Assembly: GCA_003567475.1 (NCBI GenBank)
Contig: PWZL01000039.1
Coordinates: 1-36,839 of the forward strand
Reading direction: 5' to 3'
DNA from: Gammaproteobacteria bacterium
GTDB taxonomy: Bacteria > Pseudomonadota > Gammaproteobacteria > Steroidobacterales > PWYM01
DNA length: 36,839 nt
The notes under the pieces are model-generated. The model ran no database searches and was not told the DNA's origin. It saw nothing but the letters and a program-made list of their open reading frames with translations. Shown piece by piece: positions 1 through 36,839 of this stretch (positions are counted from its first letter, which is position 1; each line of letters starts with the position of its first letter). The translations under genes were made by a program, and so were the position numbers.

Positions 1-586
1 GCAGCAGCGCCTCGATGCCCGCCCGGTCGAACGCCTGGTTGGCATCCACGGCCAGCCAGCAGTCCCGACGGGCCTGGCGCACCGCACGAACCCGCTCGGC
101 ATCCTCGCCATCCCCGATCAGCTTCAGCTTGAGGGCCCGGGCGAGGGCGGCCTCGCGCGCGCGCTGCGCCATGACCGTGGGAGCCTCGGCGCCGAGCGTG
201 AAGGTGGTCAACAGGGGCCGCGGGGGCTGAAGCCCGGCGAGTTGCCAGGCCGGTCGGCCTGCCCGCCGCGACTCCAGCGCCCAGAGCGCGCAGTCCAGCG
301 CATTGCGCGCGCCGCCGGGCGGCAGCAGCGCCTGGAGCGCCTCGCGACTGATGCCGGCCTCGATGTCACTGCGCACGGCCTCGATCTGGGCGTGCATGCT
401 CTCGCCGGTTTCGCGCAGATAGTACACCCCGGTGGCCTCGCCCCGGCCCACCTTGCCCTCACAGCGAAGCGTGCAGACCAGCAGATCCAGCGTCTCGAAG
501 GTGTAACCGGTGATGCGGAAGGGCTGCTTCAGCGGCCAGGGTTCGGCGGCCACCTCGAGTGTCATGGGTGTCGGTATGCGGGTCAT
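1..586 (-). CDS. Dipeptide epimerase (enolase superfamily), 3' end outside window
   Basis: The first 195 codons of an enolase-superfamily enzyme of the L-Ala-D/L-Glu (dipeptide) epimerase type; the C-terminal part of the barrel lies beyond base 1. Visible are the N-terminal capping domain, the catalytic K-x-K motif (K153 and K155, in ALKLKL) and the first metal-binding strand VDANQ (D181). Members of this family epimerise L-Ala-D-Glu released during murein recycling in the cytoplasm; related enzymes take other dipeptides, so the substrate is inferred. I chose the ATG at 586 because it overlaps the stop of the upstream gene as ATGA, a sign of translational coupling. A second in-frame ATG seven codons later (565) is the alternative start. 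The missing half carries the remaining metal ligands and the second catalytic lysine, so intactness cannot be judged. Confidence 0.85.
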   Translation of the reverse strand, partial: MTRIPTPMTLEVAAEPWPLKQPFRITGYTFETLDLLVCTLRCEGKVGRGEATGVYYLRETGESMHAQIEAVRSDIEAGISREALQALLPPGGARNALDCALWALESRRAGRPAWQLAGLQPPRPLLTTFTLGAEAPTVMAQRAREAALARALKLKLIGDGEDAERVRAVRQARRDCWLAVDANQAFDRAGIEALL

Positions 587-1140
587 CGCTGTGCTTCACG
601 GGCGGGCAGGGCAGGGGGGCTGGCGAGGCGCAGGGTGCCGGGCAGCCAGGTGTCTGGTGCCGGGGTGCCGACCCAGATGTCGTACTGTCCCGCCGCCGCC
701 GAATCGAGCTGCAGGGCGACGGTATCGGACGCTGCAGGGCTGCAGGACCAGCGACCGTCGGGCCGGTTGACGACCAGTATGACGGCCGCATCGATGACCT
801 CTGGCGCAAAGCTGAGCTCGAGGCGACGCCCGGCGTCCTCGAGGTGAACCCGGTAATCCGGGGCGGCCGCGATCCACCCGCGGCAATCACCGCTCAAGGG
901 GCTGGCATCGACAGCACCCCCGGCCAACACTGGCACGGCGATCGGGACGAGCTGCTCGAGGCCTGTCAGCCTGGTCTCGCCAAAAGACGGGCAGGCGGCC
1001 AGGTCCAGTCCGGCGTCGGCCCCCCGCCACAGAGCATCGGCATCGAACACCCCGGACGGCGGCTCGGCCGCCAGCACCAGCCATGGCCACAGGCAGGCGA
1101 GCGCGAGCAGCGGTCGACGGGCGTGGAAGTCGTGGGACAT
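583..1140 (-). CDS. Exported protein of unknown function
   Basis: A 185-residue protein with a clear signal peptide: Arg/His near the N-terminus, then a Leu/Ala/Trp-rich core ending near LAAEPP around residue 26. It is therefore probably periplasmic. The mature part has four cysteines (in ACPSF, GDCRGW and WSCSP plus flanks) that could form disulfides. Near the C-terminus, GQYDIWVGT resembles the strand pattern of small beta-sandwich domains found at the ends of secreted proteins, but I cannot assign a family. Its stop overlaps the start of the dipeptide epimerase gene by four bases, so the two are probably translated together. That suggests, without proving, a role linked to peptide or cell-wall turnover. 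AAGG lies about 12 bases before the ATG. Confidence 0.7.
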   Translation of the reverse strand: MSHDFHARRPLLALACLWPWLVLAAEPPSGVFDADALWRGADAGLDLAACPSFGETRLTGLEQLVPIAVPVLAGGAVDASPLSGDCRGWIAAAPDYRVHLEDAGRRLELSFAPEVIDAAVILVVNRPDGRWSCSPAASDTVALQLDSAAAGQYDIWVGTPAPDTWLPGTLRLASPPALPAREAQR

Positions 1141-1182
1141 CTTTGGCAGTCGCCTTGCGGCCCTCGGGACCTTGAGCCGTCG

Positions 1183-1188
1183 ATTCTA
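1183..1188 (-). promoter_or_regulatory. Possible -10 box ahead of the exported-protein gene
   Basis: TAGAAT on the minus strand (five of six matches to TATAAT) would start transcription about 36 bases before the ATG at 1140. No convincing -35 hexamer lies 16-18 bases upstream. It sits in the 91-base gap after the methyltransferase gene, so it may give the exported protein and epimerase their own promoter. Confidence 0.25.
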
Positions 1189-1231
1189 ACCGCAGGCCAC
1201 GGCGCCGCCCACTGCCGATCGGCCCACCGGC

Positions 1232-2056
1232 TCAGGCATCGGCGCGCGCCCGCCGGGCGCTGACCCGCACATAGGCCAGCTGCCTGCTGGCGGACAGTCG
1301 GCGACACAGGCGTGCCGTCAGGGCGATCTTCAACCAGGCCGGTGAAAGCCGTTGGCGCCAGGACAGTTCGGTCGCACGCCGCTCGACCCATGCGGCGAAT
1401 CCCGGGAAGACCGCGCTCGTCAGATCTCGCAGCTCCAGCAGTTCGAGGCCGTGAGCGGCCACGGCACGCCGCAGCGCGGTTTCGCTGGCGAGACTGGCCG
1501 ACGGGACGCCCGCCACGCGCAGTGCCAGTCGCCCGGCACCTCTGGCCCGCCTGTTTCGTGGCACGTCTCCGGGCGCGCGCATCAGGGTGGTGAAGACCAG
1601 GCGCCCACCAGGGGCCAGCGCACGCGCTGCAGTCGCAAGGAAGGCGGCCAGAGAGCGGGCGTGATAGGCCGCGTCGACGCAGAGCACGGCATCGAACAGC
1701 TGCCCGGCAAGGGGCGGCGGCAGTGGCAGATCGAACCGACCCTCGGCCAGGGTCAGGCTGTCGACCGGTGGAGCATCACGCAGCGCTGCGATGCACTGAC
1801 CGCGGAGGTCCAGTGCTGCAATCGCCCCGACGCGAAATTCGCGGCGCCACATCGCGACTGCGGCACCGCGGCCGCAGGCCAGCTCCAGGACACGCTCGCC
1901 AGGTGCCAGGGCTGCCGCCTCGCCGTGCAGGCGCGCCAGGGCCTGGCAGGCCGCCGTGTAGTGATCGACGTCGTGCCAGTAGCCCAGATTGTTCCAGCGC
2001 GCGTCCCCGCCGGGACCCGCCAGCAGCCGGGCGTCGATCGCAAAGCGGCCAGTCAT
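1232..2056 (-). CDS. Class I SAM-dependent methyltransferase
   Basis: A 274-residue protein with a Rossmann methyltransferase core. Motif I is LELACGRGAAV (about residues 57-67), followed by the acidic end of strand 2 (ALD) and a post-core LAPGGRLVFTTL strand. The N-terminal RWNNLGYWHD segment is typical of small-molecule methyltransferases that act on lipids, quinones or natural products. The last third is Arg-rich and helical. The substrate cannot be read from the sequence. The ATG at 2056 overlaps the stop of the FAD oxidoreductase gene as ATGA, so the two enzymes are almost certainly co-translated and may act on the same metabolite. Confidence 0.85.
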   Translation of the reverse strand: MTGRFAIDARLLAGPGGDARWNNLGYWHDVDHYTAACQALARLHGEAAALAPGERVLELACGRGAAVAMWRREFRVGAIAALDLRGQCIAALRDAPPVDSLTLAEGRFDLPLPPPLAGQLFDAVLCVDAAYHARSLAAFLATAARALAPGGRLVFTTLMRAPGDVPRNRRARGAGRLALRVAGVPSASLASETALRRAVAAHGLELLELRDLTSAVFPGFAAWVERRATELSWRQRLSPAWLKIALTARLCRRLSASRQLAYVRVSARRARADA

Positions 2057-3321
2057 GGTCCGCGGCGGATGCGGTCAGCACCGGATGCCGACAGGCGGTC
2101 GACAACGAGACGGGCTGAACGCACCGCGGTTTCGAGCAGCGGGACGCCTTCGCAGGCCCATGACCCGCAGTAGAACAGCCGTCGGTCCGGTTCGGCATGC
2201 CAGCGCTCGACGGTCTCGAGCAGCCCTGCAGTTGCCGTGCTGACCACCGCCCGTTGCAGCGTCAATCGCTCGATCACCTGGTCGTCGGCGGGCGGGATCG
2301 GCGGATTCCAGGACTGGAAGACCGGTGGTTGGTCGGCAAGCGTCGGCTCCACGGCGTTCACCCAGACCGTCCAGGTCGGCTGCTCCGCAGAGGCATCGGC
2401 ATGCAGATTCAGGGCCGTCCAGTCGGCGCGCCGGGCAGGCAGCAGCCGTGGGTCGGTATGCACCACCAGTTCTCCCGTGGCGTAGGGGATACCGGCCAGG
2501 CGTTCCCGTTCCCCGGCGTAGGGCGTGTCCGCCAGAAATCCCAGCTGATTGGCTTGGGTCGCAACGATCACCCGGTCGAACGGTCCGCCTTCGCCACGCG
2601 CGTTGCGGACCTCCAGTCGTCCGTCAGCCGCCTCGGTCAGGGTCACCACCGGGCTGCCACTCAGACAGTCGAGGTCTCGCGCCAGCCCCTGGACCAGCGC
2701 GGACGTGCCGCCCTGCAGCCTGACAAGCCGCGGACCGTGCAGGATGTCCTGCAGGCGTTCAAGCAGCTGAAGGGCCGGCCAGTGCAACAGCTCGGTTTCA
2801 TCGCAGGTGCAGATCGTGACCAGCAAGGGCAGGGCCAGCCCGCGCCAGAACAGCGGATCGAAACCTTCGCGCTCTAGAAAGCAGGCCAGCGTGTCCTCGG
2901 CGTGATCACCTGCCGCGAGACGCGCGGTGGCGCGCGAGAGCCGGCGCAGCTCCCGGGCCAGCGTGAGCGAGCGCAGGTTGAGGTAACGCGCCGCGCCAAC
3001 AAAGGGCCAGCCGGTGAACGGCATCCGTCCGCTGCGGAACCAGGTCCGGCCGTCGGCACTGCTGCAGGAGACGTAGGTGTCGACGCCGAAGGTGCCGACA
3101 CCCACCTCGGCGGCGAGTGCCAGGACGCTCGCCCAGCTGTCCGGACTCATCACCCGCAGCGGCACGTCCACCAGGCCCTCGTGTACACGCAGCGCATGGG
3201 CATCCATGCCATGGCCGGGCAGGGCTTCGAACACCGTGACCTGCAGACCTGCACGGCGACAAAAGTGTGCTGCCGCCAGCCCTCCCATGCCGCTACCGAT
3301 GACGGCGACCCGCCTGCTCAT
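2053..3321 (-). CDS. FAD-dependent oxidoreductase (amine oxidase/desaturase-like)
   Basis: A 422-residue flavoprotein of the NAD(P)-binding Rossmann/amine-oxidase superfamily. The dinucleotide motif VAVIGSGMGGLAAA starts at residue 5 and is followed by the acidic strand end VTVFEA. A second FAD-contacting segment lies near the C-terminus (LFYCGSWACEGVPLLETA). The middle is less conserved and resembles the predicted NAD/FAD-binding proteins that often sit beside methyltransferase genes. The substrate is unknown. I set the start at 3321 because GGAAGGGA lies about 10 bases upstream; the frame is open further, but those residues (MPGNRQ...) do not look like protein. It is the first gene of a two-gene operon with the methyltransferase. 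Confidence 0.85.
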   Translation of the reverse strand: MSRRVAVIGSGMGGLAAAHFCRRAGLQVTVFEALPGHGMDAHALRVHEGLVDVPLRVMSPDSWASVLALAAEVGVGTFGVDTYVSCSSADGRTWFRSGRMPFTGWPFVGAARYLNLRSLTLARELRRLSRATARLAAGDHAEDTLACFLEREGFDPLFWRGLALPLLVTICTCDETELLHWPALQLLERLQDILHGPRLVRLQGGTSALVQGLARDLDCLSGSPVVTLTEAADGRLEVRNARGEGGPFDRVIVATQANQLGFLADTPYAGERERLAGIPYATGELVVHTDPRLLPARRADWTALNLHADASAEQPTWTVWVNAVEPTLADQPPVFQSWNPPIPPADDQVIERLTLQRAVVSTATAGLLETVERWHAEPDRRLFYCGSWACEGVPLLETAVRSARLVVDRLSASGADRIRRGP

Positions 3322-3356
3322 GGTGTCTTGTCCCTTCCGTTGGGTCATCGACGGCC

Positions 3357-3385
3357 AGTATAAGGGACAGGGCAGGCTCTGCCGA
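3357..3385 (-). promoter_or_regulatory. Putative sigma-70 promoter of the FAD oxidoreductase operon
   Basis: On the minus strand TCGGCA (3385-3380) and TATACT (3362-3357) are separated by 17 bases, matching the sigma-70 hexamers at four and five of six positions. The predicted start near 3350 leaves a leader of about 29 bases that contains the ribosome binding site. Confidence 0.45.
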
Positions 3386-3428
3386 TTTCCGGGCAAACCC
3401 CTGCCAGGTGTCCGCGGAGGGACGGATC

Positions 3429-4253
3429 ATGACCGAGCAGGCTCACTGGCGAGTCGATGTGCTGCGCGCGCTGTTCATCCTTTGGGTGCTGATGGGCGTG
3501 TTGCTCGCGTCAGCCCGCGTGCTGCCGGTGCTGCCGGATGCCGGGGTGATCGCGATCTGCCTCCTGCTGGCGGTGCCTCTGGCGTGGCTGGGCTTCCTGC
3601 GTCGGCGGTTGCGGCGGGGGGCATTGCTCACGGTGGCACTGTCGCCGAAGAGCCCCTGGCAACGTCGCCTGCGCGGTGGTGCGCCGATGCTGTTGGGCCA
3701 GTGCCTGATCGCAGCGCTGCTCGCCTGGTGGCTGGTGCTGGGGCTGGTGCGCCTGGACGCGCGGTCGTTCTGGCTGCTGCTGATCGCCCTGATGCCGCTC
3801 TGGGTGCTGTTGCACCGTGCACTGCAACGCCGATTCGCGGTGCATGTGAACCGCCGCTTCCTGCGCATGGTCACAGACAGGGTGGCGGGTGTGCTGCTCG
3901 GGGTCGTGCTGCTGATCGCCCTGCTCGCACTGTCGTTTCATCGCCCGGTGCCGGCGCTCTCGGGGCTGAGCATCGAGGGCGCGCTGGCGGCCTACACGGC
4001 AGAGGTGACCGCTGACAGTGCGGTACTCGAAATCGGCCTGGTGGTCGCCGCCGCCGTGGAAGCCTTGCCACAGTGGTTTGCGCAGAACCTCGCCGTGGTG
4101 TTGCCCGGGACAGGCTGGCAGGTGCTGACCTGGACGCTGGTGCTGCTTCGCGAGTGGCTGGTGGTCTGGCCGCTGCTGCTGCTGGTGCAGGCGGTACACG
4201 GCTGGCTGGATCGACCCCGCCCTGAGCCGACAGGAGTAGCGCGCAGTGAATGA
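3429..4253 (+). CDS. Polytopic membrane protein, function unknown
   Basis: A 274-residue inner-membrane protein with about six hydrophobic segments: near residues 10-28, 37-55, 87-105, 108-126, 150-168 and 238-260. A basic patch (RRRLRRG) follows the second segment. I see no transporter signature, catalytic motif or recognised family. The start is the ATG at 3429 because GGAGG lies eight bases upstream. The gene overlaps the next one by eight bases, so the two are likely made together and may form one complex. No homologue comes to mind with confidence. Confidence 0.75.
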   Translation: MTEQAHWRVDVLRALFILWVLMGVLLASARVLPVLPDAGVIAICLLLAVPLAWLGFLRRRLRRGALLTVALSPKSPWQRRLRGGAPMLLGQCLIAALLAWWLVLGLVRLDARSFWLLLIALMPLWVLLHRALQRRFAVHVNRRFLRMVTDRVAGVLLGVVLLIALLALSFHRPVPALSGLSIEGALAAYTAEVTADSAVLEIGLVVAAAVEALPQWFAQNLAVVLPGTGWQVLTWTLVLLREWLVVWPLLLLVQAVHGWLDRPRPEPTGVARSE

Positions 4254-5304
4254 AAATGCAGTCATCGATGCCGGGGCACGTGCCTCCCCGCCTGCGGGAC
4301 TCGGCTACGGACTTGCCGCGCTGGCGGTGCTTGGGCTGCTGCTCTGGAGCGTGCTGGCGCCGGCGCCCTGGAGCGGGCTGGTGGCGCCGCGCATCGACGT
4401 CGCGGTAGAGGGGCGCGCCTACCGGGTGCCGGAGCCGGACTGGCGCGTCGCGCTGGCCGAGGCGCTGGCCGTGCTCTCGCGAGAGGAACAGGCGTTCGTC
4501 AGCGAGCTTGGCGAGAGGGTTGATCAACGGGTGAGTGCGCTGTTCGAGTTGCCGCAGGCCCAGATCGAACGCGTCGCGGACTTCTATTACTCGCCGGCAG
4601 GTCAACTCCTGCGCGTTGCCGGCGCACTGCCGGGTGAGGCGGCCGAGGCGAGGTTGCGCGAGGCGGTGGTGAACCGATTGTTCCCCGACGACGCCTGGCC
4701 GGACGCCGAGGCCGCCGTGCTGGCCGAGCTGGCCAGGTGGACTGCCGGTGGCGGCCGGGCGGTGATGGGGGCGACCAATGCGCGTCTCCATGACCTGCTG
4801 GCGCCGTGGCGCCGTGAGCTGCGCCGCAGCCCGCCGCCACCTCTGGCGCTCGATGTGAGCCTCGATGAATCGGCGGTGTACGACCGGCTCCTGGAAGACC
4901 CGGCGCTGGCCAGGCAGGTGGTCGTGTTTTCGACCGGCGCGTTGACGGCTGCGGCGGCGCGTCGTGCAGCACAGGCCGCAGCGGCGCGCACGGCAGGCCG
5001 GGGATCGGCGGGCGTGGTCGGGGCTGCCTGCGTGAGCACCGGCCCGTTCGCGTGGCTGTGCATGGGGGCGGTATTCACCGGCTCGGTGGTGGCAAGCGAA
5101 TATGTGGTGCTGCGTCTGGATGAGCATCGCAACCGGGCCGCCTTCGAGGCGGCGCTGCGCGAGGACCTCAAGCGCATGGAGCAGCAGGTGGCGGAGCGTC
5201 TGCACGCGGCCTACACGGGCGCGCTGCAGCGTGCTCTCGAGGACTCACGCGCTCGGATCCGTGACCACATCCGTCCGGTCGATACGCTCTCAGCGCCCGG
5301 GTGA
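4246..5304 (+). CDS. Membrane-anchored protein, function unknown
   Basis: A 352-residue protein starting at a GTG that overlaps the end of the upstream membrane-protein gene; AGGAG about ten bases upstream supports it. One transmembrane anchor lies near residues 20-40. A long helical, acidic region follows (about 50-250), then a Gly/Ala-rich hydrophobic stretch (about 251-290) that could be one or two further membrane segments. The C-terminal helix is charged and may be a coiled coil. An FYYSPAGQ segment near residue 110 recalls helical periplasmic domains, but I do not recognise the family. Orientation and overlap suggest it partners the upstream membrane protein. Confidence 0.7.
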   Translation: MNENAVIDAGARASPPAGLGYGLAALAVLGLLLWSVLAPAPWSGLVAPRIDVAVEGRAYRVPEPDWRVALAEALAVLSREEQAFVSELGERVDQRVSALFELPQAQIERVADFYYSPAGQLLRVAGALPGEAAEARLREAVVNRLFPDDAWPDAEAAVLAELARWTAGGGRAVMGATNARLHDLLAPWRRELRRSPPPPLALDVSLDESAVYDRLLEDPALARQVVVFSTGALTAAAARRAAQAAAARTAGRGSAGVVGAACVSTGPFAWLCMGAVFTGSVVASEYVVLRLDEHRNRAAFEAALREDLKRMEQQVAERLHAAYTGALQRALEDSRARIRDHIRPVDTLSAPG

Positions 5305-5351
5305 GCGCACCTGACGCTGAGCCGGCAGGGACGCCCGCAGCGTCGGGCGGC

Positions 5352-5357
5352 TATAAT
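5352..5357 (+). promoter_or_regulatory. Perfect -10 box seven bases before avtA
   Basis: TATAAT is a perfect -10 hexamer ending seven bases before the avtA ATG. With usual spacing the transcript would begin at or beside the ATG, giving a leaderless mRNA; no Shine-Dalgarno sequence is present. The best -35 is only GGGACG at 18 bases (three of six). Confidence 0.5.
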
Positions 5358-5364
5358 CGCGGCC

Positions 5365-6615
5365 ATGGAATTCTCAGCGTTCGGTCGGCGTTATGCCCGG
5401 CACACCGGGGCTCTCGAGCTCATGGAGGATCTCGGCGCGGCGATGGCGCGCGGTGGGGTGCACATGCTCGGCGGCGGCAACCCGGCGCAGATCCCCGAGC
5501 TCGAGGCCGTGTACCGCGAAGAGATGGCGCGTGTGCTGGACGATCCCGCGCGCTTCCGGCGCATGCTCGGCAACTATGCCTCTCCTGGCGGTGAAGACCG
5601 GTTCCGCGAGGCGCTCGCGGCGCTGCTGAACGAGCATTACGGCTGGAACCTCAGCCCGGCCAACATCGCACTGACCGGCGGCAGTCAATCGGGATTCTTT
5701 CAGTTGTTCAACCTGCTCGCAGGCGAGATGCCGGACGGGAGCCGCCGACGGATTCTGCTGCCGCTGACCCCCGAATACATCGGCTATGGGGATACAGGCG
5801 TCAGCACGGGCATGTTCAGTGCCCGCCGGCCCGAGATCGAGCTGCTCGATGAGCGCATGTTCAAGTATCGGGTCGATTTTGACGCCCTGCAGCCGGGCAG
5901 CGACACCGCGGCGATCTGTGTTTCCCGGCCCACCAATCCGACCGGTAACGTGCTCACCGATGATGAAATGACCCGGCTGTCAGCCATTGCCCGGGCCCGC
6001 GGTCTGCCGCTGATCATCGACAATGCCTACGGTCTGCCCTTTCCCCGGATCGTCTTCAACGAGATCAACCTGCACTGGGATGACAACACCATCCTCTGCA
6101 TGAGTCTCTCGAAGATCGGCCTGCCCGCTGTGCGTTGCGGGATTGTCATCGCCCGCGAGGAGATCGTGCAGGCGCTGACGGCCATGAACGCGGTGATGAG
6201 CCTCGCGGTGCCCAGCGTGGGGCCGGTGCTCCTGGAACGACTGCTGGCCAGCGGGGAGCTGCTGCGGCTGAGCCACGAGGTCATCCGTCCCTTTTACCAG
6301 GCCCGTGCCGAACGCGCCGTGGCCTGGGTGCACGAGTCGCTGGCGGGGTGTGACTACCGTATCCATCGCCCCGAAGGTGCCCTGTTCCTGTGGTTGTGGT
6401 TCCCTGGGTTGCCGATTTCAAGCCAGGTGCTTTACGAGCGGCTCAAGGCACGTGGGGTGCTGGTGCTCTCCGGGCATTATTTCTTCCCCGGTCTGGAAGA
6501 GGATGACTGGCGGCACAAACAGGAATGCATTCGCGTGACGTACTCCCAGGACGAGGCTACGGTGCGCGAGGGGATTCGCATCGTGGGTGAGGAAGTCCGC
6601 GCAGCTGCGGGCTGA
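5365..6615 (+). CDS. avtA: Valine--pyruvate aminotransferase
   Basis: A 416-residue fold-type I PLP aminotransferase that matches AvtA over its length. AvtA transfers the amino group between valine and pyruvate, forming alanine and 2-ketoisovalerate, in the cytoplasm. Landmarks are the N-terminal GGGNPAQIP, GNYASPGG, TGGSQSG (phosphate site), RPTNPTGN (residues 188-195), IIDNAYG with D219 and Y222, and the PLP lysine K250 in SLSKIGLP followed by RCG. It is the first gene of a run in which the amidase starts ten bases after its stop. AvtA makes alanine, a building block of murein, which may explain the linkage to an amidase (inference). The 60-base gap upstream holds its own -10 box. Confidence 0.95.
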   Translation: MEFSAFGRRYARHTGALELMEDLGAAMARGGVHMLGGGNPAQIPELEAVYREEMARVLDDPARFRRMLGNYASPGGEDRFREALAALLNEHYGWNLSPANIALTGGSQSGFFQLFNLLAGEMPDGSRRRILLPLTPEYIGYGDTGVSTGMFSARRPEIELLDERMFKYRVDFDALQPGSDTAAICVSRPTNPTGNVLTDDEMTRLSAIARARGLPLIIDNAYGLPFPRIVFNEINLHWDDNTILCMSLSKIGLPAVRCGIVIAREEIVQALTAMNAVMSLAVPSVGPVLLERLLASGELLRLSHEVIRPFYQARAERAVAWVHESLAGCDYRIHRPEGALFLWLWFPGLPISSQVLYERLKARGVLVLSGHYFFPGLEEDDWRHKQECIRVTYSQDEATVREGIRIVGEEVRAAAG

Positions 6616-6625
6616 AAGGGTTCTG

Positions 6626-7486
6626 ATGACACGCACCAGGGTCGGGGCAGCAGGCGCCGGTGAGGATCGCCGGCTGTGCCGGCTGTTGCCGACGATCTGC
6701 CTCGGTCTGGCACTGGTCGCCTGCTCCACGGCGCCGCCGATCGATACCCGCTACCGCGCGCAAAGCGAGGGCAGTCGCGTCCAGTTCATCATCCTGCATT
6801 TCACCTGGGACGACTGGGAGAACTCACTGCAGATTCTTACTCAGGGCCCGGTCAGCAGTCATTATCTGGTGCGCGATGATCCGGTGCGGATCCATCGGCT
6901 GGTGGACGAGTCGCGCCGGGCGTTTCACGCCGGCGAGAGCGCCTGGCAGGGGCATGGTTCACTGAACGCCGCGTCCATCGGCATCGAGATCGTCAATGCC
7001 GGCAATCGTCTCGCTGATCAGGGGATCGACTGGCAGCCTTATCCGGAGGCACAGATCGACGCCGTCATCGAATTGGTCCGCTGGATTGCCGAGCGCCACG
7101 GGGTCCAGCCCGAGAACATTCTGGGCCACAGCGATATCGCCCCCCAGCGCAAGCTGGATCCCGGACCGCGCTTTCCCTGGCATCGTCTCGCGGAGGCGGG
7201 GTTGATCCCCTGGCCGGACGCGTCGGCCGTCGTCGCCAGGCGCGTCGAGTTCGACCATGCGCTGCCTGACATCGCCTGGTTTCAGGCGCGGCTGGCGGTT
7301 CATGGCTACCGGGTGCCCCAGCATGGTGAGTTTGACGAAGACACCCGGCGGGTGATCGCGGCCTTCCAGATGCGCTTCCGTCAGGCGCGCTACGACGGCA
7401 TGCCCGATGCCGAGACCGCGGCCATCCTGGCGGTACTGACCGACGCCAACAAGCTTTCCGTACAGCTCATGGAGACCGCGCAGTGA
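6626..7486 (+). CDS. amiD: N-acetylmuramoyl-L-alanine amidase lipoprotein, AmiD type
   Basis: A 286-residue zinc amidase that cleaves the bond between MurNAc (or anhydro-MurNAc) and L-Ala in murein fragments. The N-terminus is a lipoprotein signal ending LALVAC, with lipidated C33 followed by Ser, which favours the outer membrane facing the periplasm. The Amidase_2 domain spans about residues 50-190 with metal ligands H58 (ILHFTW), H168 (LGHSD) and D178 (KLDPG), and E121 in GIEIVN. A C-terminal peptidoglycan-binding domain (about 215-275) contains WFQARLAVHGY and AFQMRF. I chose the ATG at 6626 because GAAAGGG lies six bases upstream and the signal peptide follows directly. Its stop overlaps the GTG of the ferrochelatase-like gene. 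Confidence 0.92.
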   Translation: MTRTRVGAAGAGEDRRLCRLLPTICLGLALVACSTAPPIDTRYRAQSEGSRVQFIILHFTWDDWENSLQILTQGPVSSHYLVRDDPVRIHRLVDESRRAFHAGESAWQGHGSLNAASIGIEIVNAGNRLADQGIDWQPYPEAQIDAVIELVRWIAERHGVQPENILGHSDIAPQRKLDPGPRFPWHRLAEAGLIPWPDASAVVARRVEFDHALPDIAWFQARLAVHGYRVPQHGEFDEDTRRVIAAFQMRFRQARYDGMPDAETAAILAVLTDANKLSVQLMETAQ

Positions 7487-8529
7487 CCGCTGGCAAGCAG
7501 GGTGTGGACGATCCGGTAAGGCGACGGGTCACGGTGATCCTGGCCGCCCACGGCGAGGCCGAGACGCCCGGATTTCGTGAGAACTTTCTGGTGGGGCATC
7601 GAACCCTGGCGCACGTGGCCGAGGTCATGCCGCTGCCAGCGCCGGTGCGTCTGCTCATCTGCGCGATCGGCGCGGCGCGCAAGCGCCTTGCCGGCGGTGA
7701 CGGGTCGCCGCACAACGCACTGACGCGCCGGCAGGCGGCGGCCCTGGGCGAGCAGCTTGGCGGGGATACGGCCAGCACCTTCCGGGTGCTGCCCGCGTTC
7801 GGTTCATCGTTGCCACGGGTTGAAACACTGCTGGATGCCGAAGAGGCAGACGTGCTGCGGATCGTGCTGTCTATGACGCCGATCGATTCACATCTGGCCT
7901 GCGGCAGGCTCTGCCATCATCTCAGCCGGCCCGAGTCGCTTGCCGGCAAGGTGCACGTCCTCGCGCGCCTCTGGGATGACCGTGACTTCATCGGCGTCAA
8001 TGTCGAACATGTGTTCTCCCAGCTCGAGCTGCCGGGCAACTCCGGGCGCTGCGCCCTGGTGCTGGTCATGCACGGCACGCTGGTCCGCGATGCCAAGGGG
8101 CGGGTGCCCGACTTCCATACCGGTGTGCAGGAGTCGGCGATTTACGCAGGGCGTCTGCGAGAAGCCCTTGCGACCGATCCGCGCAGCCCGTTCGCCCGGA
8201 TCGAGATTGCTCACCTCAATCATGATGTCGGCGGTGAATGGACCCGTCCCACGCTCGAGCACGTCCTCGAGCGGTTGGCTGCGGAGGGCGTGGATGCAGT
8301 GGCCGCCTATCCTTGCGAGTATCTGGTGGACGGCAGCGACACCGTTGGCAGGGTGGCTGACGCCCTGGCCGCAAGCGGTATCCGTCAGACGCAGCGTCTG
8401 TCCTGTCTTAACGACTCGCCTGGTCTTGTGGCCCTGTTGGCGCAACGCGTCCAGGCACTTGTCGCGGCGCCCGCGGAGGGCCTGTCCCGGCGCTGCGACG
8501 CCTGTCCGCGCACCGCGACCGGCTCGTGA
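7483..8529 (+). CDS. Divergent ferrochelatase-like protein (HemH superfamily)
   Basis: A 348-residue protein with the two-lobed chelatase pattern of HemH. The conserved His loop appears as VMHGT (H197). The C-terminal block GEWTRPT, then LAAEGVDAVAAYPCEYLVDGSDT, follows the family order W-x-x-P-T, then P-G-F-V-x-D-x-x-E-T. Differences are marked: the usual glycine before the aromatic is Glu (E279), and the usual catalytic Glu aligns with D286. The usual N-terminal N-L-G-T-P is replaced by AAHGEAETP. The tail holds a C-x-x-C pair (C338, C341). True ferrochelatases insert Fe2+ into protoporphyrin IX; whether this one does is doubtful. It starts on a GTG in a four-base GTGA overlap with the amidase, and its stop overlaps the next GTG in the same way. 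Confidence 0.75.
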   Translation: MTAGKQGVDDPVRRRVTVILAAHGEAETPGFRENFLVGHRTLAHVAEVMPLPAPVRLLICAIGAARKRLAGGDGSPHNALTRRQAAALGEQLGGDTASTFRVLPAFGSSLPRVETLLDAEEADVLRIVLSMTPIDSHLACGRLCHHLSRPESLAGKVHVLARLWDDRDFIGVNVEHVFSQLELPGNSGRCALVLVMHGTLVRDAKGRVPDFHTGVQESAIYAGRLREALATDPRSPFARIEIAHLNHDVGGEWTRPTLEHVLERLAAEGVDAVAAYPCEYLVDGSDTVGRVADALAASGIRQTQRLSCLNDSPGLVALLAQRVQALVAAPAEGLSRRCDACPRTATGS

Positions 8530-9335
8530 GTGCGGACGGCGTCGCGGGCGCGCGGCGCTTTGGTCGCTACATCGGTATCGACTATTCCGGAGCGGCGACC
8601 CCTGAGACGGGCCTGCCGGGTCTGCGCGTGTACCTCTCCACCCCGCTGCGCGCGCCGCGCGAGGTGCCGCCGCCAGCCGCCGGTCGACGGCGGCACTGGA
8701 GTCGGCGCGCCGTCGCCGAATGGCTGGCACGGACGCTCGCAGCGGACACGCCGACCGTCGTCGGCATCGATCATGGCTTGTCCTTTCCCCAGGCCTGGTT
8801 CGAGCGTCATGGCCTGTCGCCAGACTGGGAGGCCTTCCTGGTCGATTTCCAGGCGCACTGGCCGTGCGATCTCGAGGGGGTACGCGTGGAAGACATTCGC
8901 CGAGGCCGACTGGGCCACGCGGCCACGCGCTCGGGTGACTCGCGCTGGCGGCGGCTCGCCGAACGGCGAAGTGGCGCGGCCAAGTCGGTGTTTCACTTCG
9001 ACGTTCAGGGGTCGGTGGCCAAGTCCACTCACGCGGGGCTGCCCTGGGTGCTGCAACTGCGCCGCCGGCTGGGAACGCGTCTGCATGTCTGGCCTTTCGA
9101 TGGCTGGCAGCCGCCCTCCGTCGGTGCCGTGCTCGCGGAAGCCTACCCGCGGCTCTACAGCGATGCCTATCCGCCCCGCGGGCGGACGCCGGATCAGCAG
9201 GATGCCTACAGCATCGCCGCCTGGCTGCGCGATCGGGACGGCGACGGGACGCTGGGGGCGCTGTTCTGCCCGGCACTGGCGCCCGAGATGCTCAGGCTCG
9301 CCGGCACCGAGGGCTGGGTGCTCGGGGTACGCTGA
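8526..9335 (+). CDS. DUF429-like protein with an RNase H-type fold
   Basis: A 269-residue protein whose pattern resembles the DUF429 group of RNase H-like proteins. An N-terminal strand carries an acidic residue (YIGIDYSGA, D19), a second strand carries another (VVGIDHGLSFP, D82), and a late helix is Asp-rich (TPDQQDAYSIAAWL). Such Asp clusters in this fold usually bind divalent metal and cut nucleic acid, but no function is established for the group and the assignment is tentative. The region between about residues 110 and 170 is Arg-rich. Translation starts on a GTG overlapping the previous stop (GTGA), so it is coupled to the ferrochelatase-like gene. It appears to be the last gene of the avtA run, since 98 bases follow before the next start. 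Confidence 0.6.
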   Translation: MSADGVAGARRFGRYIGIDYSGAATPETGLPGLRVYLSTPLRAPREVPPPAAGRRRHWSRRAVAEWLARTLAADTPTVVGIDHGLSFPQAWFERHGLSPDWEAFLVDFQAHWPCDLEGVRVEDIRRGRLGHAATRSGDSRWRRLAERRSGAAKSVFHFDVQGSVAKSTHAGLPWVLQLRRRLGTRLHVWPFDGWQPPSVGAVLAEAYPRLYSDAYPPRGRTPDQQDAYSIAAWLRDRDGDGTLGALFCPALAPEMLRLAGTEGWVLGVR

Positions 9336-9433
9336 TCACACTTGCGTGCAGCGATCATCCGTACTTTTCCTGATGTTACCGTGCCGATGGCGTCTTCATA
9401 GTCAAAGCCACTGCCGGTCATACGGAGCGCGTG

Positions 9434-9823
9434 ATGATTACCCTCAACGTCAATCCCGAGAACATCGAGCGGCTCATCCTGCTCGGACGGGAATTCCACG
9501 CGCAGGATACCGTGGTGATCCCGGAGGAGCCGATCGGGCCTTCCGACGAAGGCGCGCGTCACATGCTCTCGCACCGTCGTGGTGACATGTCACTGGACGA
9601 GTTCCGCTCGATCATCGCGGATCTCGAGCCGGATCAACAGGCCGAGGTCGTGGCGGTCATGTGGGTCGGGCGTGGCGACTACGAGACGGACGAGTGGGAG
9701 GATGTCGTGCAGCAGGCTCAGGAGCAGTGGACGCCGTGGACAGCCGATTACCTGATCGCGCATCCATTGCTGCCGCACTACCTCTCCGAAGGGCTCGAGT
9801 CGCTGGGCTACGACGTCGACTGA
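9434..9823 (+). CDS. DUF3775 family protein
   Basis: A 129-residue acidic, soluble protein that fits DUF3775 along its length. It has an N-terminal helix with GREFHAQD, a linker with PSDEGARHML, a central ADLEPDQQAEVVAVMWVGRGDY and a C-terminal LIAHPLLPHYLSEGLESLGYDV. The function of the family is unknown; small size and acidity suggest a cytoplasmic adaptor or stress protein. I chose the ATG at 9434 rather than the GTG one codon earlier because GGAG then lies six bases upstream. The 98-base gap before it shows no convincing promoter. The convergent Crp/Fnr gene ends 44 bases downstream. Confidence 0.85.
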   Translation: MITLNVNPENIERLILLGREFHAQDTVVIPEEPIGPSDEGARHMLSHRRGDMSLDEFRSIIADLEPDQQAEVVAVMWVGRGDYETDEWEDVVQQAQEQWTPWTADYLIAHPLLPHYLSEGLESLGYDVD

Positions 9824-9867
9824 GGCCCGTTGCCGCGAATGGCGGCCGGCGCTGTCGCCGCAGTGGC

Positions 9868-10635
9868 TCAGTGCCGCCTCGAGGCCTGTTGCAGGCTGCC
9901 GGGCAGGGGCTGTGGCCAGTCCACTGACAGTTTCGCCAGCGCACGCAGGCGCCGCCGGGACAGGATCTGCCAGTGATGGCCATGGCGATGCACGATGCCC
10001 TCGCGCTCCAGGGCACACAGCGTGCGGCTCACGTGGACGACGCTGAGCCCTACGGCGTCGGCGATCAGTTCCTGTGAAATCGGCAGGCGATACCCCTGCG
10101 GTGGCCGGTCGTGAAGCAGGTCCAGGCGGCAGGCCAGTTCCCACACCAGATAGGCGATGCGCTCGCGGGCGTGCAGCCTCCCGACCGCCAGCAGGTGGCT
10201 GCGCATCATCGCGGCATGCTGGGCGGCCATCCACCACAGGCAGACGCCAAGACCCGGGGCGTGGCGCAGTGTCTCCATCAGGAGCTCCGGCGGCACCCTG
10301 GAGTACTGAATGGCCGTGATCGCCACCACGCTGGAATCGGTCCGCCGGGTAACGAAACTGCCTGGATCACACATGTCGCCCGGCAGCAGGAACTCCATGA
10401 TCTGGCGACGACCGTCGGCCAGGGTGCGCTGGCGCAGCGCCCAACCGCTGCACAGCAGCATCGCCGCGCGTCCCGTGTCGCCCTCGCGCAGCAGGCACTG
10501 CCCAGGGGCCGCCTGCCGGCGGTCGCGGGTCAGCAGGGCGAGTGCAGCGAGCTCGTCAGCACCCGGGTCGACGAAGCGCCGGAGTCGACGCAGCAGCGGA
10601 TCGCAGGGGTGATCGGCGGGCGTCACTGCGGACAT
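9868..10635 (-). CDS. Crp/Fnr family transcriptional regulator
   Basis: A 255-residue regulator with an N-terminal cyclic-nucleotide-binding-type beta barrel (about residues 30-140; CLLREGDTGRAAMLL, then LPGDM) and a C-terminal winged helix. The recognition helix lies in SQELIADAVGLSVVHVSRTL (about 185-205). There is no four-cysteine N-terminal cluster as in FNR, so oxygen sensing through an iron-sulfur centre is unlikely. No cAMP-binding Arg-Ser signature of true CRP is obvious either, so the effector is unknown. GGGAGG and GGAGA precede the ATG. The PilZ gene is transcribed away from the same 148-base intergenic region, and a short inverted repeat there may be an operator. Confidence 0.9.
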   Translation of the reverse strand: MSAVTPADHPCDPLLRRLRRFVDPGADELAALALLTRDRRQAAPGQCLLREGDTGRAAMLLCSGWALRQRTLADGRRQIMEFLLPGDMCDPGSFVTRRTDSSVVAITAIQYSRVPPELLMETLRHAPGLGVCLWWMAAQHAAMMRSHLLAVGRLHARERIAYLVWELACRLDLLHDRPPQGYRLPISQELIADAVGLSVVHVSRTLCALEREGIVHRHGHHWQILSRRRLRALAKLSVDWPQPLPGSLQQASRRH

Positions 10636-10670
10636 TCTCCAGCCTCCCGAGTCGCGCGGAGTGCCACGGT

Positions 10671-10682
10671 TAACCCAGGTTA
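10671..10682. promoter_or_regulatory. Short inverted repeat between crp-like and pilZ genes
   Basis: TAACC and GGTTA form a perfect 5-2-5 inverted repeat 36 bases upstream of the Crp/Fnr-family start. It does not match the classic CRP (TGTGA) or FNR (TTGAT) half sites. It is a candidate autoregulatory site for this regulator, nothing more. Confidence 0.25.
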
Positions 10683-10783
10683 TGGAAGACCGTGGATTTC
10701 TCGGCCAGTATCACCCTCCGTCATCAGGCTGTACAGGGGCGGCCGGTCTGGCGAACCGACCGAGCCGCGCCAGGGAGGGAGAG

Positions 10784-11218
10784 ATGGAACACCGCTGCGG
10801 GGCGCGTTGCCCGGTCCGCTACCCGGTACTGATCGCCTGCGAGGCCAAGCGGCCGCCCGTCCACGGCCTCACCCGCAACCTTGCGCCAGGGGGCGCGTTC
10901 ATCGCCGAGCTGTCGCGCCCGCTGCAGCCCCATCAGCCGGTCGAGTTGGTATTGCGCACGCCCCGGTCCGCCGTCGTCGAGTGGCGTTGGCCTGCCGTGG
11001 TGCTGCGATCCGGGCCTGAAGGTGCCGCGCTCATGTTCGAGCATCTGCACTTCGGCGAATTTGCCCAGTTGCTCGCCGCCTTGCGTGTCGCGGAGCTCAG
11101 CTGGCGCTGGGGCCCTGTCAGGCCGCTGCCACAGGACGCGCCGGCGGCAGCTCGCCTTCCAGCATCGCACGGCTATGCGGCAGCGCTGTCGGGTGATGGG
11201 CGGCAAGCCAGGCAATGA
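10784..11218 (+). CDS. PilZ domain protein (possible c-di-GMP receptor)
   Basis: A 144-residue PilZ-type protein. PilZ domains bind cyclic di-GMP through an RxxxR motif and a later (D/N)xSxxG. Here RCGAR supplies R4 and R8, and the second motif is NLAPGG (N32 to G37) with the Ser replaced by Ala34, so binding may be weakened or altered. The beta-barrel core runs to about residue 105. The last 35 or so residues are Pro/Ala-rich and encoded antisense to the end of the mscS gene (101-base overlap), so they may not be part of the ancestral protein. I chose the ATG at 10784 because a strong GGGAGGGAG precedes it; the frame is open further upstream without protein-like character. Confidence 0.8.
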   Translation: MEHRCGARCPVRYPVLIACEAKRPPVHGLTRNLAPGGAFIAELSRPLQPHQPVELVLRTPRSAVVEWRWPAVVLRSGPEGAALMFEHLHFGEFAQLLAALRVAELSWRWGPVRPLPQDAPAAARLPASHGYAAALSGDGRQARQ

Positions 11219-12194
11219 GCGCCTCGCGCAGGTCGCACCGCAGATTCCAGGCCCGCCCGGAGTCCGCGGCGGAGACCAGGACACGCACCACCACTTCCCG
11301 TGGGGTCGTCTCGACCACCTGCACACCACAGACCTCCCGGTCCCAGTCGGGGTGATCCTGAACCAGGCGCTCGGCTTCGCGGCGCAGCGCATCCACCGGA
11401 ACCCGGTAATCGAGGTGCAGCATGACGCTGCCGAGGATCTTGGCCTCGGTCCGGGTCCAGTTCTGGAATGGACGATCGAGGAAATGGCTGATCGGCACGA
11501 TCAGGCGGCGCCGGTCCCAGATCGCCACCACGACATAGGTCAGCGTGATTTCCTCGATCCGTCCCCATTCGCCCTCCACGATCACCACGTCGTCCATGCG
11601 GATCGGCTGGGTGAAGGCCACCAGGAAGCCGGCGATCAGGTTGGAGAGCGTGCGCTGGGCAGCCAGGCCGATCACCAGGCCGGCCAGGCCGGCCGAGGCG
11701 AGCAGGCCGGTGCCGAGCTCGCGCAGGCGCTCGAAGCTCATCAGAATGATCACCAGGGCGAGCAGGGCGACCGCAATCCCGGCGATCTGGCGGATGACGC
11801 GCAACTGGGTCTGCATGCGTCGGGCCCGGAGGTTGTCCGACTTCTCGACGCCCAGACGCGAGACAATCATGTCCTCGCCGACCCGCAGCAGCCTGGTGAT
11901 CAGCCAGGCCAGCAGGATCACCTGGAGGACCCAGGCGGCCTGCTGGGACCGCGGAAGCCAGCCCTCCGCGACAGCCAGAGGCAGTACGAGCTGCAGCAGC
12001 GCGATCGAGAGTACCCAACCGAGCGGGCCGGCGGCGCGCTCGTTCACCGCACGCAGCAACGGGATCTGCTCGCGGCTGGCTCGCCAGCGCAGCAGCCCCT
12101 GGATCAGCGTCCGCAGCAGGTAGCCGCCGACCAGCGCGCCGCTCAGCAGGCCGAGTGACTGGACCCAGAAGGGCAGGGCGTCTAGGGTTGGCAT
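11118..12194 (-). CDS. MscS-family mechanosensitive ion channel
   Basis: A 358-residue small-conductance mechanosensitive channel that would open under membrane tension to release solutes in osmotic downshock. Hydrophobic segments lie near residues 10-27, 58-76, 85-102 and 135-155, followed by the pore helix with Gly/Ala packing (GTGLLASAGLAGLVIGLAAQ, about 160-180). Next come the conserved NLIAGFLVAFTQPIRMDDVV and the beta domain (VVIVEGEWGRIEEITL), then a cytoplasmic alpha/beta domain. The protein is longer than E. coli MscS (286 residues) because of extra N-terminal helices, as in YnaI-like members. GGGAG lies eight bases before the ATG. Its 3' end overlaps the convergent PilZ gene. Confidence 0.93.
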   Translation of the reverse strand: MPTLDALPFWVQSLGLLSGALVGGYLLRTLIQGLLRWRASREQIPLLRAVNERAAGPLGWVLSIALLQLVLPLAVAEGWLPRSQQAAWVLQVILLAWLITRLLRVGEDMIVSRLGVEKSDNLRARRMQTQLRVIRQIAGIAVALLALVIILMSFERLRELGTGLLASAGLAGLVIGLAAQRTLSNLIAGFLVAFTQPIRMDDVVIVEGEWGRIEEITLTYVVVAIWDRRRLIVPISHFLDRPFQNWTRTEAKILGSVMLHLDYRVPVDALRREAERLVQDHPDWDREVCGVQVVETTPREVVVRVLVSAADSGRAWNLRCDLREALIAWLAAHHPTALPHSRAMLEGELPPARPVAAA

Positions 12195-12211
12195 ATCGGT
12201 TCTCCCGGGGT

Positions 12212-12238
12212 TGCGGTGGTCGCCTTTAGCCCACCGCA
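12212..12238. promoter_or_regulatory. Perfect 8-base inverted repeat upstream of mscS
   Basis: TGCGGTGG (12212-12219) and CCACCGCA (12231-12238) are perfect inverted repeats around an 11-base spacer. They lie 18 bases upstream of the mscS start, in the gap shared with the divergent AmpG-like gene. The repeat could be an operator or a hairpin in the mscS leader. Confidence 0.4.
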
Positions 12239-12332
12239 GTCCTCACGGCTTTGCAAGTCGCGCGCGCGGCGCGGTCCCGATTGGCGGTGCCATGCGGTAT
12301 GGTGAGGCTGGGCCGGCAGGGAGCAGACCGCC

Positions 12333-13556
12333 ATCCTCGATCTCACCCGCACGGAACGCGGCCGACGCGTCCTCTTCGCACTGCTGTATCTGGCCGAAGG
12401 CGCGCCTATCGGCTTCATCTGGTGGGCCGTACCCACACGGCTGCGCGAGGCCGGGGTGCCGGTCGGCACCATCGCGCTGCTGACTTCCGTGATTATCCTG
12501 CCGTGGGCGTTCAAGTTTCTGTGGGCGCCACTGGTGGACGTGCTGCGGGGCCGGCGTTGGGGTCGGCGCGCGTGGATCGTCGGCGCGCAGGTACTCATGG
12601 GGCTGACACTGCTGCCACTGGCGTTCGTCGACTGGCAGATGTCGCTCGGGCTGCTGTTCGCCCTGCTCCTGATGCACGCCTTCGCAGCCGCCACCCAGGA
12701 CGTGGCGATCGATGCCTGGGCGATCAGCGTGACGCCTCGATCACAGCTGGGTGCCATCAACGGCTGGATGCAGGTCGGTATGCTCTCGGGTCGCTGGCTG
12801 TTCGGCGCCGGGTTTCTGCTGGTGGCGCATGTGGTGGCGGATACCGTGGCGGTGCTCGTGATGATCGCGGTGATCTGGGTCACCACCCTGGTGGTGCTGC
12901 TCGCCAGTGAAGCCGACGATGACGCCGCTGCGCTGCGCGTCGGACTGGGCGATCGCTGGCAGCGATTCTTTACGACCCTGCGCAGCGCGTTTCGCAGTCC
13001 GGACACCTGGCTGGGTATCCTGCTCGCACTGCTTGCCTTTGCAGGCTTCAAGGCGGTGGGCGACATCGCCGGGCCGTTCCTGGTCGACCGTGGTCTGTCC
13101 TCTGCGGGTGTCGGACGGTTTTTCACCGGCGCCCTGGTGGCCATGATTGCCGGTGCGCTGCTCGGGGGCTGGCTCGCCGATCGTTTCGGTGTCCGCCGCA
13201 CGGTCGGTGGGCTGGTGGTGTTGGCCGCGGGGGTGGTGTTGGCGACCAGTGGTGCCGCCGTGGCGACAGCGGGCGGGCATCCGCTGGTGATCACGGGTCT
13301 GCTTGGCGTCTACCTCTGCGCTGGCCTGCTCACGGCGGCGGCCTACGCGCTGTTCATGCGACTCACCGATCCACGGCTTGGGGCCACCCAGTTTTCCGCC
13401 TACATGGGCGCGATCAATGGCTGCGAGGCCTGGGCCGGCTTCACCGCCGGGCAGCTGGCCGAACGCTTCGATTATCCCGTGGGATTCGTCGCTGTGGCCA
13501 TGGCGTCGCTGCTGGCGCTGCCGGTGCTGTGGCGGCTGCGCATGAGCAGCCGGTAG
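12333..13556 (+). CDS. AmpG-like MFS transporter with apparent ATC start
   Basis: A major facilitator of about 407 residues resembling AmpG, the inner-membrane permease for anhydromuropeptides, and related carriers. The conserved region includes AEGAPIGFIWWAVPT in helix 1, FKFLWAPLVDVLRGRR in helix 2 and ATQDVAIDAWAI. About 11-12 transmembrane helices are visible. The first in-frame ATG/GTG/TTG codon is the GTG at 12456, which would delete helix 1. Yet the frame is clearly coding upstream to a stop at 12303. The only position that combines AGGGAG nine bases upstream with a start at the expected N-terminus is ATC at 12333. This is either a rare non-standard start, a sequencing error or a start lost by mutation. 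The 3' end overlaps the RND pump gene tail-to-tail by 85 bases. Confidence 0.75.
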   Translation: MLDLTRTERGRRVLFALLYLAEGAPIGFIWWAVPTRLREAGVPVGTIALLTSVIILPWAFKFLWAPLVDVLRGRRWGRRAWIVGAQVLMGLTLLPLAFVDWQMSLGLLFALLLMHAFAAATQDVAIDAWAISVTPRSQLGAINGWMQVGMLSGRWLFGAGFLLVAHVVADTVAVLVMIAVIWVTTLVVLLASEADDDAAALRVGLGDRWQRFFTTLRSAFRSPDTWLGILLALLAFAGFKAVGDIAGPFLVDRGLSSAGVGRFFTGALVAMIAGALLGGWLADRFGVRRTVGGLVVLAAGVVLATSGAAVATAGGHPLVITGLLGVYLCAGLLTAAAYALFMRLTDPRLGATQFSAYMGAINGCEAWAGFTAGQLAERFDYPVGFVAVAMASLLALPVLWRLRMSSR

Positions 13557-16534
13557 AGCACCGGCACCACCAGCAGTGTCAGCGCGCTGGAGGCGATCAG
13601 CCCGGAGATGATGGCCCAGGCCATCGGCGGCCAGAGTGTCGACTGCGTGAAGGTCAACGGCAGCAGTCCGGCGACAGTGGTGGTCGTCGTCAGCAGGATC
13701 GGTCGCGTACGCCGCACCACCGCCTCGGCGATGGCCTTGGCAGGCAGCATTCCCTCGCGTCGTCTTGCTTCGGCCACGTCCACCATCACGATGGCGTTGT
13801 TGACCACGATACCGACCAGCGCCACCACCCCGAGCAGCGCCATGAAGCCGAAGGGCTGACCGGCGAGCAGCAGCCCGGGGATGACCCCGACTGCTGCCAG
13901 CGGGACGGTCGCCAGGACGATGGCGACGAGACGAAAGGAATTGAACTGCCAGAGCAGGAAGACGAGCAGCAGCAGCAGACCGATGGGCAGGCTGCGGAAC
14001 AGCGCGCTGTTCGCCTGTCCGGCCTCTTCGGCGGCGCCGCCCAGTGCGAGTTCCACGCCCTCTGGCAGGTTCAAGGCCGCGACTCGCGGCATCAACCGGT
14101 CCAGCACCTGCCCATAGGTCACGCCGTCCTCGGTCTCGGCGAGGACCTGGGTCATGCGGCGCAGGTCACGGTGCTCGATGACCGCGGGCTGGTAGGTCAG
14201 CCGTGGCTGGATGAACTGGGTGACCGGCAGCCTATCGCCCTGCGGAGTCAGCAGGGAAAGGCCCGCGAGCGACTCCAGTGCCAGCCGCTCACCCTCGGGG
14301 GTGCGCAGCCGGATCGGCACGGGTTCGCGCCCTGCGCGCCACAGCGAAGTGGTCTCCCCCAGCGTGGCACCGGCGAGCGCGGCGCGGATATCCCCCCTCG
14401 CCAGGCCATGGCGTGCGGCCTCCGCGTCATCGATATCCAGCGCCAGCACCGGCATACCCGTGCCCAGCCGGTGGCGGACGTCGACCGCGCCCGGTGTGGC
14501 CCTGAGTTCGCGCATGATCAGCTCCACTGCCGTCTCAAGCTCGCCCGTGCTGCGGCCATACACCAGGATCTCGACCGGCGCCTCGACGGGTGGCCCCTGG
14601 CCCAGTCGCCGGGGCGTGACCTGCGCATCCGGCAGCAGCGGGGGCGCGACCTCCCGCACGTAGCGCACCAGTTCGGGCAATTCACGGTCACTGGGGGTGG
14701 TCAAGACCAGGCGGGCGCGGTGGGATATCGCGGGGATCTGCATGAGGTTGTAGTAGAAACGCGGGCCGCTGAAGCCGGCGAACACCTGCGTATCAAGCAC
14801 GGCCGGGTGTTCCGCAAGCACCTGTGCCAGCCCACGCGCGGCCAGCGCGGTATGCTCGGTCCGGGTCCCTTCCGGCAGGGTCAGATCGACGACCAGCTGG
14901 TTGCGGTCGGTATCCGGAAAGAAGTCGCGGGGCAGCAGACTGGCCATCGCCAGGCTGAGCACGAGCAGTGCGCAGGCGCACAGCAGGACTGCCCAGGGGT
15001 GGTCGTGACCGACGCGTGCCAGGTGGCTGCCAAACGCGTGGAAACCGCCTTTCGTCGGAGGGGTGCGTGGTTTCAGGAGCGCCGCGCCGACGGAGGGCGT
15101 CACGAACATCGCGTAGAGATAGCTCACCACCAGCACGAACATGATCATGATCGGGACGTCCCGGGTGAAATCCGCGGTATCCCCACGCGCCAGCAGCAGG
15201 GGCGTGAACGCAGCGATGGTGGTGCCGGTCGCCGCTGCGAGCGGTCCAGCCAGTTCCCGAACAGCCCGATCGGCTGCCTCTCTCCGGCTGGCGCCACGGT
15301 CGAGATGCCACTGCAGGTTCTCTGCCATCACGATGGCATTGTCGACCAGCATGCCCAGTGCGATCACCAGGCCGGCGATACCGATCTGGTGCAGCACACC
15401 GCCGCCGGTGGCGAAGACGCCGAGCGCGCTGAGGGTTACCAGCGGCAGGAGGCTGGCGACCAGCAGGCCGAGCCGCAGGCCCATGAAAGCGAACAGCACG
15501 GTGGCGACGATCAGGACGCCCACCAGCAGGGTCCGTCCGAGTTCACGGATACGTCGCTCCACCCACTGCGGCTGAAAAAACACCTCCTCGATCGCCAGCG
15601 GCGCATAGTCCGGGCGAAGTTCTTCCAGCAGCGCGCGCAAGTCTCTGCCAAAACGCACCACATCGAGCCGGTTCTCCGGGATCACCACACCCAGCGCCAC
15701 CGCTGGACGTCCGTTACTCCAGATCCGTTCGGCGGCCGGTTCCGTCGGCACCAGTGCGATATCGGCGATCTCGCTCAACGGGAGCAGCGTACCGGCCGGC
15801 GTGCGGATCGGGGTGGCCGCCAGCTCGTCCAGTGTCGTGTACGGTCCGGTGGGGGAGAGCACCAGGCTTCGGTTGCCGGTGATGAGCAGACCTCCCGGCT
15901 GGGTTCGGTTGGTCGCCTCGATCTGCCGGGCCAGTGTCGCCACGTCCAGACCGACGCTCTCCAGGCGCGCAGCGTCCACGCGCAGCAGCAGCTGTTCGCC
16001 TGGACTGCCCAGCACCTCCACGCGACCGATATCCGGCAGGCGAAACAGGTCTCGGCGCAGCGAACGCGCCGCCTCCAGCAGTTCCAGCAGGTCGTCGCTG
16101 CCGGTGATCGACAGGACGACGCCGTGACTCTCCATCATCCGGTCGTTGATCCGTGCTGTCCCGGCCTCGGCGGGGAAGCGGCGCTCGGCGCGCTGCACGG
16201 CAACCCGGATACGGTCCCAGGCGCTGTCGGTATCGTAGACGTGCTGGTGCATGCTGACGACCAGAAAGCCGACACCGAGCCGCGCCGTGGCCCGAATCTC
16301 ACGCACTTCCTCGACGCTGACCAGTTCCTCTTCCAGGGGTTGGACGATCAGACGCGCGACATCGGCAGGTTCGGCGCCGGGCCACTCGACCAGGATCTGG
16401 CCGTAGCGGTAAGGAAAGAACGGATCTTCCTGGCGGTCCATGGTGAACCAGGCCACCAGCCCGATCCCGGAGACCAGCAACACGGCGGCAAACACCAGCC
16501 GCCGGTAATCCAGCGCGGCGAACACCAGGTTCAT
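13472..16534 (-). CDS. RND efflux pump, AcrB-type inner-membrane subunit
   Basis: A 1,020-residue resistance-nodulation-division transporter that would export hydrophobic or toxic compounds using the proton gradient. It shows the tandem layout of the family: TM1 at residues 13-33, a large periplasmic loop, TM2-6, a linker, TM7, a second loop and TM8-12. The helix-4 motif is GMLVDNAIVMAENL: the first AcrB aspartate (D407) is kept and the second (D408) is Asn. In helix 10 the region of AcrB K940 reads GIVVNNAIVMVD, so Lys is replaced. This combination is common in one AcrB-like subgroup. The ATG overlaps the stop of the adaptor gene as ATGA. No outer-membrane channel gene is present; a TolC encoded elsewhere is likely. 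Confidence 0.95.
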   Translation of the reverse strand: MNLVFAALDYRRLVFAAVLLVSGIGLVAWFTMDRQEDPFFPYRYGQILVEWPGAEPADVARLIVQPLEEELVSVEEVREIRATARLGVGFLVVSMHQHVYDTDSAWDRIRVAVQRAERRFPAEAGTARINDRMMESHGVVLSITGSDDLLELLEAARSLRRDLFRLPDIGRVEVLGSPGEQLLLRVDAARLESVGLDVATLARQIEATNRTQPGGLLITGNRSLVLSPTGPYTTLDELAATPIRTPAGTLLPLSEIADIALVPTEPAAERIWSNGRPAVALGVVIPENRLDVVRFGRDLRALLEELRPDYAPLAIEEVFFQPQWVERRIRELGRTLLVGVLIVATVLFAFMGLRLGLLVASLLPLVTLSALGVFATGGGVLHQIGIAGLVIALGMLVDNAIVMAENLQWHLDRGASRREAADRAVRELAGPLAAATGTTIAAFTPLLLARGDTADFTRDVPIMIMFVLVVSYLYAMFVTPSVGAALLKPRTPPTKGGFHAFGSHLARVGHDHPWAVLLCACALLVLSLAMASLLPRDFFPDTDRNQLVVDLTLPEGTRTEHTALAARGLAQVLAEHPAVLDTQVFAGFSGPRFYYNLMQIPAISHRARLVLTTPSDRELPELVRYVREVAPPLLPDAQVTPRRLGQGPPVEAPVEILVYGRSTGELETAVELIMRELRATPGAVDVRHRLGTGMPVLALDIDDAEAARHGLARGDIRAALAGATLGETTSLWRAGREPVPIRLRTPEGERLALESLAGLSLLTPQGDRLPVTQFIQPRLTYQPAVIEHRDLRRMTQVLAETEDGVTYGQVLDRLMPRVAALNLPEGVELALGGAAEEAGQANSALFRSLPIGLLLLLVFLLWQFNSFRLVAIVLATVPLAAVGVIPGLLLAGQPFGFMALLGVVALVGIVVNNAIVMVDVAEARRREGMLPAKAIAEAVVRRTRPILLTTTTTVAGLLPLTFTQSTLWPPMAWAIISGLIASSALTLLVVPVLYRLLMRSRHSTGSASSDAMATATNPTG

Positions 16535-17631
16535 GGCAGGATCCGCACCGCCTCGCCATCAAGCAGCATCCCGTGTCCGGCAACGATCACCCGGTCGCCC
16601 GGCGTGAGATCCCCGATCACGGCGACATGGCTACCCTGTACCGCACCCACGCGTACGGCAACCCGCTCGGCACGATGGTTATTGACCCGGAAGACCCGGC
16701 TGTTGCCGGTGCCGGGGTCGACGATTGCGGCCAAGGGCACCAGCAGCGCGTTGCCGCGATCCACCTCGATGAAGGCATGGACAGACTCGCCCGGCGCCCA
16801 TGGCGTCTCGGCTGGCAGGGTGACGACAACCGGTAACGTGCGGCCCGGGGAGGCGCCTCCGGCCTCTCGCACGACCGCCTGGACGACCGCGCCGTCGATA
16901 ATGCGCTGCACGCGAACCGGGTGCCCCGGACGCAGACTGGCGGCCCAGGTGGCGGGCAGTTCCAGGCGAAGTTCGAGGTGATCCGGATCGGCGAGATCCA
17001 ACACCGCCTGACCGGTGCTGACGAAATCCCCGGGCTCGACATGGACCTCGGTAATGATCCCGGCGAACGGTGCGCGCAGACTGGCTTCGGCAAGCTGATC
17101 ACGGGCATCGGCCACGGCGGCCTCGGCCCGCGCCAGCCCCTCGAGGGCGCCGTCACGCCGCGACCGCGCCTGCTCGACCTCGCTCTCGGCGACCAGTTGT
17201 CGTTCGGCCAGGCCCTCCAGCCGTTCGACATCGCGCTGCAGTTGTGCGGCCCTCTCGCGCGCCTCACGTTCGGCCGCCTCTGCCGCCAGGACGCCCGGCT
17301 GTAACGCCGGGTTGCGCAGGAGGGCCAGGCGCTCGCCGGCCTCCACCCGCTGGCCAAGACTCACGGGGCGCTCGACCATGATGCCGGCATGCAGGAAAGT
17401 GAGCTGGGCCCGCTGGACGGCGCGCAAGCTACCCGGCAGGCGCAGGCCCTCAGTCGCGGGCGCCTGCTGCACCTCAACGGCTTCCACGGGACGGACGAGC
17501 GCCGAGGCGCTAGAGGCCGGATCGGCCGAGCCCGAAGTGCAGCCGGCCCCGATCAGAGTGGTCAGCACCAGGCCGAGACCCATCAACGCACCAGAGCGCA
17601 GCGGGCGGGGTGACAGGCTGTGTCGATTCAT
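16531..17631 (-). CDS. RND efflux periplasmic adaptor (membrane-fusion protein)
   Basis: A 366-residue periplasmic adaptor linking the RND pump to an outer-membrane channel. The N-terminus is a lipoprotein signal ending LIGAGC. It is followed by the first half of a lipoyl domain (LHAGIMVERPVSLGQRVEAG), a coiled-coil hairpin (about residues 115-180, rich in Glu/Arg/Ala), the second lipoyl half (ASLRAPFAGIITEVHVEPGD), then beta-barrel and membrane-proximal domains. It sits 17 bases after tetR and overlaps the pump gene by four bases, so tetR-adaptor-pump form one operon. Confidence 0.93.
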   Translation of the reverse strand: MNRHSLSPRPLRSGALMGLGLVLTTLIGAGCTSGSADPASSASALVRPVEAVEVQQAPATEGLRLPGSLRAVQRAQLTFLHAGIMVERPVSLGQRVEAGERLALLRNPALQPGVLAAEAAEREARERAAQLQRDVERLEGLAERQLVAESEVEQARSRRDGALEGLARAEAAVADARDQLAEASLRAPFAGIITEVHVEPGDFVSTGQAVLDLADPDHLELRLELPATWAASLRPGHPVRVQRIIDGAVVQAVVREAGGASPGRTLPVVVTLPAETPWAPGESVHAFIEVDRGNALLVPLAAIVDPGTGNSRVFRVNNHRAERVAVRVGAVQGSHVAVIGDLTPGDRVIVAGHGMLLDGEAVRILP

Positions 17632-17648
17632 GGTCGCGGGCTCGGCAG

Positions 17649-18257
17649 TCAGCGTGGGTCGGGCGGGACCAGGCCTGCCATGAAGATTCGCAGGAAGTCC
17701 TCAAGATAGGCCTGGTCATCGCCGATGCCCGGCCACCCCGAGTGATGTGCCTTGGCCGTGAACCACTGGTTACAGGCGTGCACAAACAGGGTGACCACGT
17801 GGGTCGGGTTGACATCGTCGCGGAGCAGGCCGGCCTGTTGGGCCTCATGGATGCGCGCAGCGCCGAGCCGCACCAGTTCGGCATCCATCTCGCTGCAGCC
17901 TTCGTCGGCCTCCAGATGAATCCAGGCCAGCAGGCGTACGACCTCGGGACGCTGCTGCAGGAAACGGAAATACCTCAGCACGGACGTCTCCAGCAGTAAC
18001 GCGTCGGGCGTCTGCCGGGCTTCCAGGGCTTCCCTCTGTTCCTCGGCATAGCGCGAAAAAGCGTGCGCCTTGACTGCGCCCCAGAGTGCCTCCTTGGTGC
18101 CGAAATGATGATGAATCAGGCTCTTGGTGACGCCCGAGCCCTCGGCGATCTGACGCATGGACACGGCCGCGACGCCATGAGCGACGAATAGCGCCAAGGC
18201 CGCATCAAGAATGCGGGCGCGGGTGAGGTCGGGATCTCGGGTCGAGGTGCTTTCCAT
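17649..18257 (-). CDS. TetR family regulator of the RND operon
   Basis: A 202-residue repressor. The N-terminal DNA-binding domain covers about residues 10-60 (RILDAALALFVAHGV, then SMRQIAEGSGVTKSLIHHHF, the helix-turn-helix). The C-terminal helical domain should bind an inducer, probably a substrate of the pump downstream. A -10 box ends eight bases before the ATG and there is no Shine-Dalgarno sequence, suggesting a leaderless message. A dyad overlaps the -35 box, so autoregulation of the whole tetR-adaptor-pump operon is the natural reading. The divergent ABC exporter starts across the same 163-base region and may be co-controlled. Confidence 0.9.
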   Translation of the reverse strand: MESTSTRDPDLTRARILDAALALFVAHGVAAVSMRQIAEGSGVTKSLIHHHFGTKEALWGAVKAHAFSRYAEEQREALEARQTPDALLLETSVLRYFRFLQQRPEVVRLLAWIHLEADEGCSEMDAELVRLGAARIHEAQQAGLLRDDVNPTHVVTLFVHACNQWFTAKAHHSGWPGIGDDQAYLEDFLRIFMAGLVPPDPR

Positions 18258-18265
18258 GGCCAGGC

Positions 18266-18294
18266 AATCTACTATCGACTGGCCGACCGGTCAA
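18266..18294 (-). promoter_or_regulatory. tetR promoter with overlapping dyad operator
   Basis: On the minus strand TTGACC (18294-18289) and TAGATT (18271-18266) are separated by 17 bases. Overlapping the -35 and spacer (18275-18294) is an imperfect inverted repeat, TCGACTGGCC against GACCGGTCAA (seven of ten pairs). It resembles the GACCGGTC-type operators of many TetR repressors of efflux genes. Confidence 0.55.
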
Positions 18295-18364
18295 TATGTC
18301 GCACTGCAATAATCACGTTGCGATGCAGCATGCCCGCCGAGGTGTCCGCCTGCCGCCGTCAGGG

Positions 18365-18394
18365 TGGCCAGCAACCGGCGGCTGGCGTTATCGT
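18365..18394 (+). promoter_or_regulatory. Possible promoter of the 25-aa peptide/ABC exporter genes
   Basis: TGGCCA (18365-18370) and TATCGT (18389-18394) are 18 bases apart, each matching the sigma-70 hexamers at four of six positions. Transcription would begin near 18401, leaving a short leader that contains the GGAG at 18411. Confidence 0.3.
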
Positions 18395-18420
18395 GTGGGC
18401 ACATCTGCGTGGAGACTGTC

Positions 18421-18498
18421 ATGCACTGGAGTCGCCTGTTGGGTATTGCCCTGTTGGCCCTTGCCGCGGTCCTGTTGCTGTTCGGCGGCCGTCGTTGA
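18421..18498 (+). CDS. Small 25-residue membrane peptide
   Basis: A complete 25-codon ORF that is easy to overlook. GGAG lies six bases before its ATG. The peptide is MHWSR, a single hydrophobic Leu/Ala/Val-rich helix of about 16 residues, then GGRR, so it could insert in the inner membrane with a charged end on each side. Its TGA overlaps the ATG of the ABC ATPase gene (TGATG), the usual arrangement for coupled translation by re-initiation. It may be a small subunit or regulator of the exporter, or only a coupling device. I know of no named family. Confidence 0.55.
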   Translation: MHWSRLLGIALLALAAVLLLFGGRR

Positions 18499-19466
18499 TG
18501 CGCACGCCGCGCGTGCGTGCGGACAGCCCGGCGATTCTGGCCCATGGCCTGCGCAAGGCGTTCGGCGCCACGCGCGCTCTGGCTGGTGTCGATCTCGAGG
18601 TCCCGCAGGGCAGTGTGGTCGGCATGCTCGGGCCCAACGGCGCGGGCAAGACCACGACGGTGCGGATTCTTGCCACCCTGCTCGTGCCCGACGCCGGCGA
18701 CGCCTGGGTCGGCGGATTTCACGTGCACCGTGAGGCCCATGCGGTCCGCCAGTTGATCGGCCTCACCGGACAGTACGCGTCGGTGGACGAGCGCCTGACG
18801 GGGCGCGAGAACCTGTTGATGATCGCGAGGCTCCTCGGACAGTCGCGGGCCCAGGCCCGCGCGCGGGCCGACCGGCTGCTCGAGACCTTCAGCCTGGCGC
18901 ATGCGGCCGGGCGCGCGGCCCGCAGCTACTCGGGTGGCATGCGCCGGCGCCTCGATCTCGCCGCCAGCCTGGTCGGTCGGCCACGGATCCTGTTTCTCGA
19001 CGAGCCCACCACGGGGCTTGATCCACGCGCCCGGCTCGAACTGTGGCAGCTGATCCGGGAACTGGTCGCGGAGGGCACCACCGTCCTGCTCACCACCCAG
19101 TACCTGGAGGAAGCCGACGCCCTCGCCGACGAGATTGTGGTGGTCGACCAGGGCCGCGTGATCGCCTCCGGCACCGCCGAGCAGCTGAAGGCGCAGGTCG
19201 GTGCTCGTGCGCTGGTGCTGGTCGCGGCGGACGAGACCGAGGTGGCGGCCCTGCAGGCGCTGTTGCGCGAAATCAGCGAGCGGGAGCCGCAGGTTGAAGG
19301 TCGGCGGCTGTCGGTTCCGGCGGCAGACGCGGCAGTGCTGCGGCAGGTCGTGCGGCGGCTCGATGAGGCCTCGCTCGATGTCGATGAAGTCACCCTGCGC
19401 AGCGCCAGTCTCGACGATGTCTTCCTGGCACTGACCGGGCATGGAGCGGAGACGCCCTTGCCATGA
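18498..19466 (+). CDS. ABC exporter ATP-binding protein, DrrA type
   Basis: A 322-residue ATPase of the daunorubicin-resistance (DrrA) subfamily, which powers export of drugs or lipids with a DrrB-type permease. Motifs: Walker A GPNGAGKT (residues 45-52), Q-loop LTGQYASVDE, signature YSGGMRRRLDLA, Walker B ILFLDEPTTGLDP, and TTQYLEEAD, where Gln replaces the H-loop His as in other DrrA proteins. A C-terminal extension ending SLDDVFLALTGH is typical of the subfamily. I chose the ATG at 18498; the frame is open upstream to 18318, but the extra residues are not conserved in character and the coupled small ORF ends exactly here. It overlaps the permease gene by four bases (ATGA). Confidence 0.92.
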   Translation: MRTPRVRADSPAILAHGLRKAFGATRALAGVDLEVPQGSVVGMLGPNGAGKTTTVRILATLLVPDAGDAWVGGFHVHREAHAVRQLIGLTGQYASVDERLTGRENLLMIARLLGQSRAQARARADRLLETFSLAHAAGRAARSYSGGMRRRLDLAASLVGRPRILFLDEPTTGLDPRARLELWQLIRELVAEGTTVLLTTQYLEEADALADEIVVVDQGRVIASGTAEQLKAQVGARALVLVAADETEVAALQALLREISEREPQVEGRRLSVPAADAAVLRQVVRRLDEASLDVDEVTLRSASLDDVFLALTGHGAETPLP

Positions 19467-20251
19467 GCGCCTCCCGTCCCGGCGTGGTGGCGGGTTTGCG
19501 CCAGACCGCGACGCTGGCCTGGCGCTCGCTGCTGCAGATTCGGCATAACCCGTGGGAACTGGGTGACTTCAGCATCCAGCCGATCCTGTTCCTGCTGCTG
19601 TTCATGTTCGTGTTCGGCGGCGCAATCGCCGGGTCCACCGCCGAGTACCTGCGGTTCATCCTGCCCGGCGTGATCGTCATGAACATGGTGTTCGTGACCG
19701 TCTACGTGGGCTATGGCCTGAATACCGATCTCACCCGGGGGGTGTTTGATCGCTTCCGTGCGATGCCGATCGCCCGCTGGGCCCCGCTGGCAGGGCGCAT
19801 CGTGGCCGATCTGGTCAAGCAGGCCTGGTGTATTCTGCTGCTCATGGCGGTCGGTCTGCTGCTGGGTTTTCGCGTGGAGGCGCCATGGCCCGGTGTGCTG
19901 GCAATGATGCTGCTGGTGCTGACGGTGGCGCTGGCGATGTCGTGGATCATGGTGCTGGTCGGCGTGCTTGCCCGGGACCCGGAACACGTGCAGCTGTTCG
20001 GCTTCACCGCGCTGTTTCCGGTGACCTTCATCAGCAACGTGTTCGTGCCTGTGGACACCATGCCCGACTGGCTGCAGGGCGCCGTCATGCTCAATCCGGT
20101 GTCCTTGCTGGCCGATGCCTCACGCGGTCTGCTGCTCGGCGGTCCGGTGCTGGCGCCGGCACTGGGCGCGCTTGCGTGGGCCGTGCTGCTGACGGCGGTT
20201 TTTGCGCCCCTCTCCGTATGGGCGCTCAACCGACGGCTTGCGCGGGGTTGA
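19463..20251 (+). CDS. ABC exporter permease, DrrB type
   Basis: A 262-residue ABC-2 permease with six membrane segments. A cytoplasmic N-terminus (WRSLLQIRHNPWELGD) precedes TM1 (PILFLLLFMFVFGGAI). TM2 is FILPGVIVMNMVFVTVY, and the coupling segment is GVFDRFRAMPIARWAPLAGR. The remaining helices include the conserved FPVTFISNVFVPVDTMPDWL loop ending the ABC-2 core. It should form a complex with the DrrA-like ATPase, whose gene it overlaps by four bases. The substrate cannot be predicted; placement beside a TetR-RND operon hints at toxic-compound export. Confidence 0.92.
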   Translation: MSASRPGVVAGLRQTATLAWRSLLQIRHNPWELGDFSIQPILFLLLFMFVFGGAIAGSTAEYLRFILPGVIVMNMVFVTVYVGYGLNTDLTRGVFDRFRAMPIARWAPLAGRIVADLVKQAWCILLLMAVGLLLGFRVEAPWPGVLAMMLLVLTVALAMSWIMVLVGVLARDPEHVQLFGFTALFPVTFISNVFVPVDTMPDWLQGAVMLNPVSLLADASRGLLLGGPVLAPALGALAWAVLLTAVFAPLSVWALNRRLARG

Positions 20252-20351
20252 CCCCGGTCATCGGGCCGAAGCGCTAGCCGATGACATCAGCCTGTCACCG
20301 GGCGCACGAATACTAAGGGGTGTCAGCCTGCCAACCTGGAGACACGGCCCA

Positions 20352-20612
20352 ATGATCAGAATCAAGGCGCATCTACATACCGATGAGACGCTGGACGAGA
20401 GTCACCTCCTCGATCTTCGTCGCGTCGTCGAGAGCATCAGCGCCAACCCGGATCACGCGCTGGTCTATGCGCATGAAGGGGACGCTGGCGGGGTGATGGC
20501 GGAATTCGCCGTCGAGGATGCACCGCAGGCCAGCCTGCTCGAGGACATCAGTCGGGCACTCATGAGTGCCGTTCCGGGCGTCTATGACGTCGGTCTGGCC
20601 TTTCGCGAATGA
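20352..20612 (+). CDS. Small acidic protein of unknown function
   Basis: An 86-residue soluble protein with an alternating strand/helix pattern (IRIKAHLHTDE; LLDLRRVVESISANPDHALVYAHEG; MAEFAVEDAPQASLLEDISRALMSAVPGVYDVGLAF). It is acidic and shows strong GC bias at third codon positions, which supports a real gene. GGAG lies ten bases before the ATG at 20352; a longer upstream open frame runs into the ABC permease gene and is not convincing. Nearly the whole gene is antisense to the 3' end of the 5'-nucleotidase frame. I do not recognise a family; the size suggests a small ferredoxin-like alpha/beta domain. Confidence 0.65.
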   Translation: MIRIKAHLHTDETLDESHLLDLRRVVESISANPDHALVYAHEGDAGGVMAEFAVEDAPQASLLEDISRALMSAVPGVYDVGLAFRE

Positions 20613-22151
20613 CCGGCCAGTGACTTGAGCCCGTCGTGGGTCGCAGTACAGCAGTGACCAGTTCTGCCGGTGAACGTCGGCGTGCCGCAGCTCGCCGTGC
20701 TCGGCGAGATACGCCTCGAGCAGGTCCCGGATCGAGCGCGGAATCTCGGCCACGACCGGGGCGTCGGTCAGCATCGTGTAGCCTGGCCAGCCGTCGGCGA
20801 CCACCGGTACGCCGTCATCAACGCCAGCGTAATAGCCGGCCGCGTGCTCGAGATAGGCGCGCAGTTGGGCGCCCGTGAGCTCCAGCACGACCAGGGTGTT
20901 TTCGTAGGGGTACAGGGCGGCCAGGTCGGCACGGATCACCGGGCCGGGGCCGAACGCCAGCCGGGTCGTGAACGCGGCGGTGGCGGAGAGTTGTGCGCCC
21001 CCGGTCTGCTGCTGCACGGTCTGGATCAGGTCGATCAGTGGCGTATCCCGAAGCCGTGCCTCCTGGCTGCTCCAGGCGTCGGGTGTGGTGGCGAGTGCCT
21101 CGTTTACCCAGCCGCGAACCTCTTCGTGCCAGGCGGCCACCCGTGTCACGAGGTCGGGCTGCGGCGGGGTGTCCATCAAGGGTATCGCCCGGCTCGCGAG
21201 CGTCCGCACGCTCCAGCCTGGACCTGTGTCGGCCGCCTCGAGTTCAAGCCTGACCTCCCCGAGGTGTGATGCCCAGCGGCCCGGCTGGATGACGGTTACC
21301 GGTCGGCCGTCCGGACCTTCCAGGACCAGATCCTCGATCACCCTGTGGCTGTGGGAGAGGATGGCGACATCGATTCCCGGGACGGACTCGATCGTCTCCC
21401 TGCCGAAGTTCTCCAGCAGTCCCTGTGGGCCGGCGGGGCTGCCCGCCCGACTCTCCAGTCCGGTATGCAGCAGTGCCACCACGATATCCGCGCCGGCCGC
21501 GCGCAGCTCGGGTACGTAACGCCTGGCGGCCGTCACCCCATCCCCGAAATCCAGCCGGGCTTCGACGTGGTGCCGATCCCAGAGCGCCGATCCCGGGGTG
21601 GTCAGCCCGAGAATCCCGACGGTGACGTCGCCGAATTGCCGCAGGAGGTAGGGGAGGTAGGCTGGCGTATCGGTGCCGTGATGATAGACATTGCCGGCCA
21701 GGATGGGCGTCGCGGTCAGGCCGATCTGCCTGTTGATGTAGGGGATGCCGAAGTTGAATTCGTGATTGCCCAGGGCGATGGCGTCGTAGTCCAGCGCGTC
21801 CATCACCTGCAGCGCCGGGTGCTGTTCGGGCGCCTCGGCGACCGTGGCGAAATAGTCCGCGAACGGGTTGCCCTGGATGAAGTCCCCGGCATCGAGCAGT
21901 AAAACGTGATCGCGTTCCCGGCGCAGCTGGTCGATCACACTGGCGGCCTTCAGCAGACCGTGCGCCTGGTCGGGCTCATCGCGGAGATAGTCCCACGCCA
22001 TGATCCGGCCATGGACATCGGCGGTCGCGAGGATGGTGAGGTCTACCCGCTGGGGTGGACTCTGGGTGCAGGCGCTCAGCAGCACCAGCACGAGGGCGGC
22101 GAGCAGAGCGATGGGGCCGCTACGCAGGATCACTGGAATCATTGGGCACAT
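20373..22151 (-). CDS. 5'-nucleotidase / cyclic phosphodiesterase lipoprotein, apparent internal deletion
   Basis: A 592-codon metallophosphoesterase/5'-nucleotidase that would hydrolyse nucleotides or cyclic nucleotides outside the inner membrane. A lipoprotein signal ends VLLSAC. The metallophosphatase domain shows LATADVHGR, LLDAGDF, GNHEFNFG and ILSHSHR. The nucleotidase C domain starts well (LYPYENTLVVLELTGAQLRAYLEH) but passes from GVDDGVPVVADGWPGY straight into TMLTDAPVV. Family members normally have some 50-60 residues here, with the YxIDxxxPxGxRI strand and the N-Y-R/G-G-G-G turn. Beyond NWSLL, where relatives tend to end, about 90 residues run antisense to the small gene at 20352 and look like read-through. 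The start could also be the ATG at 22142. The phosphatase half looks intact; full activity is uncertain. Confidence 0.8.
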   Translation of the reverse strand: MCPMIPVILRSGPIALLAALVLVLLSACTQSPPQRVDLTILATADVHGRIMAWDYLRDEPDQAHGLLKAASVIDQLRRERDHVLLLDAGDFIQGNPFADYFATVAEAPEQHPALQVMDALDYDAIALGNHEFNFGIPYINRQIGLTATPILAGNVYHHGTDTPAYLPYLLRQFGDVTVGILGLTTPGSALWDRHHVEARLDFGDGVTAARRYVPELRAAGADIVVALLHTGLESRAGSPAGPQGLLENFGRETIESVPGIDVAILSHSHRVIEDLVLEGPDGRPVTVIQPGRWASHLGEVRLELEAADTGPGWSVRTLASRAIPLMDTPPQPDLVTRVAAWHEEVRGWVNEALATTPDAWSSQEARLRDTPLIDLIQTVQQQTGGAQLSATAAFTTRLAFGPGPVIRADLAALYPYENTLVVLELTGAQLRAYLEHAAGYYAGVDDGVPVVADGWPGYTMLTDAPVVAEIPRSIRDLLEAYLAEHGELRHADVHRQNWSLLYCDPRRAQVTGRSFAKGQTDVIDARNGTHECPTDVLEQAGLRCILDGEFRHHPASVPFMRIDQRVIRVGADALDDATKIEEVTLVQRLIGM

Positions 22152-22279
22152 GCTCAGGCAGTCGCAATCGGACCGCCAAGACTACCCTGTGTATGTGATC
22201 CACGGATGACAGACCAGACGGTTGTGGAGGCGTGGACACGGACGGGTGCCGGATCACGGTACAGCGTGTGACCACAGCG

Positions 22280-23734
22280 TCAAAAGGTGGACAGACCAGT
22301 GACCTCCATGATGCGGTACTGCCAGTAGCGCCAGCGACGTTCGTCGGCGTAGCGATCATAGGGCAGGCTGAAAGATCGACCGCCCTCGTTGCCCCAGCGT
22401 TGGTCGAACCACTCGGTGGCGGCGACCAGGACTCCGGCCGTGGCAGGGCCGTCCACGCCCAGGCTGGTTTCCAGATTGAAGGTGTCGAGGTTGCGGCGGG
22501 TGAAGTTCGCCGAACCGCTGATCAGGCGGGCCGTGCCGTCGTGGTAGCGCACCAGCAGCTGCTTGCTGTGGCACTGCTCGCCGCTGGTGTGGCACCAGCG
22601 GACGAAGATGCCGTGACCCATGAGCTCGCCGGCGACGGGGCGGTTGGGTACGCCATTCTTGCGGCGGCCGAACGCGTGCTCGTTGGGATCGAGCAGGACC
22701 CGCACGGAGGCACCGCGGCGTCGGGCTTGAACCAGGGCACGGATGATGCCGCGGTGTGAGAGATAGAACATCGCCAGATCAATGTGACTGCCCGGCCCGG
22801 CCGCATGCAGCGCCGCGATGGCGGCCTCGCGAATGGCCGCTTCGGTGAGCACCTGCACGCGAATCCCATGAGCCAACTGCGCGCCGGGCAGCGATGGGGG
22901 TGAAGGCCAGTCCAGTCCAGGGGCGGAGAACCGCGCGACGGCAGCTTCGGAGTCGAGCAGATCCAGGGCGGCCTCTCCGGTGACCACCAGCGCGGTATTG
23001 CCGTGGGCCCTGGAGGCATCATGGGGGTTGGCCGAGGTCACCAGGGCCCTCCAGTCCTCGCCGTCGTCGACCACCAACAGCTTGCGATGATTGGCCTTGA
23101 ACTGCGCGATCTTCAGCCAGGTGCGCAAGCTGATCCGCTGCTCGCCGACCGGGTTGGGCAGCCAGCCGTTGGCGCTGGAATTGCCGAACCAGCGACAGCA
23201 CAGGCGCCAGGTGGCCGACCACAGTGGATTGGAGTCACGTAACGGACCGAGCTCGGTAATGACCACGTCGGCGCCGGCGGCGCGCAAGCTGTCCAGAGGG
23301 GGCGACTCGATGCCCCCGTAGAGGGTGTTGAGAGGATCGGTGATGAAGATGATCCGCAGCCCGGGGTGTTGCTTCCGGCGCTTGACCAGGGCAGCGGTCA
23401 ATTCGTCGACCAGCGGCCTCGACTCGGCGCCAGCGGGATCGCCGGCGAACTGGTTGAACAGGAACATGTCGAGGACGATGAGACGCTCGGCCCTGCCGAT
23501 CAGCTGGAGCTTGCGGTCGAAGATGCGTTGATCGGTCCTGCGTTGTCCGTGTTCGTCGACCCAGGTCAAGTCCGCCAGGAATTCGATCGCCTCCGTCACG
23601 CGGTAAGGCCCTTGAAAACCAAGCCCCTGCGGCAGTGGTTTCCAGCTGTGCCAGACGGCTACGCCGCTCCAGAGCACCAGCAGCGCGATGAGAGACCTGT
23701 ACCACGTCACCCGTTGACGCATCTGCCGCAGCAC
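22280..23734 (-). CDS. Phospholipase D family protein with one intact HKD motif
   Basis: A 484-residue PLD-superfamily protein with an N-terminal membrane anchor or signal (about residues 13-30). The first HKD motif is complete: H216, K218 and D223 in NHRKLLVVDD, followed by TSANPHD. The second keeps H389 and K391 (CHSKQLLVRYH) and the downstream SGSANFTRRN, but the Asp position is Arg396. The family hydrolyses or transfers phosphodiesters such as phospholipids and cardiolipin; His and Lys of each motif form the active site, so activity is possible. The soluble part probably faces the periplasm. Its ATG lies six bases after the stop of the 88-residue CxxC protein gene, so the two are co-transcribed. 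Confidence 0.88.
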   Translation of the reverse strand: MLRQMRQRVTWYRSLIALLVLWSGVAVWHSWKPLPQGLGFQGPYRVTEAIEFLADLTWVDEHGQRRTDQRIFDRKLQLIGRAERLIVLDMFLFNQFAGDPAGAESRPLVDELTAALVKRRKQHPGLRIIFITDPLNTLYGGIESPPLDSLRAAGADVVITELGPLRDSNPLWSATWRLCCRWFGNSSANGWLPNPVGEQRISLRTWLKIAQFKANHRKLLVVDDGEDWRALVTSANPHDASRAHGNTALVVTGEAALDLLDSEAAVARFSAPGLDWPSPPSLPGAQLAHGIRVQVLTEAAIREAAIAALHAAGPGSHIDLAMFYLSHRGIIRALVQARRRGASVRVLLDPNEHAFGRRKNGVPNRPVAGELMGHGIFVRWCHTSGEQCHSKQLLVRYHDGTARLISGSANFTRRNLDTFNLETSLGVDGPATAGVLVAATEWFDQRWGNEGGRSFSLPYDRYADERRWRYWQYRIMEVTGLSTF

Positions 23735-23740
23735 GTTGCG

Positions 23741-24007
23741 TTATCCCCGTGGCAGCACGCCGCCGCAGGTCAGGCCACTGAGCAGTGCCATGTCGCGCTT
23801 CCAGGTCGTCAGATCACCTGGCGTGAACGCCCCGAACCGGCAATGCCCACACGCCCGCGCCAGGACCTGCATGAGCGCCACCGATGCCTCGAGAAAGCGC
23901 GCCAACCGCTCGACGCTCTGGTCGAAGTCAAGGCGCTTGCGCAATTCCGGGTCCTGGATGGCGACGCCTGCCGGAGACAGTGCGGCAACAATGGGTCGAT
24001 CGGTCAT
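23741..24007 (-). CDS. Small CxxC protein of unknown function
   Basis: An 88-residue protein with no signal peptide. A helical stretch (DFDQSVERLARFLEASVALMQVLARA) leads into CGHC at about residues 63-66, with another Cys near the C-terminus (LTCGG). The C-x-x-C could bind metal or act in redox, but I recognise no family. The start is the ATG at 24007, preceded by GGGAGG; a longer frame begins at 24037 without a ribosome binding site. It is the first gene of a two-gene unit with the phospholipase D-like protein. Confidence 0.65.
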   Translation of the reverse strand: MTDRPIVAALSPAGVAIQDPELRKRLDFDQSVERLARFLEASVALMQVLARACGHCRFGAFTPGDLTTWKRDMALLSGLTCGGVLPRG

Positions 24008-24087
24008 GGTGTGTCCTCCCGGTGATGGATTGGACAACCGCTCTCATGCCCAGGAAACGGTCGAAAGACTTTTGACACGCGCGAGAC

Positions 24088-24093
24088 AGTATA
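24088..24093 (-). promoter_or_regulatory. Possible -10 box of the CxxC/PLD operon
   Basis: TATACT on the minus strand (five of six) would start a transcript about 75 bases before the ATG at 24007. No good -35 hexamer is visible. The 218-base gap to the divergent squalene/phytoene synthase gene otherwise shows only that gene's own -10 box. Confidence 0.3.
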
Positions 24094-24208
24094 ACGCGGC
24101 CGCCGTCGGCCAGAGACGCGCCGGCATACCCCGGGCTGTTTGATCCCCCGGTGGCTGCGTCCAGCGCCAGCCCGATCCCGTCGGCGTGGCGGCAGGCCAC
24201 TGAAGTTG

Positions 24209-24217
24209 TGTGATAAT
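24209..24217 (+). promoter_or_regulatory. Extended -10 promoter, leaderless start of squalene synthase gene
   Basis: TGTGATAAT is an extended -10 element (TGn plus GATAAT, five of six) ending eight bases before the ATG at 24226. Extended -10 promoters can work without a -35 box, and none is seen. The transcript would begin within a base or two of the ATG. Confidence 0.45.
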
Positions 24218-24225
24218 CCGGGACC

Positions 24226-25305
24226 ATGGTGACCACAACCACCAGTCCTTGTGCCCCGTCGGATGCCCTGGCCTTTCAGGCGGGTATCCTCGAGCGGGTC
24301 TCCAGAACCTTTGCGTTCACCATCCCGCAGCTCCCCTCGCCCTTGACCACGGCGGTGGCCAACGCCTACCTGCTGTGCCGGATCGCCGACACCATCGAGG
24401 ACGAACCCGAGCTCAGTCAGGGGCAGAAAGAGGCCTTCAGTCGCCGGCTGGTGGCGGTGCTGGCGGGCGAGGCGGCCGCCGAGGAGTTCGCCGAGGCCCT
24501 GGCGCCACTGCTCTCCGAGCACACGCTGCCGGCGGAGCGCGAGCTGATCGCCCAGACCCGCCACGTGCTTGCAGTGACCCGCGCGCTGGGCAAGCGCGAG
24601 CAGGCGGCGCTGCGCCGCTGCGTCCAGGTCATGAGCGAGGGCATGAGTCAGTGTCAGCGTACGGCCGATCTCAGCGGCCTGGCCGATCTGCCGGAACTCG
24701 ACCAATATTGTTACTACGTTGCCGGCGTGGTCGGCGAAATGCTGACCGAGTTGTTCTGCGCCTACTCGCCAGAGATCGCCGAGCGGCAGCCGGAGCTGAT
24801 GGATCTGGCGCCCTCTTTCGGCCAGGGCCTGCAGATGACCAATATCCTGAAGGACATCAATGCTGACCGTGCGCGCGGTGTCTGCTGGCTGCCGCGGAGT
24901 CTCTATGCCGGTGTCTGCGGCGAGCTGTCGGACCTCATCGGCGAGGCCACTACCGCCGGTCACCAGGCTGCGATGTCGCACCTCGTGGCGATCGCCCATG
25001 CGCATCTGCGCAATGCGCTGCGCTACACCCTGCTGATTCCGGCGCGCGAACAAGGCATTCGCCGCTTCTGCCTGTGGGCCGTGGGGCTGGCTCTGCTGAC
25101 CCTGCGGAACATTTACCGGCGGCCTGGATTCGAGGATGCCGGAGAGATCAAGGTCAGCCGACGGACGGTGGCTGCTGTGGCGTTGCTGGGGCGATTGTCA
25201 GCACGTTCGGATGGCCTGGTGCACGCCTTCTTCGCGTTGGCGGCACGTGGGCTACCCGCGGCGGCGGAGCGCCCCAGCTGGGTGCGCGGACAGCCTGGCC
25301 GATAG
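24226..25305 (+). CDS. Squalene/phytoene synthase family protein
   Basis: A 359-residue head-to-head prenyl transferase that couples two farnesyl or geranylgeranyl diphosphates. The first metal-binding motif is ADTIED (D55, E58, D59). The second is NILKDINAD (N206, K209, D210, D214), followed by RGVCWLP. The central YCYYVAGVVGEMLTELF block resembles squalene synthases more than carotenoid phytoene synthases, so squalene for hopanoids or sterols is the likelier product; C30 or C40 carotenoid precursors remain possible. No desaturase or cyclase gene is adjacent, though a FAD oxidoreductase of amine-oxidase type lies 21 kb away. The gene has its own promoter and no Shine-Dalgarno site. The convergent methyltransferase gene ends six bases after its stop. 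Confidence 0.88.
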   Translation: MVTTTTSPCAPSDALAFQAGILERVSRTFAFTIPQLPSPLTTAVANAYLLCRIADTIEDEPELSQGQKEAFSRRLVAVLAGEAAAEEFAEALAPLLSEHTLPAERELIAQTRHVLAVTRALGKREQAALRRCVQVMSEGMSQCQRTADLSGLADLPELDQYCYYVAGVVGEMLTELFCAYSPEIAERQPELMDLAPSFGQGLQMTNILKDINADRARGVCWLPRSLYAGVCGELSDLIGEATTAGHQAAMSHLVAIAHAHLRNALRYTLLIPAREQGIRRFCLWAVGLALLTLRNIYRRPGFEDAGEIKVSRRTVAAVALLGRLSARSDGLVHAFFALAARGLPAAAERPSWVRGQPGR

Positions 25306-25311
25306 TGTGGT

Positions 25312-25932
25312 TCAGCCGGTTTCGGCTTCACCTCGATAGACATAGCCCGCGATGCGCGGTGTTCTTGGCAGATAGCCGGGCTCGAAACGACGCAGGCGGA
25401 AACCGCCCTGTTCCAGCAGTCGGTCGATCGGGCGGTTGAGCTGGCAGCCGCCGGCCAGTCGCTGCCAAAGCGGGTTCACCCTGTTCTGCCAACGCCGTAC
25501 CGTGGCATCCGGCGCCGCACCATGTTCGCAGAACAGCAGGCGTCCCTCCGGTCTGAGCACCCGCCGAACCTGTCTCAGCGCGGCCTGCCAGTCCGGAATC
25601 GTGCAGAGTGTGAAGGTGAGCATGACGGTGTCGACGCTGTCCTCGGGCAGTGGTATCTGCTCGCCCGGCAGCGCCAGCCACTCGACCGGCACCGGCGAGG
25701 CGGCCAGCCGCGGTGCGGCTTTGCGCCGCATGCCCTCGGAGGGTTCGAGTCCCCAGACGTGCTCGACCCGCGCCGGATCGTAGTGGGCCAGGTTGAGCCC
25801 TGAGCCCATGCCGACCTCCAGCACCCGACCGCGCGCCTGCGGCACCAGTTGCGCGCGTTCGCGGGTGATCAACCGGCTGGAGCAGGCACAGTGCACCAGT
25901 TGCGGCAGGATGAGGTCCGCGTACATCCCCAT
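25312..25932 (-). CDS. Class I SAM-dependent methyltransferase downstream of copA
   Basis: A 206-residue Methyltransf_11-type enzyme. Motif I is RVLEVGMGSGLNLA (about residues 36-49), the acidic residue of strand 2 is in GLEPSEGM, and motif III-like RVLRPEGRLLFCEHG follows. The pattern (N-terminal hydrophobic YADLILPQLVHCACSS; late NPLWQRLAGGCQLNR) is that of small METTL7/thiol methyltransferase-like proteins. Four cysteines, two of them in CAC near the N-terminus, are notable beside a copper pump. The ATG at 25932 lies five bases after the copA stop, so it is in the same operon; an ATG two codons later is the alternative start. A copper-linked role is inference from position only. Confidence 0.85.
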   Translation of the reverse strand: MGMYADLILPQLVHCACSSRLITRERAQLVPQARGRVLEVGMGSGLNLAHYDPARVEHVWGLEPSEGMRRKAAPRLAASPVPVEWLALPGEQIPLPEDSVDTVMLTFTLCTIPDWQAALRQVRRVLRPEGRLLFCEHGAAPDATVRRWQNRVNPLWQRLAGGCQLNRPIDRLLEQGGFRLRRFEPGYLPRTPRIAGYVYRGEAETG

Positions 25933-25937
25933 GCGGG

Positions 25938-28247
25938 CTACGCTGCGGGTGCACTGGCCGGCGCCAGCGGTGTACGGAAGCGCCGCAGACGCAGCGCATT
26001 ACCCACCACGAACACGCTGGAGAACGCCATCGCCAGCGCGGCCAGCATTGGCGAGAGACTGAGGCCGAAGGCGGGGTAGAGCACACCGGCCGCGACCGGT
26101 ATGAGCGCCGTATTGTAGGCAAACGCCCAGAACAGATTCTGGCGGATGTTGCGCAGCGTCGCGCGCGACAGCGCCAGGGCATTCGGTACATTGCGAAGGT
26201 CACCCGACATCAACACCACGTCTGCGCTTTCCATCGCGATGTCGGTGCCGGTGCCGATCGCAATGCCGACGTCCGCTTCGGCCAGGGCGGGTGCGTCGTT
26301 GATGCCGTCGCCGACAAACGCCACGGGGCCGTGGTCTGCGCGAAGTGCACGCAAGACGTCGACCTTGTCGCCCGGCAGCAGGCCGGCATGTGTCTCGTCG
26401 ATGCCCAGTTCGTGACCGACGGCTTCGGCGGTGCGTCGGTCATCACCGCTGAGCATCGCCACCCGCAGTCCCCGCGCACGAAGCGACGCGATCGCCTCGC
26501 GACTCTCCGGCTTGATCGGATCGGCCACGCCGATGATCCCGACCAACCGGTCGTCGACGCCGACCAGGATCGGGGTCCTCGCCGCCTCGGCCAGGCGGCC
26601 GGTCAGGGCGTCCGCGGCGGCGGTGTCGATACCGGCCTCACCAAGAAACGCCGGTGTGCCGAGGCGGATCCGATGGCCATCGACCGTGGCCTCGATCCCG
26701 CCGCCGGTCGAGGTGGCGAAGTCCTCTGCCTGCGGCAGGTCGAGGCCACGCGCGTCGGCCCCGGCGCGTATCGCGGCGGCCACCGGATGTTCCGAGTCCT
26801 GTTCGGCGGCAGCGGCCAGTCGGAGCACGGTATCGGCATCGAGCTCCGCCAGCGTTTCCAGGTCGGTCAGTGCGGGACGTCCGGCCGTGACGGTGCCGGT
26901 CTTGTCCAGCGCCACCACCGCCACGCCGCGCAGGGTCTGCAGCGACTCGCCACCGCGGAAGAGGATGCCGTGGTCGGCACCCCGCCCCGTGCCGACCATG
27001 ATGGATGTGGGCGTGGCAAGACCCATGGCGCAGGGACAGGCGATGATCAGCACCGAAACCGCATTGACCAGCGCAAGGGCCAGCGCCGGCGCCGGACCCC
27101 ATACAAACCACGTCACAGCGGTGAGCAGCGCGATCCCCATGACCACAGGGACGAACACGGCACTGATGCGATCGACCAGCGCCTGCACCGGGAGCTTGCC
27201 CGCCTGGGCCTGTTGCACCATGCGTACGATGCGCGCGAGCGCGGCGTCCTCGCCAAGATCGGTGGCGCGGACCCTGAGGCTGCCCGCCTGGTTGGTCGTG
27301 CCGCCGGTCACCGGATCGCCTGCGGTTTTCTCGACCGGCATGGGTTCACCGGTGATCATCGCCTCGTCGACATGGGAGCGACCCTCCAGGACTTCGCCGT
27401 CCACCGGAATGCGCTCGCCCGGGCGGACGCGCACGATGTCCCCGCGCCGCAGCTCGGCAATGGGCACAGTCAGCGGGCTGCCGTCGCGTTCCACGCGGGC
27501 CTCGTGCGGCTGCAGGCCCAGCAGTCGCTCGATGGCGGCCCCGGTGCGCCCGCGCGCCCGCGCCTCGAGGAATCGGCCGAGCAGGATCAGCGTGACGATG
27601 ACCGCCGCCGGCTCGTAATAGACCTGGGCCGCCCCCTGAGGCATCAGCTGCGGCGCAAAGGTGACGACGACGGAATAGGCCCAGGCCGCGCCCGTCCCGA
27701 GTGCCACCAGCGTGTTCATCTCCGGGGCGCCGCGGATCAATGCCGGCAGGCCGATACGGAAGAACACCCGGCCCGGACCGAACAGCACCAGGCTGGTGAG
27801 CACGAACAGCAGCAGGTGGAGCGCACGGGTGCCAAGCGCGTCGTGAACCAGATGATGGAAGGCGGGCACGAGATGACTGCCCATCTCGAGGATGAACACC
27901 GGGACCGTCAGCCCCGCCGCCAGCAGGAAACGCCGCCAGGCGGTGCGAGTGTCCTGATCGCTGACGTCACCCGGCTCGATCGAGACATCGTCGGTGGTCA
28001 CCGGCGTGTCGTAACCCGCATACTGAAGGGCCTGGCGCAGGCGCTCCGGGGCGACCTGTCCAGCCAGGGTAAGCGTCGCCTCGCGGGTGGCCAGGTTGAC
28101 ACTCACCGCGTCGATGCCTGGCACCCCCGCCAGCGCCTTTTCCACCCGCGAGACACAGCTGCCACAGTGCATTCCCTCGACGGGGATGCGGCGGGTCGGC
28201 GGAGTTTTCGCCGTGTCCCGGGCAGCGTTGTTTCGAGGGTCAGTCAT
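25938..28247 (-). CDS. copA: Copper-exporting P1B-type ATPase
   Basis: A 769-residue P-type ATPase that pumps Cu+ from cytoplasm to periplasm. One N-terminal heavy-metal domain carries GMHCGSC (C28, C31). Eight membrane helices follow the P1B plan, with the CPC ion motif in [14 protein letters not shown]. The actuator has [11 protein letters not shown], the phosphorylation site is DKTGT with D448, the nucleotide domain has SEHPVAAAI and GGGIEA, and the hinge is [16 protein letters not shown]. Conserved Asn and Tyr in the last helices ([13 protein letters not shown], then [16 protein letters not shown] with M and S) support Cu+ or Ag+. I chose the ATG at 28247: the heavy-metal domain follows directly, whereas the frame's earlier start adds residues unlike protein. 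The ribosome binding site is weak. Confidence 0.94.
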
Positions 28248-28341
28248 CCTGGCTTCATCGTCGTTCGCCGGGGTCCGGCGGCAGCTTCCAGTGTACGCGG
28301 ATCCTGCCCGTCCATGGCGTCTGCCCGCACCGCGCGCCCCG

Positions 28342-28363
28342 ACCTGCCCGCTAGCGGACAGGT
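28342..28363. promoter_or_regulatory. 22-base dyad upstream of copA
   Basis: On the minus strand ACCTGTCCGC and GCGGGCAGGT flank a TA centre, pairing at nine of ten positions. The site lies 95 bases before the copA ATG and 11 bases downstream of a TTGACC hexamer (28379-28374). Length and symmetry recall MerR-family operators (CueR, ZntR), although no good -10 sits at 19 bases. It also lies just past the metalloprotease stop, but no T-run follows, so a terminator is less likely. Confidence 0.45.
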
Positions 28364-28391
28364 GGAGTCCGACGGTCAACTCGACTCGTCC

Positions 28392-30818
28392 TTACGGCCA
28401 GGGCAGTGGCACCGGCGCAGGACGTGGCCGCCGGGCTGGATCGCGTTCACCCTCGAGAAAAGCCTCGATGTCGCGACGGGCGAGGGCGAAGTGCGCCGCG
28501 ACGTCGCCGTCGGCCGTCCCGCTGCGGCGCGGTTGGGGGCCACGCTCGAGTCGCTGCAGCAGGGCGGTCAGCCGGGCTTCAGCGACGGCGCGCACTCCTG
28601 AGGTCGCCTGCTCGTTCGCGGCCAGATCCAGCAGTCCGTCCAGCACCGCACGCTGTCCGATCCGGCGCAGCGGATCGACGGCGTCCTCGCCCCAGGTGGC
28701 TTCGATCAGGGCATCCAGGATCTCGGTGACACCCGGCTGTTCCGGGTCGCGAAACTGGAAACTCGCCACGCGTGCCAGCCGCGAGGGCTGCAGCAGGTTG
28801 TCCACGATCTCCTGGGCAAGGCTGTGCGCCAGCCACAACGGGTCGAGTGCCGGCCCTGCCGGTGAAGCAATCAGCCGCTCGTTGGCGTGTCCGCGCCAGC
28901 CCGGCGTCCAGCCGAAGGGCTCCGGTGGAATCAGTTCGGGAATGTGCGCCGGCAGTGCCAGCGCTTCGGGCGCCATGGCCGCGAGTACCCGTGAAAGCGC
29001 GTCACGCTGCAGGGCCGGGGGCAGCATGCGTGTCGGCGGGGTCGGGTCGCCCGCCAGTGCATAGCTGAATTCCATGCCGCCGATGGCCTTGGTCACGCCA
29101 TGCAGCGCCGTGCGGTGATGCAGGTAGACATGCGCGAGGCGCTTGTTCAGCAGGAAATACGGCTCGCCCGGGTTCAGGGCGCGCTCGTCGAAGTGCTCGA
29201 GCAGCACGCGGCGTACTGCCATCGTCCGGTCGAGGGCATCGAACATGTCGTTGCCCTCGACCCAGACCGTCGCCTCCGGGAAGCTCCCGGCGGGGCCCGC
29301 GTCGGCACCGGTGATGAAGCGCAGCCCCCGGGACGACATCTCGTCGATGATGGCGGCGAGCCCCGTGCGCTCACTCTCGGCGTCCGGGAACCACGTGTAG
29401 GCGTAGCGTATGGCGAGGATGTCCCAGTCCCCGAGACCTTCGGCGTAGGCGCCCCGAAGGTCGGGATGACCATCCCGGTCGAGTGCGACCAGTGCCACGG
29501 GATAATCCATGACCGAGGCGCGATCATGAGCCGCCGCTATGAAGTTGTGCGCGAGGCCCAGGGTATGGCCGATCTCGTGGGCACTGTGCTGGCGGCGTCG
29601 CGCCATGGCCAACGCCTCGCCATCGAGCGCGAGACCTTCAGGACCGGCGGCCGGGCGCATCCCCAGCCAGATGTCGTGATTGACCAGCGATCGGAACGAG
29701 TCCATGCGCACGATGCTGCGGATGATCTCGCCGGTGCGGGGGTCGCGGTAATGCGGGCCGACTGACGGTCCACGCTCCTGCCGATGCACCCAGTGGATGA
29801 CGTTGTAGCGCGCATCCATCGGGTCGGCGTCGGCGGGCAGGTCACGAATCTGGAAGGCATCGCGAAAGCCTGCGGCCTCGAAGGCCTGATTCCACCACAG
29901 TCCGCCCTCGCGGAACGCCGAGCGGTAGGGCTCGGGGATGGCGGGGTCGAGGGGATAGACGATCGGCGTCTCGGGCTCGACCCGTTCACCGGCAAGGTAG
30001 GCTTCAGGGTCGCTGGGCACCAGGCGCCAGCGGGAAATCCAGCGCTGGCGGTAGTCGCTGTCCAGCGGCAGGCTGAAGTCGAAGAACATGTGCGGGAAGA
30101 GGCCTGCACGAGGATGGAATTCACGTGGCGCATACTGTTCGTCGGGCAGGGCGATGAAGCTGTGGTGCTGCTGGATGCTCATGCTGCGTGCATCCGGCAG
30201 ATGCCGCGCCAGCGAATTTGCCGCGTCCTGCAGATCGAAGGTGAGGGTCACGCGGATTTCGCTGTTGCGCGGGTAGCTGCCGGTGAAGCGCGCCTCGACG
30301 ACGCTGCGTCGGGCGTCCAGCTGGACCTGGCTGACGACATTGGCCTGGCGCAGGCGCTCGCGCACGCCGAAGACGTCACTGAGCAGGAAGTCAGTGGCGT
30401 CGACTCGCAGGACGCCGCCGGACTCGTCTTCGATCTCCATGGCGGCAAGCACCGAGCGTGGGAACGACTCGGCCACCGCCCGCTGTGACGCTGCCGTCGG
30501 GTGCAGGCTGCGGTGCTCGGTGTTGTCCTGCACCAGCAGCACACGCTTGCCGTGGCGCTCGAAGCGCACCAGCGCGTTGATGCCGGTCTGACCACGATCG
30601 AGCAGCGGCGAGGGGGTCCCGACACCCCCGGCCAGCGTGTTGGTGTAGACCATCGGGGTGTCGAGTTCGCGGATGTCCAGCAGGACCCGGCCCGTGTCCC
30701 GCTCGTAGTGGACCGGCAGCAGATCCTCGGGCTGCGCCAGCGTGGTGGTCACCGCCAGCGTCAGTGCGAGTCCGAGCAGCAGGTGGATCGAAGGACGAAA
30801 ACATCTCCGGTCAGACAT
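28392..30818 (-). CDS. Large secreted zinc metalloprotease (DUF4953/DUF5117 type)
   Basis: An 808-residue metzincin-like protease with an N-terminal signal peptide (about residues 12-28, ending TTLAQ), so probably periplasmic or secreted. The zinc site is HEIGHTLGLAH (H414, E415, H418, H424) followed by NF, the form seen in the DUF4953/DUF5117 family. The Met-turn is probably SVMDYP about 20 residues later. The first 300 residues form the family's beta-rich N-terminal region; the C-terminal 250 are mostly helical. Substrates of this family are unknown. GGAG lies eight bases before the ATG at 30818. Its gene follows the TPR/oxygenase gene on the same strand with a gap of only 36 bases, suggesting an operon. 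Confidence 0.9.
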   Translation of the reverse strand: MSDRRCFRPSIHLLLGLALTLAVTTTLAQPEDLLPVHYERDTGRVLLDIRELDTPMVYTNTLAGGVGTPSPLLDRGQTGINALVRFERHGKRVLLVQDNTEHRSLHPTAASQRAVAESFPRSVLAAMEIEDESGGVLRVDATDFLLSDVFGVRERLRQANVVSQVQLDARRSVVEARFTGSYPRNSEIRVTLTFDLQDAANSLARHLPDARSMSIQQHHSFIALPDEQYAPREFHPRAGLFPHMFFDFSLPLDSDYRQRWISRWRLVPSDPEAYLAGERVEPETPIVYPLDPAIPEPYRSAFREGGLWWNQAFEAAGFRDAFQIRDLPADADPMDARYNVIHWVHRQERGPSVGPHYRDPRTGEIIRSIVRMDSFRSLVNHDIWLGMRPAAGPEGLALDGEALAMARRRQHSAHEIGHTLGLAHNFIAAAHDRASVMDYPVALVALDRDGHPDLRGAYAEGLGDWDILAIRYAYTWFPDAESERTGLAAIIDEMSSRGLRFITGADAGPAGSFPEATVWVEGNDMFDALDRTMAVRRVLLEHFDERALNPGEPYFLLNKRLAHVYLHHRTALHGVTKAIGGMEFSYALAGDPTPPTRMLPPALQRDALSRVLAAMAPEALALPAHIPELIPPEPFGWTPGWRGHANERLIASPAGPALDPLWLAHSLAQEIVDNLLQPSRLARVASFQFRDPEQPGVTEILDALIEATWGEDAVDPLRRIGQRAVLDGLLDLAANEQATSGVRAVAEARLTALLQRLERGPQPRRSGTADGDVAAHFALARRDIEAFLEGERDPARRPRPAPVPLPWP

Positions 30819-30854
30819 GGGCAGGGCTCCGGCGGCGGCGTGCAACACGCACGG

Positions 30855-32276
30855 TCAGGGGTTCGCGCCCGCCTCGAGCGAGGGCACGATATCGAAGGCG
30901 ATGGTGATTCGCGGGGCCTTGTCCTGGAAGGCGACGGTGCCGTGCCACATGTAAGACGGGAAGAGCACCAGGTGTCCGGGTTGCGGCTGGACGAAATGTT
31001 CGGCCTCCAGCCGAGGCTGAGTCGGCATCCCCGGTTCACCGAACTGCAGCCAGCCGGCACGGCCCGCGTCATCTTCGCGGCAGTCTGCGGGCAGAACGAT
31101 ATGGCAGGCCGAGGACAACCAGCCCTCCGGATGGACATGGCTGGCATGGAAGCCGCCGGCGCCCAGGCGCACCGACCACATGCCCTGGATCCGCCAGCGG
31201 CCGGTGTTGCGGCTGCGCAGCGGATCTTGACCGGTGCCGAGATACGCGAGGTGGCGATCGATCACGGGGCCCACGGCCTCGGGAAATGCTCGGATGGCCG
31301 GCGGGGATTGGCGCGTGATGTTGGCGACCTGGCTGCCGTGACGGACCGACTGGCCAAACGGATGACTTCGGTACGGGTGAGTCTTCAGCAGGGCCGTGCC
31401 GAGCTCGCCGAGGTAGCTGTCGAGATCCGGCCAGGCGGCCGGCGGCTCGATGGGATACCCGCGAACCAGGTCGGCGTAATCGTTCAGGTCCCGATGGCGG
31501 GTGTCACCGGTCATTCGCCAAGCCGTAGCGCACAGGGCGATCGCCTGCTGATCCAGCGGCTTGAGCCCGCGGAGTCGTTCGGCCACTTGCGCCGCCTCGC
31601 GGGCTTCTCCGGCGGCGAGCAGGGCATAGGCGAGGGCCGCCAGGGCATCGCCGTCGGCCGGCGCCAGCGACACGGCCTGGCGCGCGTGGGCCAGCGCCCG
31701 CTGGCTACGTCCCGCGAGAGTGGCCACATGGGCGGCGGGTAGCAACAGCTGGAGTTCGCTGGGCCACTGTGCCGCCAGCCGGTCCAGTGCATCGCCGGCG
31801 CCCGCGAGGTCGCCGCTGTACTGCAGGATCCTGGCGCGCACCAGCTGCAGGCCGGCCGATTGTGGCGAGCGGTGGAGGTCTTCCTGGATCGCGCGCAGTG
31901 CCGCGCTGCGACTGCCCGTACGCATCCAGACGAGCTGGGCGAACTCGTAGTGCGCCTCGACCATTTCCGGTCGGCGCCGCAATGCGCGACGAAATGCCTT
32001 TTCCGCCGCCTCGAAGCGGCGCAGCTCGACCAGGCTGCGTGCGCGCACCAGCCAGGTCTCCGGGGCATCCAGCCCGCGGGCAAAGGCTTCGCGGCAGTAC
32101 TGTTCCGCGGCCAGGTGATCGCCCGCGTCGCCCAGCGCTGCGGCGAGGTTGTGTTCGGCGACGCCCGTGGGCGGCGCCACAGACAGGGCGCGCCGATAAA
32201 CCTCGATGGCTTCATCAAGGCGCCCGGCGCTCTTCAGCGTCGCGGCCTGTTGGGTGAGTGTCGTGAAATCGGTCAT
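30855..32276 (-). CDS. TPR protein with C-terminal 2-oxoglutarate/Fe(II) oxygenase domain
   Basis: A 473-residue two-part protein. Residues 1-260 are about seven tetratricopeptide repeats (for example LDEAIEVYRRALSVAP and FEAAEKAFRRALRRRPEMVEAH). The C-terminal part is a putative 2OG-Fe(II) oxygenase: MWSVRLGAGGFHASHVHPEG with H380 and H382, GWLQFGEPG, then GHLVLFPSYMWHGT with H445 and RITIAFD, whose Arg would hold 2-oxoglutarate. Such enzymes hydroxylate proteins or small molecules; the repeats may recruit a protein substrate. There is no signal peptide. The ATG at 32276 is where repeat-like sequence begins; no strong ribosome binding site precedes it. TTGACG at about 32325 on the minus strand could be a weak -35. 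Confidence 0.88.
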   Translation of the reverse strand: MTDFTTLTQQAATLKSAGRLDEAIEVYRRALSVAPPTGVAEHNLAAALGDAGDHLAAEQYCREAFARGLDAPETWLVRARSLVELRRFEAAEKAFRRALRRRPEMVEAHYEFAQLVWMRTGSRSAALRAIQEDLHRSPQSAGLQLVRARILQYSGDLAGAGDALDRLAAQWPSELQLLLPAAHVATLAGRSQRALAHARQAVSLAPADGDALAALAYALLAAGEAREAAQVAERLRGLKPLDQQAIALCATAWRMTGDTRHRDLNDYADLVRGYPIEPPAAWPDLDSYLGELGTALLKTHPYRSHPFGQSVRHGSQVANITRQSPPAIRAFPEAVGPVIDRHLAYLGTGQDPLRSRNTGRWRIQGMWSVRLGAGGFHASHVHPEGWLSSACHIVLPADCREDDAGRAGWLQFGEPGMPTQPRLEAEHFVQPQPGHLVLFPSYMWHGTVAFQDKAPRITIAFDIVPSLEAGANP

Positions 32277-32369
32277 GGCATGGTTCGAGCAATCGCTCTC
32301 GAGCATGCGCATGCGAAGGGGAACCGTCAACCCGCAGCGCCGCGTGCCGAAGCGGGTCAAGGGCTGCGA

Positions 32370-32375
32370 TATACT
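32370..32375 (+). promoter_or_regulatory. -10 box upstream of fbpB
   Basis: TATACT (five of six) lies seven bases before an ATG (32383) and 32 bases before the fbpB GTG. No clear -35 or Fur box is seen in this 131-base divergent region. Confidence 0.4.
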
Positions 32376-32382
32376 TGCACGG

Positions 32383-32418
32383 ATGGATATCTGCGCGGAC
32401 CTTTCCGGTGAGGCCTGA
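32383..32418 (+). CDS. Putative 11-residue leader peptide overlapping fbpB start
   Basis: ATG at 32383 opens an 11-codon frame, MDICADLSGEA, ending at 32418. It begins seven bases after a TATACT box, so it could be translated from a leaderless transcript, and it reads across the fbpB GTG (32408) in another frame. It may couple translation to fbpB, which lacks a ribosome binding site. This is an inference from layout; the ORF is too short to judge by composition. Confidence 0.25.
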   Translation: MDICADLSGEA

Positions 32419-34144
32419 CAGCGCTGTCTCGCCCGCCTCGAGGGTGCGCGCGCATGCGGGGGCGCGCGCCGGGCGCGGCTGGACGGGCCTGACGCTGGCG
32501 GTAGCCACGCTGATCGCACTGCCGATCCTCGTGGTGCTGCTGCATGTCTTCGTGCCTGCAGGTGAGGTCTGGCGGCACCTGTTCCAGACTGTGCTCAGCC
32601 GCTACGTCGGCAACACCCTGGGGTTGATGGTCGGGGTCGGGGTCGGGGTCACCCTGATCGGCGTCGGGACCGCCTGGCTGGTGGTGATGTGTCGCTTTCC
32701 CGGCCGCGGCGTGTTCCGCTGGGCGCTGCTGCTGCCGCTCGCGGTGCCCACCTACGTGATCGCCTACGCGTACACCGACTTCCTGCAGTTCGCCGGACCG
32801 GTGCAGACCCTGTTGCGCGATACGTTCGATTGGGGCCGCGAGGATTACTGGTTCCCCCAGATCCGCTCTCTCGGCGGGGCAATCATGCTGATGTCGCTGG
32901 TGCTCTACCCCTATGTCTACCTGCTCTCCCGTGCCGCCTTCATCGAGCAGTCGGTGTGTGCGCTGGAGGTCGGACGGACCCTGGGGCGCGGCCCCGTGCG
33001 CCTGTTTCTCGGGATCGCCGTGCCGCTGGCGCGGCCGGCGATCGCCGGCGGGGTGGCGCTTGCGCTGATGGAAACACTGAACGACTTCGGGGCCGTCCAG
33101 TTCTTCGGTGTGGACACCTTCACCACCGGCGTGTACCGGACCTGGTTCGGCCTGGGCGAGCAGGCCGCGGCGGCACAGCTGGCGGCCTGCCTGCTGGTGT
33201 TCGTGCTTGCGTTGCTGCTGCTCGAGCGCTGGTCCAGACGCCGGGCGCGTTATTTTCAGACCTCCAGCCGCTATCGCGAGTTGCCACAGTATCGGCTCTC
33301 CGGTCTGCGTGCGCTGCTGGCCTGGCTGGCCTGCGCCCTGCCGGTGACACTGGGTTTTCTGCTGCCGGCCGGACTGCTGCTGGGGATGCACCTGCGCGAG
33401 GGCGACCCGCTGCTGGGTACCCGCTTCACGGACTTTGCCCTGAACAGCCTGACCCTTGCGGGGGTGACGGCGGTGGTGGCCGTCGCTCTGGCGGTGCTGA
33501 TTTCCTACGGGGTTCGTCTCAGACGCTCTGCTCTGACCCAGGCGGCCGCGCGGATCGCCTCGCTGGGGTATGCGATTCCCGGTTCCGTGATTGCTGTCGG
33601 CGTGTTGATTCCGCTCGCCTGGCTGGACAGTCGCATCAATCTGTTTGCACTCGAGCGCTTCGGCATCACGCCTGGGCTGATTTTGACGGGCACCATGGTC
33701 GCCCTGGTGTACGCCTATGTCGTACGTTTTCTGGCGGTGTCGTTCAACACCGTGGAGGCCAGCCTGGGCAAGATCAGTCCCAGCATGGACGCGGTGTCCC
33801 GGACGCTCGGGGCCGGTGCGAGCGGCACGCTGCGCCGGGTGCATATGCCCATCATGCGCGGCAGTCTGTTTGCGGCGGCGATCCTGATTTTCGTCGATGT
33901 CATGAAGGAACTGCCGGCTACGGTGATTCTGCGGCCGTTCGATTTCGATACCCTTGCCGTGCGCGCCTATGAGCTGGCATCCGACGAGCGCCTGGCCCAG
34001 GCCTCGACCTCGGCACTGGCGATTGTTGCCGTCGGGATCGTCCCGGTGGTGCTGCTGAGCATGGCCATGACCCGCTCACGCCCTGGGCATGCCGGTGGCC
34101 CCCCACCGGCGCCGGTACCGCCGCCTCAGCCCGGGCGGGCGTAG
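32408..34144 (+). CDS. fbpB: Fe(III) ABC transporter permease, FbpB type
   Basis: A 578-residue double permease with about twelve membrane helices in two homologous halves, the FbpB/SfuB arrangement. Each half ends with a coupling loop of the EAA type: LEVGRTLGRGPVRLFLGIAVPL and DAVSRTLGAGASGTLRRVHMPI. It should move ferric iron delivered by FbpA into the cytoplasm with FbpC as ATPase. I favour the GTG at 32408; a TTG at 32375 in the same frame is possible but lies beside the -10 box. No Shine-Dalgarno sequence precedes the GTG. The C-terminus is Pro-rich, and the gene's end overlaps the convergent fbpC by 19 bases, an unusual split of one transporter. Confidence 0.9.
   Translation: MRPDSAVSPASRVRAHAGARAGRGWTGLTLAVATLIALPILVVLLHVFVPAGEVWRHLFQTVLSRYVGNTLGLMVGVGVGVTLIGVGTAWLVVMCRFPGRGVFRWALLLPLAVPTYVIAYAYTDFLQFAGPVQTLLRDTFDWGREDYWFPQIRSLGGAIMLMSLVLYPYVYLLSRAAFIEQSVCALEVGRTLGRGPVRLFLGIAVPLARPAIAGGVALALMETLNDFGAVQFFGVDTFTTGVYRTWFGLGEQAAAAQLAACLLVFVLALLLLERWSRRRARYFQTSSRYRELPQYRLSGLRALLAWLACALPVTLGFLLPAGLLLGMHLREGDPLLGTRFTDFALNSLTLAGVTAVVAVALAVLISYGVRLRRSALTQAAARIASLGYAIPGSVIAVGVLIPLAWLDSRINLFALERFGITPGLILTGTMVALVYAYVVRFLAVSFNTVEASLGKISPSMDAVSRTLGAGASGTLRRVHMPIMRGSLFAAAILIFVDVMKELPATVILRPFDFDTLAVRAYELASDERLAQASTSALAIVAVGIVPVVLLSMAMTRSRPGHAGGPPPAPVPPPQPGRA
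32629..32650 (+). repeat. Short tandem repeat inside fbpB
   Basis: GGTCGG is repeated three times with a further GGTC, encoding alternating Val-Gly in a membrane helix. Slippage here would shift the frame because the change would only stay in frame for whole six-base units. Confidence 0.8.
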
Positions 34145-35247
34145 AGGAAGACCTGCGAGGGGTCGAGCTCCAGGGTCACGGGCTGGCTCTCGGCCGGCAG
34201 AAACACCCCGGGCATGCGTGAATGCCCATGGATCTCCTGACCATCGCTGGTGTGCACGCACAGGTGGAGCAGGCTGCTGCGGCCGAGCAGCCGCGACATG
34301 ATGACGTGCGTGCGTTCATGGTGTCCGACATCGCCAACCGGGCGGACGTGGACGGCTTCCGGGCGGATCAGCACATCGAGCCGAGCGCCCTCGGCATACC
34401 CGGGTGCCGGGACCACGCCGAACGCTGTGCGGATCTCGCCGTTGGCCACCACGCCCTCGACTTCATTGACTTCACCGAAAAAGCGCACGACGAAGGGATC
34501 TGTCGGGTGGCAGTACAGCTCGGTCGGCGTGCCGACCTGCAGAATCCTGCCGTCGCGCATGAGCGCGATCCGGTCGGCCATGAACATCGCCTCTTCCGGA
34601 TCATGGGTGACCATCAGTGTGCCGGCCCCGGTGGACTTGAGCAGGTGCAGCGTATCGTCGCGGGTCTGTTCGCGCAGACGCGTGTCCAGGGCCGAAAACG
34701 GCTCATCGAGCAGCATCAGGGCCGGTGCCGGGGCGACCGCTCGAGCGAGCGCCACGCGCTGCTGCTGCCCGCCGGAGAGGACGTGCGGGTAGCTGGCGGC
34801 ATACGCGGCCAGACCCAGCCGCTCCAGCAGTTCCAGCGCCCGGGCCCGCCGTTCACCGGTCGCGAGGTGAGTCAATCCGAAGGTGACATTCTCGAGGACG
34901 CTCAGGTGGGGGAACAAGGCGGCATCCTGGAACATGAGGCCCAGGTTGCGACGCTCGGGGGGCAACTGACGGCCACCGGGACGGGCCACCGTCTCCCCGG
35001 CCAGTTGCACCTCACCCTGTTGCAGGCTCTCCAGCCCGGCGGCGATTCGCAGCAGTGTGCTTTTGCCACAGCCAGAGGGCCCCAACAGGCAGACCACCTC
35101 GCCGGCGCGGACCTCCAGATCGACTGCATCGACGGCGATGGTCTCGCCAAAGCGATGACTGATGTCCCGCATGCTCAGCGCCATCGTCTTGGGGCTGGTG
35201 CGGTCGGTGGCCTCGAAGATTTCGGCGGGGGCGGTAGACATGGGCAT
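34126..35247 (-). CDS. fbpC: Fe(III) ABC transporter ATP-binding protein, FbpC type
   Basis: A 373-residue ABC ATPase of the ferric/sulfate/polyamine importer class. Walker A is GPSGCGKST (about residues 56-64), the Q-loop lies in LMFQDAALFPHLSV, the signature is LSGGQQQRVALARA, Walker B is LMLLDEPFSALD and the H-loop is MVTHDPEEAM. A C-terminal regulatory domain (about 250-373) includes IRPEAVHV, as in FbpC. It pairs with FbpB and FbpA but lies on the opposite strand between them. Start at the ATG at 35247; an ATG two codons later is possible, and neither has a strong ribosome binding site. The promoter at 35271-35299 faces fbpA's across 187 bases. Confidence 0.93.
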   Translation of the reverse strand: MPMSTAPAEIFEATDRTSPKTMALSMRDISHRFGETIAVDAVDLEVRAGEVVCLLGPSGCGKSTLLRIAAGLESLQQGEVQLAGETVARPGGRQLPPERRNLGLMFQDAALFPHLSVLENVTFGLTHLATGERRARALELLERLGLAAYAASYPHVLSGGQQQRVALARAVAPAPALMLLDEPFSALDTRLREQTRDDTLHLLKSTGAGTLMVTHDPEEAMFMADRIALMRDGRILQVGTPTELYCHPTDPFVVRFFGEVNEVEGVVANGEIRTAFGVVPAPGYAEGARLDVLIRPEAVHVRPVGDVGHHERTHVIMSRLLGRSSLLHLCVHTSDGQEIHGHSRMPGVFLPAESQPVTLELDPSQVFLYARPG

Positions 35248-35270
35248 ACTTTAGAACCAGTGACCCCGCC

Positions 35271-35299
35271 ACGATATGGAAACGAGAATTGTTTGTAAA
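35271..35299 (-). promoter_or_regulatory. Putative fbpC promoter with weak Fur-like site
   Basis: TTTACA (35299-35294) and TATCGT (35276-35271) are 17 bases apart on the minus strand, matching five and four of six positions. An AT-richer stretch over the spacer (35283-35297, containing GAGAAT) matches a Fur 7-1-7 dyad at only eight of fourteen positions, so Fur control here is uncertain. Confidence 0.4.
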
Positions 35300-35369
35300 C
35301 GTACCGCGGTAGCACCGGGGCCTGCGCGGCGGGTGAGGCCGCCGGCCTGCGGGGCGGGCAGCAGCGGGG

Positions 35370-35398
35370 TTGTCATCGGCAGCGGACTTGTGAATAAT
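35370..35398 (+). promoter_or_regulatory. fbpA promoter
   Basis: TTGTCA (35370-35375) and AATAAT (35393-35398) lie 17 bases apart, each matching five of six consensus positions. The -10 box is inside the Fur box, the usual geometry for iron repression. Confidence 0.6.
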
Positions 35399-35409
35399 AA
35401 TAATTATCA
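35395..35409. promoter_or_regulatory. Fur box at fbpA
   Basis: TAATAATAATTATCA matches the Fur 7-1-7 dyad (TGATAAT-n-ATTATCA) at 13 of 14 defined positions. It covers the -10 region of fbpA, 25 bases before the ATG, and stands out as AT-rich in a GC-rich region. Fe(II)-Fur binding here would silence fbpA when iron is sufficient. Confidence 0.85.
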
Positions 35410-35434
35410 TTCAACACCCCAAAGCGGCCCCGTC

Positions 35435-36469
35435 ATGACGCCTTCCCCCCGCCTGATCCTGGGCATCAGCCTGATCGCCCTCGCCGTCGTGTTCACCGGC
35501 TGCTCGGCACCGCGTGACGATCAGGTGTTCATTTACTCCGCGCGCCACTACGACAGCGACACGCTGCTGTTCGAGCGCTTTACCGCACTGACCGGCATCG
35601 AGGTGCGCGTCCTGCAGGGGGGCTCCGATGAACTCATGGAGCGCCTGGAACGCGAGGGCGTGGCCAGTCCGGCGGATGTGCTGATCACCGTGGATGCCGG
35701 CCGGTTGTGGCGGGCCGAGCAGGCGGGGTTGCTGGAGGCGGTGGACTCGCCGGTACTGCGCGAGCGTATTCCTGGCCATCTGCGGCATCCCGACGGGGTC
35801 TGGTATGGCTTCAGTCAGCGACTGCGGGTCATTGTCTACAACCGGGAGCGCTTCGATCCGGCGGCCGTCTCGCGCTACGAGGATCTCGCCGATCCGGCAC
35901 TGGCCGGGCGCATCTGCATTCGATCCTCGAACAACATCTACAACCAGTCGCTGCTGGCGTCGTTGATCAGCCACCACGGTGTCGAAGCGACCGAAACCTG
36001 GGCCGGCGGTCTGGTGGCGAATCTCGCGCGTCCGCCACAGGGCGGCGACACCGATCAGATTCTTGGGGTGGCTGCCGGGGAGTGTGACCTGGCGGTCGCC
36101 AACCACTATTACTACCTGCGCCTGCTGCAGTCCGAGGATGCGACGCGTCGGGCGGCAGCCGAGCAGGTCGGGATCATCTTTCCGAATGCCGCGGATCGCG
36201 GCGTCCATGTCAACATTGGCGGTGCGGGCGTCGTACGCGGCGCGCCGAACCGCGAGAATGCCGTACGCTTTCTGGAGTACCTTGCGTCGGACGAGGCTCA
36301 GGCGGTGTTCGCGGGGGCCAATTTCGAGTACCCGGTGGTGCAGGGGATCGAGATGGATGCTGCCCTCCGCGCCTGGGGCGAGATCCGCCTCGACGAGGTG
36401 TCGGTCGGTGAACTCGGTCGCTACAATCCCGAAGCCGTACGTCTCGCCGATCGCGTGGGCTGGCGCTGA
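35435..36469 (+). CDS. fbpA: Fe(III)-binding lipoprotein, FbpA type
   Basis: A 344-residue extracytoplasmic solute-binding protein that delivers ferric iron to FbpB. The signal ends VVFTGC, so C23 is probably lipidated and anchors the protein, unlike the soluble FbpA of Neisseria. The mature protein starts VFIYSARHYDSD, the family's first strand and iron-binding His/Tyr region. The diagnostic HYYYL (Y225-Y227) supplies the iron-ligating tyrosines. Other landmarks are GFSQRLRVIVYNR, GRICIRSSNNIYNQS and IFPNAADRGVHVNIGG. I chose the ATG at 35435; the frame is open to 35276, but that would place the promoter and Fur box inside the gene. The ribosome binding site is weak (AAAGCGG). Confidence 0.95.
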   Translation: MTPSPRLILGISLIALAVVFTGCSAPRDDQVFIYSARHYDSDTLLFERFTALTGIEVRVLQGGSDELMERLEREGVASPADVLITVDAGRLWRAEQAGLLEAVDSPVLRERIPGHLRHPDGVWYGFSQRLRVIVYNRERFDPAAVSRYEDLADPALAGRICIRSSNNIYNQSLLASLISHHGVEATETWAGGLVANLARPPQGGDTDQILGVAAGECDLAVANHYYYLRLLQSEDATRRAAAEQVGIIFPNAADRGVHVNIGGAGVVRGAPNRENAVRFLEYLASDEAQAVFAGANFEYPVVQGIEMDAALRAWGEIRLDEVSVGELGRYNPEAVRLADRVGWR

Positions 36470-36470
36470 G

Positions 36471-36512
36471 GCTCACCGCCCCGGCTCGCGAGGGTCAGGC
36501 CGCGCGGTGAGC
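36471..36512. terminator. Hairpin between convergent fbpA and MFS genes
   Basis: GCTCACCGC (36471-36479) and GCGGTGAGC (36504-36512) form a perfect nine-base stem around 24 bases, starting two bases after the fbpA stop and covering the last codons of the MFS gene. There is no T-run, so termination by this structure alone is uncertain. Confidence 0.4.
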
Positions 36513-36839
36513 GGCGGGCAGCGGACGCGACAATAGCGCGGCGAGCAGGAAACCGCCACCGGCAAGGATGAGTCCGGCGGCGATCAGACTGGTTGCCGGG
36601 CCGATCCAGCCCAGCAGCAGTCCGTAGGCCGGCACGCCGACGGCCTGTCCGATGAAAAAGAAAAACGCGTGCAATGACACCGCTGACCCGCGGTGATCCG
36701 GCGCCAGCTCGGTGGCCTGGGTCTGCAGCGAATTGTGAACGGAGAAGAAACCGAATCCGATCAGAACGAACCCCAGCGCGGCTGGCCACCAGGGGCCTGC
36801 CAGGGCTGCCGTTACAAAGCCGCTGGCGGCCAGCAGGCC
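36495..36839 (-). CDS. MFS transporter, C-terminal part only
   Basis: The last 114 codons of a major facilitator; the 5' part lies beyond the window edge. Three hydrophobic helices are visible, with the conserved-looking loop LQTQATELAPDHRGSAVS followed by LHAFFFFIGQAVGVPAYG, typical of helices 10-11 in drug/sugar-efflux type carriers. The reading frame stays open to base 36839, so this is a truncation by the window and not a broken gene. The substrate cannot be inferred. It is convergent with fbpA. Confidence 0.85.
   Translation of the reverse strand, partial: GLLAASGFVTAALAGPWWPAALGFVLIGFGFFSVHNSLQTQATELAPDHRGSAVSLHAFFFFIGQAVGVPAYGLLLGWIGPATSLIAAGLILAGGGFLLAALLSRPLPAAHRAA

Follow-up and report, generated by a model that had tools for sequence, protein, structure and literature searches.

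Known relatives of the gene considered here include the ferrochelatases (HemH, FECH, and CpfC; PF00762 and TIGR00109). In the human enzyme, the metal is thought to be bound on the side of Met76, opposite the catalytic His263; most M76 variants retain residual activity in vivo, and the E343D substitution affects a step that follows chelation (review PMC9133952). Tyr13 of the Bacillus subtilis enzyme is a determinant of the apparent metal specificity, according to work cited in the same review. The motif of the [2Fe-2S] ferrochelatases is C-x(1,11)-C-x(1,11)-C, located in the insertion or in the tail (PMC8529089). Among the class II chelatases (SirB, CbiX, and CfbA; PF01903), the R134H substitution in SirB, which adds a histidine in the C-terminal half, increases the nickel-chelatase activity and imitates the arrangement of CfbA (PMC11301274).

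We analysed a window of 36,839 nucleotides from a gammaproteobacterial genome (contig PWZL01000039.1), in which an earlier note, made from the sequence alone, had pointed out a ferrochelatase-like gene whose product may be a relative with a new substrate or a non-catalytic protein. We hold, with confidence about evenly balanced, that the product of this gene and of its two orthologs (the gamma proteins) is an accessory tetrapyrrole metal chelatase with the HemH fold, which belongs to the type A family of the Chlorobi and is additional to the ferrochelatase of the host.

Table 1. Features of the chelatase locus (positions in the window)
Feature	Positions	Strand	Evidence
avtA, valine-pyruvate transaminase	5365..6615	+	NF006964, 618.5 bits (cut-off 467)
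AmiD-like lipoprotein amidase (Amidase_2 and PG_binding_1)	6626..7486	+	Pfam; lipobox LALVAC-S read from the sequence; stop overlaps chelatase start
Ferrochelatase-like protein of type A (348 aa, starts with GTG)	7483..8529	+	PF00762 93.8 bits; TIGR00109 33.6 bits; AlphaFold2 pLDDT 84; Z 29.2; dN/dS 0.18-0.22
His23, putative metal-side residue	7549..7551	+	Alignment columns; structural-alignment offsets at strand 1
His197, predicted catalytic base (human His263, B. subtilis His183)	8071..8073	+	Same residue in every group
Glu279 replacing Gly	8317..8319	+	Gamma only; Gly invariant in all other groups
Asp286 replacing the catalytic Glu (human Glu343, B. subtilis Glu264)	8338..8340	+	Gamma only, 3/3
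C-x-x-C tail, Cys338 and Cys341	8494..8505	+	Shared by all three gamma orthologs, lacking in Chlorobi
ORF formerly labelled DUF429-like	8526..9335	+	Four-base overlap with chelatase stop; absent in the third genome
DUF3775 protein	9431..9823	+	PF12616, 102.6 bits; next conserved downstream gene in all three genomes

Identity and predicted fold of the chelatase-like protein

The reading frame of the gene is real, and its product matches PF00762 over residues 17 to 324 with a score far above chance expectation and above the Pfam cut-off of 27 bits. The score with the hemH equivalog model TIGR00109 is far under the cut-off of 124.6 bits. PF00762 was the only family found when Pfam was searched up to an E value of 1, with no match to the class II families PF01903 and PF06180 (SirB/CbiX/CbiK). 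A search of the PDB with the sequence of this protein alone gave nothing useful, while profile and fold searches did succeed. The HemH markers reported in the earlier note are all present in the translation (VMHGT, W253-T-R-P-T, and the late P-x-x-x-x-V-D block, P277-CEYLV-D283).

The values of dN/dS among the three gamma orthologs indicate purifying selection on the chelatase gene, which rules out a pseudogene; the constraint is similar to that on amiD and lower than that on avtA. Contamination of the bin was ruled out by the occurrence of the same neighbours in three separate assemblies and by the matching G+C content (0.677 for the gene and 0.681 for the window). A plasmid-borne origin was rejected, no match being found among 72,556 plasmid records.

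A canonical hemH was found on another contig of the host genome (387 bits), so that the gene of the window is not the housekeeping ferrochelatase, which supports the suggestion of the earlier note that it may encode a separate chelatase relative. A sister genome also carries a canonical hemH (391 bits), and in the third genome the match spans only half of the model, perhaps because the gene is cut by a contig end. The chelatase-like gene is retained in a gammaproteobacterial genus that already has its own ferrochelatase.

The AlphaFold2 model of the protein, made from 15 sequences, has a pTM of 0.83 and predicts the HemH fold along the full length. Comparison of this model with solved structures showed that human ferrochelatase (1hrk) is the nearest, with a Z score of 29.2 and an rmsd of 3.2 over 317 aligned residues, followed by the B. 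subtilis and Listeria ferrochelatases (Z about 25 to 26), SirB (Z 19), and CbiX and CbiK (Z 16 to 17). Foldseek agreed with the superposition of the predicted model on ferrochelatase.

Distribution and ancestry

An order-wide search found relatives at E < 1e-10 in 3 of 196 genomes, all of the same genus; the gene is carried by three of the five genomes of this genus, which make up the whole family sample. The genome of the window was the sole carrier in a sample of 398 Pseudomonadota. A motif scan of 84,980 species, which is blind to motif variants and by itself defines the range beyond the Pseudomonadota and the Bacteroidota/Chlorobiota group, found members outside the genus in green sulfur bacteria only, with 37-44% identity. 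When the 296 genomes of the phylum-level group to which a Chlorobi genome belongs were searched with a profile, 75 contained members.

Most of the Chlorobi carriers have two paralogs, type A, which is the nearest to the protein of the window, and type B. When PF00762 was used on 13 Chlorobi genomes, 12 contained only types A and B and one contained type A alone, and canonical HemH was missing from all 13; green sulfur bacteria thus appear to have two divergent ferrochelatases and no canonical one. In some Chlorobi genomes, presumably Chlorobaculum tepidum TLS and Chlorobium luteolum, type B is whole and type A is broken by an internal deletion or unmatched. This argues that type B is likely the Chlorobi ferrochelatase and type A likely a dispensable paralog; since types A and B are also the sole PF00762 proteins, the Chlorobi ferrochelatase very likely belongs to the A/B branch of this family. 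No description of the type A and B proteins of the Chlorobi was found in the literature, and Chlorobi are not mentioned in a published survey of ferrochelatases (PMC8529089).

Maximum-likelihood analysis of 80 proteins placed the three gamma sequences in one clade that grouped with Chlorobi type A (support 98/98), and type B and an intermediate group fell outside. The outgroup, canonical HemH, has a long branch, which makes the root less sure than the grouping. With HemH as the outgroup, this grouping makes a transfer of the gene from the Chlorobi to the gammaproteobacterial genus likely, and the host-like G+C content of the gene suggests that the transfer is probably old.

Type A genes of the Chlorobiaceae lie behind a gene for an RND-type periplasmic adaptor, often before that of a NYN protein, and near a CbiMN-CbiQ-CbiO importer. 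In two deep Chlorobi lineages, type A is followed by ExbB-ExbD-ExbD-TonB. No context recurs across phyla, so that gene context does not fix the function of type A.

Two observations concern individual Chlorobi loci. In the presumed C. tepidum TLS genome, a remnant of type A with an internal deletion and a frame change is flanked by an intact RND adaptor gene and the NYN gene (L127, G709:C1:483100-484800). The type B gene overlaps an upstream PAP2-like gene at loci L082, L084, L087, and similar ones, with a TPR gene downstream in some.

Active-site residues and tail

His23 was placed by means of the constant offset at the start of the ranges aligned with the human, B. subtilis, and SirB structures; presuming a gapless strand 1, it falls on human Met76, B. 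subtilis Tyr13, and SirB His10. In the alignment, column 23 is a histidine in the three gamma proteins, in all 38 Chlorobi type A proteins, and in the seven intermediates, a tyrosine in 29 of 30 type B proteins, and a leucine in the canonical HemH of the genus itself. Type A would naturally have a histidine in each half, as does SirB R134H, the one in the C-terminal half being a putative equivalent.

The earlier note had read a glutamate for a glycine and an aspartate for a glutamate in the catalytic loop, and both substitutions are common to the three gamma orthologs. Column 286 is a glutamate in all 38 Chlorobi type A proteins, the seven intermediates, the 30 type B proteins, and canonical HemH. 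The motif that contains this residue changes from DGNET in Chlorobi type A to DGSDT or EGSDT in the gamma branch, which is also the only one with a histidine at column 244. The combination of the Glu to Asp and Gly to Glu substitutions, found in the gamma branch only, may have abolished turnover. The different N-terminal loop, also pointed out previously, is indeed seen, but it is mostly a feature of a whole Chlorobi family rather than private to the gamma gene.

The C-x-x-C tail had been recognised correctly (RRCDACP). A [2Fe-2S] site like that of human ferrochelatase was rejected, the tail having two cysteines where the published motif has three; Cys140 and Cys144 could be two further candidate ligands.

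Ser75 corresponds to human Ser130, one of the propionate-binding set Arg115, Tyr123, and Ser130. The loop carrying Arg115 and Tyr123 is 7-10 residues shorter in the protein of the window and is not safely alignable. Because the short loop is common to type A, type B, and the intermediates, it does not distinguish type A from the protein that is likely to be the Chlorobi ferrochelatase.

Comparison with HemH, FECH, and CpfC showed that the gamma protein shares with these enzymes the full-length fold, the catalytic histidine, the serine of the GSP loop, and the late N-D block, whereas it differs by its low identity to the solved enzymes (12-16% in structural alignment), its metal-side histidine, its Asp for Glu, its shorter propionate loop, its TIGR00109 score, and its coexistence with a canonical HemH. 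With types A and B of the Chlorobi it shares the motifs AHGEAET, GSPxN, HGTLV, NHDVGGEW, and CLND, and it is linked to type A by His23, NHDVGGEW, the level of identity, and the tree; unlike both types, it has Asp286, Glu279, the C-x-x-C tail, and other gene neighbours. With SirB, CbiX, and CfbA it has in common a related fold and His23, which falls in the metal site of the N-terminal half, but it is longer, also has the HemH-type histidine, and does not match their Pfam families.

Type A, a putative chelatase family, differs naturally at the position reported to govern metal preference in B. subtilis ferrochelatase; it likely moved to another phylum, where its catalytic glutamate was then replaced. 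This provides a test, made by nature and kept under selection, of what the metal-side residue and Glu343 do, and raises the question of the purpose of a second chelatase.

Gene neighbourhood in the gammaproteobacterial genomes

The earlier note had placed the gene behind avtA and after an AmiD lipoprotein gene, with four-base overlaps on both sides, and all of this was found (Table 1), the overlaps being GTGA at positions 7483-7486 and 8526-8529. An alternative start of amiD is the GTG at 6587; the ATG at 6626, which lies shortly behind the avtA stop, is the more likely one. The DUF429-like label given to the ORF that follows the chelatase gene was dropped, as Pfam returned no match, the only NCBIfam hit, against the PRK14495 tail, was weak (27.6 bits for a cut-off of 596), and the AlphaFold2 model was unusable (pLDDT 37). 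This ORF contains the motifs GIDYSGA and QQDAYSIAAW and is 81% identical in one sister genome.

An undescribed cell-envelope operon had also been suggested. The avtA-amiD-chelatase order, continued by DUF3775, is indeed kept in the three genomes that carry the chelatase, but in one of them the intervening ORF is missing and the chelatase gene starts a few bases past the amiD stop, with no overlap. The other amiD genes of the order stand without a chelatase neighbour, and the Chlorobi relatives adjoin quite different genes. In the two congeners without the chelatase gene, amiD was not matched either; gain and loss of the two genes may be coupled, the sample of five genomes being too small to decide. 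Co-transcription of amiD and the chelatase gene is probable, and a link to murein beyond that is unsupported. No tetrapyrrole pathway is apparent from the genes around the chelatase.

The DUF3775 protein is more conserved than avtA, with 94-96% identity between species and a dN/dS of about 0.03-0.07. Upstream of avtA, two overlapping ORFs (3408-4253 and 4246-5304) are 70-83% identical in the three genomes and match no Pfam family.

Possible functions of the gamma protein

Our best reading is that the gamma protein is a chelatase in which metal handling is altered and product release slow. The porphyrin would be clamped in the cleft and a divalent metal, most likely iron and possibly cobalt, nickel, or zinc, would be held on the side of His23, Glu25, and Glu27; His197 would take the pyrrole protons from the opposite side, and the metal would go in. 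The shortened Asp286 of the gamma branch would slow the step after insertion, by comparison with human E343D, so that the product may be passed on or retained by the protein. The two gamma-only active-site substitutions, the shortened propionate loop, and the neighbours without a tetrapyrrole link count against a chelatase.

The main rival, which we find doubtful, is a protein that has lost turnover and binds haem or porphyrin as a trap, carrier, or sensor. His23 and His197, both invariant in type A, lie opposite one another in the cleft and might coordinate the haem iron from both sides, and Asp286 and Glu279 would stop release; these gamma-only changes affect two otherwise invariant active-site columns and are under purifying selection, and the human E343D variant is impaired after chelation (PMC9133952). 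However, the catalytic glutamate is kept in Chlorobi type A, so that the ancestor was probably an enzyme, and aspartate is the mildest replacement for glutamate. It is unlikely that type A, with a CfbA-like pair of histidines contributed by the two halves of the fold (at the positions of SirB His10 and HemH His183), inserts a metal other than iron (such as cobalt, nickel, or zinc) into a porphyrin to give an undescribed metalloporphyrin in the Chlorobi and the gamma genus.

We give little credence to a reverse chelatase that removes iron from haem for iron supply. The ExbB-ExbD-TonB proteins, encoded next to type A at the two deep Chlorobi loci, are machinery that serves iron and haem uptake, but this context is not general in the Chlorobi and is absent in the gamma genomes, where no reductant partner adjoins the gene. 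HmuS, a chelatase homologue from a different class, is known to strip haem of its iron (PMC12583661), an analogy only for the possible use of such a homologue on haem, as HmuS is unrelated and belongs to a class of larger proteins (CobN).

A protein tied to murein or the envelope, with a role dictated by amiD, is very improbable: the four-base overlap in two of three genomes and the joint presence of both genes in three congeners and joint lack of a match in two favour it, but the sample is five genomes from a single genus, homologues of amiD in the rest of the order lack the chelatase as a neighbour, and no amidase lies beside the Chlorobi relatives examined. A cobalt chelatase for cobalamin is hardly credible despite the cobalt/nickel importer near type A in the Chlorobiaceae, as type A did not co-occur with CbiC, CbiK, or CbiX in 33 genomes: CbiC is absent from ten of the tested genomes with type A, three genomes with CbiC lack a whole type A, and CbiK or CbiX is already present in each genome that has CbiC.

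Separately, two parts matching CobN/BchH (PF02514) were seen at loci L157 (G000:C28:30354-32114) and L156 (G000:C77:51926-53191), one with a signal-peptide-like start and the other with a membrane-anchor-like stretch at its end; together they may represent a single secreted, HmuS-like homologue of chelatases that is divided between contigs.

Follow-up and report, generated by a model that had tools for sequence, protein, structure and literature searches.

Small membrane proteins can tune RND pumps, and AcrZ and WatS1 are two cases described in PMC10710835 and PMC10355033. AcrZ, a protein of 49 amino acids, is a modulator of AcrB, and WatS1 has 55 amino acids (both from PMC10710835) and belongs with the WatABO pump of Methylomonas sp. 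DH-1 (PMC10355033). A limited literature search returned no papers on DUF3185 (PF11381), on translational coupling of DrrA and DrrB or on shrunken microproteins, which is not proof of their absence from print.

The window analyzed here is a stretch of 36,839 nucleotides from a gammaproteobacterial genome, in which a 25-codon ORF at 18421..18498 (+) translates to MHWSRLLGIALLALAAVLLLFGGRR followed by a stop. The initial annotation had proposed a hidden 25-residue membrane peptide coupled to a DrrAB exporter, citing the placement of a GGAG, a hydrophobic helix and a TGATG junction with the ABC ATPase gene, and re-reading of the sequence confirmed each of these three features. The Shine-Dalgarno-like (SD) GGAG at 18411..18414 (+) lies 6 nt 5' of the ATG, the peak Kyte-Doolittle hydropathy is 2.84 (17-residue window), and the TGA (18496-18498) shares one base with the ATPase start codon (18498-18500). 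The ATPase gene (18498..19466, +) encodes a DrrA-type protein that scores 348.2 bits against TIGR01188, above the NCBIfam cut-off of 312.45; it is followed by an ABC-2 permease gene (19463..20251, +), whose product exceeds the PF01061 cut-off and matches DrrB models only below theirs. On the other side, a TetR-family regulator (PF00440; 17649..18257, -) is transcribed divergently, and behind it lie genes for a HlyD-type membrane-fusion protein (16531..17631, -) and for a putative RND-type, AcrB-like pump (13472..16534, -).

The 25-mer resembles AcrZ in being a short single-helix membrane peptide encoded near transporter genes. It differs from AcrZ in that its gene adjoins an ABC ATPase gene, no pump binding is known for it, it derives by deletion from a two-helix protein (see below), and its short form is conserved neither in the other four genomes of the genus that were searched nor at any of 80 DrrA homologue loci. 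As with WatS1, the small ORF is unannotated, encodes one helix and lies in a setting of efflux genes with a dedicated regulator; WatS1 differs in having a LysR-type regulator, several homologous copies and a tested phenotype.

The origin of the ORF becomes apparent from the other genomes of the genus (G001 to G004; G000 is the genome of the window). In G002, the gene order matches that of the window (divergent TetR, ORF, drrA, drrB), with 84%, 88% and 93% identity for TetR, DrrA and DrrB, respectively. At the same site, G002 has a 69-codon ORF that starts MHWSRILGIALL and ends LFGGRR, and its product is a DUF3185 protein (86.3 bits; Pfam cut-off 25.3). The orthologues in G003 and G004 are also exactly 69 amino acids long and divergent from the same TetR, without adjoining DrrAB, and are 88% and 74% identical to the G002 protein. 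Against residues 1-22 of the G002 protein, the 25-codon ORF shows 73% identity (E 5.8e-4, one genome searched), and it shares the carboxy-terminal LFGGRR with all three orthologues. When used as a query, the 25-mer finds DUF3185 genes in G003 (E 2.8e-5), G002 (4.5e-5), G001 (8.1e-4) and G004 (1.9e-3); these full-length genes are the best matches in the four genomes, where the short form was not found, leaving the genome of the window as its sole carrier among the five searched. That genome also has two other DUF3185 genes (C91 and C58) above the Pfam cut-off.

Synteny and in-frame similarity to a full-length member thus both tie the 25-codon ORF to DUF3185, with which it shares locus, frame and start. 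To this extent the initial annotation is supported: the ORF descends from a coding sequence read in the same frame, has an SD and a hydrophobic helix, and sits tightly against a DrrA-type gene. The peptide itself, however, falls short of the DUF3185 cut-off, has no match among the Pfam and NCBIfam models at E 0.001, and lacks the family architecture of two hydrophobic helices and a conserved loop: 44 of the 69 residues are missing, among them the entire loop and the greater part of helix 2, and it has one hydrophobic stretch where the orthologues in G002, G003 and G004 have two. Frame and hydrophobicity, which the initial annotation expected to find in relatives, are indeed conserved there, but in the form of helix 1 of a larger protein.

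Relative to the 210-nt orthologues, the 25-codon ORF is short of 132 nt, in-frame, such that helix 1 (codons 1 to ~19) is joined to the end of helix 2 (the last ~6 codons). Modeling a 132-nt deletion raises the number of positions identical to the window (of 78) from 47 to 60 for G002, from 48 to 61 for G003 and from 39 to 48 for G004. The best-fitting chimeras put the joint after ORF nucleotide 42-49 (G002) or 51-57 (G003), which defines a probable zone at 18462..18478 (+). In a 13-sequence DUF3185 alignment, peptide included, four columns are nearly invariant, and three of them (G39, T45 and G52) fall in the deleted part. Because DUF3185 is a broader family and three relatives have a full-length gene at this locus, it is the deleted form that is derived. 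Sequence comparison establishes that the ORF descends from a DUF3185 gene at a conserved TetR locus through the in-frame loss of 132 nt. As for its cause, the G002 orthologue has an exact 11-nt repeat in both helix regions, 129 nt apart, and this spacing would leave 26 codons rather than 25, so an exact direct repeat was rejected. With the two sides aligned in the 132-nt register, just 12-15 of 30 positions are the same; slippage between leucine-rich helix codons is a plausible cause.

The same repeat is what an assembly error would call upon, with a full 69-codon DUF3185 gene present and the assembler skipping 132 nt between similar helix codons. Eleven nucleotides of repeat are too few by far to confuse an assembler, and a spacing of 129 nt does not yield the observed 132 nt, which makes an error of this kind very improbable. 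That the ORF arose by chance, without ancestry, is scarcely credible: nothing was found in favor of it, and the syntenic, in-frame similarity to DUF3185 and the homologue at the same site refute it. Of the ORFs of 20-40 codons that begin with ATG on either strand of the window (64 in all), two reach a hydropathy of at least 1.6, and only the 25-codon ORF combines this with anti-SD pairing of -6 kcal/mol or better. As the sole hydrophobic, SD-bearing ORF among the 64 it is more than chance, and homology is the reason. Its SD itself is moderate (-6.4 kcal/mol, in about the best tenth of 400 random 20-mers from the window).

The intergenic region between the divergent TetR and DUF3185/peptide genes contains a near-palindromic 18-bp site, ACTGGCCGACCGGTCAAT (18278..18295, +), 20 bases before tetR. 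It overlaps a sigma-70-like promoter into tetR, TTGACC-17-TAGATT (18266..18294, -), and is a probable TetR operator as predicted from its conservation. This TetR is present in 8 of the 196 genomes searched, and six of the eight loci have the site unchanged; it differs by one base in G004 and by three in G001. In the window it occurs once, and shuffles allowing up to three mismatches give 0.11. A Y-pattern scan of the five genus genomes returned four zero-mismatch matches, all at this TetR locus. Another four matches differ from the pattern at two positions, and the TetR locus of G004 accounts for one of these; the reversed control pattern, scanned alongside, was matched twice. A second operator-like site, with two mismatches, is found in G004 between tetR and the fusion-protein gene (L117 5041-5058).

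At each of the eight loci, fusion-protein and RND-type genes lie behind the TetR gene. DUF3185 is intact beside the TetR in G002, G003 and G004, a relic in G000, and was not found within the TetR locus (~3.6 kb) of the other four TetR genomes. The arrangement of an intact DUF3185 gene divergent from a TetR-HlyD-RND operon occupies L116 3235-4194, L117 3991-4971 and L130 8534-9491 in the three same-genus genomes. It suggests that DUF3185 may belong to an efflux regulon, and it links an uncharacterized family, within a single genus, to efflux genes of the TetR-RND type.

The ORF is not tied to DrrAB. A scan of 80 DrrA homologue loci, 79 of which extend at least 150 nt upstream, found neither the peptide nor DUF3185 in the 600 nt before drrA, whether by tblastn (E up to 1) or with a profile built on 12 DUF3185 sequences. 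Ten of the loci each have one hydrophobic ORF (20-80 codons) that ends near the drrA start; by eye none is peptide-like. The check proposed in the initial annotation, a conserved short ORF upstream of drrA homologues, therefore fails, and a dedicated exporter peptide conserved at this position is rejected. With the relatives carrying a 69-residue two-helix DUF3185 protein, the idea of a dedicated modulator coupled to the exporter is not supported. DUF3185 was also rejected as a standing partner of DrrAB, as DrrA is near just 1 of the 15 DUF3185 copies examined, several of which lie near contig ends with their surroundings visible in part (the 15 come from 17 places, leaving out G001:C70:5116 and G001:C107). 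Two of the three relatives with DUF3185 beside this TetR, G003 and G004, have no adjoining DrrAB: behind DUF3185 there is a short-chain dehydrogenase ORF in G003, where no DrrA was found at E 1e-85, and a squalene/phytoene-synthase-like gene in G004. DrrA homologues in general are very common, as a plasmid search with DrrA indicated.

Substitutions in the 25 retained codons provide a further view of the short form. Here, dN is 0.111 for window-G002 and 0.112 for window-G003, compared with 0.039 for G002-G003, a rise that rests on few changes (5.5, 5.5 and 2.0); the 195 TetR codons show no comparable rise (0.095, 0.068 and 0.075, respectively). To G004, dN over the retained codons is 0.279 from the window, 0.217 from G002 and 0.158 from G003. 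These few changes hint that constraint on the retained codons was relaxed after the deletion. Nonsynonymous divergence is still below synonymous (pN 0.10, pS 0.52-0.67), which counts against reading the ORF as a relic, though dN far below dS is expected if most of the divergence predates the deletion, as it may. Also counting against a relic is that frame (a chance of one in three), SD and stop were all kept through the deletion. The deletion itself is seen in one genome.

The survival of frame, SD and stop could alternatively mean that the ORF, once shortened, acquired a new function, in which a one-helix peptide binds and tunes the ABC exporter or the TetR-linked RND pump in the manner of AcrZ. 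In favor of such a role, a conserved probable TetR operator precedes the ORF, an RND pump operon lies across from it, and AcrZ and WatS1 provide a precedent. We nevertheless consider it unlikely, because the short form is confined to one genome and unconserved, and its retained codons look relaxed, if anything. In addition, the arginines at both ends would suit a hairpin with both ends cytoplasmic and would be awkward for a purpose-built single helix. The more specific proposal that DUF3185 is a co-regulated membrane partner of the TetR-controlled RND pump, shrunk here to a one-helix peptide acting on that pump or on the ABC exporter, appears quite unlikely; if true, a small-protein modulator would have been born by the shrinking of a two-helix protein. 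A stronger form of coupling is that the ORF serves purely as a leader, the translation of any ORF opening the drrA start with the peptide sequence irrelevant. The one-base overlap of stop and start in the window, the two bases between the DUF3185 stop and the drrA ATG in G002, and the weak SD at drrA (-5.0 kcal/mol, in about the best quarter of random 20-mers) are consistent with a leader, whereas drrA homologues at other loci lack the 25-codon ORF. We give this possibility, which is compatible with a relic, a little under an even chance.

On balance, the 25-codon ORF is most likely a relic of a DUF3185 gene left by an in-frame deletion, and not a purpose-built regulator of a transporter; we infer that the peptide has no dedicated function. 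The ancestor would have been a 69-residue protein with two hydrophobic helices, encoded divergently from a TetR regulator, and on the branch or branches that led to G000 and G002 a drrAB pair lies directly behind the DUF3185 gene. In the lineage of the window, the 132-nt deletion joined the beginning of helix 1 to the tail of helix 2 and took out the whole loop. Because the original start, SD, stop and junction survive in the stump, its translation probably continues, and ribosomes finishing it may re-start at the overlapping drrA ATG, which is the most likely remaining effect. Any product would consist of a single helix flanked by arginines and would lack the loop that is conserved in DUF3185. 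What looks like a convincing 'hidden small protein', complete with SD, helix and tight junction, can therefore be what remains of a longer gene, and comparison with a single syntenic relative can decide where it came from.

Downstream of the permease gene, the window also contains an 86-codon ORF (20352-20612) that belongs to no Pfam family and overlaps, in antisense, the 3' end of a 5'-nucleotidase-like gene; it is kept in G002 and G003 with 83-85% identity.
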